The translations under genes and the position numbers were made by a program. The notes under the pieces were generated by a model, which worked only from the letters and a program-made list of their open reading frames with translations, had not been told where the DNA came from and made no database searches. A DNA stretch of 38,244 nt, from positions 1 through 38,244 of IMG/VR virus record IMGVR_UViG_3300037502_001157; one strand, given 5' to 3'. The number at the start of each line of letters is the position of its first letter. Positions within the stretch are counted from its first letter, which is position 1. Shown here one piece after another: positions 1 to 38,244 of the stretch. The DNA comes from a virus.

Positions 1-1
1 T

Positions 2-3000
2 GGAGGTGGTGGTGGTGGAGCTGGTGGTATGGACCCAGCAGGTGCTGTTCGTGCTGGTGGTAATGGCGGTTCAGGCATAGTCATCATATCTTACACATCT
101 GCTACACCTAAATTCGTAGGTGGCACAATTACTACTTCTGGTGGTAAACAAATACACACATTCACATCTTCAGGCACATTAAGCCCTATTACACCTATTA
201 CAGCAGAGTATTTAGTAGTAGCTGGTGGTGGTGCAGGAGGTGGTTCTAGTGCATCATCTTATGGACATGCTGGTGGCGGTGCTGGTGGTCTTTTAACTTC
301 ATCTACAACTTTATATTCAGGTGCTACTTATGTGGTTACTGTAGGAGCTGGTGGTGCTAGAGCCACAAATGCTATAGGAGGAAATGGCACAGGGTCTTCT
401 TTATCAGGCACAGGTATTACAACTATATCTACAGCAGGTGGCGGCGGTGGTGGTTTAAATACTGGTGCAGGTGCTTCTGGTGGTTCAGGTGGCGGCGGTG
501 GTGGTAATAATGGCACTCAAGCTGGTGGTGCTGGAAATACTCCAAGCACAAGTCCATCACAAGGTAATAATGGTGGAAGTAGTAATGCTAATGGTGGTGG
601 TGTTGTAGGAGCTGGTGGCGGAGGTGGTCATAGTGCCGCTGGTGGAGCAGGTTCAACTACTTCTGCTGGTGCTGGTGGTGCAGGAACTGCATCTAGCATT
701 TCAGGTTCATCAGTCACTTATGCAGGCGGCGGTGGTGGTGGTGCATTTGCAGTTGGAGGTGCTGGTGGTGCTGGAGGTGGCGGCACAGGTGGCACATATA
801 GCCCTGCTGTAGCAGGAGTTTCAGGAACTGCTAATACAGGTGGTGGTGGTGGAGCAGGTGGAGGAAATAGCACTATTTCAGGTGCAGGTGGTAGCGGTGT
901 TGTTATTATCTCATACGCTGGCTCACAACAATTTAATGGTGGTCTAGTCACTACATCAGGTGGAAACACTATTCACACATTTACTTCTACAGGTGCTTTA
1001 ACACCATTAACAAATAACCTAAACAACTCTTTAAGGTTTAGAAGTAGTGCAAGTGCTTATTTGTCAAGAACACCAGCAAGTTCTGGCAATAGACAAAAAT
1101 GGACATACAGTATATGGCTTAAAAAAGGTTCTATAGGAACTGAACAAGCTATATGGCAAGCAGGAACAGCAGCTTTTGGTGACTCAAGATTTTATTTTGC
1201 AACTAGTGGAGCAATAACATGGGAAGTTTATAATGGGTCTACTGGAGCAGGTTCTGCAACTACAAGTGCATTGTATAGAGATTTTTCAGCTTGGTATCAT
1301 GTAGTAATTTCTGTAGATACCACACAAGCTACATCCTCTAATAGAATTAAATTATATGTTAATGGTGAACAAGTAACATCTTTTTCATCATCTAGTTATC
1401 CAGCACAAAATGATAATTTAGATGGTTTTAATTTAGCTAGTGCTGCTCATTATATTGGGTCAAATAAAGGTTCTGGAAGATTTTATGATGGTTACATGAC
1501 TGACATTAACTTCATTGACGGTCAACAATTAGAACCCTATTACTTCGGTAACAATGACGCTAATGGTGTATGGAAACCTATCCAATATAAAGGCACATAC
1601 GGCGTAAACGGTTTCTACCTAACATTTGGCAATACAACATCCACTACAACATTAGGCTATGACAGCTCCCCTAATGGCAATAATTGGACTTGTAACAATA
1701 TTAGCTTAACTGCTGGCACAACTTATGATGCCATGACAGATGTGCCTACTAATACAAGTGCAACTGTGGCGAATTATGCTACTTTAAATTATATAGATAC
1801 AAATACTGCATCATCTATATCTGGTGCTAACTTAAATTGGGTTGATGCTGGTGGTATTGATAGAGAAATAAGAGGAACTATTGGAGTATCTTCAGGTAAA
1901 TATTATTGGGAAGTTGTTTTAACCTCTAGTAACACTTCTCACGTTGGAGTGGATACTCTTAACAGCACTTTACTTACTGACTATTTAGGTTCTACTTCTA
2001 CTTCATGGAGTATTTATTTAGCTACTGGGAACAAGAGAAATGCTGGTTCAAATACATCTTATGGTTCATCCCTTGCCGCCAATGACATAATGATGTGTGC
2101 ATTAGATATGGACAATGGAAAAATTTGGTGGGGTAAAAATGGCACTTGGTTTGCTTCAGGTGACCCAGCTGCTGGCACTAATGCTGCCTTTACAAATTTA
2201 AGTGGATATACAATAGCATTTGCGGCTACTCCTAGAAGTTCATGCTCTGTAAACTTCGGTCAAAGACCATTTGCATACACACCTCCTACAGGCTTTGTAA
2301 GACTTAATACATTTAACCTACCTACACCTACTATATTGCAAGGTAATAAGTATATGGATGCAACGACATATACAGGTGCTATGCCAACTAATGTGATAGT
2401 GAACCAAGGTCAATTTAAACCTGACTTGGTATGGAATAAAATAAGAAATGGAACAGGGGGTAATTTTTTAATAGACTCTGTTAGAGGAGTTGCAAATTAT
2501 TTAACTTCTAATTCAACTGCTGCTGAAGCATCTGCAGCTCAATTTGTGACATCTATTAATTCCAATGGATTTACAACTGGAACATCAGGTTATGATAGTT
2601 CACAAACTGTAGTAGCTTGGCAATGGCAAGCTGGTCAAGGTTCAACATCATCAGGCACAGGAACAGGTGGTATTACAAGTGTAACTATGTCAGTCAATGC
2701 AACTGCTGGGTTTAGCATTGTAACTTATACAGGCTCTGGTGCTAATGGAACAGTAACACATGGTTTAGGTGTTGCACCAAAGATGATAATAATTAAAGTT
2801 CGCAATACTACAAATGATTGGGCTGTGTATCATGGGGCTTTAGCTACTCCTGCAACTCAAGCACTATTCCTTAATCTAACAAATGCTGTTGCAACTACAA
2901 CTACAGCTTGGAATAGCACAGCACCAACATCATCAGTATTTTCAGTTGGAACTACTGCAATAGTTAATGGCAATACAAATACTTATGTAGCCTATTGCTT

Positions 3001-3349
3001 TGCAGAAATAGCAGGGTTTAGTAAATTTGGTTCTTACACAGGTAATGGCTCTACAGATGGAACTTTTGTATACACAGGATTTAGACCTAAATTTATTTTA
3101 TACAAAAACTCTAGTTTTGCTGGCACAGGATGGGCTATGTTAGATAGCTCAAGAAATACATACAATGTGATAAATGCTAGATTATTTTCAGACTCATCAG
3201 GTGCAGAAGATACTTCAGTATCACCTATGGATTTTACATCTAATGGCTTTAAAGTAAGAAGCACAAATGATGGTGTAAACAGAAATGGTGACACAATAAT
3301 CTACATGGCATTCGCAGAACACCCATTTAAAAATAGTAACGCAAGATAA
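2..3349 (+). CDS. Glycine-rich tail fibre with LamG-like and SPRY-like domains, 5'-partial
   Basis: Large receptor-binding or virion-surface protein, open at the left edge. The frame is already open at base 2 (Gly codons) and the ATG at 29 lies inside a Gly-rich repeat, so it is not a credible start. Order seen: the end of one Gly-rich repeat finishing in GSGIVIISY; a second full repeat (about 205-1010) that opens with AEYLVVAGGG and ends in GSGVVIISY; a laminin-G/concanavalin-like domain (about 1020-1550, motifs WYHVVISVD and IKLYVNG); a SPRY-like domain (about 1780-2320, motifs GKYYWEV, KIWWGKNGTW, VNFGQRPF); then a phage-fibre C-terminal region (about 2340-3340, motifs KPDLVWNKIRN and APKMIIIKVRN). 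The Gly-rich N-terminus is probably the same gene as the start at 38022. Domains are recognised by motif only. Attachment or polymer binding is inferred from such domains in phage fibres. Confidence 0.85.
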   Translation, partial: GGGGGGAGGMDPAGAVRAGGNGGSGIVIISYTSATPKFVGGTITTSGGKQIHTFTSSGTLSPITPITAEYLVVAGGGAGGGSSASSYGHAGGGAGGLLTSSTTLYSGATYVVTVGAGGARATNAIGGNGTGSSLSGTGITTISTAGGGGGGLNTGAGASGGSGGGGGGNNGTQAGGAGNTPSTSPSQGNNGGSSNANGGGVVGAGGGGGHSAAGGAGSTTSAGAGGAGTASSISGSSVTYAGGGGGGAFAVGGAGGAGGGGTGGTYSPAVAGVSGTANTGGGGGAGGGNSTISGAGGSGVVIISYAGSQQFNGGLVTTSGGNTIHTFTSTGALTPLTNNLNNSLRFRSSASAYLSRTPASSGNRQKWTYSIWLKKGSIGTEQAIWQAGTAAFGDSRFYFATSGAITWEVYNGSTGAGSATTSALYRDFSAWYHVVISVDTTQATSSNRIKLYVNGEQVTSFSSSSYPAQNDNLDGFNLASAAHYIGSNKGSGRFYDGYMTDINFIDGQQLEPYYFGNNDANGVWKPIQYKGTYGVNGFYLTFGNTTSTTTLGYDSSPNGNNWTCNNISLTAGTTYDAMTDVPTNTSATVANYATLNYIDTNTASSISGANLNWVDAGGIDREIRGTIGVSSGKYYWEVVLTSSNTSHVGVDTLNSTLLTDYLGSTSTSWSIYLATGNKRNAGSNTSYGSSLAANDIMMCALDMDNGKIWWGKNGTWFASGDPAAGTNAAFTNLSGYTIAFAATPRSSCSVNFGQRPFAYTPPTGFVRLNTFNLPTPTILQGNKYMDATTYTGAMPTNVIVNQGQFKPDLVWNKIRNGTGGNFLIDSVRGVANYLTSNSTAAEASAAQFVTSINSNGFTTGTSGYDSSQTVVAWQWQAGQGSTSSGTGTGGITSVTMSVNATAGFSIVTYTGSGANGTVTHGLGVAPKMIIIKVRNTTNDWAVYHGALATPATQALFLNLTNAVATTTTAWNSTAPTSSVFSVGTTAIVNGNTNTYVAYCFAEIAGFSKFGSYTGNGSTDGTFVYTGFRPKFILYKNSSFAGTGWAMLDSSRNTYNVINARLFSDSSGAEDTSVSPMDFTSNGFKVRSTNDGVNRNGDTIIYMAFAEHPFKNSNAR

Positions 3350-3360
3350 TAGGAGAAAAC

Positions 3361-3732
3361 ATGGCACATTTTGCACAATTAAACGATGAGAACTTGGTCA
3401 CCCAAGTCATAGTAGTAGCTAATGAAGATACAGCAGATCAAGATGGTGTAGAGAACGAAGCCATTGGTATTGCTTTCTGCACTAACCTTTTAGGTGGTCG
3501 ATGGGTTCAAACTTCATACAATGCTAACATCCGTAAAAACTACGCAGGCATTGGTTACAAATATGATGCAACTTTAGATGCTTTTATTCCTCCACAACCA
3601 TTTGAATCATGGACACTTAATGAAGAGACAGCTCAATGGGAATCTCCTACTCCATATCCAGATGATGGTAAGCGTTATTCATGGGATGAGGAAACTACAT
3701 CTTGGGTTGAAATTGTAGAGGAGACAGCATAA
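3361..3732 (+). CDS. Conserved phage tail-fibre-associated protein
   Basis: A 123-residue soluble acidic protein starting MAHFAQLNDENLVTQV. This N-terminus is typical of small proteins next to fibre genes in marine and freshwater phages. The C-terminal half is rich in Trp, Glu and Pro (WTLNEETAQWESPTPYPDDG), giving two short similar W/E repeats (residues about 82-95 and 105-120). No enzyme motif is seen. It lies 11 bases after the LamG/SPRY fibre with RBS aggagaa, and its stop overlaps the next start by one base. A fibre accessory or assembly role is inferred from position only. Confidence 0.75.
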   Translation: MAHFAQLNDENLVTQVIVVANEDTADQDGVENEAIGIAFCTNLLGGRWVQTSYNANIRKNYAGIGYKYDATLDAFIPPQPFESWTLNEETAQWESPTPYPDDGKRYSWDEETTSWVEIVEETA

Positions 3733-4052
3733 TGGGTATTCAAGCATTTGCAACAATGGGCAACACTGTGACTTTTAGTGCAACAACAACTGCACCTACT
3801 GCTGTGCAAGCTGTATCTAAAACTTTAGGTGGCAATCAATATCGAATTATTAATACAGGTACAGTAACTGTATTTCTAGGTTATGCAACAAGTGCAAGTG
3901 ATGCAGCAAACAATGCAGCTAATGTAGCTACAAGTTTACCTTTGCTTCCTAGCACAGATGAAATTCTAACTTTTGTACCTAATGCTTATTTTACTGGACA
4001 AACATCTTCTGGCACTGCTGTGGTTTACATCACTCCAGGTGACGGACTATAA
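3732..4052 (+). CDS. Small virion-type protein, paralogue of the 13743-14090 product
   Basis: A 106-residue Ala/Thr-rich protein predicted to be mostly beta. It aligns by eye with the 115-residue protein at 13743: both start with a short lead into MGN, then NQY near the middle, a VFxxYG/VFLGYA strand, and end in YI-PG-GL. The start overlaps the previous stop by one base (taatg). It sits between a fibre-associated gene and a second fibre gene, so a structural surface or decoration function is likely. No known family is named with confidence. Confidence 0.7.
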   Translation: MGIQAFATMGNTVTFSATTTAPTAVQAVSKTLGGNQYRIINTGTVTVFLGYATSASDAANNAANVATSLPLLPSTDEILTFVPNAYFTGQTSSGTAVVYITPGDGL

Positions 4053-4061
4053 GGAGAGATC

Positions 4062-4946
4062 ATGTTAAAAGTAGCCGGAGGTGGAGTAGCTACAGGAACC
4101 TTGACATATCAAGGAACTTGGAATGCTAACACAAACACACCTACACTTACTTCTAGTGTAGGCACACTTAATAATTATTATGTGGTATCTACGGCTGGCT
4201 CTACAAACCTTAATGGAATTACAGATTGGGGTGTAGGTGATTGGGCAATATTCAATGGTACTGTATGGCAAAAAGTAGATAACTCTGAAGTTACTTATGT
4301 AAGTAATGTTGCTACAGGCACAGGATTAACTGGTGGTCCGATCACAACTACAGGCACTATTTCAATTGCTAACACAACTGTGGTATCTGCTACTTATGGT
4401 AATGCTTCTACAGTAGCTCAATTTGAAGTTAATGCACAAGGTCAATTAACTTCTGCTTCTAATCAAGCGATTGCAATTAGTGTAGGAGCTGTATCTGGTG
4501 CTGTACCTAATACAGTCAATGTTTTAGCTGGCACAGGATTAAGTGGTGGTGGTGCATTAACAGCTAATGTTACTTTAGATTTAGCTAACACAGCCGTTGT
4601 TGCAGCCACTTATGGTAATGCAACTCATGTATCTCAAATTACTATTGATGCTCAAGGTAGAGCCACTGCTGCATCTAATGTAGCTATTTCAATTCCAAGT
4701 GGTAATGTCACTGGTCTTGGTACCATGGCTACACAAAATGCTAATGCTGTAGCAATCACAGGTGGAGATGTTGCAGTCACTAATGTGTCTGCTTCTAATG
4801 TTACAATTACATCAAACTTAAATGCTAACCTTACTACAAGTTCTAGTGCTACATTTGCAACTGATAGTTTACCTTTAGTACCTGAAGGTTATTTAACAAT
4901 TAACATTAATGGAACTGCTAAAAAGGTTCCTTACTATGGCGTATAA
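4062..4946 (+). CDS. Tail fibre or fibre tip protein with tandem repeats
   Basis: A 294-residue low-complexity fibre protein. Two tandem units are visible: GTGLTGGPITTTGTISIANT followed by ATYGNA, QFEVNAQGQLTSASN; and GTGLSGGGALTANVTLDLAN followed by ATYGNA, QITIDAQGRATAASN. The first unit starts near residue 85 and the second near 160. Such repeats are typical of trimeric beta-structured phage fibres. The C-terminus EGYLTININGTAKKVPYYGV is a common terminal motif in phage fibre proteins. A strong RBS (aaggagag) precedes the ATG. It lies downstream of the main fibre and probably forms part of the same adsorption apparatus. Confidence 0.75.
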   Translation: MLKVAGGGVATGTLTYQGTWNANTNTPTLTSSVGTLNNYYVVSTAGSTNLNGITDWGVGDWAIFNGTVWQKVDNSEVTYVSNVATGTGLTGGPITTTGTISIANTTVVSATYGNASTVAQFEVNAQGQLTSASNQAIAISVGAVSGAVPNTVNVLAGTGLSGGGALTANVTLDLANTAVVAATYGNATHVSQITIDAQGRATAASNVAISIPSGNVTGLGTMATQNANAVAITGGDVAVTNVSASNVTITSNLNANLTTSSSATFATDSLPLVPEGYLTININGTAKKVPYYGV

Positions 4947-5133
4947 AATGGAACCAACACACAATCACGAATCAATATGGGATTTATTACTAATATGGGT
5001 AGGTGCTATTTTAGGGCACTTAACTTTATCTTCAGCTGTGTTATGGGCTACATTAATTTACACACTGTTTAAACTGTATGTGCTTATAAGAGACGAGATA
5101 TTTAGTAAAAATAAGAAAAAGAAAAGAGGGTAG
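4936..5133 (+). CDS. Small membrane protein, holin-like
   Basis: A 65-residue protein (from ATG 4936) with a polar N-terminus (His, Glu), a hydrophobic region from about residue 11 to 50 that can form two transmembrane segments around a Gly/His turn (WVGAILGHLTLSSAVLWATL), and a Lys-rich tail (KNKKKKRG). This is a holin-like or phage inner-membrane layout. The start is uncertain: ATG 4936 overlaps the fibre stop, ATG 4948 lies just after it, and upstream in-frame codons are inside the fibre gene. It is separated from the holin/endolysin genes at 14-15 kb, so a non-lysis membrane role is also possible. Confidence 0.6.
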   Translation: MAYKMEPTHNHESIWDLLLIWVGAILGHLTLSSAVLWATLIYTLFKLYVLIRDEIFSKNKKKKRG

Positions 5134-5143
5134 CTCTATCGAC

Positions 5144-5479
5144 ATGGCAACGCTATCCATTGTAAAATTTGGTGATGTGGATTCACTTGCCGAATTTGCT
5201 TTTGAGAATGGTTTACAACATAAACTATTTCAAGAGACATTGATGGATCAAGGTTTTACAGTTCCTGTATTTCCTTTGATTGACATTAACATAGACAATA
5301 TTGATGATTGGCTTTTAGCTCATCAAGTAGAGCACCAAGCATTTGCTAGTTTACTAGGACTTAATAATCCATTTAACTTGCTAGATGTAGATGTAAATAA
5401 AGAAGAGGATTGGTATGACTGGGTGGCATCACATTTATACATCCATCAACAAATCGCAGCTTCATTAAGTTTAACATAA
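5144..5479 (+). CDS. Conserved hypothetical phage protein
   Basis: A 111-residue acidic soluble protein. A helical N-terminal half (VDSLAEFAFENGLQHKLF) is followed by PLIDINIDNIDDWLLAHQ and a similar C-terminal segment VDVNKEEDWYDWVASHLYIH. The pattern D-I/V-N-x-x-x-x-DW-x-x-x-H therefore occurs twice, and the pair of DW..H motifs suggests an internal duplication. It lies 10 bases after the membrane protein and just before the ACP gene. I do not recognise a function; the fibre-to-internal-virion context suggests a minor virion or assembly protein. Confidence 0.65.
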   Translation: MATLSIVKFGDVDSLAEFAFENGLQHKLFQETLMDQGFTVPVFPLIDINIDNIDDWLLAHQVEHQAFASLLGLNNPFNLLDVDVNKEEDWYDWVASHLYIHQQIAASLSLT

Positions 5480-5498
5480 TTCATTTTTGGGGATAGAA

Positions 5499-5780
5499 AT
5501 GGATAAATTAGAGCTTTTTAATGCAGTAGCTCGTATAGCTAAACCTATACATTTGACTTATACGCCTATTGCAAGCTTAGAAACGCCTTTTAAAGAGGCA
5601 AATATAGACAGTTTAGACACGATTTTGATATGTGTTTACTTTAGTGAATTGTATGGGATTGAGGAGGAAGTGGCAAAAACGATGTTGCCCGCCACCCCCC
5701 AGGAAATTTTCGATTTTCTGGAAATCCATAAAACTAAAGAGCCAGCATCTGTAGAGGATGCAGTAAGGGAAATTAAATGA
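5499..5780 (+). CDS. Acyl carrier protein
   Basis: A 93-residue acidic helical protein (from ATG 5499; leader ggggatagaa). It carries the carrier-protein signature IDSLDT at residues 36-41, where Ser38 is the expected 4'-phosphopantetheine attachment site. A helix-II-like segment and the acidic ELYGIEEEVAKTML region match the acidic recognition surface of bacterial ACPs. Its length is close to the usual ACP length. An upstream in-frame TTG at 5487 would add four residues but has no better RBS. The stop overlaps the start of the ketosynthase gene by four bases (atga), so the two are probably translated together. It must be loaded by a host phosphopantetheinyl transferase, as none is seen here. 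What acyl chain it carries is unknown. Confidence 0.8.
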   Translation: MDKLELFNAVARIAKPIHLTYTPIASLETPFKEANIDSLDTILICVYFSELYGIEEEVAKTMLPATPQEIFDFLEIHKTKEPASVEDAVREIK

Positions 5781-6883
5781 AAATTTATTTAACCCATGGC
5801 AGAAAAGCATATAGTGAACACATAGACTATTTAGAAGATTTAGCATTTCCTCAAAGGGTGCATTGGTTCCCTGAGACGTATAAAAGAGTTGGCACTGGTG
5901 TCTTTTATGTACCACACCTAGTAGCTGACAAAGTGCTAGACCAAGTATTAGCAACAGAGATAAGAGAAAAGCCAATTGGCAAAACTGCTTTTATCTTAGC
6001 TGCAGGTAATACCAACTTTGCTGGGATTAATCCTAGAAAAGTAAAAGATACACAGTTGAGTTATGTATATAAGTTTTTACCTTTTACATTAACTCAAGTG
6101 TATGCAGGTAGGATAGCTCAGTCATTTGGAGCTAACGATTTAATCATGACAGACACGAGTGCGTGTGCATCAAGTGTCAAAGTGATGATGGATGTGCAAG
6201 TTTTGATGGACTATTATAACTATGACCGAGTGGTCGTACTTGCAGTAGAAGATCAAATAGCTAATTCTACTTTAGATTTCTTTGGTGAATCTAAAGCTAT
6301 CTTAACAGAAGATGGTATTAAGCCTTCTGCTTTTGATAGTAAGAATTATGGGTTTTATGTAGGGCAAGGTGCAGCTTTAGCAGTGTTTATGTCAGAGCGT
6401 GCTGTGGATAAGTTAGGAGTTACTCCTATTGCTGAATTAAAAGGCGCTTATTCTGCAGGTGAACAACTAGACAATGCGATAGGGCAAAGGGAAGATGGTG
6501 AGGGGTTTATTAGAGCTATAGAGGGTGCTTTACACCACTCTAAAGTGACTGCAGATGAGGTAAAGATTATAAAAACTCATGGGACAGGCACCCGGTCTAA
6601 TAATATTTCAGAACGACAAGCCACCACCAAAAAAATTCCTGATTTTGTAGCCACATCCTACAAACAAAAGATTGGGCATACCATGGGTGCTAGTGGGCTT
6701 TTAGAAACACTAATGTTATTTGATGATATGGGCAAAGGATTTATTCCGGGGATACCAAATCGGACAGAACATGATACAATATTTTTATCAGAAAATAGTT
6801 CTGTTCCAGAAGGATATGTTATGACTTTAGCTGCTGGAATGGGTAATATATATTCAGCTGCAATATTTAATACAAGGATTTGA
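5777..6883 (+). CDS. Beta-ketoacyl-ACP synthase, KAS I/II (FabB/FabF) type, divergent
   Basis: A 368-residue thiolase-fold ketosynthase. The KAS I/II order is clear: nucleophile Cys130 in TDTSACASSVK; an insert-like region with AFDSKNYGFYVGQGAALAVF (compare the usual PFD-x-x-R-D-G-F-x-x-G-E-G-A); His268 in IKTHGTGTRSN; and His301 in KIGHTMGASG. This completes a Cys-His-His catalytic set. The C-terminal GFGG-type loop is replaced by LAAGMGNIYSAA, and the N-terminus lacks the usual VVVTGxG opening. It is about 40 residues shorter than FabF. By family it condenses an acyl thioester on the Cys with malonyl-ACP. It is coupled to the ACP gene by a four-base overlap and sits inside the late virion operon. 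The choice of KAS I/II rather than KAS III is firm because both His motifs are of the I/II type. Confidence 0.85.
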   Translation: MKIYLTHGRKAYSEHIDYLEDLAFPQRVHWFPETYKRVGTGVFYVPHLVADKVLDQVLATEIREKPIGKTAFILAAGNTNFAGINPRKVKDTQLSYVYKFLPFTLTQVYAGRIAQSFGANDLIMTDTSACASSVKVMMDVQVLMDYYNYDRVVVLAVEDQIANSTLDFFGESKAILTEDGIKPSAFDSKNYGFYVGQGAALAVFMSERAVDKLGVTPIAELKGAYSAGEQLDNAIGQREDGEGFIRAIEGALHHSKVTADEVKIIKTHGTGTRSNNISERQATTKKIPDFVATSYKQKIGHTMGASGLLETLMLFDDMGKGFIPGIPNRTEHDTIFLSENSSVPEGYVMTLAAGMGNIYSAAIFNTRI

Positions 6884-6884
6884 T

Positions 6885-7334
6885 ATGGCTGAAATGGTAG
6901 ATAGTTCAAAAGATTTGCTTGATACGGATAAAATTATCCAAAAAGCAGTGATGAATATTCGTTCCCCTTATTCCTACGATCAAGTTTACAAATCCATAGC
7001 AGAAGAGTTACAACAACCAGGCACTCAATTCATTCGTGAAGGCAATACCTTATTTATTGTCCATTACGATCATGGTCGTGTTGGCACATTTCGTGCTTTA
7101 AACGCAGACACCGCATTAAATTACATCAATAGTAGTTGGTTATTTATCAAAGCTTGTTATGACATGGGTTATGACACACTTATTACAGAATTTTATGATC
7201 CTACTATTGTTAATATTTTCAGAACAATATCTAAAAACCCGCCTTACCCAGAAATGGGATACAACATTAAGCAAAGTGTTGATGGATGGATAGGCACTAT
7301 TAAATTAGGTCCAGACCGAGACGGAGAACTATAA
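6885..7334 (+). CDS. Conserved phage protein, possibly GNAT-like acyltransferase fold
   Basis: A 149-residue protein. Residues 12-40 form an acidic amphipathic segment (DTDKIIQKAVMNIRSPYSYD). Then come alternating strands and helices: GNTLFIVHY, GRVGTFRALN, a long helix with WLFIKACYDMGYDTLITE, and a final strand GWIGTIKLG. A helix-GYDTL-strand pattern like this is seen in GNAT-type N-acyltransferases, but no clear acyl-CoA pyrophosphate loop (R/Q-x-x-G-x-G/A) is present, so this is only a tentative fold call. It lies one base after the ketosynthase and one base overlaps the next virion gene. If it is an acyltransferase it would be the natural partner of the ACP and ketosynthase. Confidence 0.55.
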   Translation: MAEMVDSSKDLLDTDKIIQKAVMNIRSPYSYDQVYKSIAEELQQPGTQFIREGNTLFIVHYDHGRVGTFRALNADTALNYINSSWLFIKACYDMGYDTLITEFYDPTIVNIFRTISKNPPYPEMGYNIKQSVDGWIGTIKLGPDRDGEL

Positions 7335-8281
7335 TGGGTGGAGTAGCCAAAGCAATAGGTAGTGTAGTAAGTGGTGTAGCTGAAGCCGTAGGTGATGTAG
7401 TTGAGGCTGTAGCAGAAAATCCTATATTAGCTACTGCAGCATTAGCTGTAACAGGTGTTCCTTTACCAGGAGTGATTGCTAGTTTACCAGCTCCTGTATC
7501 AGCTGCTGCTATTTCAATGGCATCTACTGCAATTCAAGGTGGTGACTTTGGCGACATTATTAAAGCAGGTGCTGCTGGTGCATTAGGTAGTGCTGTGGGT
7601 GGTGCTGTAGGTGGTAAAGTTGCAAGCTCATTTGGTGATACTGCAGGTAAAGTTGCTGGCTCTGCAGCTGGTGGTTTTACAGGCACATTAGTTCAAACAG
7701 GTGATGTTGGTACAGCACTTAAAGGTGGTGTAATGGGTGGCGCTGGTGCTGCATTACAAGCAGGCATTTCATCTGGTTTAGAAGCAGTCAAACAACAATT
7801 TCCAGGCACTACAACAACTCAACAAGCTGGTCCAAGTGGATTACAAGTGGGTCAACAAGTTCCTACTTCACCATTTGGCACTACAGAGACTGTAGCTCCT
7901 ACCTCTCCATTTGGAACTAGAACATTTGATACTCTTCCAAGTATGCAATATAACCCTAGCTTTGTAGAAAGAGCTATTGGTGCTGCTGGTCCAGCTGCAA
8001 CTGATTTAGCCTCTGATGCACTAAAACCTACATTGGCTTCTGCTTTAGGATTTGGTGGACAACCTACTACACAAAGCACTGGTCCGGCTCCAGGGGCAGC
8101 TCCTGGTGTAGCAGTGACAGGTGAAGGCTCTGCTGTTAATCCAGCCGCAGCTTCAGCATTAGCACAAGCATTAAGAGTAGGCGATCCTGGTGCACCATTA
8201 TTTGGTACAGAAGGTAAAGGACAACAACAAGCAGTATGGAATACTGCATCACTTAAATTTTCAGATGAGGTAGGAGGCTAA
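7334..8281 (+). CDS. Gly/Ala-rich internal virion (DNA ejection-type) protein
   Basis: A 315-residue protein of strongly biased composition. Residues 1-150 are Gly/Ala/Val-rich with several hydrophobic or amphipathic stretches (AVGGAVGGKVASSFGD, GGVMGGAGAAL). Residues 155-270 are Pro/Thr/Gln-rich with a repeated TSPFGT motif (about residues 177 and 189). The start overlaps the previous stop by one base. Hydrophobic, glycine-zipper-like proteins in this position, followed by two or three larger helical proteins, are typical internal virion or ejection proteins of podoviruses. These enter the envelope with the genome. The exact role is inferred. Confidence 0.6.
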   Translation: MGGVAKAIGSVVSGVAEAVGDVVEAVAENPILATAALAVTGVPLPGVIASLPAPVSAAAISMASTAIQGGDFGDIIKAGAAGALGSAVGGAVGGKVASSFGDTAGKVAGSAAGGFTGTLVQTGDVGTALKGGVMGGAGAALQAGISSGLEAVKQQFPGTTTTQQAGPSGLQVGQQVPTSPFGTTETVAPTSPFGTRTFDTLPSMQYNPSFVERAIGAAGPAATDLASDALKPTLASALGFGGQPTTQSTGPAPGAAPGVAVTGEGSAVNPAAASALAQALRVGDPGAPLFGTEGKGQQQAVWNTASLKFSDEVGG

Positions 8282-8283
8282 GT

Positions 8284-9351
8284 ATGGCTAAAATATTAGA
8301 AACATTAAGATTGGATGTAATGGGAGATTTATCACTTCCTGCATTAGCTCAAGTAATTCAATCAAAAGGTCGTGGTCCAGATACCATACTAGCTCACATT
8401 ACACCTAAAGAAGCAGAGAAATTAAAACGTGATGGTGGTGCAGGTACAATTAATCCAGACACTGGTTTACCAGAGTTTTATGAGGATTACTATACTCCTA
8501 CAGACACAGGTGGCTACCCATCATTTATGTCATCTAGCTTACCAGAATATACACCTACTGCATCTTATGCTCCTGATTTCTCATTTACTGGTGGTGGATA
8601 TGAACCAGACTACTATACAGGAGGCGGCTACGATTACTCACCCTCAGCTGTTTCTGCTGCCCCTGAGGCTCCTAGTGGATTTGCAGGTGGCATTTCATTT
8701 GGTGAAACTCCAAGAGAATTGCAACCTATTGAATCACTTATGGATTTAAGAACACCTACAGGAGAAAGACCAGGTGTTGGTATTCCTCAACTTCCTAGAG
8801 ATGCTATTGAAATTCCTAGAGGTGGTGTAACTCAAGATCGTGGGTTTACAGAAAAGTTAAAAGAATATTTAACTAATCCAGAAGTTTTAGGCAAATTAGG
8901 TATTGCAGGATTAGGTGCTATTAGTGGTGCTAGAACTGCTAAACAAGCTAGAGAGCAAGGTCAAGAAGCTAAGAGAGAAACTCAAGCTGTAGCAGCTCCA
9001 TACCTAGCTCGTGGTAGAGACCTTGTGGGTAGAGCAGAACGTGGTGAATTAACACCATCTAACTTACAAGCTTATCAAGCAGCTCAAGCAAGATTATCTC
9101 AAGGTGTTGAATCTCGCGGTGGCGTTGGAGCTCAACAAATAGCTACTCAATTAGCTATGTTAAGAAATGAATTGTTACAAAATCAATATGACTATGGTCT
9201 TAAGATTTTAGGTATTGGTGACAATATTGCACTAGGCGCAATCAAGACTGGTTTAGAAGCAGATCGTTATGTTAATGAATTAACTGGTAATTACTTTAAT
9301 AATATTGCTAGAACTGTGTATGGTAGTTCTGTGCAACCTTCTAGGGCATAA
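8284..9351 (+). CDS. Internal virion-type structural protein
   Basis: A 355-residue protein. The N-terminal 55 residues are a conserved phage motif region ending in AGTINPDTGLPEFYEDYY. Residues about 58-125 are Tyr/Gly/Pro-rich low complexity. The C-terminal half (about 190-355) is helical and Gln/Ala/Arg-rich, with a Gly-rich hydrophobic segment (LGIAGLGAISGA) followed by long amphipathic helices. The motif GTINPxTGLPEF is known from proteins encoded near internal virion genes of several phage groups. Neighbours on both sides are large helical proteins of the same type. A role in ejection or the internal core is inferred. Confidence 0.65.
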   Translation: MAKILETLRLDVMGDLSLPALAQVIQSKGRGPDTILAHITPKEAEKLKRDGGAGTINPDTGLPEFYEDYYTPTDTGGYPSFMSSSLPEYTPTASYAPDFSFTGGGYEPDYYTGGGYDYSPSAVSAAPEAPSGFAGGISFGETPRELQPIESLMDLRTPTGERPGVGIPQLPRDAIEIPRGGVTQDRGFTEKLKEYLTNPEVLGKLGIAGLGAISGARTAKQAREQGQEAKRETQAVAAPYLARGRDLVGRAERGELTPSNLQAYQAAQARLSQGVESRGGVGAQQIATQLAMLRNELLQNQYDYGLKILGIGDNIALGAIKTGLEADRYVNELTGNYFNNIARTVYGSSVQPSRA

Positions 9352-9356
9352 CTTAT

Positions 9357-10877
9357 ATGGCTATTTCATTAAGAGAATTTACAGATATTAACCCTCCTAT
9401 GTTTCAAGATAAAGAGGCACCTCCAGAAGTTGCAGTAGATCAAATGTCTATTACCCCTACTCAACCTAAAATACCTTCAGGTATAACTGGTGATGCAGCT
9501 AAGTATTTAAAAGATGTTCAACCATTTTTAGAATCTCAAAAAAAAGCTCAAGCAGAAAAAGATATTTTTGCATCTGAAGTAAAAGCTCAAGAATCTATTG
9601 GCAAAGCTAAAATGGGTGAGCGTATGTCAGAGGCTTACAAAGCTGAAAAAGCTGCTATTGAAGGCTCTCCTGAATTTACAAAGTTAAGAAAAATTGAAGA
9701 TGAATTAGCTAACGCAGAGTTTATTCCTACTCAAGATAATGCTAAAGACCTTGGTGGTTTGTTTAGTTTAATTGGTGTAATAGGTTTTGCAATTGGTGGT
9801 TCTGGAAAAGAAAATGCTGTTCAAGCTATGACAGCTATGAATGGTATGTTATCTGGCTATCAAAAAGGTCGTGCTGATTTGTACAAACGTGAGAAAGATA
9901 CTTTTGATACTAACTTAAGAGCATTAAAAATAAAAGCTGACACACTTTCTACTCGTTTAAAACAAATTGCAGAGCTTGCAGCTATTGATACTAAAGCAGC
10001 TAATCAAGAGGCAGAAAATTTATTCTATCAAAACAATGCTGATTTTTTTTCAAAATATAAAGATAAATATGGTTTAGCAGCTGTAGTTGAATTAGCTAAA
10101 AATAATGTCGAAGCTATTAATAAAGCTTATGAGATTATGCAAAAAGAAAAAGAAAGAGTAGCTAAAAAAACTGATGAATTAAAAGAGTATAAAGATGTTA
10201 AAGGTCAAATGTATGGCTTAATGCAAAATTATGGGTTTGATCAAAATGAAGTTCAAAGACTTGGTGGAAAAGAAATTGCAGCTGTAGCATCAACCATTGA
10301 ATCTGCAAAACTTACTAAAGAATTAGCAGATGATATATCTAAACTTAATGCAAAAGGTGCTGGTGTGGTGAGCTCATTTATTCAAAACATTGATAAATAT
10401 TTACCTCAACAATATCAAAATCAAGATGCTCAAGTTGGAGTAACTGCATTACAAAATAAAGCAGATCAAATTGATGTTAAAAATTTATCTCCAGATGAAA
10501 TTGCAAAAGTAAGATCAGTAGCTAAGAAGGCTGTGGATGTTATCAATGCTAGAGCTTTAGCTGCATCAGGAGGAAGTAGAGTATTGGTGTCAGAACTTTA
10601 CTTACAAAAAGGAGTAATTGGTGTTGAGAATTTATCTCCAGTAAGTGCTATATCTGTTTACAATGATATTGCAAATAGAGATATTAATACTTTAAGTAAG
10701 TTTGGCATTACACCAGAAAAACAAACTTTTATTAGAGAAAGATTAAATCTTAATAGAAAAGAACAACCAATTGATATTAATGCAGAAAGACAAAAAGCAT
10801 TATCAATTATCAAACAAGGTGCTGACCAAGCAAAAGTAAGAGAAAGATTTAAACAAAGAACAGGACAGGATTTATAA
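9357..10877 (+). CDS. Large helical internal virion-type protein
   Basis: A 506-residue, Lys/Glu/Ala-rich, almost entirely helical protein. A hydrophobic glycine-containing patch (GLFSLIGVIGFAIGGSG, near residue 135-150) is followed by long coiled-coil-like helices (residues 160-300). The C-terminal part (QRKALSIIKQGADQAKVRERF near the end) resembles the end of phage scaffold or core proteins. No lytic transglycosylase motif is seen. It sits in the usual place of podovirus internal core proteins, with its stop overlapping the next start by one base. Confidence 0.6.
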   Translation: MAISLREFTDINPPMFQDKEAPPEVAVDQMSITPTQPKIPSGITGDAAKYLKDVQPFLESQKKAQAEKDIFASEVKAQESIGKAKMGERMSEAYKAEKAAIEGSPEFTKLRKIEDELANAEFIPTQDNAKDLGGLFSLIGVIGFAIGGSGKENAVQAMTAMNGMLSGYQKGRADLYKREKDTFDTNLRALKIKADTLSTRLKQIAELAAIDTKAANQEAENLFYQNNADFFSKYKDKYGLAAVVELAKNNVEAINKAYEIMQKEKERVAKKTDELKEYKDVKGQMYGLMQNYGFDQNEVQRLGGKEIAAVASTIESAKLTKELADDISKLNAKGAGVVSSFIQNIDKYLPQQYQNQDAQVGVTALQNKADQIDVKNLSPDEIAKVRSVAKKAVDVINARALAASGGSRVLVSELYLQKGVIGVENLSPVSAISVYNDIANRDINTLSKFGITPEKQTFIRERLNLNRKEQPIDINAERQKALSIIKQGADQAKVRERFKQRTGQDL

Positions 10878-12502
10878 TGGAAGGTTATGAAGATTTAGTT
10901 CCTAATCAAAAAACAGTAGGGGATATTGCAAGTGATCCTTATGCTGATCTTGTGCCTGAAAAGAAACCATCTTTATTTGAGCCTATCAAAGAAAAATTAC
11001 CAGACATTTTAATTCCTCCACAAATTAAAGCTTATACATCTTTGCCAGAAAAATACAAAATGAGTGTTGGCAAGGGTGCTGTTGGTGAAGCTAAAAAATT
11101 AGTAGGTGGTGTTGTTGATTTATTACCAGGAGAAGCTGGTAAAAAATTATATGAATCTGGAGAAAGACAAGTCAAAGAAGCAGAAGAGATTAGCCCTGCT
11201 GGTGCTATTGTAGGTCAAGCTGGTCCATACTTAGGAACTTTTGGTGCAGTTACAAAAGGACTTAGAGGATTAAAAGTTCCAGAAGCTACTACAAAACTAG
11301 GTAGAGTTGCTGAGACTGCTGGTACAGCTGCCGGCATAGGTGCTGCAACTACACCAGGAGGAGTAGGAGAAAGAGCTAAAGAAGCTGCTGCTCAAGGAAC
11401 TTTAGGTGCTGTATTACAAACAGGATTTGAAGCTGTACCTGCTCTTGTTAAAGGCGCGAGGAGATTTATTAAAGGTGAGCCTGTAGGTAGCCCTACTGGA
11501 TATGTTGAGTTAGGAGAAAGAATTAAATCTGAAATACCTAAGATTGCTCAAGGTAAATACAATGCTAGAAAACAAGAGGCTGACACTTTATATAATAGAG
11601 CTAAAGATATTGCTAGAGCAAGACAGGAAGCAGGTGATTCATTTGCAGAATCAGATGCAGGTAGATCATTAATAAATGAATTAGAAAGATCAAAACAATA
11701 CACAGGTGATGGTCAGTCATTCTTAAAAGGTGAGGACTATGTAAAGGCTGTGGATAACTTAATTAATAAAATCTCTCCTTTAGTTAGAGGTGGAGAAAGA
11801 GTTAAGAAAGAATTGCCTAGAGGAGCTATCTATGAAACTACTCCTAAGTCTGTTAAACAAAAAGACATTGAAGCGGTTATAGAAGAGTTAAGATATTTAA
11901 GACAAGTGAATGAGCCTGGTGCTATTGAAAGAGGTTATAACGCTTTAGATGCAAACTATAGAAGGCAACTTGTTGATAAGTTAGAAAGAGCTATTTATAG
12001 ATGGAGCCCAGAATATGCTCAAGCTGATGAAGCATATAAATTAGCATCTCAAAAACTTAAACCTTATGAAACAAATTTGATGAGAAAAATTTTAAATAAG
12101 GAAAAATACGATCCTAAAGAATTAGCTATTGATACTGAAGATTTTGCTAAAAGATTTTTTTCTACAAGAGATTCTGTAAAAGAATTGAAATCTACAGTTG
12201 AAAACGATCAATTTGTTAAAGACTTAGCTGCTGATTACTCAGCTACTTTATTTCAAAACAAAACTCCTCAACAAATTAAAAGTTATCTTGCAGACCCAAA
12301 TAATGCTGGATGGCTAAATGAATCTGGTATTTATGATGCAGCTCAAAAATATGCTAACACAATGATAGCTAATGAATCGAGAAAAGAGATAGCTAAAAAG
12401 ATACTAAAATATGCAGGAGCTGGTGCTGCAGGTGCTGCTGCTATAAATTGGTATGGAGTAAGTAATCCTTTAAGAATGAGAACACCCTTTGGAGATTTTT
12501 AA
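10877..12502 (+). CDS. Large internal virion-type protein with N-terminal DLVP motifs
   Basis: A 541-residue protein. Its N-terminus carries two DLVP motifs (EDLVPNQK and DPYADLVPEKK), a motif common at the N-terminus of large phage virion or ejection proteins. Residues about 105-200 are Gly/Ala-rich and hydrophobic. The rest is helical and charged. Near the C-terminus an Ala/Gly-rich hydrophobic segment (YAGAGAAGAAAINWYG) could insert in a membrane. It starts on the last base of the preceding stop codon. Together with the two preceding genes it probably forms the internal core released during DNA entry. No peptidase or glycosidase motif was found. Confidence 0.6.
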   Translation: MEGYEDLVPNQKTVGDIASDPYADLVPEKKPSLFEPIKEKLPDILIPPQIKAYTSLPEKYKMSVGKGAVGEAKKLVGGVVDLLPGEAGKKLYESGERQVKEAEEISPAGAIVGQAGPYLGTFGAVTKGLRGLKVPEATTKLGRVAETAGTAAGIGAATTPGGVGERAKEAAAQGTLGAVLQTGFEAVPALVKGARRFIKGEPVGSPTGYVELGERIKSEIPKIAQGKYNARKQEADTLYNRAKDIARARQEAGDSFAESDAGRSLINELERSKQYTGDGQSFLKGEDYVKAVDNLINKISPLVRGGERVKKELPRGAIYETTPKSVKQKDIEAVIEELRYLRQVNEPGAIERGYNALDANYRRQLVDKLERAIYRWSPEYAQADEAYKLASQKLKPYETNLMRKILNKEKYDPKELAIDTEDFAKRFFSTRDSVKELKSTVENDQFVKDLAADYSATLFQNKTPQQIKSYLADPNNAGWLNESGIYDAAQKYANTMIANESRKEIAKKILKYAGAGAAGAAAINWYGVSNPLRMRTPFGDF

Positions 12503-12503
12503 T

Positions 12504-12689
12504 ATGCCATTAATGAAAGGTTCAAGCAAAAAAACCATTGGAGCCAATATTGCTGAGATGGTACGCAAATTTAAAAAAGTAGGAAAGATTGGTACTAGCC
12601 GACCAGAGAACAAAGGCATGGCTGTTAAACAAGCTGTGGCTATTGCTTTCCGTAAAGCTGGTAAATCTAAACGTGGGAGCAAACGATGA
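12504..12689 (+). CDS. Small basic protein, DUF6496-like
   Basis: A 61-residue protein (ATG 12504 with ggag just upstream; an in-frame TTG at 12489 is unlikely). It is rich in Lys and Arg and contains the pattern MPLMKGSSKKTIGANI, then KQAVAIAFRKAGKSKRGSK. This pattern (QAVAIA-x-x-KAG) marks a widespread family of short phage and bacterial proteins of unknown function. It overlaps the next gene by four bases (atga). A nucleic-acid-binding role is inferred from charge only. Confidence 0.75.
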   Translation: MPLMKGSSKKTIGANIAEMVRKFKKVGKIGTSRPENKGMAVKQAVAIAFRKAGKSKRGSKR

Positions 12690-12871
12690 AAGAAACTATG
12701 GAAAATGATAACCGAATGAAAGAAGGCATGATTGATAAATCAAACATAAAGTTTGAAAATGAATATGCTAGAAGTAATCCTGCCCTACAACAAATCAGAG
12801 ACCAAGCCATGAAAAATGCAAGACCTATGGCAAAGCCTATGATGAAACCAACTAGAAAATCAAGGAGATAA
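12686..12871 (+). CDS. Small Met/Lys-rich phage protein
   Basis: A 61-residue protein with many Met, Asn and Lys residues (MKETMENDNRMKEGMIDK) and a basic Met-Pro-Lys C-terminus (KPMMKPTRKSRR). It starts inside the stop of the DUF6496-like gene. No family is recognised. It belongs to a row of four short genes (12504-13270) between the internal virion proteins and the lysis cassette. Confidence 0.6.
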   Translation: MKETMENDNRMKEGMIDKSNIKFENEYARSNPALQQIRDQAMKNARPMAKPMMKPTRKSRR

Positions 12872-12872
12872 T

Positions 12873-13046
12873 ATGAAACAAGGTTACAACGATAGAATGG
12901 ATGAATCATTATCCATGCGTGATGGTTCTAAATCACAGTCAATGAAAGACAGACGTGATGAAAGCAAAGGCATGGAAAAAGCTATGGGTAAACGTGCTTA
13001 TGGTGCAGTTAAGACTATGAAGCGTGGTAGAAAAACTACACGATAA
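12873..13046 (+). CDS. Small Met/Arg/Lys-rich phage protein
   Basis: A 57-residue protein with a clear RBS (aaggaga, 12862-12868). Its composition is like the preceding gene: MKQGYNDRMDESLSMRDGSK, then repeated MKD/MEK/MGK/MKR units, ending KTMKRGRKTTR. The even spacing of Met and the basic tail resemble its neighbour and suggest a related pair. The next gene starts on the last base of its stop. Function unknown. Confidence 0.6.
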   Translation: MKQGYNDRMDESLSMRDGSKSQSMKDRRDESKGMEKAMGKRAYGAVKTMKRGRKTTR

Positions 13047-13270
13047 TGGCTAAAAAACGGGAGAAGGGGATAAACCCGGATTTAGAAGATGCGATTAGTC
13101 AGTTACTAAGAACTGTAATGAATGATCCGATGGCATCCCTAACAGATAAAACTAAAGTATTAGATAGATCACTCAAGCTAGAAGCTATCAAACTCAAAAT
13201 GAAAGATGATGAGTGGGGTGCAGCTTTCATGGATATTGATGATGAAGCTGATGATGAGCAAAAAGATTAG
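13046..13270 (+). CDS. Conserved hypothetical small phage protein
   Basis: A 74-residue helical protein with a basic start (MAKKREKG), a helical body (DLEDAISQLLRTVMNDPM, then LDRSLKLEAIKLKMKD) and a very acidic tail (DIDDEADDEQKD). The start overlaps the previous stop by one base. The layout of a basic head, a dimeric-looking helix and an acidic tail could fit a small adaptor or packaging protein. I cannot assign a family. Confidence 0.6.
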   Translation: MAKKREKGINPDLEDAISQLLRTVMNDPMASLTDKTKVLDRSLKLEAIKLKMKDDEWGAAFMDIDDEADDEQKD

Positions 13271-13310
13271 TGCTATACTATGATTGCTTTTTTATTAAAA
13301 GGGGATAAAA

Positions 13311-13541
13311 ATGGATGCAGTACAAATGGTGCGATTGGCACTGAGCGTTATCACGGACAGGCTATTGACGATCTTAGCATTAGCAGGAACTTTCGTTCTG
13401 TCACTGTGGATTATGCAAGAGCCAGAGCTAATAAGACTAGGAACAGAGATCATATTTGCAGTCTTTGCTTACCTACTAATTCGAAATAAGGAGACTAAAA
13501 GTGGAAGAGTACAACAACGAGACAGAGAACGAGAAGAGTGA
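13311..13541 (+). CDS. Small membrane protein, holin-like
   Basis: A 76-residue protein with two hydrophobic segments (about residues 18-36, RLLTILALAGTFVLSLWIM, and 44-58, GTEIIFAVFAYLLI) and a charged Arg/Glu-rich C-terminus. It is preceded by an AAAAGGGGATA leader like that used by many leftward genes. It overlaps the next gene (13501) in another frame by about 40 bases. It opens the run that contains two further membrane proteins and the endolysin, so a holin or lysis accessory role is plausible. Confidence 0.6.
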   Translation: MDAVQMVRLALSVITDRLLTILALAGTFVLSLWIMQEPELIRLGTEIIFAVFAYLLIRNKETKSGRVQQRDREREE

Positions 13542-13740
13542 GTATCCTGGTGGCGCTAAAGCTATTCGCCCACAAACACCATGTGATGCTAAGACAGTTC
13601 AACCAGCATGGACACCAGGCAAGCCTCCTGTAGGTGGCTTTAGAAGTGTATTTGCTTTTGGCGATCAAGGCAAAACAACCACAGGTACAACACCTTTCAA
13701 GGCTCCATACTTTAAGAATAAAAAAGAAGGAACCTACTAG
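13501..13740 (+). CDS. Hypothetical small phage protein
   Basis: A 79-residue Pro/Gly/Lys-rich protein starting with GTG at 13501, with RBS aaggaga six bases upstream. No other start in the frame has an RBS. It has an acidic Asn/Glu-rich N-terminus, a Pro-rich centre (PAWTPGKPPVGGF) and a basic end (FKAPYFKNKKEGTY). It appears unstructured with no membrane segment. It overlaps the end of the upstream holin-like gene. Function unknown. Confidence 0.6.
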   Translation: MEEYNNETENEKSEYPGGAKAIRPQTPCDAKTVQPAWTPGKPPVGGFRSVFAFGDQGKTTTGTTPFKAPYFKNKKEGTY

Positions 13741-13742
13741 TC

Positions 13743-14090
13743 ATGGCTAACAATATTGCTTTTCAACCTATGGGAAACTGTGTGGTTGCAACTGCAGCTG
13801 CCTCCAATACGCAAGGTAACGTAGTCACTATTAGTGCGACTAGTCCTTCTAATCAATACCTTGTGTTTAATCCAAATAAAGACAATCCAGTATTTGTAGC
13901 TTATGGTCAAACAGCTAATATTACTGCAACCATTCCAGATGCTAATGGTGCTGCAGTGGTAGCTATCCCACCATACACTGAGAAAGTATTTACTGGTCCA
14001 CAATGTAGCCCAACTAAAACTGTGTATGTACGCATCATTTCTCCACATAACAACGCAGAGTTATACATCATGCCTGGAGAAGGTTTGTAA
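13743..14090 (+). CDS. Small virion-type protein, paralogue of the 3732-4052 product
   Basis: A 115-residue beta-rich protein. It shares with the 3732 gene product the MGN motif near the N-terminus, the NQYL/NQYR strand, a VFVAYG/VFLGYA strand, a hydrophobic-Pro-E-F/L motif and the terminal YIMPGEGL/YITPGDGL. Two copies of one family in separate late clusters suggest duplication. It is placed just before the holins but is not membrane-like, so it is more likely structural than lytic. Confidence 0.65.
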   Translation: MANNIAFQPMGNCVVATAAASNTQGNVVTISATSPSNQYLVFNPNKDNPVFVAYGQTANITATIPDANGAAVVAIPPYTEKVFTGPQCSPTKTVYVRIISPHNNAELYIMPGEGL

Positions 14091-14092
14091 TT

Positions 14093-14434
14093 ATGCAAGA
14101 GACCGCAAGAGAAGAAGCAAGTAGATTCATAGGAAAGTTTGGTATGCCTATGATTGTATTCCTCGTTTGTGTAGGAGTATTTGCAGCTATGTTTTTACAG
14201 GCTGAAGCTTTAACGCCTGTGATTGGTTTAGTATCTACTGCAGCTATGGCTCTTATTGGTATCTTAACTGGTATTACTGGAACTAAAGACAAAGAAGAGA
14301 GACCAGAAATTGAAGTCATTAAAGACCTTGTGGCTCGTTTAGATAAAGAAGATATACCCATGTCTGTGGTAGTTGAAGGTAACAAGGTTACAGTCACCAA
14401 AGGCAACGATTCTATTACAACTAAAGGTAAATAA
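14093..14434 (+). CDS. Membrane protein, candidate holin or antiholin
   Basis: A 113-residue protein with two close hydrophobic segments (about residues 17-35, GMPMIVFLVCVGVFAAMFL, and 40-62, TPVIGLVSTAAMALIGILTG), then a soluble charged C-terminal domain (DKEERPEIEVIKDLVARL and a small beta unit). It starts two bases after the previous stop and its stop overlaps the next start by one base. It sits directly before a 3-TM holin-like protein and an M15 endolysin, so it belongs to the lysis cassette. It could be a holin partner or antiholin. Confidence 0.6.
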   Translation: MQETAREEASRFIGKFGMPMIVFLVCVGVFAAMFLQAEALTPVIGLVSTAAMALIGILTGITGTKDKEERPEIEVIKDLVARLDKEDIPMSVVVEGNKVTVTKGNDSITTKGK

Positions 14435-14937
14435 TGTTACCTCTATTAGCCCCTATCCTTACACAACTTGCAGGCGCTGGACTACATAAGGTAGTTGATT
14501 CAGTCCTTGATAAAGGTGTGGATTATGTACAAGACAAACTTGGCATTGATCTTATGCCAGATGAAGGTGAAGGCTTAAGTGCAGCAAAACTAGAATCTAT
14601 TAAAGTAGAAGCTATGAAGCATGAAGAGTTTATGTTTGCTAAAGAAGTAGAAGATAAACAAGATGCTCGCAAGATGTATATGACTATGGCTAACAAAGCT
14701 GATGCTCATTGGTTAGAAAGATTGTTAGTACCTATCTTAGCTTTGAGTGTGGTGACGATTGCTTTCATCTTAGTAGGTGCTGTAATGTTTATTAACATTC
14801 CAGATAGTCAAGAGAACATTGTGATCTTTGCATTAGGCTTTGTGACTGCAACAGCTGGTCAAGTGGTTGGCTTTTACTTTGGCTCAAGTCAAGGTAGTAA
14901 AGACAAAACAGATGAGTTGATGAAGATTAAGAAATGA
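14434..14937 (+). CDS. Holin, GTA-type 3TM family
   Basis: A 167-residue protein. The N-terminal part is amphipathic (LPLLAPILTQLAGAGLHKVV). A charged helical middle (residues about 48-88: KLESIKVEAMKHEEFMFAKE, then DKQDARKMYM) precedes the membrane region (about 95-150: LLVPILALSVVTIAFILVGA and IVIFALGFVTATAGQVVGFY). It ends in FYFGSSQGSKDKTDELMK, a hallmark of the 3TM holin family known from gene-transfer agents and phages. It is followed at once by the endolysin with a four-base overlap. It would permeabilise the inner membrane at lysis. Confidence 0.75.
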   Translation: MLPLLAPILTQLAGAGLHKVVDSVLDKGVDYVQDKLGIDLMPDEGEGLSAAKLESIKVEAMKHEEFMFAKEVEDKQDARKMYMTMANKADAHWLERLLVPILALSVVTIAFILVGAVMFINIPDSQENIVIFALGFVTATAGQVVGFYFGSSQGSKDKTDELMKIKK

Positions 14938-15371
14938 ACTTGTCAGAACACTTTACGTTAGAGGAACTAACTGTAAGTGAAACAGCCTCTCGCAAAAATC
15001 TAAACAATACACCAGACAATATTGCTTTATACAATCTAAGAAGATTGGCTCTATTCCTAGAAGATGTGCGAGCTTTGCTAGGAAAGCCTATTAAAATTAA
15101 CTCTGCTTATCGTGCACCTAAAGTCAATGCTTCTGTAGGTGGTAGCAAAACATCACAGCATTGTATGGGATGTGCAGCTGATATAAGAGTAACTGGTATG
15201 ACACCAGATGAAGTAGTGCGTGCTATCATTAAGAGTGATCTACCTTATGACCAAGTGATAAGAGAATTTGATTCATGGACACACATCTCTATCCCTAATC
15301 GCAAGGAAGATAAACCTCGTAAGATGGCTTTAATCATTGACAACTTTGGGACTAAAAAATATGGCAGTTAG
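14934..15371 (+). CDS. Endolysin, peptidase M15-type (D-Ala-D-Ala carboxypeptidase-like)
   Basis: A 145-residue zinc peptidase of the M15 group that cleaves peptide cross-links in peptidoglycan. The family motifs are present: INSAYRAPKVNASVGGSKTS, then Gln-His76, AADI with Asp83, and SWTHISI with His117. His76, Asp83 and His117 would be the zinc ligands. There is no signal peptide, so it needs the holin encoded immediately upstream (four-base overlap). Length fits single-domain phage M15 endolysins. Its end overlaps the next small gene by 11 bases. Confidence 0.85.
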   Translation: MNLSEHFTLEELTVSETASRKNLNNTPDNIALYNLRRLALFLEDVRALLGKPIKINSAYRAPKVNASVGGSKTSQHCMGCAADIRVTGMTPDEVVRAIIKSDLPYDQVIREFDSWTHISIPNRKEDKPRKMALIIDNFGTKKYGS

Positions 15372-15627
15372 TTTATCTATTGGTCGTGGTGAGAAGTTAC
15401 CTGTATCTAAAGGTGCAGGCTTAACAGCTAAAGGCAGAGCTAAATACAATCGTGCTACTGGCTCTAAGTTAAAACCTCCAGCACCTAATCCTAAAACAAA
15501 AAGAGATGTAGCTCGTAAGAAATCTTTTTGTGCTAGAATGTCTGGGATGCCTGGACCTATGAAAGATAGCAAAGGCAGACCTACAAGAAAAGCAGCATCA
15601 TTAAGACGATGGGGGTGTGGAAGATGA
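15361..15627 (+). CDS. Small basic conserved phage protein, DUF6321-like
   Basis: An 88-residue, very basic protein (ATG 15361; an in-frame TTG at 15337 lies within the endolysin and is less likely). It has the conserved blocks GEKLPVSKGAGLTAKGRAKY, LKPPAPNPK, KKSFCARMSGMPGPMKD and GRPTRKAASLRRWGC. These match a widespread family of short phage proteins of unknown function, often near structural or packaging genes. The start overlaps the endolysin gene and the stop overlaps the next ATG by four bases. Confidence 0.75.
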   Translation: MAVSLSIGRGEKLPVSKGAGLTAKGRAKYNRATGSKLKPPAPNPKTKRDVARKKSFCARMSGMPGPMKDSKGRPTRKAASLRRWGCGR

Positions 15628-15776
15628 AGCCAGGTTTATATGCAAATATCCATAAAAAAAGAGCACGCATAGCTCAAGGTTCTGGTGAACGTATGAGAGC
15701 GCCTGGAACTAAAGGTGCCCCAACAGCTAAAGCATTTAAAGAATCAGCAAAGACAGCTAGAAAATCTAAACGTTAA
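15624..15776 (+). CDS. Small basic conserved phage protein
   Basis: A 50-residue Lys/Arg/Ala-rich protein: MKPGLYANIHKKRARIAQGS, a centre GERMRAPGTKGAPTAKAF, ending in AKTARKSKR. This pattern is commonly seen next to DUF6321-like genes in phages. The start overlaps the previous stop (atga). It is the last gene of the rightward arm; its stop overlaps by four bases the stop of the leftward glycosyltransferase gene. Confidence 0.65.
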   Translation: MKPGLYANIHKKRARIAQGSGERMRAPGTKGAPTAKAFKESAKTARKSKR

Positions 15777-16513
15777 GGAGCAGGGACTAGCTGTCCTTCA
15801 AACGTATATGTCCCAACGTGAGCTAGACGAACCCATGGAGCTCCCCATACCTTTATCCCGTTTAAACGTGCTATACGACAAAAATGATAATCCTCAGAAA
15901 GTAACCTATTGGTTTCTGGTTCAATCGAAGTCGCAAAGTATTCCACGATGGGAGCCTGAGCCTTTATCGATCCTCCTAAATCAGTCACATCATTATTATA
16001 TGTAGGGCATACATCCTTTAACTTCTCAAACACTTCACGTTTGATGAGCATAAAGCCTGTGCCACCATTCCATATCTCAACTGGGTCATTCAATGGCACC
16101 ACTGTTTCACCAGCATAGCCTACAAGATTCACCACAAAAGAACCTGTGTAATACTTTAACTCTTCTGTCTTAACATTATTCTGAATAGCTTTTTGTAAGC
16201 TTGGAAAGTTAATTTCTTTTTTAGGATACAACCCACAGATAATTTCTTTGTCAGCCTCAATCATCTTAACTAGATCATTAGGATTAAATCGTATGTCACT
16301 ATCAATAAACATAAGATGTGTGGCATCACTATTTAAAAAGCCATGCGACAGAGCGTTCCTAGCCCTAGTAATAAGGGATTCATTAAACATAAAGCTAAAG
16401 ATAGATTCAATACTGTTCTGATCTAATACTCTTTGAAGCATTAAAATTGATTGAGTGTAGTAGCCATAACATTGACCACCATACATAGGTGTTGCGATAA
16501 ATACTTTTGCCAT
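15773..16513 (-). CDS. Glycosyltransferase (GT-A-like)
   Basis: A 246-residue protein with a GT-A nucleotide-sugar fold by motif: N-terminal strand KVFIATPMYGG, LITRARNAL (residues 48-56), a DxD metal motif in FIDSDI (Asp71-Ser-Asp73), a GGTGFMLIKREVFE block (about 150-163), SEDYHFC (Glu207-Asp208) and His232 near the C-terminus. No transmembrane anchor is seen. Enzymes of this kind in phages modify DNA bases, virion glycans or host surface sugars; the acceptor here is unknown. It is the last gene of the leftward arm and meets the late arm tail to tail. A good leader (aaggggattt) precedes the ATG. Confidence 0.75.
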   Translation of the reverse strand: MAKVFIATPMYGGQCYGYYTQSILMLQRVLDQNSIESIFSFMFNESLITRARNALSHGFLNSDATHLMFIDSDIRFNPNDLVKMIEADKEIICGLYPKKEINFPSLQKAIQNNVKTEELKYYTGSFVVNLVGYAGETVVPLNDPVEIWNGGTGFMLIKREVFEKLKDVCPTYNNDVTDLGGSIKAQAPIVEYFATSIEPETNRLLSEDYHFCRIARLNGIKVWGAPWVRLAHVGTYTFEGQLVPAP

Positions 16514-16575
16514 ACAAATCCCCTTAAATAAAATAAGTGAGGATACCTGAAACGTCTCCTCGTAACGTTCTAACT

Positions 16576-16592
16576 AACCACAGGGCGTGGTT
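16576..16592. other. Short inverted repeat between glycosyltransferase and resolvase genes
   Basis: AACCAC and GTGGTT arms are separated by five bases. This is the only clear hairpin in the 85-base gap downstream of the RusA-like gene. No T-run follows on either strand, so it is a weak terminator candidate or an mRNA processing hairpin. Confidence 0.3.
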
Positions 16593-16598
16593 TCCCAT

Positions 16599-16961
16599 TC
16601 AGGCTTGGGGGGTTTTATAACGATCAACTCTAACAATTGCCCCACCACCTGATACGATTTCTTTGCGTTCAATCACTAGACGATAGACTTGCTTGTCATC
16701 ATTATACAAGCCTGCATCTTGCAGTGCATCTAAAATAGATTTACAGCAATTATCTATATCCATTAACCTTTTGTTTCTAGGATATAAGTCGATGTGAACT
16801 TCTAGTAATTCATCTCCAAATGTCTTGGCTTTAGCTTGTATGATCTCTAACCAGACAGCTTGTTTAAACGCTTTGCCACGAGCCGAGATGAATCGTCTAT
16901 GTCCTGATGCTATCCAATAGTTATTGACTGATGGAGGATAAGGCAAATTTAATGTGACCAC
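16599..16961 (-). CDS. rusA: RusA-like Holliday junction resolvase
   Basis: A 120-residue nuclease of the RusA family that cuts four-way DNA junctions. The family signature is clear: LPYPPSVNNYWIASG at the N-terminus, then MDIDNCCKSILDALQDAG with Asp68 and Asp70, and an acidic DD pair at 88-89 (NDDKQV), which are the metal-binding residues. Length equals that of E. coli RusA. It overlaps the stop of the SSB-like gene by one base. In this recombination cluster (exonuclease, annealase, SSB-like) it probably resolves branched replication or recombination intermediates before packaging. Confidence 0.85.
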   Translation of the reverse strand: MVTLNLPYPPSVNNYWIASGHRRFISARGKAFKQAVWLEIIQAKAKTFGDELLEVHIDLYPRNKRLMDIDNCCKSILDALQDAGLYNDDKQVYRLVIERKEIVSGGGAIVRVDRYKTPQA

Positions 16962-17242
16962 TAAAAGGGCACATCCTCATCATCAAACTCTCTTGTGTTT
17001 ACTTCCTTAGGATACTGAGCTTGTCTTTGTTGTTGCTGATCGAAGCGGTATGTATCCTCTGATAAAGTAATGAGAGTGCCATTAGCATTAGTGCGTTGCC
17101 ATGCACCTAATTGAATTGTGTCGCCAGCTTTGTAGTCACGCTTAATCACAAGCTTACCTGTGAAGTGTGGTGCCTTCTCTGACTTCATATTCTTATTGGT
17201 TAATAAACTTCCTGTGCCGGGTTTGTGTATAAACTCTGCCAT
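16961..17242 (-). CDS. Putative single-stranded DNA-binding protein (SSB-like tip)
   Basis: A 93-residue protein. A beta-rich body (HFTGKLVIKRDYKAGDTIQL, then GTLITLSEDTYRF) is followed by a Gln-rich linker (residues 69-74) and an acidic terminus DDEDVPF. This ending closely matches the C-terminal acidic tip by which bacterial and phage SSBs recruit partner proteins. It is shorter than a canonical SSB, so the fold is inferred from the tail, the linker and the context between RusA and RecT. It starts two bases after RecT. Confidence 0.6.
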   Translation of the reverse strand: MAEFIHKPGTGSLLTNKNMKSEKAPHFTGKLVIKRDYKAGDTIQLGAWQRTNANGTLITLSEDTYRFDQQQQRQAQYPKEVNTREFDDEDVPF

Positions 17243-17244
17243 GA

Positions 17245-18063
17245 CTATTCGCCTTTCCTAATTGATGTTGTTATTTTTGTAATTTCTATTTGTTCTAATG
17301 CTGATAGCTTGTGGATTAAATCGATGTTGGCATCTCTTAAATCATCAAGCTTGTGTCCTTTATCCTCTAGTGAATACTTGGCACTTGTCCATATCTTTCT
17401 ATACAAATCTGTATAGGCTGTGATCCATTCCTTGTTGGTAGCATACTGAGCATAAGGCTCATCACTTCCAGGAATAAAGATAGGAATAGATAGTTCATTG
17501 AAAGGTTTGTCATCCTTCATGTCATCAAAGTCTCCAGCTTTTCTAGTGATGGCTTGGATGGTAGGAGTGACATCAACTTCTTGTGGCTTGCTATCGAAGT
17601 CTTGTATCTCCTCAGGCGTGTAGGTGCCAACTACACACCCTGGAAATACAGTTCGAATACCCTCACTGACTACCCTAGCTCTTAACATAGCTCTAGGATA
17701 CTTAGCCCAATTATCCTTGCCAGCTAAACCAATACGCTTGGCTTGTTCGAGTGTCCATGTCAATTCAATCGAACCGCCGTTGGGATGGGAGAATATACCA
17801 GTGACTTTCTCATCAGTATAATCTTTCCATTCCACTTTACCCCCAGCGCTTTGAAATCTAGCAAGCATGGCATCAGCTTTTAATGCTGGTCTGCCTTGGA
17901 TAATGTGGTAGTCCCGTGCAGCCATGGCAGGATGCAGCCCCTCAGCTTGCGCGATTGCCATGAGTGCTAGGACTTGTTCAGGTGTTTGCATACCGAACAG
18001 CTTTGATTTGGCTATGGCGTCTGCCATGCCTTTCATTTCTTCAAACGGAATGATGTTGCTCAT
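17245..18063 (-). CDS. recT: RecT-family single-strand annealing recombinase
   Basis: A 272-residue annealase. The N-terminal two thirds carry the RecT-type blocks: PEQVLALMAIAQAEGLHPAM (about residues 28-47), ARDYHIIQGRPALKADAML, AGGKVEWKDY, and PRAMLRARVVSEGIRTVFPG (about 122-141). The C-terminal part is variable and acidic. It anneals complementary ssDNA made by the YqaJ-type exonuclease encoded upstream in the same arm. The leader contains TTTCTAAC, CACAGGGGAG and then the ATG, and that leader overlaps the end of a 58-codon gene (four-base overlap). Confidence 0.85.
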   Translation of the reverse strand: MSNIIPFEEMKGMADAIAKSKLFGMQTPEQVLALMAIAQAEGLHPAMAARDYHIIQGRPALKADAMLARFQSAGGKVEWKDYTDEKVTGIFSHPNGGSIELTWTLEQAKRIGLAGKDNWAKYPRAMLRARVVSEGIRTVFPGCVVGTYTPEEIQDFDSKPQEVDVTPTIQAITRKAGDFDDMKDDKPFNELSIPIFIPGSDEPYAQYATNKEWITAYTDLYRKIWTSAKYSLEDKGHKLDDLRDANIDLIHKLSALEQIEITKITTSIRKGE

Positions 18064-18236
18064 CTTATTTTTACTCCCCTGTGGTTAGAAATCTTTTTAA
18101 TGTTGCTCCATGTTGTTGTATTGATATAGGGTTGCATATTCCTAGCCCTAATCTCTTCCTTTTGTAGTATCCAATCCAATTGCATACGCACTGATTCTGG
18201 ATATAACTTTCTAGCTTTTTCTACAAATTCTTTCAT
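18060..18236 (-). CDS. Small hypothetical protein between HTH and RecT genes
   Basis: A 58-codon frame that fills the gap between two sure genes. It starts MKEFVEKARKLYPESVRMQL and its stop overlaps the RecT ATG by four bases (atga). The start lies just after the HTH gene stop without a strong RBS, so translation may depend on re-initiation. The N-terminal half is helical and charged. Tight packing on both sides is the main support. Function unknown. Confidence 0.55.
   Translation of the reverse strand: MKEFVEKARKLYPESVRMQLDWILQKEEIRARNMQPYINTTTWSNIKKISNHRGVKIR
18064..18091 (-). promoter_or_regulatory. CTAAC-AGGGG leader upstream of RecT
   Basis: On the minus strand: TTTCTAAC, CAC, AGGGGAG, then the start region. 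This is one instance of a recurrent leader in the leftward arm. The AGGGGAG serves as RBS; the conserved CTAAC 4-9 bases before it has no obvious translational function. It lies within the end of the 58-codon gene. Confidence 0.5.
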
Positions 18237-18237
18237 A

Positions 18238-18456
18238 TTAAGTCGCTGCCTTTCTTAAAGAATATTCAGCAATTCGTTTGGCTCCCCCCCTCCCAGAAAT
18301 TTTCACGATTTTGCAATCGATCTCATTTCCTTGTTGAGCTAAGTCATAAATACGAGCTGCTAACCTAAAACATCCATAAAGCTTCAATGCTTCAATGGCT
18401 GTAATTGTTTTATGTTGCTTTAAGTGTGACAAAATTTCTCTTGCTTGTGAATCCAT
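18238..18456 (-). CDS. Helix-turn-helix DNA-binding protein
   Basis: A 72-residue winged-helix-like protein: REILSHLKQHKTITAIEAL, then LYGCFRLAARIYDLAQQG as the recognition helix region, and a basic C-terminal wing with KISGRGGAKRIAEYSL. This is the pattern of a small HTH domain family common in phage replication clusters (HTH_39-like). It may act as a regulator or help open DNA. It is preceded by a full TCTAAC-TTTT-AGGGGATA leader. Confidence 0.7.
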   Translation of the reverse strand: MDSQAREILSHLKQHKTITAIEALKLYGCFRLAARIYDLAQQGNEIDCKIVKISGRGGAKRIAEYSLRKAAT

Positions 18457-18480
18457 TTTTTATCCCCTAAAAGTTAGATT
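18457..18480 (-). promoter_or_regulatory. CTAAC-AGGGGATA leader upstream of the HTH gene
   Basis: On the minus strand: AATCTAACTTTTAGGGGATA, then AAAAAATG. It is one of the clearest copies of the recurrent leader and lies directly after the exonuclease stop codon. Confidence 0.55.
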
Positions 18481-19381
18481 ATTTGACAAGGAACCGCCTT
18501 GACCCCGGCATTTCTACTATAAATTGCTCATACACTTCTGGCATAGACTGTTTAAACAGATCAGAGCTAAATCGCTTTGATGGCTTAGCAGCACGCCATG
18601 TCACAAGTGTTTCACCACTTACGCTTACAATATCAGCGTAATCTTGCATAGAGGCTCGTATAGCAGTCTCTATTTGTTCTGCTTTCTCTTCATATTGCTT
18701 CACAAGCCCTTTAATCTCTTTTAATTGAGCTATGGCTGTTTCCATGGCTTGTGTAGCGATCACAGATTGACCATTGTCCTTTGGATAGATCAATTTGGTT
18801 GCTTCCAAGGTTTCTGGTGCTGGGAGTGTGTCAGCTTTGACATGACCCCAATAAATAGCCATATCTTTGATTAGGTTTTCTTTTTCCTCGTCTGTGAATG
18901 TGAAATCAAACGTCTGAAATTCTTGACCACCAAATAAGACAGCCAGAATGACACGATCAACTCGATGAACGGTTGCCTCGTGTAGAATTTGAGCATAATC
19001 AGCAGGAGGAATCCTATTAGTTTCCACATCAAACTTATTTCGTGAATTAATGTTGTAATTTTTTGCTTCGACCAATACTCGACCATCAGTAGAAATAAAA
19101 TCGAAATGGGAACGTAGCCAACTATGGTCAGGATGTGTGAGAGGGTAATCCGCATCTTTTAACTCCATTTTTAGTTTATCTTGTGCTAACCTACCAATAA
19201 TGGGTTGCATGACATGACCCATCTGAACAGCCTCTATTTGAGACAAATCAGGGGGATCAATTTTGCCTTGTTTTTGCATGATGACCTCAACAGCTTTGCC
19301 ATTCATGACTTGACGAGTGTCAGACGCCCACCAAGCGCTATTTCTTACTTCCGGTAGAAAATCATCACGATCATTTGCCAT
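18479..19381 (-). CDS. YqaJ-type viral exonuclease
   Basis: A 300-residue nuclease of the YqaJ (lambda exonuclease-like, PD-(D/E)xK) group. Key parts: RNSAWWASD near the N-terminus, GHVMQPIIG (about residues 55-63), SHFDFIS with Asp94 and LVEAKNY with Glu105 and Lys107, which form the metal-binding and catalytic core. The C-terminal third is a helical, Gln/Glu-rich coiled-coil-like extension (about 215-255). It degrades one strand of dsDNA ends to give ssDNA for the RecT protein. Its start overlaps the end of a small coiled-coil gene by 11 bases. Confidence 0.8.
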   Translation of the reverse strand: MANDRDDFLPEVRNSAWWASDTRQVMNGKAVEVIMQKQGKIDPPDLSQIEAVQMGHVMQPIIGRLAQDKLKMELKDADYPLTHPDHSWLRSHFDFISTDGRVLVEAKNYNINSRNKFDVETNRIPPADYAQILHEATVHRVDRVILAVLFGGQEFQTFDFTFTDEEKENLIKDMAIYWGHVKADTLPAPETLEATKLIYPKDNGQSVIATQAMETAIAQLKEIKGLVKQYEEKAEQIETAIRASMQDYADIVSVSGETLVTWRAAKPSKRFSSDLFKQSMPEVYEQFIVEMPGSRRFLVK

Positions 19382-19547
19382 GTTTCATCTCCCATAAAAT
19401 ATCTGTAAGGGTTTCAAGTAGTTTTTCTAGTTTTTTGACACGATCATCAAGATGATTGATTTTGACATTGAGCTTCATATCATCAACACGCAAGGCATTG
19501 GATACGGTTTCAATTTGAGACCTAATCTCATTTAATACAATTTCCAT
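19371..19547 (-). CDS. Small coiled-coil protein
   Basis: A 58-residue protein with regular hydrophobic heptads: IVLNEIRSQIETVSNALRVD, then MKLNVKINHLDDRVKKLEKL and LETLTDILWEM. It probably forms a dimeric or trimeric coiled coil. It has a complete leader (TCTAACTGGGGATAACT then ATG) and its end overlaps the exonuclease start by 11 bases. Coupling to the exonuclease suggests a partner or regulatory role, but no family is recognised. Confidence 0.65.
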   Translation of the reverse strand: MEIVLNEIRSQIETVSNALRVDDMKLNVKINHLDDRVKKLEKLLETLTDILWEMKHGK

Positions 19548-19566
19548 AGTTATCCCCAGTTAGATT
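19548..19566 (-). promoter_or_regulatory. CTAAC-GGGGATA leader upstream of the coiled-coil gene
   Basis: On the minus strand: CAATCTAACTGGGGATAACT. Here CTAAC and GGGG are separated by a single base, the shortest spacing among the copies. Confidence 0.5.
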
Positions 19567-19577
19567 GTTTAAACGGT

Positions 19578-19718
19578 TTAAAAGCAGTTAGTCACATTAC
19601 CGCAAGTTGTGCAGTTAATGATTCGACCATCTACGATATAAGTTTGTGTGTAGCACGCATAGGCTTTTAAGGCTACAAGTGCTAATACGATTCCAGTTGC
19701 TATGATTACTTTTTTCAT
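19578..19718 (-). CDS. Small exported Cys-rich protein
   Basis: A 46-residue precursor (ATG 19718 chosen because of the leader TTTTAAC-TATA-AGGGG; an upstream in-frame start at 19769 lies in the next gene). It has a signal peptide (MKKVIIATGIVLALVALKA) with a likely signal-peptidase I site AYA|C. The mature part is about 23 residues with four Cys (CYTQTYIVDGRIINCTTCGN, then VTNCF), so disulphides in the periplasm are likely. Similar tiny CTTCGN-type proteins occur in other phages. Function unknown; it could act on the host envelope. Confidence 0.65.
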   Translation of the reverse strand: MKKVIIATGIVLALVALKAYACYTQTYIVDGRIINCTTCGNVTNCF

Positions 19719-19741
19719 GATGTTTCCCCTTATAGTTAAAA
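19719..19741 (-). promoter_or_regulatory. TAAC-AAGGGG leader upstream of the exported peptide gene
   Basis: On the minus strand: TTTTAACTATAAGGGGAAAC. The C of CTAAC is replaced by T; the rest of the recurrent leader is kept. Confidence 0.45.
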
Positions 19742-19978
19742 TGGATTGTTTTCCAATGTGCTGTCCCATTGGTATTCTCTTACTTTACTTGCTATGGGTT
19801 CAAAGTGTTGACCAGCAGTCCCACAATTTCCAGAGTGACGATGATGTGAACAAGCTAGATAAGTTTTGTCACCAGTCACCAAATCAAGTATAGGTGTTTT
19901 CTTACACACCGATCCTAATTCATTGGAATGTTCAAAATGTATGCAGTCAATACAGATTCTTATTTTACGACTAATCAT
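19736..19978 (-). CDS. Small Cys/His-rich, probably zinc-binding protein
   Basis: An 80-residue protein with CIDCIHFEHS, then SVCKKTP, ACSHHRHSGNCGTAGQHFEP. Cys and His are spaced as in small phage zinc-ribbon or treble-clef-like proteins (C-x2-C near the N-terminus, Cys/His cluster in the middle). The C-terminal GxxGxxFEP motif is common in small phage proteins of unknown role. It has a full leader (TTTCTAACTAGGGGAC). Neighbours are a lipoprotein upstream and an exported peptide downstream. Confidence 0.65.
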   Translation of the reverse strand: MISRKIRICIDCIHFEHSNELGSVCKKTPILDLVTGDKTYLACSHHRHSGNCGTAGQHFEPIASKVREYQWDSTLENNPF

Positions 19979-19998
19979 AATGTCCCCTAGTTAGAAAG
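19979..19998 (-). promoter_or_regulatory. CTAAC-AGGGG leader upstream of the zinc-binding gene
   Basis: On the minus strand: CTTTCTAACTAGGGGACATT. A second CTAAC lies eight bases further upstream (19998-20002), so the element is doubled here. Confidence 0.5.
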
Positions 19999-20011
19999 TT
20001 AGTGTGTTATC

Positions 20012-20040
20012 AAATTAAATGATTATATTTACCTTGTCAA
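20012..20040 (-). promoter_or_regulatory. Possible sigma70-type promoter, leftward
   Basis: A perfect -35 TTGACA (20040-20035 on the minus strand), 17 bases, then TAATTT (only three of six -10 matches). It overlaps the lipoprotein stop codon and would serve the zinc-binding and exported-peptide genes and those after them. Weak -10, so low confidence. Confidence 0.3.
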
Positions 20041-20282
20041 GCTTTTTTTCGAGTTTTATATTTGACCATATAAACCATGCTCACCCTACACATCTTGTTA
20101 CCCTTGATAACATTAAAGACATGGCACTTAATTACAGGGCTTTGGTGTGCGATCAAATAGCGTTCCCCAGCATATTGCACCCCAGAATTAATAGCCACAC
20201 TTGTAGCTATTTCGGCACACCCTGTTAATAAAAGTGTAAAGCATACTTTACATAGCAAATGACTTAAATTTATGATTTTCAT
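20037..20282 (-). CDS. Small lipoprotein
   Basis: An 81-residue protein with a lipoprotein signal: MKIINLSHLLCKVCFTLLL then TGC, where the Cys at about residue 22 would be lipidated (lipobox LLTGC). The mature part is short and basic (ending KYKTRKKA). It has an AAAAGGGGATA leader with CTAAAA in place of CTAAC. An outer-membrane role such as an o-spanin-like or superinfection-exclusion lipoprotein is possible; nothing decides between them. It lies directly beside the DnaA-box array. Confidence 0.6.
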   Translation of the reverse strand: MKIINLSHLLCKVCFTLLLTGCAEIATSVAINSGVQYAGERYLIAHQSPVIKCHVFNVIKGNKMCRVSMVYMVKYKTRKKA

Positions 20283-20326
20283 AAAATTATCCCCTTTTAA
20301 TTTTAGAACATCTTTAAAAAGCTATC

Positions 20327-20368
20327 TGTGGATAACCTGTGGATAAGTTGTGGATAACCTGTGGATAA
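20327..20368 (+). repeat. Four tandem DnaA boxes with 11-bp spacing
   Basis: TGTGGATAA (complement TTATCCACA, the E. coli consensus R1-type DnaA box) occurs at 20327, 20338, 20349 and 20360. All four are perfect and in the same orientation, one helical turn apart. The two-base linkers are CC, GT, CC. The array would place four DnaA molecules on one face of the DNA beside the AT-rich tract. Confidence 0.85.
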
Positions 20369-20405
20369 CTTATCACTCGCTTATAATATTAGAGTATTAA
20401 TAACT

Positions 20406-20451
20406 ATGAATATAAACTATGTTTATATTCATTATTAAAATGGTTTTAATA
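20406..20451. repeat. Pair of perfect hairpins in the AT-rich origin tract
   Basis: Hairpin 1: ATGAATATAAAC (20406-20417), three-base loop, GTTTATATTCAT (20421-20432), 12 perfect pairs. Hairpin 2: TATTAAAA (20433-20440), three-base loop, TTTTAATA (20444-20451), 8 pairs. They are directly adjacent and about 40 bases from the last DnaA box. They could be cruciform sites, a primosome or primer start, or binding sites of a dimeric protein. Confidence 0.6.
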
Positions 20452-20728
20452 CTACTATTTTATATATCTCATATATAATATTATAATAGAGTGATTAAAA
20501 ATTAAGCAGTCTTAAAAATCACTCACACAAATCACCTACAAAACACTTTTACACCTAAAGACAAGCAAAGATATATCTACAAACCAAAAATGTGTTTTAG
20601 ATATGTTTTTGTGTGTTTTAGGGCTATATAACAATCTCTATGTTGATGACTTTTGTGTAAATCATCAAAATAAGGCAAATTGCACAAATAATGAGCAATT
20701 CTCGGTCTAAATGTTGCATTTTTGTCCC

Positions 20729-21112
20729 CTAGTAAAAAATAAGATCATTCGGATATGCTTTTAGCTGACCTACCTTTTTAAAACCCCACGGATTTTTAAT
20801 CGTGGTGTCATGAAAATGTGTAGCCCCACGCGAGTAATCTTTTTTAATGTCCATGTTGATTATTTTTTGAGCAATAATCATGTTCTTTAAAATGGTTTTA
20901 CTATCTGGGTAAGAATATTCCCCCATGTTTAAACGCGTTATGTATTCACTTGACCATTTTTTGTTAATGACCTCACATAATCGGTTATGTTTAAACTCTG
21001 CCCTACGATAGTAAACCATACCTACCGCTATTTTAGTTTCCATAGGCGTAAGATCACTCCCCGCCTCTCCTGCTATTACAAGTCCTAAACAATAAGCCCC
21101 TAATAACGACAT
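20729..21112 (-). CDS. SleB-like cell wall hydrolase
   Basis: A 127-residue protein of the SleB/Hydrolase_2 group (peptidoglycan lytic activity). Family features: LGLVIAGEAGSDLTPMETK with the putative catalytic Glu16, AVGMVYYRRAEF, and the C-terminal block GATHFHDTTIKNPWGFKKVG ending in a final FY. The N-terminus is moderately hydrophobic. The RBS is aaggagac. It lies upstream of the origin and in the early/middle arm, far from the holin/M15 endolysin cassette. It may serve envelope remodelling or DNA entry rather than final lysis, or be a second lysin. Confidence 0.65.
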   Translation of the reverse strand: MSLLGAYCLGLVIAGEAGSDLTPMETKIAVGMVYYRRAEFKHNRLCEVINKKWSSEYITRLNMGEYSYPDSKTILKNMIIAQKIINMDIKKDYSRGATHFHDTTIKNPWGFKKVGQLKAYPNDLIFY

Positions 21113-21129
21113 ATTGGTCTCCTTTGTAT

Positions 21130-21333
21130 TTAGTCTGGGTATTCATATACCACAGGTTCCATATCATAATATTCCACGCCTACAATGGTTATATTAGGGC
21201 TATTTTTTTCCCCTTGCTTTAAATCTAGGGTATAGTTAGCATGGCGCGCATAATCTATCGCGTCATCTTCACTATCTGCTTCTACATCAATCCACACCTG
21301 ATGAAATAATGCCACCGAGTATAATTTAGTCAT
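21130..21333 (-). CDS. Small acidic early protein
   Basis: A 67-residue acidic protein starting MTKLYSVALFHQVWIDVEAD and ending EYYDMEPVVYEYPD. The motif DVEADSEDDAIDYARHA resembles small proteins in phage early regions. It overlaps the upstream gene by eight bases and has an aaaggag RBS. Acidic charge is shared by its four upstream neighbours. Function unknown; host-takeover or DNA-mimic roles are possible for such clusters. Confidence 0.6.
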   Translation of the reverse strand: MTKLYSVALFHQVWIDVEADSEDDAIDYARHANYTLDLKQGEKNSPNITIVGVEYYDMEPVVYEYPD

Positions 21334-21529
21334 CCTTTAAACTCCTTTCAATTATGTTTTCTATCGCAAAATAAAGCTCCATGCCTAATTCTGTATTTTT
21401 GGTGCCTTCTGGATCATCGGGATCAACTTCTACGCACTTATGCTCTATTTTTAATACATCCAGCACTTCCCAATAAATTTTGTCCGCTAAATCATAAACA
21501 AAATACTCATCTAAATTATGTAATGCCAT
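21326..21529 (-). CDS. Small acidic early protein
   Basis: A 67-residue acidic protein with a helical pattern (DLADKIYWEVLDVLKIEH, then LGMELYFAIENIIERSL). The centre VEVDPDDPEG is very acidic. The RBS aaggggc precedes the ATG, two bases after the upstream gene. No recognised family. Confidence 0.6.
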   Translation of the reverse strand: MALHNLDEYFVYDLADKIYWEVLDVLKIEHKCVEVDPDDPEGTKNTELGMELYFAIENIIERSLKDD

Positions 21530-21531
21530 GA

Positions 21532-21738
21532 TTAAGCCCCTTCCTTCGCTGGTTCAAATCGATCACAAGTCCATCCATCGTCTGCATATCTCACAACGCG
21601 GGATTCTTCTATCTCCAATAAAAACTCATCTACATAACGGGCTAAATGCTCTGGAAAACTTAACGTTTCAGTAATCCCATCTTCCCATTCAATCTCTATT
21701 TTTAAATCCCATGAAACAATCCTTTTAATATCATTCAT
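21532..21738 (-). CDS. Small acidic early protein
   Basis: A 68-residue protein with short beta strands (IVSWDLKIEIEWEDGI), then LSFPEHLARYVDEFLLEI and VVRYADDGWTCDRFEP. A small alpha/beta fold is likely. It is part of a compact leftward operon, two bases from each neighbour. No function recognised. Confidence 0.6.
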   Translation of the reverse strand: MNDIKRIVSWDLKIEIEWEDGITETLSFPEHLARYVDEFLLEIEESRVVRYADDGWTCDRFEPAKEGA

Positions 21739-21740
21739 TT

Positions 21741-21962
21741 TTAAGCTCCTATCGCGTCAGTGTTTGTCATAATTTCATCAATCGGAAACCCGCTAAATAA
21801 TTCACGGGCTTCCTTAAGGTTATAAACCGATGTCCCCATCGGCTCATAATCTTCAAATTCACTGCAAAACTCATCACATTCATCACGGGTTTTAAACGCG
21901 ATGACATCATCACAACTTGGAAAAGTAGGATTCACTTTTACTGCTATAAAAATGCTATTCAT
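21741..21962 (-). CDS. Small acidic early protein
   Basis: A 73-residue protein, MNSIFIAVKVNPTFPSCDDV then a Glu/Asp-rich centre (DECDEFCSEFEDYEPMG). Three Cys are present, two of them close together in the acidic stretch. It sits in the tight run of acidic genes between the hydrolase and the 22234 gene. Function unknown. Confidence 0.6.
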   Translation of the reverse strand: MNSIFIAVKVNPTFPSCDDVIAFKTRDECDEFCSEFEDYEPMGTSVYNLKEARELFSGFPIDEIMTNTDAIGA

Positions 21963-21964
21963 AA

Positions 21965-22234
21965 TTAAGCTCCCATGTTAGAAAAGGTGTAACGGTTATA
22001 CTCACGGATAGGCGAGTAATCTTTATAAAGATCAACTTCGATCTCGAAGGGCTCGTTGATCGCTTTTAAAGCTTGGATCAGGGTTCCCGTGTCGCAATCT
22101 TCTTCCAGATATGCTTTATTTCCCCTAATATATGAATAAGTGGTTATTTTGTCTTGAATATTGAGTTTATGAAGTAGATCAATGTCCACTTCAGTCCATC
22201 CATGTCCAGAATCAGAATGAAATATAAATTTCAT
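21965..22234 (-). CDS. Small early protein, first gene of its sub-operon
   Basis: An 89-residue protein: MKFIFHSDSGHGWTEVDIDL, KITTYSYIRGNKAYLEEDCD, LIQALKAINEPFEIEVDLY. The pattern GHGWxEVD and YxxxxxxYLEEDCD is typical of a small conserved phage family of unknown function. It starts after a structured spacer (hairpin, palindrome, TTCTAAC-TATAAA-AGGGAG leader) and probably heads the transcript or processed mRNA for the genes down to the hydrolase. Confidence 0.65.
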   Translation of the reverse strand: MKFIFHSDSGHGWTEVDIDLLHKLNIQDKITTYSYIRGNKAYLEEDCDTGTLIQALKAINEPFEIEVDLYKDYSPIREYNRYTFSNMGA

Positions 22235-22262
22235 GGTAAATACTCCCTTTTATAGTTAGAAA
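22235..22262 (-). promoter_or_regulatory. CTAAC-AAAGGGAG leader upstream of the 22234 gene
   Basis: On the minus strand: TTTTCTAACTATAAAAGGGA, then GTATTTACC and ATG. It follows a perfect 8-bp palindrome by only a few bases. Same layout as at 24151 and 22951. Confidence 0.5.
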
Positions 22263-22264
22263 AT

Positions 22265-22284
22265 GATTATCAATAATGATAATC
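22265..22284. repeat. Perfect 8-bp inverted repeat, operator-like
   Basis: GATTATCA (22265-22272), four bases, TGATAATC (22277-22284). It lies directly upstream of the CTAAC leader in the gap between the clamp-like gene and the 22234 gene. It could be an operator for a dimeric regulator or an mRNA hairpin. Confidence 0.5.
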
Positions 22285-22285
22285 C

Positions 22286-22315
22286 TATAACCCGCTAATC
22301 TTTTAACGGGTTATA
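22286..22315 (-). terminator. Hairpin downstream of the clamp-like gene
   Basis: TATAACCCG (22286-22294) and CGGGTTATA (22307-22315) form a 9-bp stem with a 12-base loop, eight bases after the DnaN-like stop codon. No T-run follows, so it is more likely a mRNA-stabilising or pausing hairpin than a full rho-independent terminator. Confidence 0.4.
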
Positions 22316-22323
22316 AGTTAGCA

Positions 22324-22950
22324 CTATGCAACGGCTCTTAAGGGCTCTTCAATCGGTGCTTCGGGCTTATAATCGATCCATAGGGGCTTTTTATAAGCAT
22401 TGAAGTCCGCTTTTGATCGATAAGGCATAATCACACCTAAAAAATTGGTGTTTTGAATATCGATCACACTTCCGCTATGCCCGTTATGCCCGATTGCAAT
22501 ATCGCAATTTTTAACATCATTTAAAATACAAGCGCATTTTTTAAACTGCATAAGAAAATCGGGATCAAATTGAGCGATTTCATTGTTTAATGATTCTGGG
22601 ATAACCTTGCGAAAATCTGGATATTTCCCATCAATCGCAGGCGCTTTAAAAGTATTATGTAGATAATTGATCTCGATCATGGGATTCAAATCTAAATCAA
22701 TTAAGCTTATATTCTTAATCACTTTAGAAGCTTGATCGATTAAAGTGCTGGGAATAACGTGCTCAATCGGTGCATCCGATTTTATTTCATCGTTATGATA
22801 AATACCCATTTTATGTCCATCGGTTGCGACAAAATAGGCGCCGTTCTGATTTATTTCAACGTAAACACCGTTAAGATAATAACGGATGTCTTTTTTTGCT
22901 GTTAAAACATTTAAAGCTTTTAAAATATTAAAATCTATTTGAAATTTCAT
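22324..22950 (-). CDS. Half-length DnaN-like sliding clamp
   Basis: A 208-residue protein. Residues about 22-52 read DIRYYLNGVYVEINQNGAYF, then VATDGHKMGIYH. This is the YLNG-V-x-x-E / ATDGHRL motif of the bacterial polymerase III beta clamp, domain 2. Later blocks PAIDGKYPDFRKVIP (about 117-131) and FLGVIMPYR also fit beta-clamp strands (compare EFPDxxxVIP and the terminal MPMR). Bacterial DnaN has about 370 residues in three domains; here there is room for about one and a half to two. It could trimerise instead of dimerise, or sequester host polymerase or repair factors. No phage polymerase is seen nearby. Confidence 0.7.
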   Translation of the reverse strand: MKFQIDFNILKALNVLTAKKDIRYYLNGVYVEINQNGAYFVATDGHKMGIYHNDEIKSDAPIEHVIPSTLIDQASKVIKNISLIDLDLNPMIEINYLHNTFKAPAIDGKYPDFRKVIPESLNNEIAQFDPDFLMQFKKCACILNDVKNCDIAIGHNGHSGSVIDIQNTNFLGVIMPYRSKADFNAYKKPLWIDYKPEAPIEEPLRAVA

Positions 22951-22977
22951 AATATTTACCCTTTTTAATTGTTAGAA
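22951..22977 (-). promoter_or_regulatory. CTAAC-AAAGGG leader upstream of the clamp-like gene
   Basis: On the minus strand: GATTCTAACAATTAAAAAGG, then GTAAATATT and ATG. A compact palindrome lies just upstream (22980-22994). Confidence 0.5.
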
Positions 22978-22979
22978 TC

Positions 22980-23023
22980 GGCTTAATTTAAGCCCTTAAA
23001 AGCGCTATTGCTAACGCTTTTAA
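22980..23023 (-). repeat. Palindrome plus hairpin between ArdA-like and clamp-like genes
   Basis: GGCTTAA-T-TTAAGCC (22980-22994) is a 7-bp palindrome with a one-base centre. TTAAAAGCG (22996-23004) and CGCTTTTAA (23015-23023) form a 9-bp stem with a ten-base loop. On the minus strand the order is stop codon of the ArdA-like gene, hairpin, palindrome, CTAAC leader, start codon, the same order as in the 22235-22323 spacer. Confidence 0.55.
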
Positions 23024-23031
23024 AGATTAAA

Positions 23032-23526
23032 CTAATAATTAGTAAAATAATAACCGCCTGCGCTGGAATGATCATACATTAAATCCCGTGCATATTTTCC
23101 TAAATCAAAATAGCATTGTAGGTGCTCTGGAATTGAATTTAGATCGCCTGTATTTTCCAGCATATTCCAAGCAAAATCTTCATCGTCTTTATAGCATCCG
23201 ATAAAAGAATCTTCCGCTTCATCAATCCCGCCTTCGAAACCAGCATCATGATAAGCTTGTAATAATTCCCGCTCATGCTCCGCTAAATTGATGAATTGAT
23301 CCCATAAATCAGGATTTAATCCTGATTCTGAATAATAAGATTCTGGGAAGTTTTCGAAGTCTTGAAACATAAGCTCTGGATCGGATTCATCCTTATGAAG
23401 CTCATTACAATGATCAATAAAATCATCATAGCTATTAAATTTTGATAGATCAATCCAAGCGCCTTCAATGCTTCCTGAATTGTATTTAGCATAAGTGCCA
23501 ACGTAAACTGAAGGATTATCATTCAT
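23032..23526 (-). CDS. ardA: ArdA-type antirestriction protein
   Basis: A 164-residue, very acidic protein. The ArdA pattern is visible: PSVYVGTYAKYNSGSIEGAW followed by IDLSKF (N-terminal domain), a central acidic region (QDFENFPESYYSESG), ELLQAYHDAGFEGGIDEAED, FIGCYKDDEDFAWNMLEN, and LGKYARDLMYDHSSAGGYYF at the C-terminus. ArdA proteins mimic B-form DNA by surface Asp/Glu and block type I restriction-modification enzymes. It lies early in the leftward arm, as expected for protection of incoming DNA. Length agrees with the family. Confidence 0.8.
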   Translation of the reverse strand: MNDNPSVYVGTYAKYNSGSIEGAWIDLSKFNSYDDFIDHCNELHKDESDPELMFQDFENFPESYYSESGLNPDLWDQFINLAEHERELLQAYHDAGFEGGIDEAEDSFIGCYKDDEDFAWNMLENTGDLNSIPEHLQCYFDLGKYARDLMYDHSSAGGYYFTNY

Positions 23527-23538
23527 TTTAAATTCCTT

Positions 23539-23622
23539 TTAATTAGATAAAATTAAGATTAGAAAACAATAAAAGCAAAATAAACACCATAAGAAAAGGA
23601 TGATATTTTTTAATAATTTCAT
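23539..23622 (-). CDS. Very small single-span membrane protein
   Basis: A 27-codon frame, MKLLKNIILFLWCLFCFYCF then LILILSN, almost entirely hydrophobic after Lys5. It starts two bases after the preceding gene with AGGA upstream and ends 12 bases before the ArdA-like start. Only its position and its clear membrane-span composition support it; such peptides occur in phage early regions. Confidence 0.4.
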   Translation of the reverse strand: MKLLKNIILFLWCLFCFYCFLILILSN

Positions 23623-23624
23623 AA

Positions 23625-23795
23625 TCAGTGCATCCTTTTATTTAATTGAATATCACAAGCTTTTAATACAGCATCATGAAATTCTGGTTTAGTTTCATAA
23701 GTAAAATAGATATTGTTTTCAAATTTGAATTGAATATCTTTTATTTGCTGGATTGAATAATTATCCAGCTTTTCTAAGATTGAATTTATATCCAT
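23625..23795 (-). CDS. Small hypothetical early protein
   Basis: A 56-residue protein, MDINSILEKLDNYSIQQIKD then IQFKFENNIYFTYETKPEFH. An N-terminal helix is followed by two beta strands. It starts two bases after the upstream stop with RBS aaggatc. Its stop is followed two bases later by the start of the tiny membrane protein. Function unknown. Confidence 0.55.
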   Translation of the reverse strand: MDINSILEKLDNYSIQQIKDIQFKFENNIYFTYETKPEFHDAVLKACDIQLNKRMH

Positions 23796-23797
23796 GA

Positions 23798-23965
23798 TTA
23801 TTGATCCTTATTTGGTAAATAATCATTTAATTCATATTTGATAAAAGAGCTTACTAAATAAGCAAGCTCTTCCTGATCTTCAAAACTTAATGAATCATCC
23901 TGATAAATTTTTTTACACTCTTTTTTTAAGAGCTCTTGTTTTTCTAAATTGTTTAATTTTTCCAT
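23798..23965 (-). CDS. Small hypothetical early protein
   Basis: A 55-residue, charged, helical protein: MEKLNNLEKQELLKKECKKI, then EDQEELAYLVSSFIKYELND. RBS aggtgg lies within the end of the upstream gene. Two-base spacing on both sides. Function unknown. Confidence 0.55.
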   Translation of the reverse strand: MEKLNNLEKQELLKKECKKIYQDDSLSFEDQEELAYLVSSFIKYELNDYLPNKDQ

Positions 23966-23967
23966 GA

Positions 23968-24150
23968 TTAAAATCCACCTAAATATTCATAATCTTCGAG
24001 CATGGAAACAAGACCATCAAAATCTTCTTCCGATCCGAGCATTGAAGCAATAGAAAATACAATAGATTTATCCAATCCAAAATCTTCTGATAAAGATATT
24101 AAATAGTCTTTTCTGGATTGATAGCCGTTTTCGATATAAATATTATTCAT
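23968..24150 (-). CDS. First gene of the leftward arm, small acidic protein
   Basis: A 60-residue acidic protein: IYIENGYQSRKDYLISLSED, DKSIVFSIASMLGSEEDFDG, ending LEDYEYLGGF. As the first gene after the divergent spacer it is expected to be the earliest made. It has a full leader with an upstream palindrome. No recognised family; its acidity and position suggest a host-interaction role. Confidence 0.6.
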   Translation of the reverse strand: MNNIYIENGYQSRKDYLISLSEDFGLDKSIVFSIASMLGSEEDFDGLVSMLEDYEYLGGF

Positions 24151-24176
24151 GATAAATACCCTTTTAAATGTTAGAA
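24151..24176 (-). promoter_or_regulatory. CTAAC-AAAGGG leader upstream of the first leftward gene
   Basis: On the minus strand: TTTTCTAACATTTAAAAGGG, then TATTTATC and ATG. A 9-bp perfect palindrome (24180-24198) lies directly upstream. Confidence 0.5.
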
Positions 24177-24179
24177 AAT

Positions 24180-24198
24180 AATCATATTTAATATGATT
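24180..24198. repeat. Perfect 9-bp palindrome upstream of the first leftward gene
   Basis: AATCATATT (24180-24188), one base, AATATGATT (24190-24198). Same position relative to the CTAAC leader as the palindromes at 22265-22284 and 22980-22994. Confidence 0.5.
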
Positions 24199-24255
24199 AA
24201 AATAAGATTAAATGATTATTAGATTATTATCAAGTGCTAAATGATATTTATTTTA

Positions 24256-24267
24256 AAGCTCTGGAAA
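24256..24267 (+). repeat. 12-bp direct repeat, copy 1
   Basis: AAGCTCTGGAAA, identical to 24603-24614. Both are preceded by a T/A-rich stretch. The two copies flank the AT-rich desert. Confidence 0.45.
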
Positions 24268-24602
24268 GTGATTAAATTTTAATCAATCGTTAAAAGCAAT
24301 ATCTATGCCAATTAGATTATATGATTATGCTTATTTTAATATATAAATATTTTAATTATTTTAATTAAGTATATTTATATTTATATATATATATATTTAT
24401 ATATATTTATATTATCTATTATGGGTTATTAAGATTTAGAAGGATGATAATTAAATCTTAACTTCCCGCTCTCGATGATAAATAAAATTTATCAATCTAA
24501 ACTATGGGTAATTAATGTATTAAGGTTATTTAAATATTTATATTATTAAAATCTAAATTGGTTATTTGGGTATTTATTAAGATTGTAATGACTAGAATAT
24601 TT

Positions 24603-24614
24603 AAGCTCTGGAAA
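24603..24614 (+). repeat. 12-bp direct repeat, copy 2
   Basis: AAGCTCTGGAAA, identical to 24256-24267. Lies just before the GC-rich patch and the rightward promoter. Confidence 0.45.
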
Positions 24615-24623
24615 CTCAAATGG

Positions 24624-24667
24624 ACATGACCCCCTTAGTGTGCGAGACCTATTCCCAGCACCCCCCA
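24624..24667 (+). other. GC-rich patch in the AT-rich spacer, candidate packaging site
   Basis: About 44 bases rich in C (CATGACCCCCTTAGTGTGCG ... CCCAGCACCCCCC) in a spacer that is otherwise nearly all A/T. No gene is found. It lies just upstream of the promoter of the terminase operon, a usual place for cos or pac sites. No symmetric cleavage site is evident, so this remains a guess. Confidence 0.35.
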
Positions 24668-24700
24668 TAAAAAAATTCATGTTTTTATCTTAAATACATC

Positions 24701-24730
24701 TTGTATTTCTTAATTTGGTTAGGCTATAAT
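24701..24730 (+). promoter_or_regulatory. Sigma70-type promoter of the rightward arm
   Basis: -35 TTGTAT (24701-24706), 18 bases, -10 TATAAT (24725-24730, perfect), 31 bases before the first rightward ATG, which has an AGGAG RBS. Expected to start transcription of the packaging and head genes using host RNA polymerase, in keeping with the lack of a phage polymerase. Confidence 0.65.
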
Positions 24731-24761
24731 GATTAATAGCTATATTGATTAGGAGCTTAGA

Positions 24762-24986
24762 ATGGAATTAAGTAAGTTAGAACTCACTAGAAACTATCCA
24801 GTCCCACAAATGAGAGTGAAGAATGTTTATCCGTACAAAGAGATGGTTGTGGGTGATAGTTTTTTAGTGCCTGGTGCTAAGTTACAGATTGTGTGTAATA
24901 ACAATTGGAGGGTAGGGAAGAAGTTAGGGATGGTATTCTCTGCTCGTAAAGAGGGTGATGGTGTGCGTGTATGGAGGGTTGTCTAA
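24762..24986 (+). CDS. Small conserved phage protein, DUF7303-like
   Basis: A 74-residue basic protein: YPYKEMVVGDSFLVPGAKLQ in the centre and GKKLGMVFSARKEGDGVRVW near the end. The pattern Y-P-x-x-x-M-x-V-G-D-S-F-x-V-P followed by R-x-G-K-K-x-G-x-x-F-x-x-R marks a common phage family with unknown function, often in early or packaging regions. It is the first gene after the rightward promoter. The next start overlaps its stop. Confidence 0.7.
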   Translation: MELSKLELTRNYPVPQMRVKNVYPYKEMVVGDSFLVPGAKLQIVCNNNWRVGKKLGMVFSARKEGDGVRVWRVV

Positions 24987-25150
24987 TGAATGAAGAGATG
25001 ATGAATATGATTGACAGCATTGATCGTAAACTAGAACCTATGACTGATGAACAAATCATAAAGATATGGGAAAACCACCAAGGGGATACTAGACTTTCGA
25101 TATTGGCTTTTGCAAGAGCCATAGAAAAAGAACATGGTATCCAACTCTGA
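24986..25150 (+). CDS. Small hypothetical protein
   Basis: A 54-residue protein starting MNEEMMNMIDSIDRKLEPMT, then helical (DEQIIKIWENHQGDTRLSIL). It starts on the last base of the preceding stop codon and overlaps the next gene by 17 bases. Continuous overlap on both sides supports it as a real gene. It could be a small packaging or regulatory protein; no family recognised. Confidence 0.6.
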   Translation: MNEEMMNMIDSIDRKLEPMTDEQIIKIWENHQGDTRLSILAFARAIEKEHGIQL

Positions 25151-25394
25151 CCAAGAGCATAAATGGGCAAGTGAGCTTAAGAGCTACCGAATACTTCTCA
25201 AGATGGAGATGTTAAGAGTATTGAATTGCAGCTCTAATGATGAGAAGAGACTACTAGCTAAAGAGTGGAAAGAGAAGTATAGTCAAATCTTCTACAAAGA
25301 ATTAGTCAATATGGCTAAAGACAGAAATGTAAGAGCTAAAGTGGCTAACTGGGATATAGACAACTTTGATAAGGACAAATTAAATGCCAAATGA
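25134..25394 (+). CDS. Small helical protein upstream of the terminase genes
   Basis: An 86-residue charged helical protein: DQEHKWASELKSYRILLKME, then DEKRLLAKEWKEKYSQIFYK. It overlaps genes on both sides. It lies in the place where a small terminase subunit is often encoded, but has no clear HTH motif. That role is only a possibility. Confidence 0.6.
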   Translation: MVSNSDQEHKWASELKSYRILLKMEMLRVLNCSSNDEKRLLAKEWKEKYSQIFYKELVNMAKDRNVRAKVANWDIDNFDKDKLNAK

Positions 25395-25935
25395 AAATGA
25401 TGATTTGATGATGGAACAATTAGGCATAGATCGTGGTTCCAAATTGTTTTCAAAAGCTGTAGAGGAATATCCTTACCTTGCTGACAAAGATATTGCTTAT
25501 ACATTTACACCAAGTAAAGATGATCGTTATTTAGAGTTCTATCCACCGGAAGAGGTGGGTACACCAGAATATCCAAGACCAGAAAGTTTACCTATAGGCA
25601 AAGTGGGTATCCAAGTATTTAATCCAAAGACTAGGACTATAGACATCTTAGGCGACTATGTAAGCCATTATGGTGTGGAGAATGATCCTAAGCTAAAGGA
25701 GATGTATGGTGCTTTTACACAAACTGTGCCTGAGGCTTTTATGCGTAACCGTTATCAAGAACATCAAAGAAAGTTTAATGAAGCAAGACCCTATGCTGAC
25801 TGGTATAAACAAACTGGTATGCCAGAATACTTTAGAGGTTATACATTCAATCAGTGGGAAAATGCAGATCAAATGTACACACCACAACAATTACAAATCT
25901 TAGATCAGATTAGACAATATCTAGGAATCAAATGA
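25384..25935 (+). CDS. Conserved phage protein upstream of terminase
   Basis: A 183-residue acidic protein with a conserved block FYPPEEVGTPEYPRPESLPI, then VGIQVFNPKTRTIDILGDYV SHY (split here), and a C-terminal block YADWYKQTGMPEYFRGYTFN followed by YTPQQLQILDQIRQYL. This family is regularly found directly before the large terminase gene in podovirus-like phages. Its function is not established; a virion or packaging role is likely. Its end overlaps the terminase start by four bases. Confidence 0.65.
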   Translation: MPNENDDLMMEQLGIDRGSKLFSKAVEEYPYLADKDIAYTFTPSKDDRYLEFYPPEEVGTPEYPRPESLPIGKVGIQVFNPKTRTIDILGDYVSHYGVENDPKLKEMYGAFTQTVPEAFMRNRYQEHQRKFNEARPYADWYKQTGMPEYFRGYTFNQWENADQMYTPQQLQILDQIRQYLGIK

Positions 25936-27689
25936 AATTTAATCTAAAGCAATTCTACGCTTTTTGTTCTCAGTTGAAGATTGAGACAAAAGAGCAAGGA
26001 TTGAGAAACATGGATACCTTGCTAGGTACCCAGACCTATGTCATGGATGAGATTGCTAAAGGACTAGAGAATGATATTCATTTCTTTGTCATCCTTAAAG
26101 GCAGACAGTTGGGTATCACGACCATCTCTTTGGCACTTGATCTTTATTGGCAATTTACACATCCTGGTTGGCAAGGCACCCTAGTTTCTGATACTGAAGA
26201 GAATAGAGATATGTTTAGGTCAACGCTTGCTATGTATATGGATGGGTTACCTAAAGAGTACAAGATTCCATTGGTGGCTCATAATCGAAATCAATTAGTC
26301 CTACAAAACCGTTCTCGTGTGTTCTATCAGATTGCTGGTAATAAATCTCGTCTTGGTCAAGGTAAAGCCATTACTTATTTGCATGGTACAGAGACTGCCT
26401 CATGGGGTAACGAGGAAGGTCTAGCATCCTTGATTGCCTCTTTAGCTGAAAACAATCCTGAGCGTTTGTATATGTTTGAAAGTACAGCTCAAGGATTTAA
26501 TATGTTTCATGATATGTATGTCACTGCTAAACGAGCTAAAACACAGAGGGCTATTTTCTGTGGTTGGTGGCGTAATCAATTTTATTCAATTCCAGCAGAG
26601 AGTGATATTTACAAAGTTTACTGGGATGGGAAGCTCACCACTGAGGAAAAAGAGTGGACAAAAGATATTAAGAAACTCTATGACGTAGAAATCAACTCAA
26701 GACAAATGGCATGGTGGCGTTGGAAGCTTTATGAAGGTATCAAGGATGATGCACTCATGTACCAAGAGTTTCCGCCTACAGAAGATTATGCTTTTGTCAT
26801 GACAGGAACCAGTTATTTTTCTAATGCGAGGTGTACGGATGCTGCTAAGATTTCTAAAAAGCTTACTTATGAAAGTTATCGTTATTCTATGGGAGCTAAC
26901 TTCCAAGATACGGAAGTGCTTAAATCAACCGAAAGGTTGGGTGTGCTCAAGGTTTGGGAAGAGCCAGTGGATACGGCTTATTATGTTATTGGTGCTGATC
27001 CCGCTTATGGTAGTTCTGATTGGGCTGACCGTTTTTGCATACAAGTCTTTAGAGCTTATGCTGACGGTTTGGAACAAGTGGCTGAGTTTGCTACGTCTGA
27101 ATTAAATACCTATCAATTTGCATGGGTGATTGCCCACCTTGCAGGTGCTTACAAAAACTCCACTTTAAACTTAGAGGTCAATGGTCCAGGACAGGCTGTC
27201 ATTAATGAGTTGCGAAATCTAAAGAGACAAGCAGCTTCTATGGGAGGGGCTATAGGTGCTGATTTAATGAATGTCTATGGCTCTATGCAAAACTATATCT
27301 GGAGACGTAATGATACTTTGGGTGGTATGAGTAACTCCATTGGATGGCTTACAACATCAGCTACAAAAGAACGTATGCTTTCCTACATGAAAGATTATTT
27401 TGAGCGTGGCATGATGGATATATTTTCTATGGAACTCATTGAAGAGATGAAAACCATTGTGCGTGATGGTGGTTCTATTATGGCAAGTGGTCGCAACAAA
27501 GATGACCGTGTGATTGCATCAGCGTTAGCGGTGGCTGCATTTGCTGAACAAGTACAACCTAGATTAATTGCACAGAAGGTGACACGCCAAGTATCCCGTG
27601 TACAAGATGATTACACTGCAGAACAAATTGCCGTAGGTCGTAATGTATCTGATTACCTAAAACGTATAGGAGTATATGGACATCGATGA
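25932..27689 (+). CDS. terL: Terminase large subunit
   Basis: A 585-residue packaging motor. The ATPase half has a Walker A-like loop KGRQLGITT (residues 56-64), a Walker B-like strand with catalytic Glu region in ITYLHGTETASWG (about 147-159) and a coupling-type motif FESTAQG (about 182-188). The RNase H-like nuclease half shows Asp356 in VIGADPAYG, Glu415 in LEVNGPGQ and Asp524-Asp525 in KDDRVIASALA, the three acidic metal sites. Length and order are typical. It translocates DNA into the prohead through the portal and cuts concatemers. Confidence 0.9.
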   Translation: MKFNLKQFYAFCSQLKIETKEQGLRNMDTLLGTQTYVMDEIAKGLENDIHFFVILKGRQLGITTISLALDLYWQFTHPGWQGTLVSDTEENRDMFRSTLAMYMDGLPKEYKIPLVAHNRNQLVLQNRSRVFYQIAGNKSRLGQGKAITYLHGTETASWGNEEGLASLIASLAENNPERLYMFESTAQGFNMFHDMYVTAKRAKTQRAIFCGWWRNQFYSIPAESDIYKVYWDGKLTTEEKEWTKDIKKLYDVEINSRQMAWWRWKLYEGIKDDALMYQEFPPTEDYAFVMTGTSYFSNARCTDAAKISKKLTYESYRYSMGANFQDTEVLKSTERLGVLKVWEEPVDTAYYVIGADPAYGSSDWADRFCIQVFRAYADGLEQVAEFATSELNTYQFAWVIAHLAGAYKNSTLNLEVNGPGQAVINELRNLKRQAASMGGAIGADLMNVYGSMQNYIWRRNDTLGGMSNSIGWLTTSATKERMLSYMKDYFERGMMDIFSMELIEEMKTIVRDGGSIMASGRNKDDRVIASALAVAAFAEQVQPRLIAQKVTRQVSRVQDDYTAEQIAVGRNVSDYLKRIGVYGHR

Positions 27690-28084
27690 GAGTAGAAGTG
27701 ATCCCTAGACGTGAATTACATAGAATTATCAAACAATTCTTAAATGATTTAAACCGTGGCATCTCTGTTCAACTTTTTGCGGAGCTTTGTGGCTTATCAG
27801 ATAAAACTTTACAGACGACTTTTATCTATGACACTACACCTTTGACAGAGTTTGTGCAAAGACGAGTGTCCAAAGGCTATCAATCTTGGCTTAATGGTGA
27901 AGTCGCTGTGATGCAAAACATAGACAAGACACGATTTGTGGACTATAGACGTGTACCTAAACCACGTTTTGGTAGAAAGTATGGGTTAAAAGTCGAGAAT
28001 GGAAAGATTAAAATGGATATAGGCGTTAGAAATAAAGCTGATTATTCATTTGTAACACTAGATAAACAACTTGAAAGGGGATAA
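27686..28084 (+). CDS. Conserved phage protein, possible HTH
   Basis: A 132-residue basic protein overlapping terL by four bases. Residues about 25-65 (GISVQLFAELCGLSDKTLQT, then VQRRVSKGYQSWLNGEVAVM) look like a helix-turn-helix with two recognition-type helices. The C-terminus is basic (KPRFGRKYGLK). It may be a DNA-binding packaging or regulatory factor. No named family. Confidence 0.6.
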   Translation: MRVEVIPRRELHRIIKQFLNDLNRGISVQLFAELCGLSDKTLQTTFIYDTTPLTEFVQRRVSKGYQSWLNGEVAVMQNIDKTRFVDYRRVPKPRFGRKYGLKVENGKIKMDIGVRNKADYSFVTLDKQLERG

Positions 28085-28086
28085 AA

Positions 28087-28539
28087 ATGGCAGTATTGCA
28101 TGATTACAAGTGTAGTGAGCATGGGTTTTTTGAAGGATTTGAGCCTACTTGCCCACATGGATGTACAGAAAATGTAATGACAGTGTTCTTACAGGCACCT
28201 GGTCTTAAATCAGATGCTACTAAAAAGAACGATAAAACGCTTGACAACCTAGCTAGTGACTTTAAAATGAGTGACATAAAGTCCACCCGTGAGGGAGAAA
28301 CTCAAGGTAATTACTTAACTCGCAACAATGCACCACCTCCAAGAGAAGCAAGACCTGGAGATGCAGTGATGTGGGGTAATGCTGGACAATATAACTTGCA
28401 AAGTGTCATGAGTGGTAACGCTGTAAGACCAGTAAGAGATGAAGCAGTAGGATTTAGACCGCATGATGCAGGAAACTTGACTGGACCTAAGGCTGCAAGC
28501 TATATACAAGACCATGAAAACTTAAAAGTGGATAAATAA
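28087..28539 (+). CDS. Conserved phage protein with N-terminal Cys motif
   Basis: A 150-residue protein. The N-terminus (LHDYKCSEHGFFEGFEPTCP, then HGC) has three Cys and several His in a zinc-ribbon-like spacing similar to FmdB-type ribbons. The rest is polar and likely disordered (NAPPPREARPGDAVMWGNAG). It is preceded by an AAAGGGGATA leader and followed by the portal gene with a one-base overlap. Role unknown; a portal-associated virion protein is likely. Confidence 0.65.
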   Translation: MAVLHDYKCSEHGFFEGFEPTCPHGCTENVMTVFLQAPGLKSDATKKNDKTLDNLASDFKMSDIKSTREGETQGNYLTRNNAPPPREARPGDAVMWGNAGQYNLQSVMSGNAVRPVRDEAVGFRPHDAGNLTGPKAASYIQDHENLKVDK

Positions 28540-30179
28540 TGCGTATTCCAGAAGATAATGTCAAACGCGAGGAGTTTTACCTCGATCTCATCAATAAATG
28601 TGGTGTATCGGCTGCAGAACGTAAAGCAGACTACTCAGCGTTAAGAAATTATTATCTTTTTGGGTCTGGTCCTGAAGAGGCACCAGCAATTTTCAATAAA
28701 ATCTATCCACACATCGATCAACTCACAAGTTTTCTGTTTTCTGCAGAAACCACACGCTTTTCTATTGATTTGGGTGCTGCCGTTCCTCCAGATGAATTTA
28801 GACGAGTGCCTATTCTCACTAAAGCTCTTAATGATGAATGGTTAAACAGCAATTGTGACCAAGTGTTTAGCAACGCTTTGACGTGGGCGTTATGTTACAA
28901 CACCACTTTTGTGAAGCTTATCTATCGCGGTGGCATCCATCCTTACATGATTGAGCCTGGAAACGTAGGTGTATTGCGTGAAGATTCGCCATATACAGAC
29001 CGCCAAGAGGCTATTGTTCAAAAATACTACATTACCAAATCAGAATTGATGAATCGTTTGTATTCTCATCCTAAACGCGATGAGATTCTAAAACGAGTAA
29101 GCTCTGCTTACCATCAAACAGGTTTAGAAGTGCCAGAAGGTTTAGATCGAATTGTGATGTCACAATCCAATCCAACCATGTATGGTAACGTCAATTTAGA
29201 TTTATCTGGTTACACAAGATATAAAGCAAGAGTTGCTGAAGATACAGTCGAGATGAATGAGCTTTGGGTGTGGAATGATGACACACAAGACTATCAAGTG
29301 GTCACCATCGCTGATCCTGATGTCGTGATCTATGACAGACCAGGTGAAACTGTATTCTTAAAAGGCGAATGTCCTTTCATTCAAATTTGTCCTAACCCAC
29401 AATACGATTACTATTGGGGTCAATCTGAAGTACAACGTTTAGTTTTCTTACAACAATTAAGAAATAAACGTATGACTGAGATACTTGATCTCTTATCTAA
29501 ACAAGTGAATCCTCCAACTGCATTGATTGGATTCTCTGGCATCTTAGATGAAAAGAATTTTGCATTGAATCGTGCAGGTGGTTTACTCTCTAGTGACTTA
29601 CCTAATGCGAAAGTAGAGCGTGTCGCACCTACTATGCCACAACAATTATTTGAAGTGATCCATGAAGTTGATGCGATGTTTGCAGAAGCTTCAGGTATTT
29701 CATCTGTATTGTCTGGTCGTGGTGAACAAGGTGTTCGTTCTGCTGGTCATGCGTCACAATTAGCAAGATTAGGTTCTAGCCGTGCTAAGAAACGTGCCAT
29801 CATTGTAGAAGATGCACTAGAAAAAGTAGCTACACTTTATTTAAAATTAATGCGTGTGTATGATGATACTCACTTTAAAGATGTTGACGGCATCCCATTT
29901 ATTGCTTCACAATTTACAGAAGATTTTGTGGTGAAAGTAGATGCACATAGTAACTCACCAATCTTCACAGAAGATTTAAGACAACTTGCATTTAATCTAT
30001 TTAAAGCGCAAGCTATTGATCGTGAGGGTCTCATTGATTTACTTGAACCTCCAATGAAACAATTGCTCAAAGAGAAATTAAAAGCAAATGAAGAGAAACA
30101 AGCTGAGATGATGGCTATGGCGCCTCAAGCACCTACACCAAGTCCAGCGCCACCAGCACCTGATATGGAGGAACTATAA
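28539..30179 (+). CDS. Portal protein
   Basis: A 546-residue portal: N-terminal helical region with KADYSALRNYYLFGSGPEEA, wing strands (VKLIYRGGIHPYMIEPGNVG), CPFIQICPNPQYDYYWGQSE (about residues 285-304) before the clip/stem, stem-like helical part (LRNKRMTEILDLLSKQVNPP), and a C-terminal crown-like region ending in a Pro/Ala-rich tail (APTPSPAPPAPDMEEL). Position just after terminase and before the scaffold and capsid agrees. It forms the dodecameric ring for DNA entry and exit. Confidence 0.85.
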   Translation: MRIPEDNVKREEFYLDLINKCGVSAAERKADYSALRNYYLFGSGPEEAPAIFNKIYPHIDQLTSFLFSAETTRFSIDLGAAVPPDEFRRVPILTKALNDEWLNSNCDQVFSNALTWALCYNTTFVKLIYRGGIHPYMIEPGNVGVLREDSPYTDRQEAIVQKYYITKSELMNRLYSHPKRDEILKRVSSAYHQTGLEVPEGLDRIVMSQSNPTMYGNVNLDLSGYTRYKARVAEDTVEMNELWVWNDDTQDYQVVTIADPDVVIYDRPGETVFLKGECPFIQICPNPQYDYYWGQSEVQRLVFLQQLRNKRMTEILDLLSKQVNPPTALIGFSGILDEKNFALNRAGGLLSSDLPNAKVERVAPTMPQQLFEVIHEVDAMFAEASGISSVLSGRGEQGVRSAGHASQLARLGSSRAKKRAIIVEDALEKVATLYLKLMRVYDDTHFKDVDGIPFIASQFTEDFVVKVDAHSNSPIFTEDLRQLAFNLFKAQAIDREGLIDLLEPPMKQLLKEKLKANEEKQAEMMAMAPQAPTPSPAPPAPDMEEL

Positions 30180-30352
30180 TGGCAGAACGTGATATGACAA
30201 CACCCACTGCAGATCAACCTCGTTATTCAACTGCAGAATTAAATAGACAAGATCAACCTGCAAGTTTACAATACCGCGTACAAGGGATGAAAACTTATGG
30301 AACTCGCATAACAGATCGCAGTTCTACAAGAAACATGAAACGTGGATATTAA
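30179..30352 (+). CDS. Small phage protein downstream of portal
   Basis: A 57-residue protein: MAERDMTTPTADQPRYSTAE, then a basic C-terminus (GTRITDRSSTRNMKRGY). It starts on the last base of the portal stop. Tyr/Arg/Gln-rich and probably disordered. It resembles the other small basic-tail proteins of this phage. Function unknown. Confidence 0.6.
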   Translation: MAERDMTTPTADQPRYSTAELNRQDQPASLQYRVQGMKTYGTRITDRSSTRNMKRGY

Positions 30353-30410
30353 AAAAAGAGTATGGCTGCTCTCTAAAAAAGTGGTCGCCTTCTTAAAGAA
30401 AGGACTAAAA

Positions 30411-30452
30411 ATGGCAAGAAAAGGTCGTAAGAGCCGTAAAATGTGCAAATAA
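30411..30452 (+). CDS. Tiny basic peptide
   Basis: A 13-codon frame, MARKGRKSRKMCK, with a good RBS (aaagaaagga, six-base gap). A longer in-frame start (GTG 30342) would give 36 residues, also basic, but overlaps the preceding gene and has no RBS. Eight of 13 residues are Lys or Arg. It may be expressed as a peptide, or the RBS may be accidental. Confidence 0.35.
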   Translation: MARKGRKSRKMCK

Positions 30453-30464
30453 ATTGCATAGGTA

Positions 30465-30493
30465 TTGACAATCCTAAAAAAATTGTTTATATC
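30465..30493 (+). promoter_or_regulatory. Possible internal promoter before the head protein genes
   Basis: A perfect -35 TTGACA (30465-30470), 17 bases, then TATATC (30488-30493, four of six -10 matches). It lies in the 66-base gap after the tiny basic peptide and could boost expression of the scaffold and capsid genes. Confidence 0.5.
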
Positions 30494-30511
30494 TAGCGAT
30501 ATAATTTTAGG
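30473..30511 (+). promoter_or_regulatory. Hairpin that would cover the RBS of the 30519 gene
   Basis: CCTAAAA (30473-30479) pairs with TTTTAGG (30505-30511), and TTATATC (30487-30493) with GATATAA (30498-30504) around the loop TAGC, with a seven-base bulge. The right arm contains the AGG of the RBS (taggaaaa) of the next gene. Transcripts starting at the internal promoter would lack the left arm. Confidence 0.45.
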
Positions 30512-30518
30512 AAAAAAA

Positions 30519-30989
30519 ATGGCAGAACCCTCAGCAGAATTACTTAAGATGATGGAAAACCCAGCATCCACTACTCCTATGCCTGCTAAGAACGAAGCAG
30601 AGCCCGTAGATACATCTATGTCAGCGGATGAAACTCCTCCAATGGCAGCACCTATGTCCACCCCAGAACCTAAAATGGGAAGCCGTGAAGCCGCATTAAT
30701 TAATATTGGCATGGCGATGGACTTAATCGAACAATCCATAGCAGCAATTGGTAGTGATTCAACAGAAGGACAAAAGATTCTTTCTGCATTGAAAGCACTT
30801 ACAGCAGTTGTTGGCGAAAGAAAGAACAGCGTAAAAGAATTGCAGCAATCTGAGATTTTACAGATGCTACAAGCTTTACCTCAGGCTGGGGGCGCAACGC
30901 CTGAAAGTAAAGCATTGGCACAAGCGCCACAAATTCCTGGCATGGGCGGAGGTCCGCAAGGATTACCACCATCACCTGGACCTGTATAA
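30519..30989 (+). CDS. Small structural-type protein between portal and capsid genes
   Basis: A 156-residue protein (ATG 30519; an in-frame TTG at 30465 lies in the promoter region and is unlikely). Met/Pro/Ala-rich N-terminus, a conserved helical centre (INIGMAMDLIEQSIAAIGSD, then ILSALKALTAVVGE), a block LQQSEILQMLQALPQAGGAT, and a Gly/Pro-rich end. Proteins with this DLIEQ and EILQMLQ-LPQAGGATPE pattern are commonly found in the portal-to-scaffold interval of phages. Probable head assembly factor. Confidence 0.7.
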   Translation: MAEPSAELLKMMENPASTTPMPAKNEAEPVDTSMSADETPPMAAPMSTPEPKMGSREAALINIGMAMDLIEQSIAAIGSDSTEGQKILSALKALTAVVGERKNSVKELQQSEILQMLQALPQAGGATPESKALAQAPQIPGMGGGPQGLPPSPGPV

Positions 30990-31013
30990 TCAATGACAAC
31001 TAAGGAGCAATAA

Positions 31014-31199
31014 ATGGATTTATTTAAACCAAGAGCAGCTGGTGCACCAAGACGCCCAACTGACAATACACAACAAAATGGTCAAATTGTAAACACACCA
31101 CGTTTTGCTGAAATGGGTGGTTTAGATGGCGCAGCTAAAGCTGGTCCTAAAAACCGCATGAATGTTCAAAAACCAGCAGACGGTAAAAAAGTAATTTAA
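31014..31199 (+). CDS. Small hypothetical phage protein
   Basis: A 61-residue Pro/Gly/Asn/Lys-rich protein: MDLFKPRAAGAPRRPTDNTQ, ending KNRMNVQKPADGKKVI. RBS aaggag. Probably unstructured. It lies between head assembly genes. Function unknown. Confidence 0.6.
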   Translation: MDLFKPRAAGAPRRPTDNTQQNGQIVNTPRFAEMGGLDGAAKAGPKNRMNVQKPADGKKVI

Positions 31200-31216
31200 T
31201 TTAAAAGGGGATAGTT

Positions 31217-31750
31217 ATGAGCTTAGAAGATATGTCAAATGAACAAACGCTTGAGTTAGCTGCTTTAGCTAAACAGTTAGCAGAGAATCCAGAAACAAGA
31301 AAGGACTTCTTACGCTTAACTAAAAAAGCTAAACCAGACTTACCAATCCCTGAATTAGAGATTGAAGATGCGACAACAAATGCCGTATCCAAAGCTTATG
31401 AAAGAGTAGAAGGTTTAGAAAATAAATTGCGTGAGCGTGATGCAAGAGATAAGCTTAATGAAAGCCGTCAAACGCTAATCAAAAAAGGTTTAGCAAAAGA
31501 TGATGGTGACATTGAGGAAATCGAAAAGGTTATGTTAGAAAAAAACATTCCTAATCACGAAACAGCAGCAGAGTATTGGAAATGGATGCAGCAATCCGCA
31601 GCTCCAACTCCAGGTACAAGTTATAACCCAAGTACGTTGTCCAAGTTTGATCTTTCTAAATATCAGAAAAATCCTGTGGCAGCTGCAAGGGATGAAGCAT
31701 TTAAAGCACTTAATGAGCTTAGGAAATCTCCTAAACCCATTGGTCTTTAA
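31217..31750 (+). CDS. Probable capsid scaffolding protein
   Basis: A 177-residue, highly charged, helical protein (LELAALAKQLAENPETRKDF, then KAYERVEGLENKLRERDARD) with coiled-coil character in residues about 55-95 and a basic C-terminal part (KALNELRKSPKPIGL). Its place directly upstream of the major capsid gene and its composition fit a scaffold. No protease motif is seen. It has an AAAAGGGGATA leader. Confidence 0.65.
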   Translation: MSLEDMSNEQTLELAALAKQLAENPETRKDFLRLTKKAKPDLPIPELEIEDATTNAVSKAYERVEGLENKLRERDARDKLNESRQTLIKKGLAKDDGDIEEIEKVMLEKNIPNHETAAEYWKWMQQSAAPTPGTSYNPSTLSKFDLSKYQKNPVAAARDEAFKALNELRKSPKPIGL

Positions 31751-31790
31751 TAGTAACGGGGATTAATTTTATTAAAAACGGAGATAAGCT

Positions 31791-32792
31791 ATGGCTATAG
31801 GTGGTGGTATTCTTCCGGCTTCAGGTTCAACACAATTAACGGAGTTGACTTACGTCACTCGTAGAGCGTTTATCCCGAAGCTAGTCGTACAACTTTATAA
31901 CAGCACCCCATTGATGGCGGCGTTGATTGCAAACAGTCAACAAGCATCTGGTGGTGTTTCTTCAGTAACTGTGCCTGTACAAGGCTCACAATTTGTGAAC
32001 GCACAATGGTCAGACTATTCTGGTTCATTCAATCAACCTTCAGTTCAACAAGGCGCATACAATGCTGAGTTCAACTTGAAGTTGATGATTGCTCCAGTTC
32101 CATTCCTAGGTATGGAAGGTGCAGTTCAACAAGATGCCGCAGTCATTCCTTTGATTGAAGCTAGAATGAATGATGCAACCAACGTAATGATGGATGCTAT
32201 GGCAACAAGTTTGTACAACAACAGTACTAATACTCAACAATTCACAGGGTTACCTGCAGCTGTTTCATCAAGTGGTACATACGGTAATATTGACCGTGCT
32301 ACATATACTTGGTGGCAATCAAAACAATATGCAGCAGGTGGTGTTAACCCAACCCGTCAAAACATCTTGCAATACATTTCTGGCACAGTTAAAAACTCTG
32401 CTGAAGTGCCTAGCTTTGGTGTGTGCGGCTTTGGTACTTGGACATTATTAGCTCAAGACTACGTTGGTCAAGAGCAATATGTAATTACTCCAGGTTCAGG
32501 CTTTGATGGTGAAGCAAACGGTCCTCAAGCAGCTTTCCGTGCATTGATGGTAGCTGGTGTTCCAATTTATCCAGACCCATATTGCCCAGAAGGTACGGTT
32601 TACTTCCTTAATACAAATTACCTTTCATTGTATATCCATGACCAAGGTTCATTTGTATTTACAGGTTTTGAATCAACACTACCTAACTGGCAAATCGGTT
32701 ATGTAGGTGCGGTGCTAACTATTGCTGAGTTAGTGAATACTAAACCAAAATCCATGACTAAGGTTACTGGATATAACTCATTAACAATTTAA
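31791..32792 (+). CDS. Major capsid protein
   Basis: A 333-residue protein, placed after the scaffold-like gene. N-terminal arm (LTYVTRRAFIPKLVVQLYNS TPLM, split here), QASGGVSSVTVPVQGSQF region, long central domain with a spine-like helix (LIEARMNDATNVMMDAMATS), and C-terminal P/A-domain strands (GVPIYPDPYCPEGTVYFLNT, then FESTLPNWQIGYVGAVLTIA). This order fits an HK97-fold coat protein. It would be the most abundant product; codons and a clear GGAG RBS agree with high expression. No delta-domain or cleavage signal is obvious. Confidence 0.85.
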   Translation: MAIGGGILPASGSTQLTELTYVTRRAFIPKLVVQLYNSTPLMAALIANSQQASGGVSSVTVPVQGSQFVNAQWSDYSGSFNQPSVQQGAYNAEFNLKLMIAPVPFLGMEGAVQQDAAVIPLIEARMNDATNVMMDAMATSLYNNSTNTQQFTGLPAAVSSSGTYGNIDRATYTWWQSKQYAAGGVNPTRQNILQYISGTVKNSAEVPSFGVCGFGTWTLLAQDYVGQEQYVITPGSGFDGEANGPQAAFRALMVAGVPIYPDPYCPEGTVYFLNTNYLSLYIHDQGSFVFTGFESTLPNWQIGYVGAVLTIAELVNTKPKSMTKVTGYNSLTI

Positions 32793-32804
32793 GGAGAATA
32801 AGTT

Positions 32805-33125
32805 ATGTCATTAGCAACCAACAAGATTTTAGTTACAGGTACAAACACTAACACTGCAGGTGCCTATTTTCAAACAACAACTGTTACAGCCGTAACAACA
32901 CCTGGTACAGTTATTCCAGCTGGTGTGTACTTAATGTACCCAACAGCTAACGTAACTGTAACAGCAAATAATGGCTCTAGTGCTGCTACGCTTTTAGCTA
33001 ACAACACTGGTGGCGTAATTATTTCAGACGGTCAAAATGTATTTGCGGTGGCAGCATCAGCAAACACATCAGTAACTTTATTAGCAACTAACGGTGGACA
33101 AGCCGTTGATGAAACTTACGCTTAA
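32805..33125 (+). CDS. Capsid decoration-type protein
   Basis: A 106-residue Thr/Ala/Val-rich, all-beta protein (TTTVTAVTTPGTVIPAGVYL, then NGSSAATLLANNTGGVIISD). Preceded by RBS ggagaata 12 bases after the coat gene. Small beta proteins in this position usually decorate or stabilise the capsid. No family is named. Confidence 0.6.
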   Translation: MSLATNKILVTGTNTNTAGAYFQTTTVTAVTTPGTVIPAGVYLMYPTANVTVTANNGSSAATLLANNTGGVIISDGQNVFAVAASANTSVTLLATNGGQAVDETYA

Positions 33126-33134
33126 GGAGACGGT

Positions 33135-33545
33135 ATGATTGCGAATCATGTAGGAGCGTTATACCCAGATCGTTTTAATGGTATTGCTTTAGGTAAAGTA
33201 CAAGGTGCATCAGTAGGTGCAACTGGTAATGCCGTAGCAACTATACCAATTACATCTGGTACGGCTTACATTGTTCGCCAAATTACTGTAGCTAACGCAA
33301 ATGCAACTATTGCGACTGCGAATGTGGCAATCCTCACAAGTAGTGATGGAAACACCTCAAACGCAGTCTCCAATAACGTAGTTTTAGCCAATGTGTCTAG
33401 CACAACTACTTATCAAGATTTAGGCTTAAAAGCTGCAACAGCTACAACTGTTTATACAGCTCCAGCACTATACTTGTTAGTAAATACTGCTGTGACCAAT
33501 GGCACTTGCGATATTACTGTTTTTGGTGACGTTGTAACGTTATAG
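33135..33545 (+). CDS. Second decoration-type protein
   Basis: A 136-residue Ala/Thr/Asn-rich beta protein: GNAVATIPITSGTAYIVRQI, TIATANVAILTSSDGNTSNA, then ATTVYTAPALYLLVNTAVTN. It is predicted to form an immunoglobulin-like or jelly-roll sandwich. RBS aaggagac. Same context as the preceding gene; not obviously a duplicate of it. Confidence 0.6.
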   Translation: MIANHVGALYPDRFNGIALGKVQGASVGATGNAVATIPITSGTAYIVRQITVANANATIATANVAILTSSDGNTSNAVSNNVVLANVSSTTTYQDLGLKAATATTVYTAPALYLLVNTAVTNGTCDITVFGDVVTL

Positions 33546-33547
33546 AA

Positions 33548-33898
33548 ATGTCAACCTTGTATGTGACGAATAAGTCTGATAATTTACTTGAATTCGATTT
33601 TGAATTTAAGACCATACAGTTCCCTAAAGGAAAAACTGTAGAAATTACCGAAAAGGCTGCTCGTCACATATTTGGTTATTTGGATTCAAATAAAGAAGAA
33701 TATATGGTGAGACTTGGTTTCATTCACACAAAGAATGACATCGAAAAGGGTCTAAAGAAATTAGAACAATTTGTCATTTCAGACCAACCACCTAAACACA
33801 ACCACTCGTTATCCCCAGTGGTGGATGAATTACCTTCTCATGCTAATAAGGTTATGCCTTTGAAACGTGAGAAGGAAAAAATCCAAGTGGCTGGATAA
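33548..33898 (+). CDS. Head completion-region protein
   Basis: A 116-residue basic protein with the conserved block GKTVEITEKAARHIFGYLDS (about residues 28-47) followed by YMVRLGFIHTKNDIEKGLKK and LEQFVIS. This pattern is seen in small phage proteins between capsid and connector genes. The C-terminal third is basic and probably flexible. Function unknown. Confidence 0.65.
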   Translation: MSTLYVTNKSDNLLEFDFEFKTIQFPKGKTVEITEKAARHIFGYLDSNKEEYMVRLGFIHTKNDIEKGLKKLEQFVISDQPPKHNHSLSPVVDELPSHANKVMPLKREKEKIQVAG

Positions 33899-33922
33899 CA
33901 TATATTATTGTATGGAGTTTAA

Positions 33923-34789
33923 ATGTCTCAGACACTATCAGGATATATTACAGAAGTTAGAAGGCTTCTGCATGATGCTAATGGCAATTTCTATACTGAT
34001 ACTGAGCTTACAGATTACATCAATGACGCTAGAGAGCGTTTAGTCAGAGACACTGGATGTTTAAGAATAGTCCAGATTTCACAAACACCTTTAAAAGTTA
34101 GATCAACTGATACTATCAGTGGAGCAACACCTACAAATCCTACAGCATGGGCTGCTAGTACTGCTGTTACTCTTAATAGTTTTATTTTTTCTAATATCTT
34201 TATATATCAAGTAACACTAGCTGGTACAACAGGCACTGAACCTCCTGCCTATCCTGCTTCTGGTTCTAACTATCCTCCTACTACACAATTCTTAAATGGT
34301 ACTGCAGGATTAACGTATGTAGGTAATTGTGAAAATATTTACTATGCTTCTCTACCTCAAGGTGTGCAAACGCTTGATGTTTTAAATATCAATTTATATT
34401 GGGGAAATACACGAGTACCCATGAGATATATGCCATGGACACAGTTCAACGCAGAGTTGCGTTTTTGGCAAAACTATATTGGCAGACCTATTTCATTTAC
34501 AGTGTATGGACAATCACAAATATTTATATCACCTGTGCCAGATCAAGTCTATCAATTAGAAATTGATACTACAGTATTGCCTTCACCATTAGTAGCTGGT
34601 ACAGATCAAGATACAATTAATAGTCCATATACTTCACCTGTAGCTTTTTATGCAGCTTACAAAGCTAAATACAAAGAACAGTCATTTGGTGAAGCTGAGA
34701 TATTTAAACAAGAATATATTAAACAAGCACAAGCTGTGCTTAATAGCGTATTTACTAGACGAATTCCTGACCCTTACACGACTTTATAA
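33923..34789 (+). CDS. Head-tail adaptor (connector) with an inserted domain
   Basis: A 288-residue protein. The N-terminal helix pair (YITEVRRLLHDANGNFYTDT, then LTDYINDARERLVRDTGCLR) and the C-terminal helical region (FYAAYKAKYKEQSFGEAEIF, then KQEYIKQAQAVLNSVF) are typical of gp4/gp6-type phage adaptor proteins. Between them, residues about 70-135 (WAASTAVTLNSFIFSNIFIY, then TAGTTGTEPP- and LTYVGN-type strands) form an additional beta domain like those used for carbohydrate binding. It would dock on the portal and hold the stopper protein encoded next. Confidence 0.7.
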   Translation: MSQTLSGYITEVRRLLHDANGNFYTDTELTDYINDARERLVRDTGCLRIVQISQTPLKVRSTDTISGATPTNPTAWAASTAVTLNSFIFSNIFIYQVTLAGTTGTEPPAYPASGSNYPPTTQFLNGTAGLTYVGNCENIYYASLPQGVQTLDVLNINLYWGNTRVPMRYMPWTQFNAELRFWQNYIGRPISFTVYGQSQIFISPVPDQVYQLEIDTTVLPSPLVAGTDQDTINSPYTSPVAFYAAYKAKYKEQSFGEAEIFKQEYIKQAQAVLNSVFTRRIPDPYTTL

Positions 34790-34792
34790 ACT

Positions 34793-37006
34793 ATGGCAGC
34801 AGTTGAACAGAAAAAGTCGTACCTTGTTACCAAGCAGTTCAAGGGTATCAATAGCAAAAGCAATCGTACTGCAATTGAAGAGACAGAATTTTCATGGCTT
34901 GAGAATCTCATGCCTTTGGGCTATGGTAACTTAAAAGCTCTTCCTAATTCAGATAATCAATCAGTTGCTTTTGGTAACACTGTTACTCAACTTTTTTCAG
35001 TAAATATCAATAACAAAGATTATGCTTTAGCATTTGAGGCTGATGGTCGATGTGAGTATGTAGATTTATCTACCAATACAAAAGGTAATGTAGCAGTCAC
35101 AAGTACATTTTCTAATAGTGGTATGCGTGTATCACAATGGAAAAGTGAACGTGCACTAATCCTTGACCCAGAAAAAGGTTACTACACTTGGAATGGTACT
35201 AATTTAGTCTTTGTAGGCTCGGTAGGCTTTATTGGTTTAGTGTCAGGTGGTGCAGGCTATACAGAATCTCCTGCTGTTATTATTAGTGCACCTAATGATG
35301 CTAATGGCGTTCAAGCTACTGCAGTGTGTACTATTACTGAAGGCTCAGGTGGTGTTCGATCTATCTTAGTCACCAATGTAGGTTCTGGCTATACATCAGT
35401 ACCAGATGTAACCATTGGTGCACCTAACTTACCTGGTGGCACTCAAGCTACAGCTGTAGCAACTACCTTATCTAATACAGTTGTTTTAATTACAGTCACT
35501 AATTCTGGCTCAGGTTATACCACAGCTCCTTCTGTCACCATTACAGGTGGAGGTGGTGCGTCAGCCACAGCTAATGCTACTGTAGCCACTGGCACTATTA
35601 ATGCAGTGATCTTAACTGAAGCTGGTTCTGGTTATACAAGCCCTCCTACTGTCACATTTACAGGAGGTGGAGGTTCTGGTGCTAATGCCGTAGCTAGTTT
35701 AGTCACTTTTAAAAGAGGTACTGTATCAGTACTTATTACAGGGGGTGGTACAGGCTACACAAACGCATCTAATCTAAGTGTCACTATCTCTGGAGGTGGC
35801 GGTGCTAATGCTACAGCCACAGGTATCATCTCTGGTGGTCAAGTTGTACAAGCTGTCATGACCAATCCTGGTTCTGGATATACCAATGCTTCTAATATTA
35901 CAGTGACAATCACAGGTGGTGGAGGTTCTAATGCTACTGCCAAGGCTATTATTAACCTAGATGACAACACAGGAGTTCAATCCTTTAGTGGTCGAGTATG
36001 GATTGCTGCTGGTCGTAACGTTTATTATAGTGCTGCAGGCTCATATTCAGACTTTACAAGTGTGTCTGCTGGTACTGTGTCCTTAACTGATGCTACTTTA
36101 AGAAGCAACATTGTTAATTTACTCTCTGCTAACAACTTTTTATACATCTTTGGTGAAGATTCTATCAATGTATTCTCAGATGTAAGGGTAACCACAGCAG
36201 GAACTACCTTATTTACTAATACTAACGTATCAGCTTCTGTAGGTACCAAGTTACCTTATGCCATATTCCCATACTTTAGATCAGTCTTATTTATGAATGA
36301 CTATGGTGTATATGCCCTAGTAGGTTCTACTACCTCTAAATTATCAGATGCACTAGATGAAGTGGTAGAAAACATTGACTATAATTTTGATGTAACAGCT
36401 GGACAAGTCTTATTAAACAATACGTTATGTGCATTGTTTAATGTGAGATATACAGGGGATAGTATCTCTGGTCGTTTTATTCAAATGATTTTCTTTGAAA
36501 AGAAATGGTTTGTATCTTCTCAAGGTGCAATAAAACATACCACAGCTTTACCTATTAATGGTCAAGCTATTGTGTATGGAACCACAGGAACTGATCTTTA
36601 TAAACTTTACTCTAATGTAACAACTACAATTACAACTAAAGCTTCTACGGCACTTCATCCTATGGGTGATCCAATCCGTGATAAGCAAGCATTAAAGATT
36701 GCTATTGAGGCTACATCCTCTAATGCAAATACCTTTACTTGTACTGTAACTGTAGATAATGAAAATAGATCAAGCCCAACTTATTCTCTAAGTTCTCTTA
36801 TTCCATGGATTAGTACTTCAGGTGCAACTATACCTTGGACAAGTTCTACTGGGGCAATTATAGGGTGGTCATCAACAGGTTATAATTTATACAAAACAGA
36901 TGCACAACAATATGGCAAATATCTTGGAATGACTGTACAATCTTCATCACCGGGATATACTATTAACGGGTTCGAATATGAACATGAATTAAGGGCGAGG
37001 TTCTAA
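34793..37006 (+). CDS. gp10-like stopper/tail hub with six GSGYT repeats
   Basis: A 737-residue protein. The frame (FKGINSKSNRTAIEETEFSW, LENLMPLGYGNLKALP; later ARNVYYSAAGSYSDF-type strands, FLYIFGEDSINVFSDVRVTT and LYKLYSN) resembles the beta-propeller tail hub or packaged-DNA stabilisation protein of P22-like phages. Residues about 150-390 are an insertion of six repeats with the signature G-S/T-G-Y-T and V-T-I-T-G-G-G-G. This repeat is common in phage and bacterial surface proteins. It sits between the adaptor and the fibre genes, where such a hub is expected. Confidence 0.7.
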   Translation: MAAVEQKKSYLVTKQFKGINSKSNRTAIEETEFSWLENLMPLGYGNLKALPNSDNQSVAFGNTVTQLFSVNINNKDYALAFEADGRCEYVDLSTNTKGNVAVTSTFSNSGMRVSQWKSERALILDPEKGYYTWNGTNLVFVGSVGFIGLVSGGAGYTESPAVIISAPNDANGVQATAVCTITEGSGGVRSILVTNVGSGYTSVPDVTIGAPNLPGGTQATAVATTLSNTVVLITVTNSGSGYTTAPSVTITGGGGASATANATVATGTINAVILTEAGSGYTSPPTVTFTGGGGSGANAVASLVTFKRGTVSVLITGGGTGYTNASNLSVTISGGGGANATATGIISGGQVVQAVMTNPGSGYTNASNITVTITGGGGSNATAKAIINLDDNTGVQSFSGRVWIAAGRNVYYSAAGSYSDFTSVSAGTVSLTDATLRSNIVNLLSANNFLYIFGEDSINVFSDVRVTTAGTTLFTNTNVSASVGTKLPYAIFPYFRSVLFMNDYGVYALVGSTTSKLSDALDEVVENIDYNFDVTAGQVLLNNTLCALFNVRYTGDSISGRFIQMIFFEKKWFVSSQGAIKHTTALPINGQAIVYGTTGTDLYKLYSNVTTTITTKASTALHPMGDPIRDKQALKIAIEATSSNANTFTCTVTVDNENRSSPTYSLSSLIPWISTSGATIPWTSSTGAIIGWSSTGYNLYKTDAQQYGKYLGMTVQSSSPGYTINGFEYEHELRARF
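35230..35960 (+). repeat. Six tandem GSGYT-type coding repeats
   Basis: Repeat starts are at about residues 152, 197, 238, 278, 318 and 359 of the gp10-like protein, each near 40 residues. Conserved core: GSGYT, a beta strand ending VTI-x-GGGG, Ala-rich turn, beta strand. Repeats 3-6 carry the GGGG motif; 1 and 2 have APN in its place, so they form two subtypes. Confidence 0.75.
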
Positions 37007-37009
37007 ATT

Positions 37010-38011
37010 ATGGCAAAACCAATATCAATACCAAATACGTTTGCGGGAAGTACAAGTGCTATTCCCCTTGTATATCTCGATCAAGATTTCTCACAATTAT
37101 CCAATGCAACAAATGACCTGGCGACATATTCAAATTATGTGGTGGATACAGGTGTAGCTGATGCTTATATTGCAAATTATCCTGCAAATATTGTAACAAC
37201 TACAATTACTGCAGGTTTACGCTTACAATTTAAAGCAACCAATGCTAATACTGGTGCATCTAATCTTCAAGTACAAGTTAATAGTGTATCTATTGGCTCT
37301 GGTGCAATCAAACTTACAGATGGTTCAGCACTTCCAGCTAACACTATTGTAGCTAATGCAATTGTGGATGTGCAATATGATGGCACAAACTTCCAATTAT
37401 TAAGTGATTCAAGCGGTGGTAAAGAAGTTATCACTGACTTAAATGTGACTGGTAACTTAACAGTTACAGGTACAACTGGTTTAACTGGTGCTTTAACTGC
37501 AAACGTTGCAAATATTACAACAAGTAATATTACTACAGCTAATGTTGCTACCATGTCTGGCACTACAAACTACACAGGACAACAAACATTCACAGGCTCA
37601 TCAAGTATTCTTTCATCTAAGTTTGTAAATAGCTTAGAAACAACTACAGTATCAGCAACGGCTGCTACAGGTACGATTAACTATGATGTGACTACACAGT
37701 CTGTGCTTTATTACACAACTAATGCTAGTGCAAACTGGACAGTAAACTTTAGAGCATCTTCAGGCACATCTTTAAATACAGCTATGGCAACTGGTGAAGC
37801 TATCACAGTTGTATTTTTAGTATCGCAAGGTGCTACAGCTTATTACAATAGCGCTGTACAAATTGATGGATCATCAGTGACACCTAAATATCAAGGTGGC
37901 ACAGCATGGTCTAGTGGTAATGCGTCTGGCATTGATGCTTACTCATACACGATTGTTAAAACAGGATCGGCAACATTTACAGTATTTGCAGCACAAACTC
38001 AATTCAAATAG
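37010..38011 (+). CDS. Tail fibre, N-terminal adaptor type
   Basis: A 333-residue protein starting with AKPISIPNTFAGSTSAIPL then YLDQDFSQL, an N-terminal motif frequent in virion-anchored phage fibres. The centre is a Thr/Asn/Ala-rich beta region with VTGNLTVTGTTGLTGALTAN-type short repeats (about residues 145-180). The C-terminal domain (about 230-333) is beta-rich. It lies between the hub and the large Gly-rich fibre and probably connects fibre to hub. Confidence 0.7.
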   Translation: MAKPISIPNTFAGSTSAIPLVYLDQDFSQLSNATNDLATYSNYVVDTGVADAYIANYPANIVTTTITAGLRLQFKATNANTGASNLQVQVNSVSIGSGAIKLTDGSALPANTIVANAIVDVQYDGTNFQLLSDSSGGKEVITDLNVTGNLTVTGTTGLTGALTANVANITTSNITTANVATMSGTTNYTGQQTFTGSSSILSSKFVNSLETTTVSATAATGTINYDVTTQSVLYYTTNASANWTVNFRASSGTSLNTAMATGEAITVVFLVSQGATAYYNSAVQIDGSSVTPKYQGGTAWSSGNASGIDAYSYTIVKTGSATFTVFAAQTQFK

Positions 38012-38021
38012 GAATTATTGA

Positions 38022-38244
38022 ATGTCACTACTTTCACGTTTAGCCGTTAGAGCAGCCAGAGCTTATGGAATGTTAGCTGGTGGAGCCTCTACCAACGTAT
38101 CTGCTGACTACCTTGTAGTTGCAGGTGGAGGTGGTGGGGGTAATTCTGGAGGTTCTACTTACGGAACAACATCTGGAGGCGGGGGCGGAGGAGCTGGTGG
38201 ACTAACAACATCTACATTCACCTTATCTACGGCTAATACTTATA
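38022..38244 (+). CDS. Start of the Gly-rich fibre gene, 3'-partial
   Basis: 74 codons from an ATG that lies 10 bases after the preceding stop (aggaattattg as RBS region). N-terminus MSLLSRLAVRAARAYGMLAG, then SADYLVVAGGGGGGNSGG and a Gly-rich repeat ending TLSTANTY at the window edge. The YLVVAGGGGG and GGGAGGL-T motifs are the same as in the second repeat of the protein at the left edge (205-300). The frame runs off the window. It is most probably the 5' end of the gene seen at base 2. Confidence 0.75.
   Translation, partial: MSLLSRLAVRAARAYGMLAGGASTNVSADYLVVAGGGGGGNSGGSTYGTTSGGGGGGAGGLTTSTFTLSTANTY

Follow-up and report, generated by a model that had tools for sequence, protein, structure and literature searches.

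A widespread phage gene cassette encoding an acyl carrier protein, a ketosynthase and a GNAT-fold protein lies at the head of an ejection block and may acylate a virion protein

The window analysed here is the whole 38,244-nucleotide stretch of IMG/VR virus record IMGVR_UViG_3300037502_001157. On its plus strand, three genes follow one another: one for an acyl carrier protein (ACP; 93 amino acids, 5499..5780), one for a KAS I/II-type beta-ketoacyl-ACP synthase (ketosynthase, KS; 368 amino acids, 5777..6883) and, directly 3' of the KS, one for a GNAT-fold protein of 149 amino acids (6885..7334), a putative acyltransferase. The ACP and KS genes have the four bases ATGA at 5777-5780 in common. 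On the left, the three are bounded by g5 (5144..5479, plus strand, 111 amino acids). On the right, they are followed on the same strand by d1 (7334..8281), whose start overlaps the GNAT stop by one base, and by d2 (8284..9351, 355 amino acids). The original prediction, made from the letters of this DNA, described a coupled ACP-KS pair overlapping by four bases at 5499-6883. The pair, the overlap and the coordinates were right; the GNAT gene was overlooked, and the unit is thus one of three genes, reaching at least 7334 and perhaps, functionally, 8281.

The ACP gene begins at ATG 5499, preceded by GGGGAT, and stops at 5780; an alternative TTG start at 5487 is in frame and open. Its phosphopantetheine site had been correctly placed at Ser38, within IDSLDT. 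This serine is invariant across the family alignments, and DSLD is present in 114/114 of the ACPs adjoining distinct phage KS genes. In the HMM searches suggested with the original prediction, the single ACP sequence stayed below cut-offs, with no Pfam, no NCBIfam and no significant PDB match, but the family profile did match PDB ACPs (best value 4e-4), which made up all but one unrelated entry among the 60 matches listed. An AlphaFold2 (AF2) model reached a pLDDT of 92.8, and its Foldseek list consists of ACPs throughout, all at E >= 0.05, a level sometimes seen with proteins that are small and helical. By its four-helix fold and its family profile, the protein is an acyl carrier. In E. coli ACP, DSLDT-V is followed by an acidic residue; in all of these ACPs, the position in helix II (residue 43) is hydrophobic instead, a difference that speaks for a private carrier.

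The same searches placed both Pfam halves of the KS (PF00109, 2.8e-10; PF02801, 6.6e-14) past their curated cut-offs, and its best PDB match is the streptococcal-type FabF entry 2rjt (2.4e-21). Against NCBIfam, the KS matched FabF at 3.7e-28 with 98 bits, far under the equivalog cut-off of 494 that marks FabF membership, and so this is no ordinary FabF. Cys130, His268, Lys296 and His301 are invariant in a 23-sequence alignment, and the cysteine and both histidines are kept in all 116 distinct KS genes, including a few missed by a regular expression and checked by eye. Pfam, NCBIfam, the PDB and the alignment thus agree with the predicted KAS I/II identity and its full Cys130-His268-His301 set, while PHROG places the protein in a group labelled 'unknown function'. 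We found no fabG, fabD or fabZ in the window. In one relative, L002 (MW202545.1), the KS gene occupies 14998-16098; the deposited protein UOF78413.1 begins at 15154, about 52 codons past the conserved start, so its N-terminus was probably cut short.

The third protein had no Pfam or PHROG match, and its family profile found no credible match in the PDB by sequence. Its identification comes from structure. An AF2 model built from 37 relatives (pLDDT 90.4) is ordered helix-helix, three strands, helix, strand, helix, two strands, and Foldseek returned 41 GNAT matches in the PDB at E <= 1e-3, with TM scores of about 0.45-0.59 and RimI and ArsN foremost. In the viral library, an uncultured phage supplied the best match, a clear homologue, and a protein called 'Internal virion protein A', the name given to T7 gp13, appeared at 2.8e-4. 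The usual acetyl-CoA loop of GNATs, Q/RxxGxG/A, is absent from its place: strand 4 and helix 3 are joined by three residues alone, AD[TS], which leaves no room for it. A regular expression for the loop matched 8/37 GNATs, each time upstream, ahead of the strand. Absence of this loop is expected of enzymes that use acyl-ACP, such as those of the LuxI and HlyC type, and equally of a dead enzyme. Conserved residues of the GNAT include E41, H60, N73 and D75. His60 is nearly universal; L002 is without it, so that there is no universally conserved catalytic histidine. By sequence, the GNAT matched none of the LuxI, N-acyl synthase and HlyC-type families.

Among the 116 distinct phage KS genes, the ACP gene lies directly upstream in 113/113 cases with room for it and the GNAT gene directly downstream in 111/111; an arrangement kept across this many distinct genes is not chance. 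An IMG/VR scan with the single KS found 177 relatives, one with the KS alignment at least 547 viral contigs and one with the GNAT at least 442 relatives. The dedicated module that had been proposed as novel is therefore conserved and intact, but it is widespread and not peculiar to this phage. Three findings had been named in advance as speaking against the module: homologues without a modifiable serine, close relatives without the KS histidines and cysteine, and the pair with the same neighbours in host chromosomes. Relatives keep the serine and the KS residues, and a scan of cellular-genome contigs gave one close match (L083, 58%), with phage gene order, and one other at 24%; the scan used short conserved peptides, which distant host KS genes could escape. 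It yielded no recent host gene with a close cellular homologue, the mark of an auxiliary metabolic gene, and we set aside the idea that the pair are stray host genes. L083 (JAGYJQ010000016.1), a cassette-bearing contig of 37.6 kb, was assigned to a Balneolaceae metagenome-assembled genome. As the GNAT is absent from 91 further Balneolaceae genomes, this binning either points to the host or has misplaced a phage. We also considered the Venkman methylophage as a carrier, since one region is partly similar, but it has no KS and its gp47 fails the GNAT profile.

In the window, the cassette sits within a same-strand virion block, between tail-like genes and d1-d4, which agrees with the predicted position of ACP and KS within virion genes. 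Downstream of the cassette, the PHROG label 'DNA ejection protein' applies to a gene in L021 (1.4e-15) and, more weakly, in L034 and L008, and the downstream block of MW202545 includes an SLT transglycosylase. Loci in which an ejection protein is named within the block suggest that d2 is an ejection-block protein as well; it is kept in relatives whether they carry the cassette or not. Phages whose backbones otherwise differ have the cassette at this same front end of the ejection block, and the order of the genes suggests that it is expressed late. The original prediction had preferred modification of a virion component over metabolic boosting, and this preference is strengthened by the location and by the GNAT, although the reading as a whole is only partly supported.

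Elsewhere in the window, on the minus strand, the gene at 22324-22950 is called a RusA-like resolvase by PHROG (phrog_3007) and a DNA polymerase III beta-clamp by Pfam (PF02767, 4.7e-12); the PHROG name is probably a naming error. A real RusA match lies at 16599-16961 (minus strand). The gene at 15773-16513, also on the minus strand, belongs to phrog_1574, of unknown function, with a weak glycosyltransferase signal (PF00535 and PF03452, both under cut-off).

The slot held by the GNAT is that of gene 13 in T7, which precedes the internal virion genes 14-16. Compared by sequence, the window GNAT family and T7 gp13 (PF11090) gave no Pfam match and no profile-profile signal. Sequence homology of the GNAT to gp13 is thus not supported, and we claim a shared fold and place, not family membership. 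As T7 gp13 is regarded as an internal virion protein with a probable scaffold or morphogenesis role (PF11090), ACP, KS and GNAT could all have been co-opted as chaperones or a scaffold for ejection proteins, working without acyl chemistry, and the missing CoA loop of the GNAT would fit. We consider this very improbable. The KS cysteine, lysine and both histidines and the ACP serine are kept in every distinct sequence, and among the three proteins conservation is highest in the KS, at 76% mean column identity, a pattern hard to explain without catalysis.

Relatives without the full cassette bear on how closely its genes belong together. The left boundary gene g5, kept whether or not the cassette is there, has 501 viral relatives, and its neighbour varies between the cassette, a lone GNAT-like gene and an unrelated gene of about 125 amino acids. 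Of 80 g5 loci examined, the full cassette occurs in five and a lone, distant GNAT-like gene in nine; the majority carry neither. Two close relatives of the window phage, MW202753 and MW202825 (terminase about 80% identical), both lack the cassette, its slot being filled by an unrelated 125-aa gene in the first and empty in the second; the cassette is therefore accessory. In a GNAT tree, cassette GNATs stand apart from GNAT-only ones. The exception is L120, nested inside the cassette group: it still has the GNAT and the d1 N-terminus, but its ACP and KS appear to have been lost. In this natural deletion (L120:2664-3610), whose nearest cassette relative is L118, g5 and the GNAT are separated by a gap that contains neither ACP nor KS and holds a TTGACA-like stretch. 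The nine distant GNAT-only loci (L185, L193, L220, L224, L227, L230, L232, L233 and L234) form a GNAT-like clade in the same slot without ACP-KS, and some of their d1 proteins begin MGG[VA]VKAV, others not. Together, L120 and these roughly nine phages indicate that the GNAT can function with a different donor or with none.

These phages are the best evidence for the main rival to a single acylation unit, namely that ACP and KS are metabolic, redirecting or boosting host fatty-acid synthesis in the service of membrane supply or composition, and that the GNAT is a gp13-like assembly protein adjoining them by chance. GNAT-like proteins beside ejection genes without ACP-KS are also found in T7 (gp13) and in Cobaviruses (PMC6775973), and lone phage ACPs and a prophage acpP-fabF-fabG set have been interpreted as genes of fatty-acid metabolism (PMC8224337, PMC10452541, PMC11924767). 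However, a free-standing metabolic pair would not be expected to be linked without exception to a single GNAT clade, nor to lie in the virion block across different backbones; the scan by short conserved peptides found no close cellular relative, and the hydrophobic residue 43, where E. coli ACP is acidic, points to a private carrier. On balance, we think this division of the three genes somewhat unlikely, while granting it a substantial share of the doubt.

If the cassette acts on a virion protein, then the likeliest target is the product of the next gene. From its place, the Gly/Ala-rich d1 product is probably a virion or ejection protein, and its place and N-terminal motif make it a candidate acceptor. 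Among 91 distinct d1 N-termini from cassette phages, residue 2 is Ser in 49 and Gly in 37, typically followed by A-V-V, with V at positions 8, 11, 12, 15 and 19, the spacing of an amphipathic helix. An M[SG]AVV start with this amphipathic N-terminus occurs in 76/94 GNAT-carrying sets and in 1/30 sets without the GNAT; within the same C-terminal type only, the counts are 20/28 and 0/20. Since the motif was written after inspection and the sequences are related, we treat this contrast as a lead rather than a p-value. Without the GNAT, d1 usually starts with a hydrophobic stretch or unrelated sequence. Ser or Gly at residue 2 is weakened as evidence of acylation when taken by itself, as Gly2 is common also without the GNAT; it is the longer motif that discriminates.

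Three such genes would also suffice to make a small molecule, an N-acyl amine or amino acid whose target would be the host membrane, signalling or competing phages. The GNAT fold is in place, and GNAT-fold enzymes that make small N-acyl products from acyl-ACP are known, among them LuxI, FeeM and OlsB. Against this, the GNAT matches neither the LuxI nor the N-acyl synthase families, and both the constant position of the cassette in front of the ejection genes and the co-variation of the d1 N-terminus would be coincidence. We judge such a product improbable.

Taken together, a private ACP, an intact KS and a loop-less GNAT are most simply read as a system for acyl transfer to an amine, and it is the GNAT, as third gene, that makes acyl transfer a specific idea. 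Our preferred reading, held tentatively and at somewhat less than even confidence, is that ACP, KS and GNAT form one acylation cassette that places a chain on a virion or ejection protein during virion assembly. In the first step, host AcpS or another phosphopantetheinyl transferase would load Ser38 of the phage ACP. Judging from its family and conserved residues, the phage KS would then condense a host-derived acyl group with malonyl-ACP, so that the phage ACP would carry a (3-oxo)acyl chain, with or without later reduction by host FabG/FabZ/FabI. The fold of the GNAT and its strict linkage suggest that it would transfer the chain carried by the phage ACP to an amine. The last step is the least certain: a virion protein belonging to the ejection apparatus would accept the chain, and d1, to which the cassette's place and the co-varying N-terminus point, is the likeliest candidate, perhaps at its N-terminal Ser or Gly after removal of Met. 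Lipid and amphipathic helix together would aid insertion of d1 into the host envelope during genome delivery.

One could go further and see here a phage equivalent of those animal-virus penetration proteins that are N-myristoylated, with the cassette lipidating the amphipathic N-terminus of an ejection protein and so aiding its insertion into the envelope; we consider this rather unlikely. By extension, T7-type GNAT-like gp13 proteins may act as, or descend from, acyltransferases. Were the acylation model true, these phages would lipidate their own virion protein with their own acyl machinery, a chemical step would be added to phage passage through the cell envelope, and a function would be suggested for the unexplained GNAT-like protein beside the ejection genes of T7, Cobaviruses and others. 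Lipidation of an ejection protein, if shown, would be categorically new. The genes and their linkage already amount to a frequent unannotated cassette in at least hundreds of environmental phage contigs.

Each enzyme kind is already known, as are GNATs beside ejection genes and acyl-ACP-dependent acylation. Of an ACP-KS-GNAT phage cassette, we found no description among the open-licence papers searched. Lone phage ACPs have been reported (PMC10452541, PMC11924767), and the nearest arrangement is acpP-fabF-fabG in three called Rhodobacteraceae prophages (PMC8224337). There, ACP and KS genes likewise lie side by side in called phage regions, but in the order fabG-acpP-fabF of the host operon, without a GNAT and not described as part of a virion block. 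As this is a bacterial operon order, these genes may be host sequence within over-extended prophage calls. For the GNAT, the closest parallels in position are in T7 and in the Cobaviruses. T7 gp13 has a GNAT-like fold, a similar size and a place directly ahead of the ejection genes, but, unlike the phage GNAT, no adjoining ACP-KS. The Cobavirus/SIO1 GNAT is likewise directly ahead of ejection-protein genes, beside internal virion proteins, and was taken as the likely equivalent of T7 gp13, with a suggested role in morphogenesis (PMC6775973).

Among enzyme systems, FabF and AcpP of type II fatty acid synthesis share with the cassette the KS fold family, the Cys-His-Lys-His residues, an ACP with a DSLD site and the order of genes, the ACP just ahead of the KS. 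The phage KS differs from FabF in a shorter N-terminal part and in its C-terminal glycine motif, AAGMGN, which in FabF is GFGGTN. FeeL/FeeM, the N-acyl amino acid synthase system, combines a dedicated ACP with a GNAT-fold synthase, as the cassette does, but its product is a small molecule and it has no phage or virion context. Toxin-activating acyltransferases of the HlyC type use the host ACP as donor and internal lysines as acceptors, unlike the phage GNAT, whose activity is our proposal. What they have in common with it is the GNAT fold, a size of about 150 amino acids and, in the model proposed here, an acyl-ACP donor and an acceptor that is the product of the next gene and is headed for a membrane.

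Follow-up and report, generated by a model that had tools for sequence, protein, structure and literature searches.

Clamp systems and the window gene

The pocket of the bacterial β clamp (DnaN) is a docking hub for replication and repair proteins and has been treated as a drug target (PMC11139829). Its 18 residues have been listed together with those of the dimer interface, which are I78, R103 and F106 in domain 1 and I272, L273, E298 and E304 in the first half of domain 3 (PMC11139829), and Lys198 of β is known to touch DNA directly (PMC5042465). In the laboratory, the two point mutations I272A-L273A turn full-length β into a monomer (PMC3022782, PMC11139829). A plasmid for this monomer could not be cloned when the cleft was present, while one for a monomer without cleft could, and the authors concluded that the cloning failure suggests a dominant-negative effect (PMC3022782); moreover, the monomer bound the clamp loader subunit δ about 50-fold tighter than the dimer did (PMC11139829).

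Subunits shorter than DnaN are found in PCNA and T4 gp45, which form trimers with two full domains per subunit. Among phages, N4 gp8 acts on the host clamp loader; to our knowledge N4 gp8 and Gp168 bind clamp or loader, and neither is a clamp derivative. Gp168 (β-clamp complex 7evp) exemplifies phage interference with the host clamp, which is also what we propose below for the protein described here. Other phages (Rhizobium RHph_TM3_3_14B, Microcystis Mae-JY04 and Paracoccus Psul1) carry relatives of DnaN itself, of 356-384 aa and with all three domains.

The window analysed here (the whole 38,244-nucleotide stretch of virus record IMGVR_UViG_3300037502_001157) encodes a DnaN relative of a different kind. 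The gene at 22324-22950 (minus strand; 208 aa plus stop), with a likely ribosome-binding site (AAAGGG, 22959-22964, minus strand) 8 nt ahead of its ATG, specifies a homologue of the bacterial β clamp: its product, hereafter the mini-clamp, matched the profile of the DnaN central domain (domain 2, PF02767) with E=4.7e-12 and solved β clamps with E of about 3e-11, and scored 62.4 bits against the DnaN equivalog TIGR00663, under the curated cut-off of 137.65 bits for full DnaN. Its residues 1-180 covered positions 1-187 of the 190 in the phage protein family profile PHROG_3007 (E=1.2e-27). Thus the DnaN homology, the DnaN-like motifs and the 208-residue size noted in an earlier sequence-only reading of this DNA are all real. 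That reading had also called the protein a half-length clamp, which is right as to its short size; such a size is normal for a large phage family rather than an anomaly, and the loss is not confined to one end but takes in domain 1 and the first half of domain 3.

Domain architecture, pocket and lost surfaces

The mini-clamp consists of all of domain 2 and the second half of domain 3 only, followed by a short tail. Residues 1-118 (22597-22950, minus strand) form a complete domain 2 (E. coli about 126-249; hhalign E=2.7e-32), as also seen in the AlphaFold2 model and its VIA alignment, and residues 120-178 (22417-22593, minus strand) correspond to the second half of domain 3 (E. coli about 312-366). 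When the C-terminal part was compared with six half-domain profiles via hhalign, the second half of domain 3 alone matched (E=4e-7, probability 92.7), with no match to its first half or to the other four. A comparison with the profiles of domains 2 and 3, which the sequence-only reading had pointed to, therefore recovered domain 2 and half of domain 3. The same layout recurs in distant members: in Bas77, P400, PSDA-2, R19R and Bcep781 a first match of the DnaN model spans domain 2 and a second one starts at 314-320 and runs to 367, so that the first half of domain 3 is skipped largely or entirely (blocks 138-253 and 317-367 in Bas77; the two-block alignment of Bcep781 is weak).

The AlphaFold2 model, built from a 39-sequence alignment, reached a pLDDT of 89.3 and a pTM of 0.81, with lower confidence in the C-terminal tail (residues 179-208). 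In VIA-align, model residues 1-179 superposed on E. coli β 126-366 over 172 residues (rmsd 2.3-2.5 Å, Z 14-17), so that about 69 internal residues of β have no counterpart in the mini-clamp. The predicted fold is thus that of a clamp, whereas a fold unlike one had been named as grounds for giving up the earlier reading. The subunit has neither the three clamp domains of DnaN nor the two complete ones of PCNA and gp45, but one complete domain and one half.

Two other explanations of the short frame did not hold. An artefact of truncation or frameshift is ruled out by the relatives, which are uniformly complete frames of 183-228 aa, and further by a search of the rest of the window, which turned up neither domain 1 nor the first half of domain 3; likewise the second piece expected of a clamp split over two genes was not found in the window. 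PADLOC gave no match on the window.

What the mini-clamp shares with E. coli β, besides the domain 2 fold and the second half of domain 3, is the partner pocket. The pocket mapping placed R23, L26, T43, G45, H46, K47, M48, P111, K115 and V116 in the domain 2 part and D129, F132, V173, M175, P176, Y177 and R178 in the domain 3 part, and the elements common to both proteins are D150, R152, L155, TDGH, PD and MPxR. Mean conservation at the 18 pocket positions was 0.78 versus 0.52 elsewhere, a difference reached in 0 of 100,000 permutations. The mini-clamp P0001 is identical to E. coli β at 11 of the 18 positions, and the equivalents of R152, P242 and P363 are invariant in all 39 mini-clamps compared. 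Subsite II is looser, with N320 replaced by D, N or Q, Y323 by F, Y or L, and M364 variable. Judged by these residues, the pocket that receives partners between domains 2 and 3 appears to be retained.

The surfaces that close the ring are missing. The segments that bear all seven interface residues of β are absent, and with them the head-to-tail interface. The basic DNA contacts of the channel (R197 and K198) have largely gone as well: K198, invariant in 25 of 25 DnaN, is acidic (E or D) in 33 of the 39 mini-clamps, T or S in the other six (T in that of the window) and K or R in none, while R197 is retained in 11 of 39. Because ring-closing surfaces and a conserved DNA contact are both lost, the sequences argue against a DNA-encircling processivity clamp. 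A possible charge swap was seen between positions 20 and 69 of the mini-clamp (149 and 198 in E. coli; 22744-22893 in the window): K198 has become E or D while Q149 is often K, both changes occurring together in 20 of 39 mini-clamps.

Most mini-clamps differ from E. coli β in an acidic residue for Lys198 and in an extra C-terminal tail. In the window this tail comprises residues 179-208 (22327-22416, minus strand), lies past the MPxR end of DnaN and contains P-L-W. The motif P-x-[W/F] occurs in 29 of 39 tails, compared with a mean of 4.5 and a maximum of 11 in shuffled sequences. The tail is absent from DnaN, and it may bind a partner or fold onto the pocket.

Proposed function and its alternatives

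We propose that the mini-clamp is a pocket-only derivative of β, probably soluble, which competes with host β for clamp-binding proteins; we put the probability of this reading at about 0.5. Domain 2 and the second half of domain 3 would together make up the groove that accepts clamp-binding motifs of the QLxLF type. Since both ring-closing surfaces are lost, the protein is expected to stay soluble, as a monomer or a small oligomer, whose pocket would bind peptides of host clamp-binding proteins in competition with β; candidates are the clamp loader subunit δ, Pol III α, repair polymerases, MutL/MutS and Hda. Host replication and repair would then be disturbed or re-tuned, probably early in infection. 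The mini-clamp may thus be a natural version of the monomeric β mutant: in both, the pocket is present and ring closure is lost, although in the mutant this took two point mutations in full-length β and in the mini-clamp whole segments were lost in natural evolution. Unlike Gp168 and N4 gp8, it copies the clamp's own pocket. A wider proposal, which we hold tentatively and at slightly under even odds, is that the whole phage family has reduced the clamp to its partner pocket, giving natural dominant-negative mimics that draw clamp-binding proteins off DNA. In the literature searched, no account of a phage clamp reduced to its pocket was found, and as far as that literature shows such a derivative has not been described so far. 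If the mini-clamp is a decoy, it represents a new way for phages to take over the host, and a ready-made means of perturbing the clamp hub.

The sequence-only reading had offered two mechanisms. The first, that the phage supplies its own clamp, is not supported, given the absent ring-closing surfaces, the acidic residues in place of Lys198 and the lack of the gene in two complete relatives. The second, that the host clamp loader is blocked, agrees with a kept pocket and lost ring closure, but nothing singles out the clamp loader among the partners. That the protein disturbs the clamp system of the host is nevertheless plausible, and it is the leading kind of mechanism.

Several points weigh against a decoy: i) a phage without polymerase presumably needs host Pol III, and a strong block of clamp loading would harm the phage itself, so full inhibition would be unaffordable and the protein would be expected to act at low dose, late or on preferred partners; ii) subsite II of the pocket is less strictly kept; iii) the conserved tail at the C-terminus might lie over the pocket.

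The genome context bears on the first of these points. None of the window ORFs over 200 aa matched a polymerase, primase or helicase, which upholds the earlier remark that these functions are lacking. No family A polymerase was found in 18 records with the same terminase as the window (some of them fragments), and the complete circular relatives MW202753 and MW202825 have no annotated polymerase, primase or helicase. The missing polymerase is real in this phage clade, but the link then drawn between it and the mini-clamp does not hold family-wide: among the loci examined, a family A polymerase cluster lies near the mini-clamp in 25 and a primase-helicase cluster in 26, and therefore polymerase absence is not a trait of the mini-clamp family. 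Moreover, the mini-clamp occurs in five of the 18 terminase-sharing records, fragments included, and is undetectable in MW202753 and MW202825. Thus the gene is accessory in this phage clade and dispensable for the replication of such a phage. In Bcep781, Bas77 and PSDA-2 it is a lone gene or part of a short operon on the strand opposite to the head and tail genes, a placement that resembles that of independently expressed accessory genes.

In the window the mini-clamp adjoins an ArdA antirestriction gene (23032-23526, minus strand; PF07275, E=4.7e-26) in a leftward gene block with RecE-, RecT- and RusA-like genes. The latter lie in the segment 16599-19381 (all minus strand), which holds a RecE-like exonuclease (18479-19381), an HTH_39 protein (18238-18456), a RecT-like protein (17245-18063) and a true RusA (PF05866, 16599-16961). 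The window also has a glycosyltransferase-like gene (15773-16513, minus strand), 68% identical to a 'dpG-synthase-like' gene of MW202753. The tail region encodes a beta-ketoacyl synthase-like protein of 368 aa (PF00109/PF02801; 5777-6883, plus strand) that retains SACASS, THGTGT and GHTMGASG; its gene was not found in MW202753 or MW202825.

Alternatively, the pocket might serve the phage rather than act on the host, as an adaptor that carries phage replication or recombination proteins with clamp-binding motifs. Pocket conservation and the PolA, primase-helicase or nuclease genes near the mini-clamp at several loci are in keeping with this; however, a search for Q[LIVM]x[LM][FL] or a hexamer found no clamp-binding motif in RecE, RecT and RusA of the window or in PolA and primase-helicase of related loci, motif-like matches in other clusters were interior, and in other phages the mini-clamp also sits among structural genes. 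Since such motifs can be degenerate, their absence is weak evidence, and we regard an adaptor as unlikely without dismissing it.

A more specific variant of host interference would have Hda as the target: kept off DNA-loaded β, Hda would leave DnaA ATP-bound and the phage origin would fire. The window contains four perfect DnaA boxes (TTATCCACA) in tandem at 20327-20368 (minus strand), with 11-bp spacing and beside AT-rich DNA, as the sequence-only reading had pointed out. They lie outside the mini-clamp gene and suggest a candidate DnaA-dependent phage origin, and because of them Hda is an attractive target in this phage. A similar cluster in the mini-clamp-bearing relative G004 (C1:18566-18608) suggests such an origin there too. 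Hda and other partners share the same β pocket (PMC11139829), and box pairs or clusters were present in 3 of 6 records with a mini-clamp versus 2 of 13 without. On the other hand, these record numbers are small and the co-occurrence is thin, box pairs also occur in two clamp-less relatives, and apart from the window, box clusters were seen at just two of the scanned mini-clamp loci, L002 and L089. An Hda-specific decoy is accordingly an improbable narrowing of the general proposal.

Rings of another make-up were also considered: four subunits with one and a half domains each would add up to the six domains of a clamp ring, or the mini-clamp might join with host β, and the exposed half-domain could in principle pair with another copy. 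Yet both known interface segments are missing and Lys198 is replaced by acidic residues, the net charge of its helix falling from +2.0 in DnaN to +0.3 in mini-clamps; we thus give an alternative ring little credence.

The phage family and its public label

The mini-clamp belongs to a widespread phage family and is not a broken gene. Searches via tblastn matched 240 phage records, a minority of them full-length DnaN, and at least 542 relatives turned up when viral contigs were scanned with a profile as guide. In all 81 loci inspected (the best 80 of these at least 542, plus one earlier locus) the frames were complete, at 183-228 aa. In size and content the window protein fits the PHROG_3007 family (about 170-230 aa, domain 2 and the second half of domain 3). 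Members of this family occur in hundreds of genomes, among them those of E. coli phage Bas77 and of numerous Salmonella and Klebsiella phages. When a tree was built from the domain 2 region, with few columns and some long branches, all mini-clamps fell on one side of a branch that separates them from full-length DnaN with support of 99/98, the DnaN of Rhizobium RHph_TM3_3_14B grouping with DnaN. This topology fits a single origin of the mini-clamps.

PHROG_3007 and several GenBank records name these proteins 'RusA-like' Holliday junction resolvases, a reading that has the database label on its side and that we hold to be virtually excluded: PF02767 is the sole Pfam match in 39 of 39 mini-clamps (no domain 1, domain 3 or RusA domain), none of the 39 matches the RusA domain PF05866 at E 0.001, the predicted fold is a clamp, and the true RusA of the window is a separate gene. 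Thus the public label is wrong, and the present work corrects this annotation error. It has spread to many records, with Bas77_0042, BcepC6B gp31 and Bcep781 gp15 as PHROG_3007 examples; in the Bcep781 gp15 record a note reads 'DNA Pol III b subunit fragment'.

Mini-clamps were also seen in bacterial assemblies: one lies on a 1.8 Mb contig of Pigmentiphaga kullae, maybe in a prophage (L097, 7929-8570), and another in a Nitrosomonadales MAG (L092, 4524-5171).
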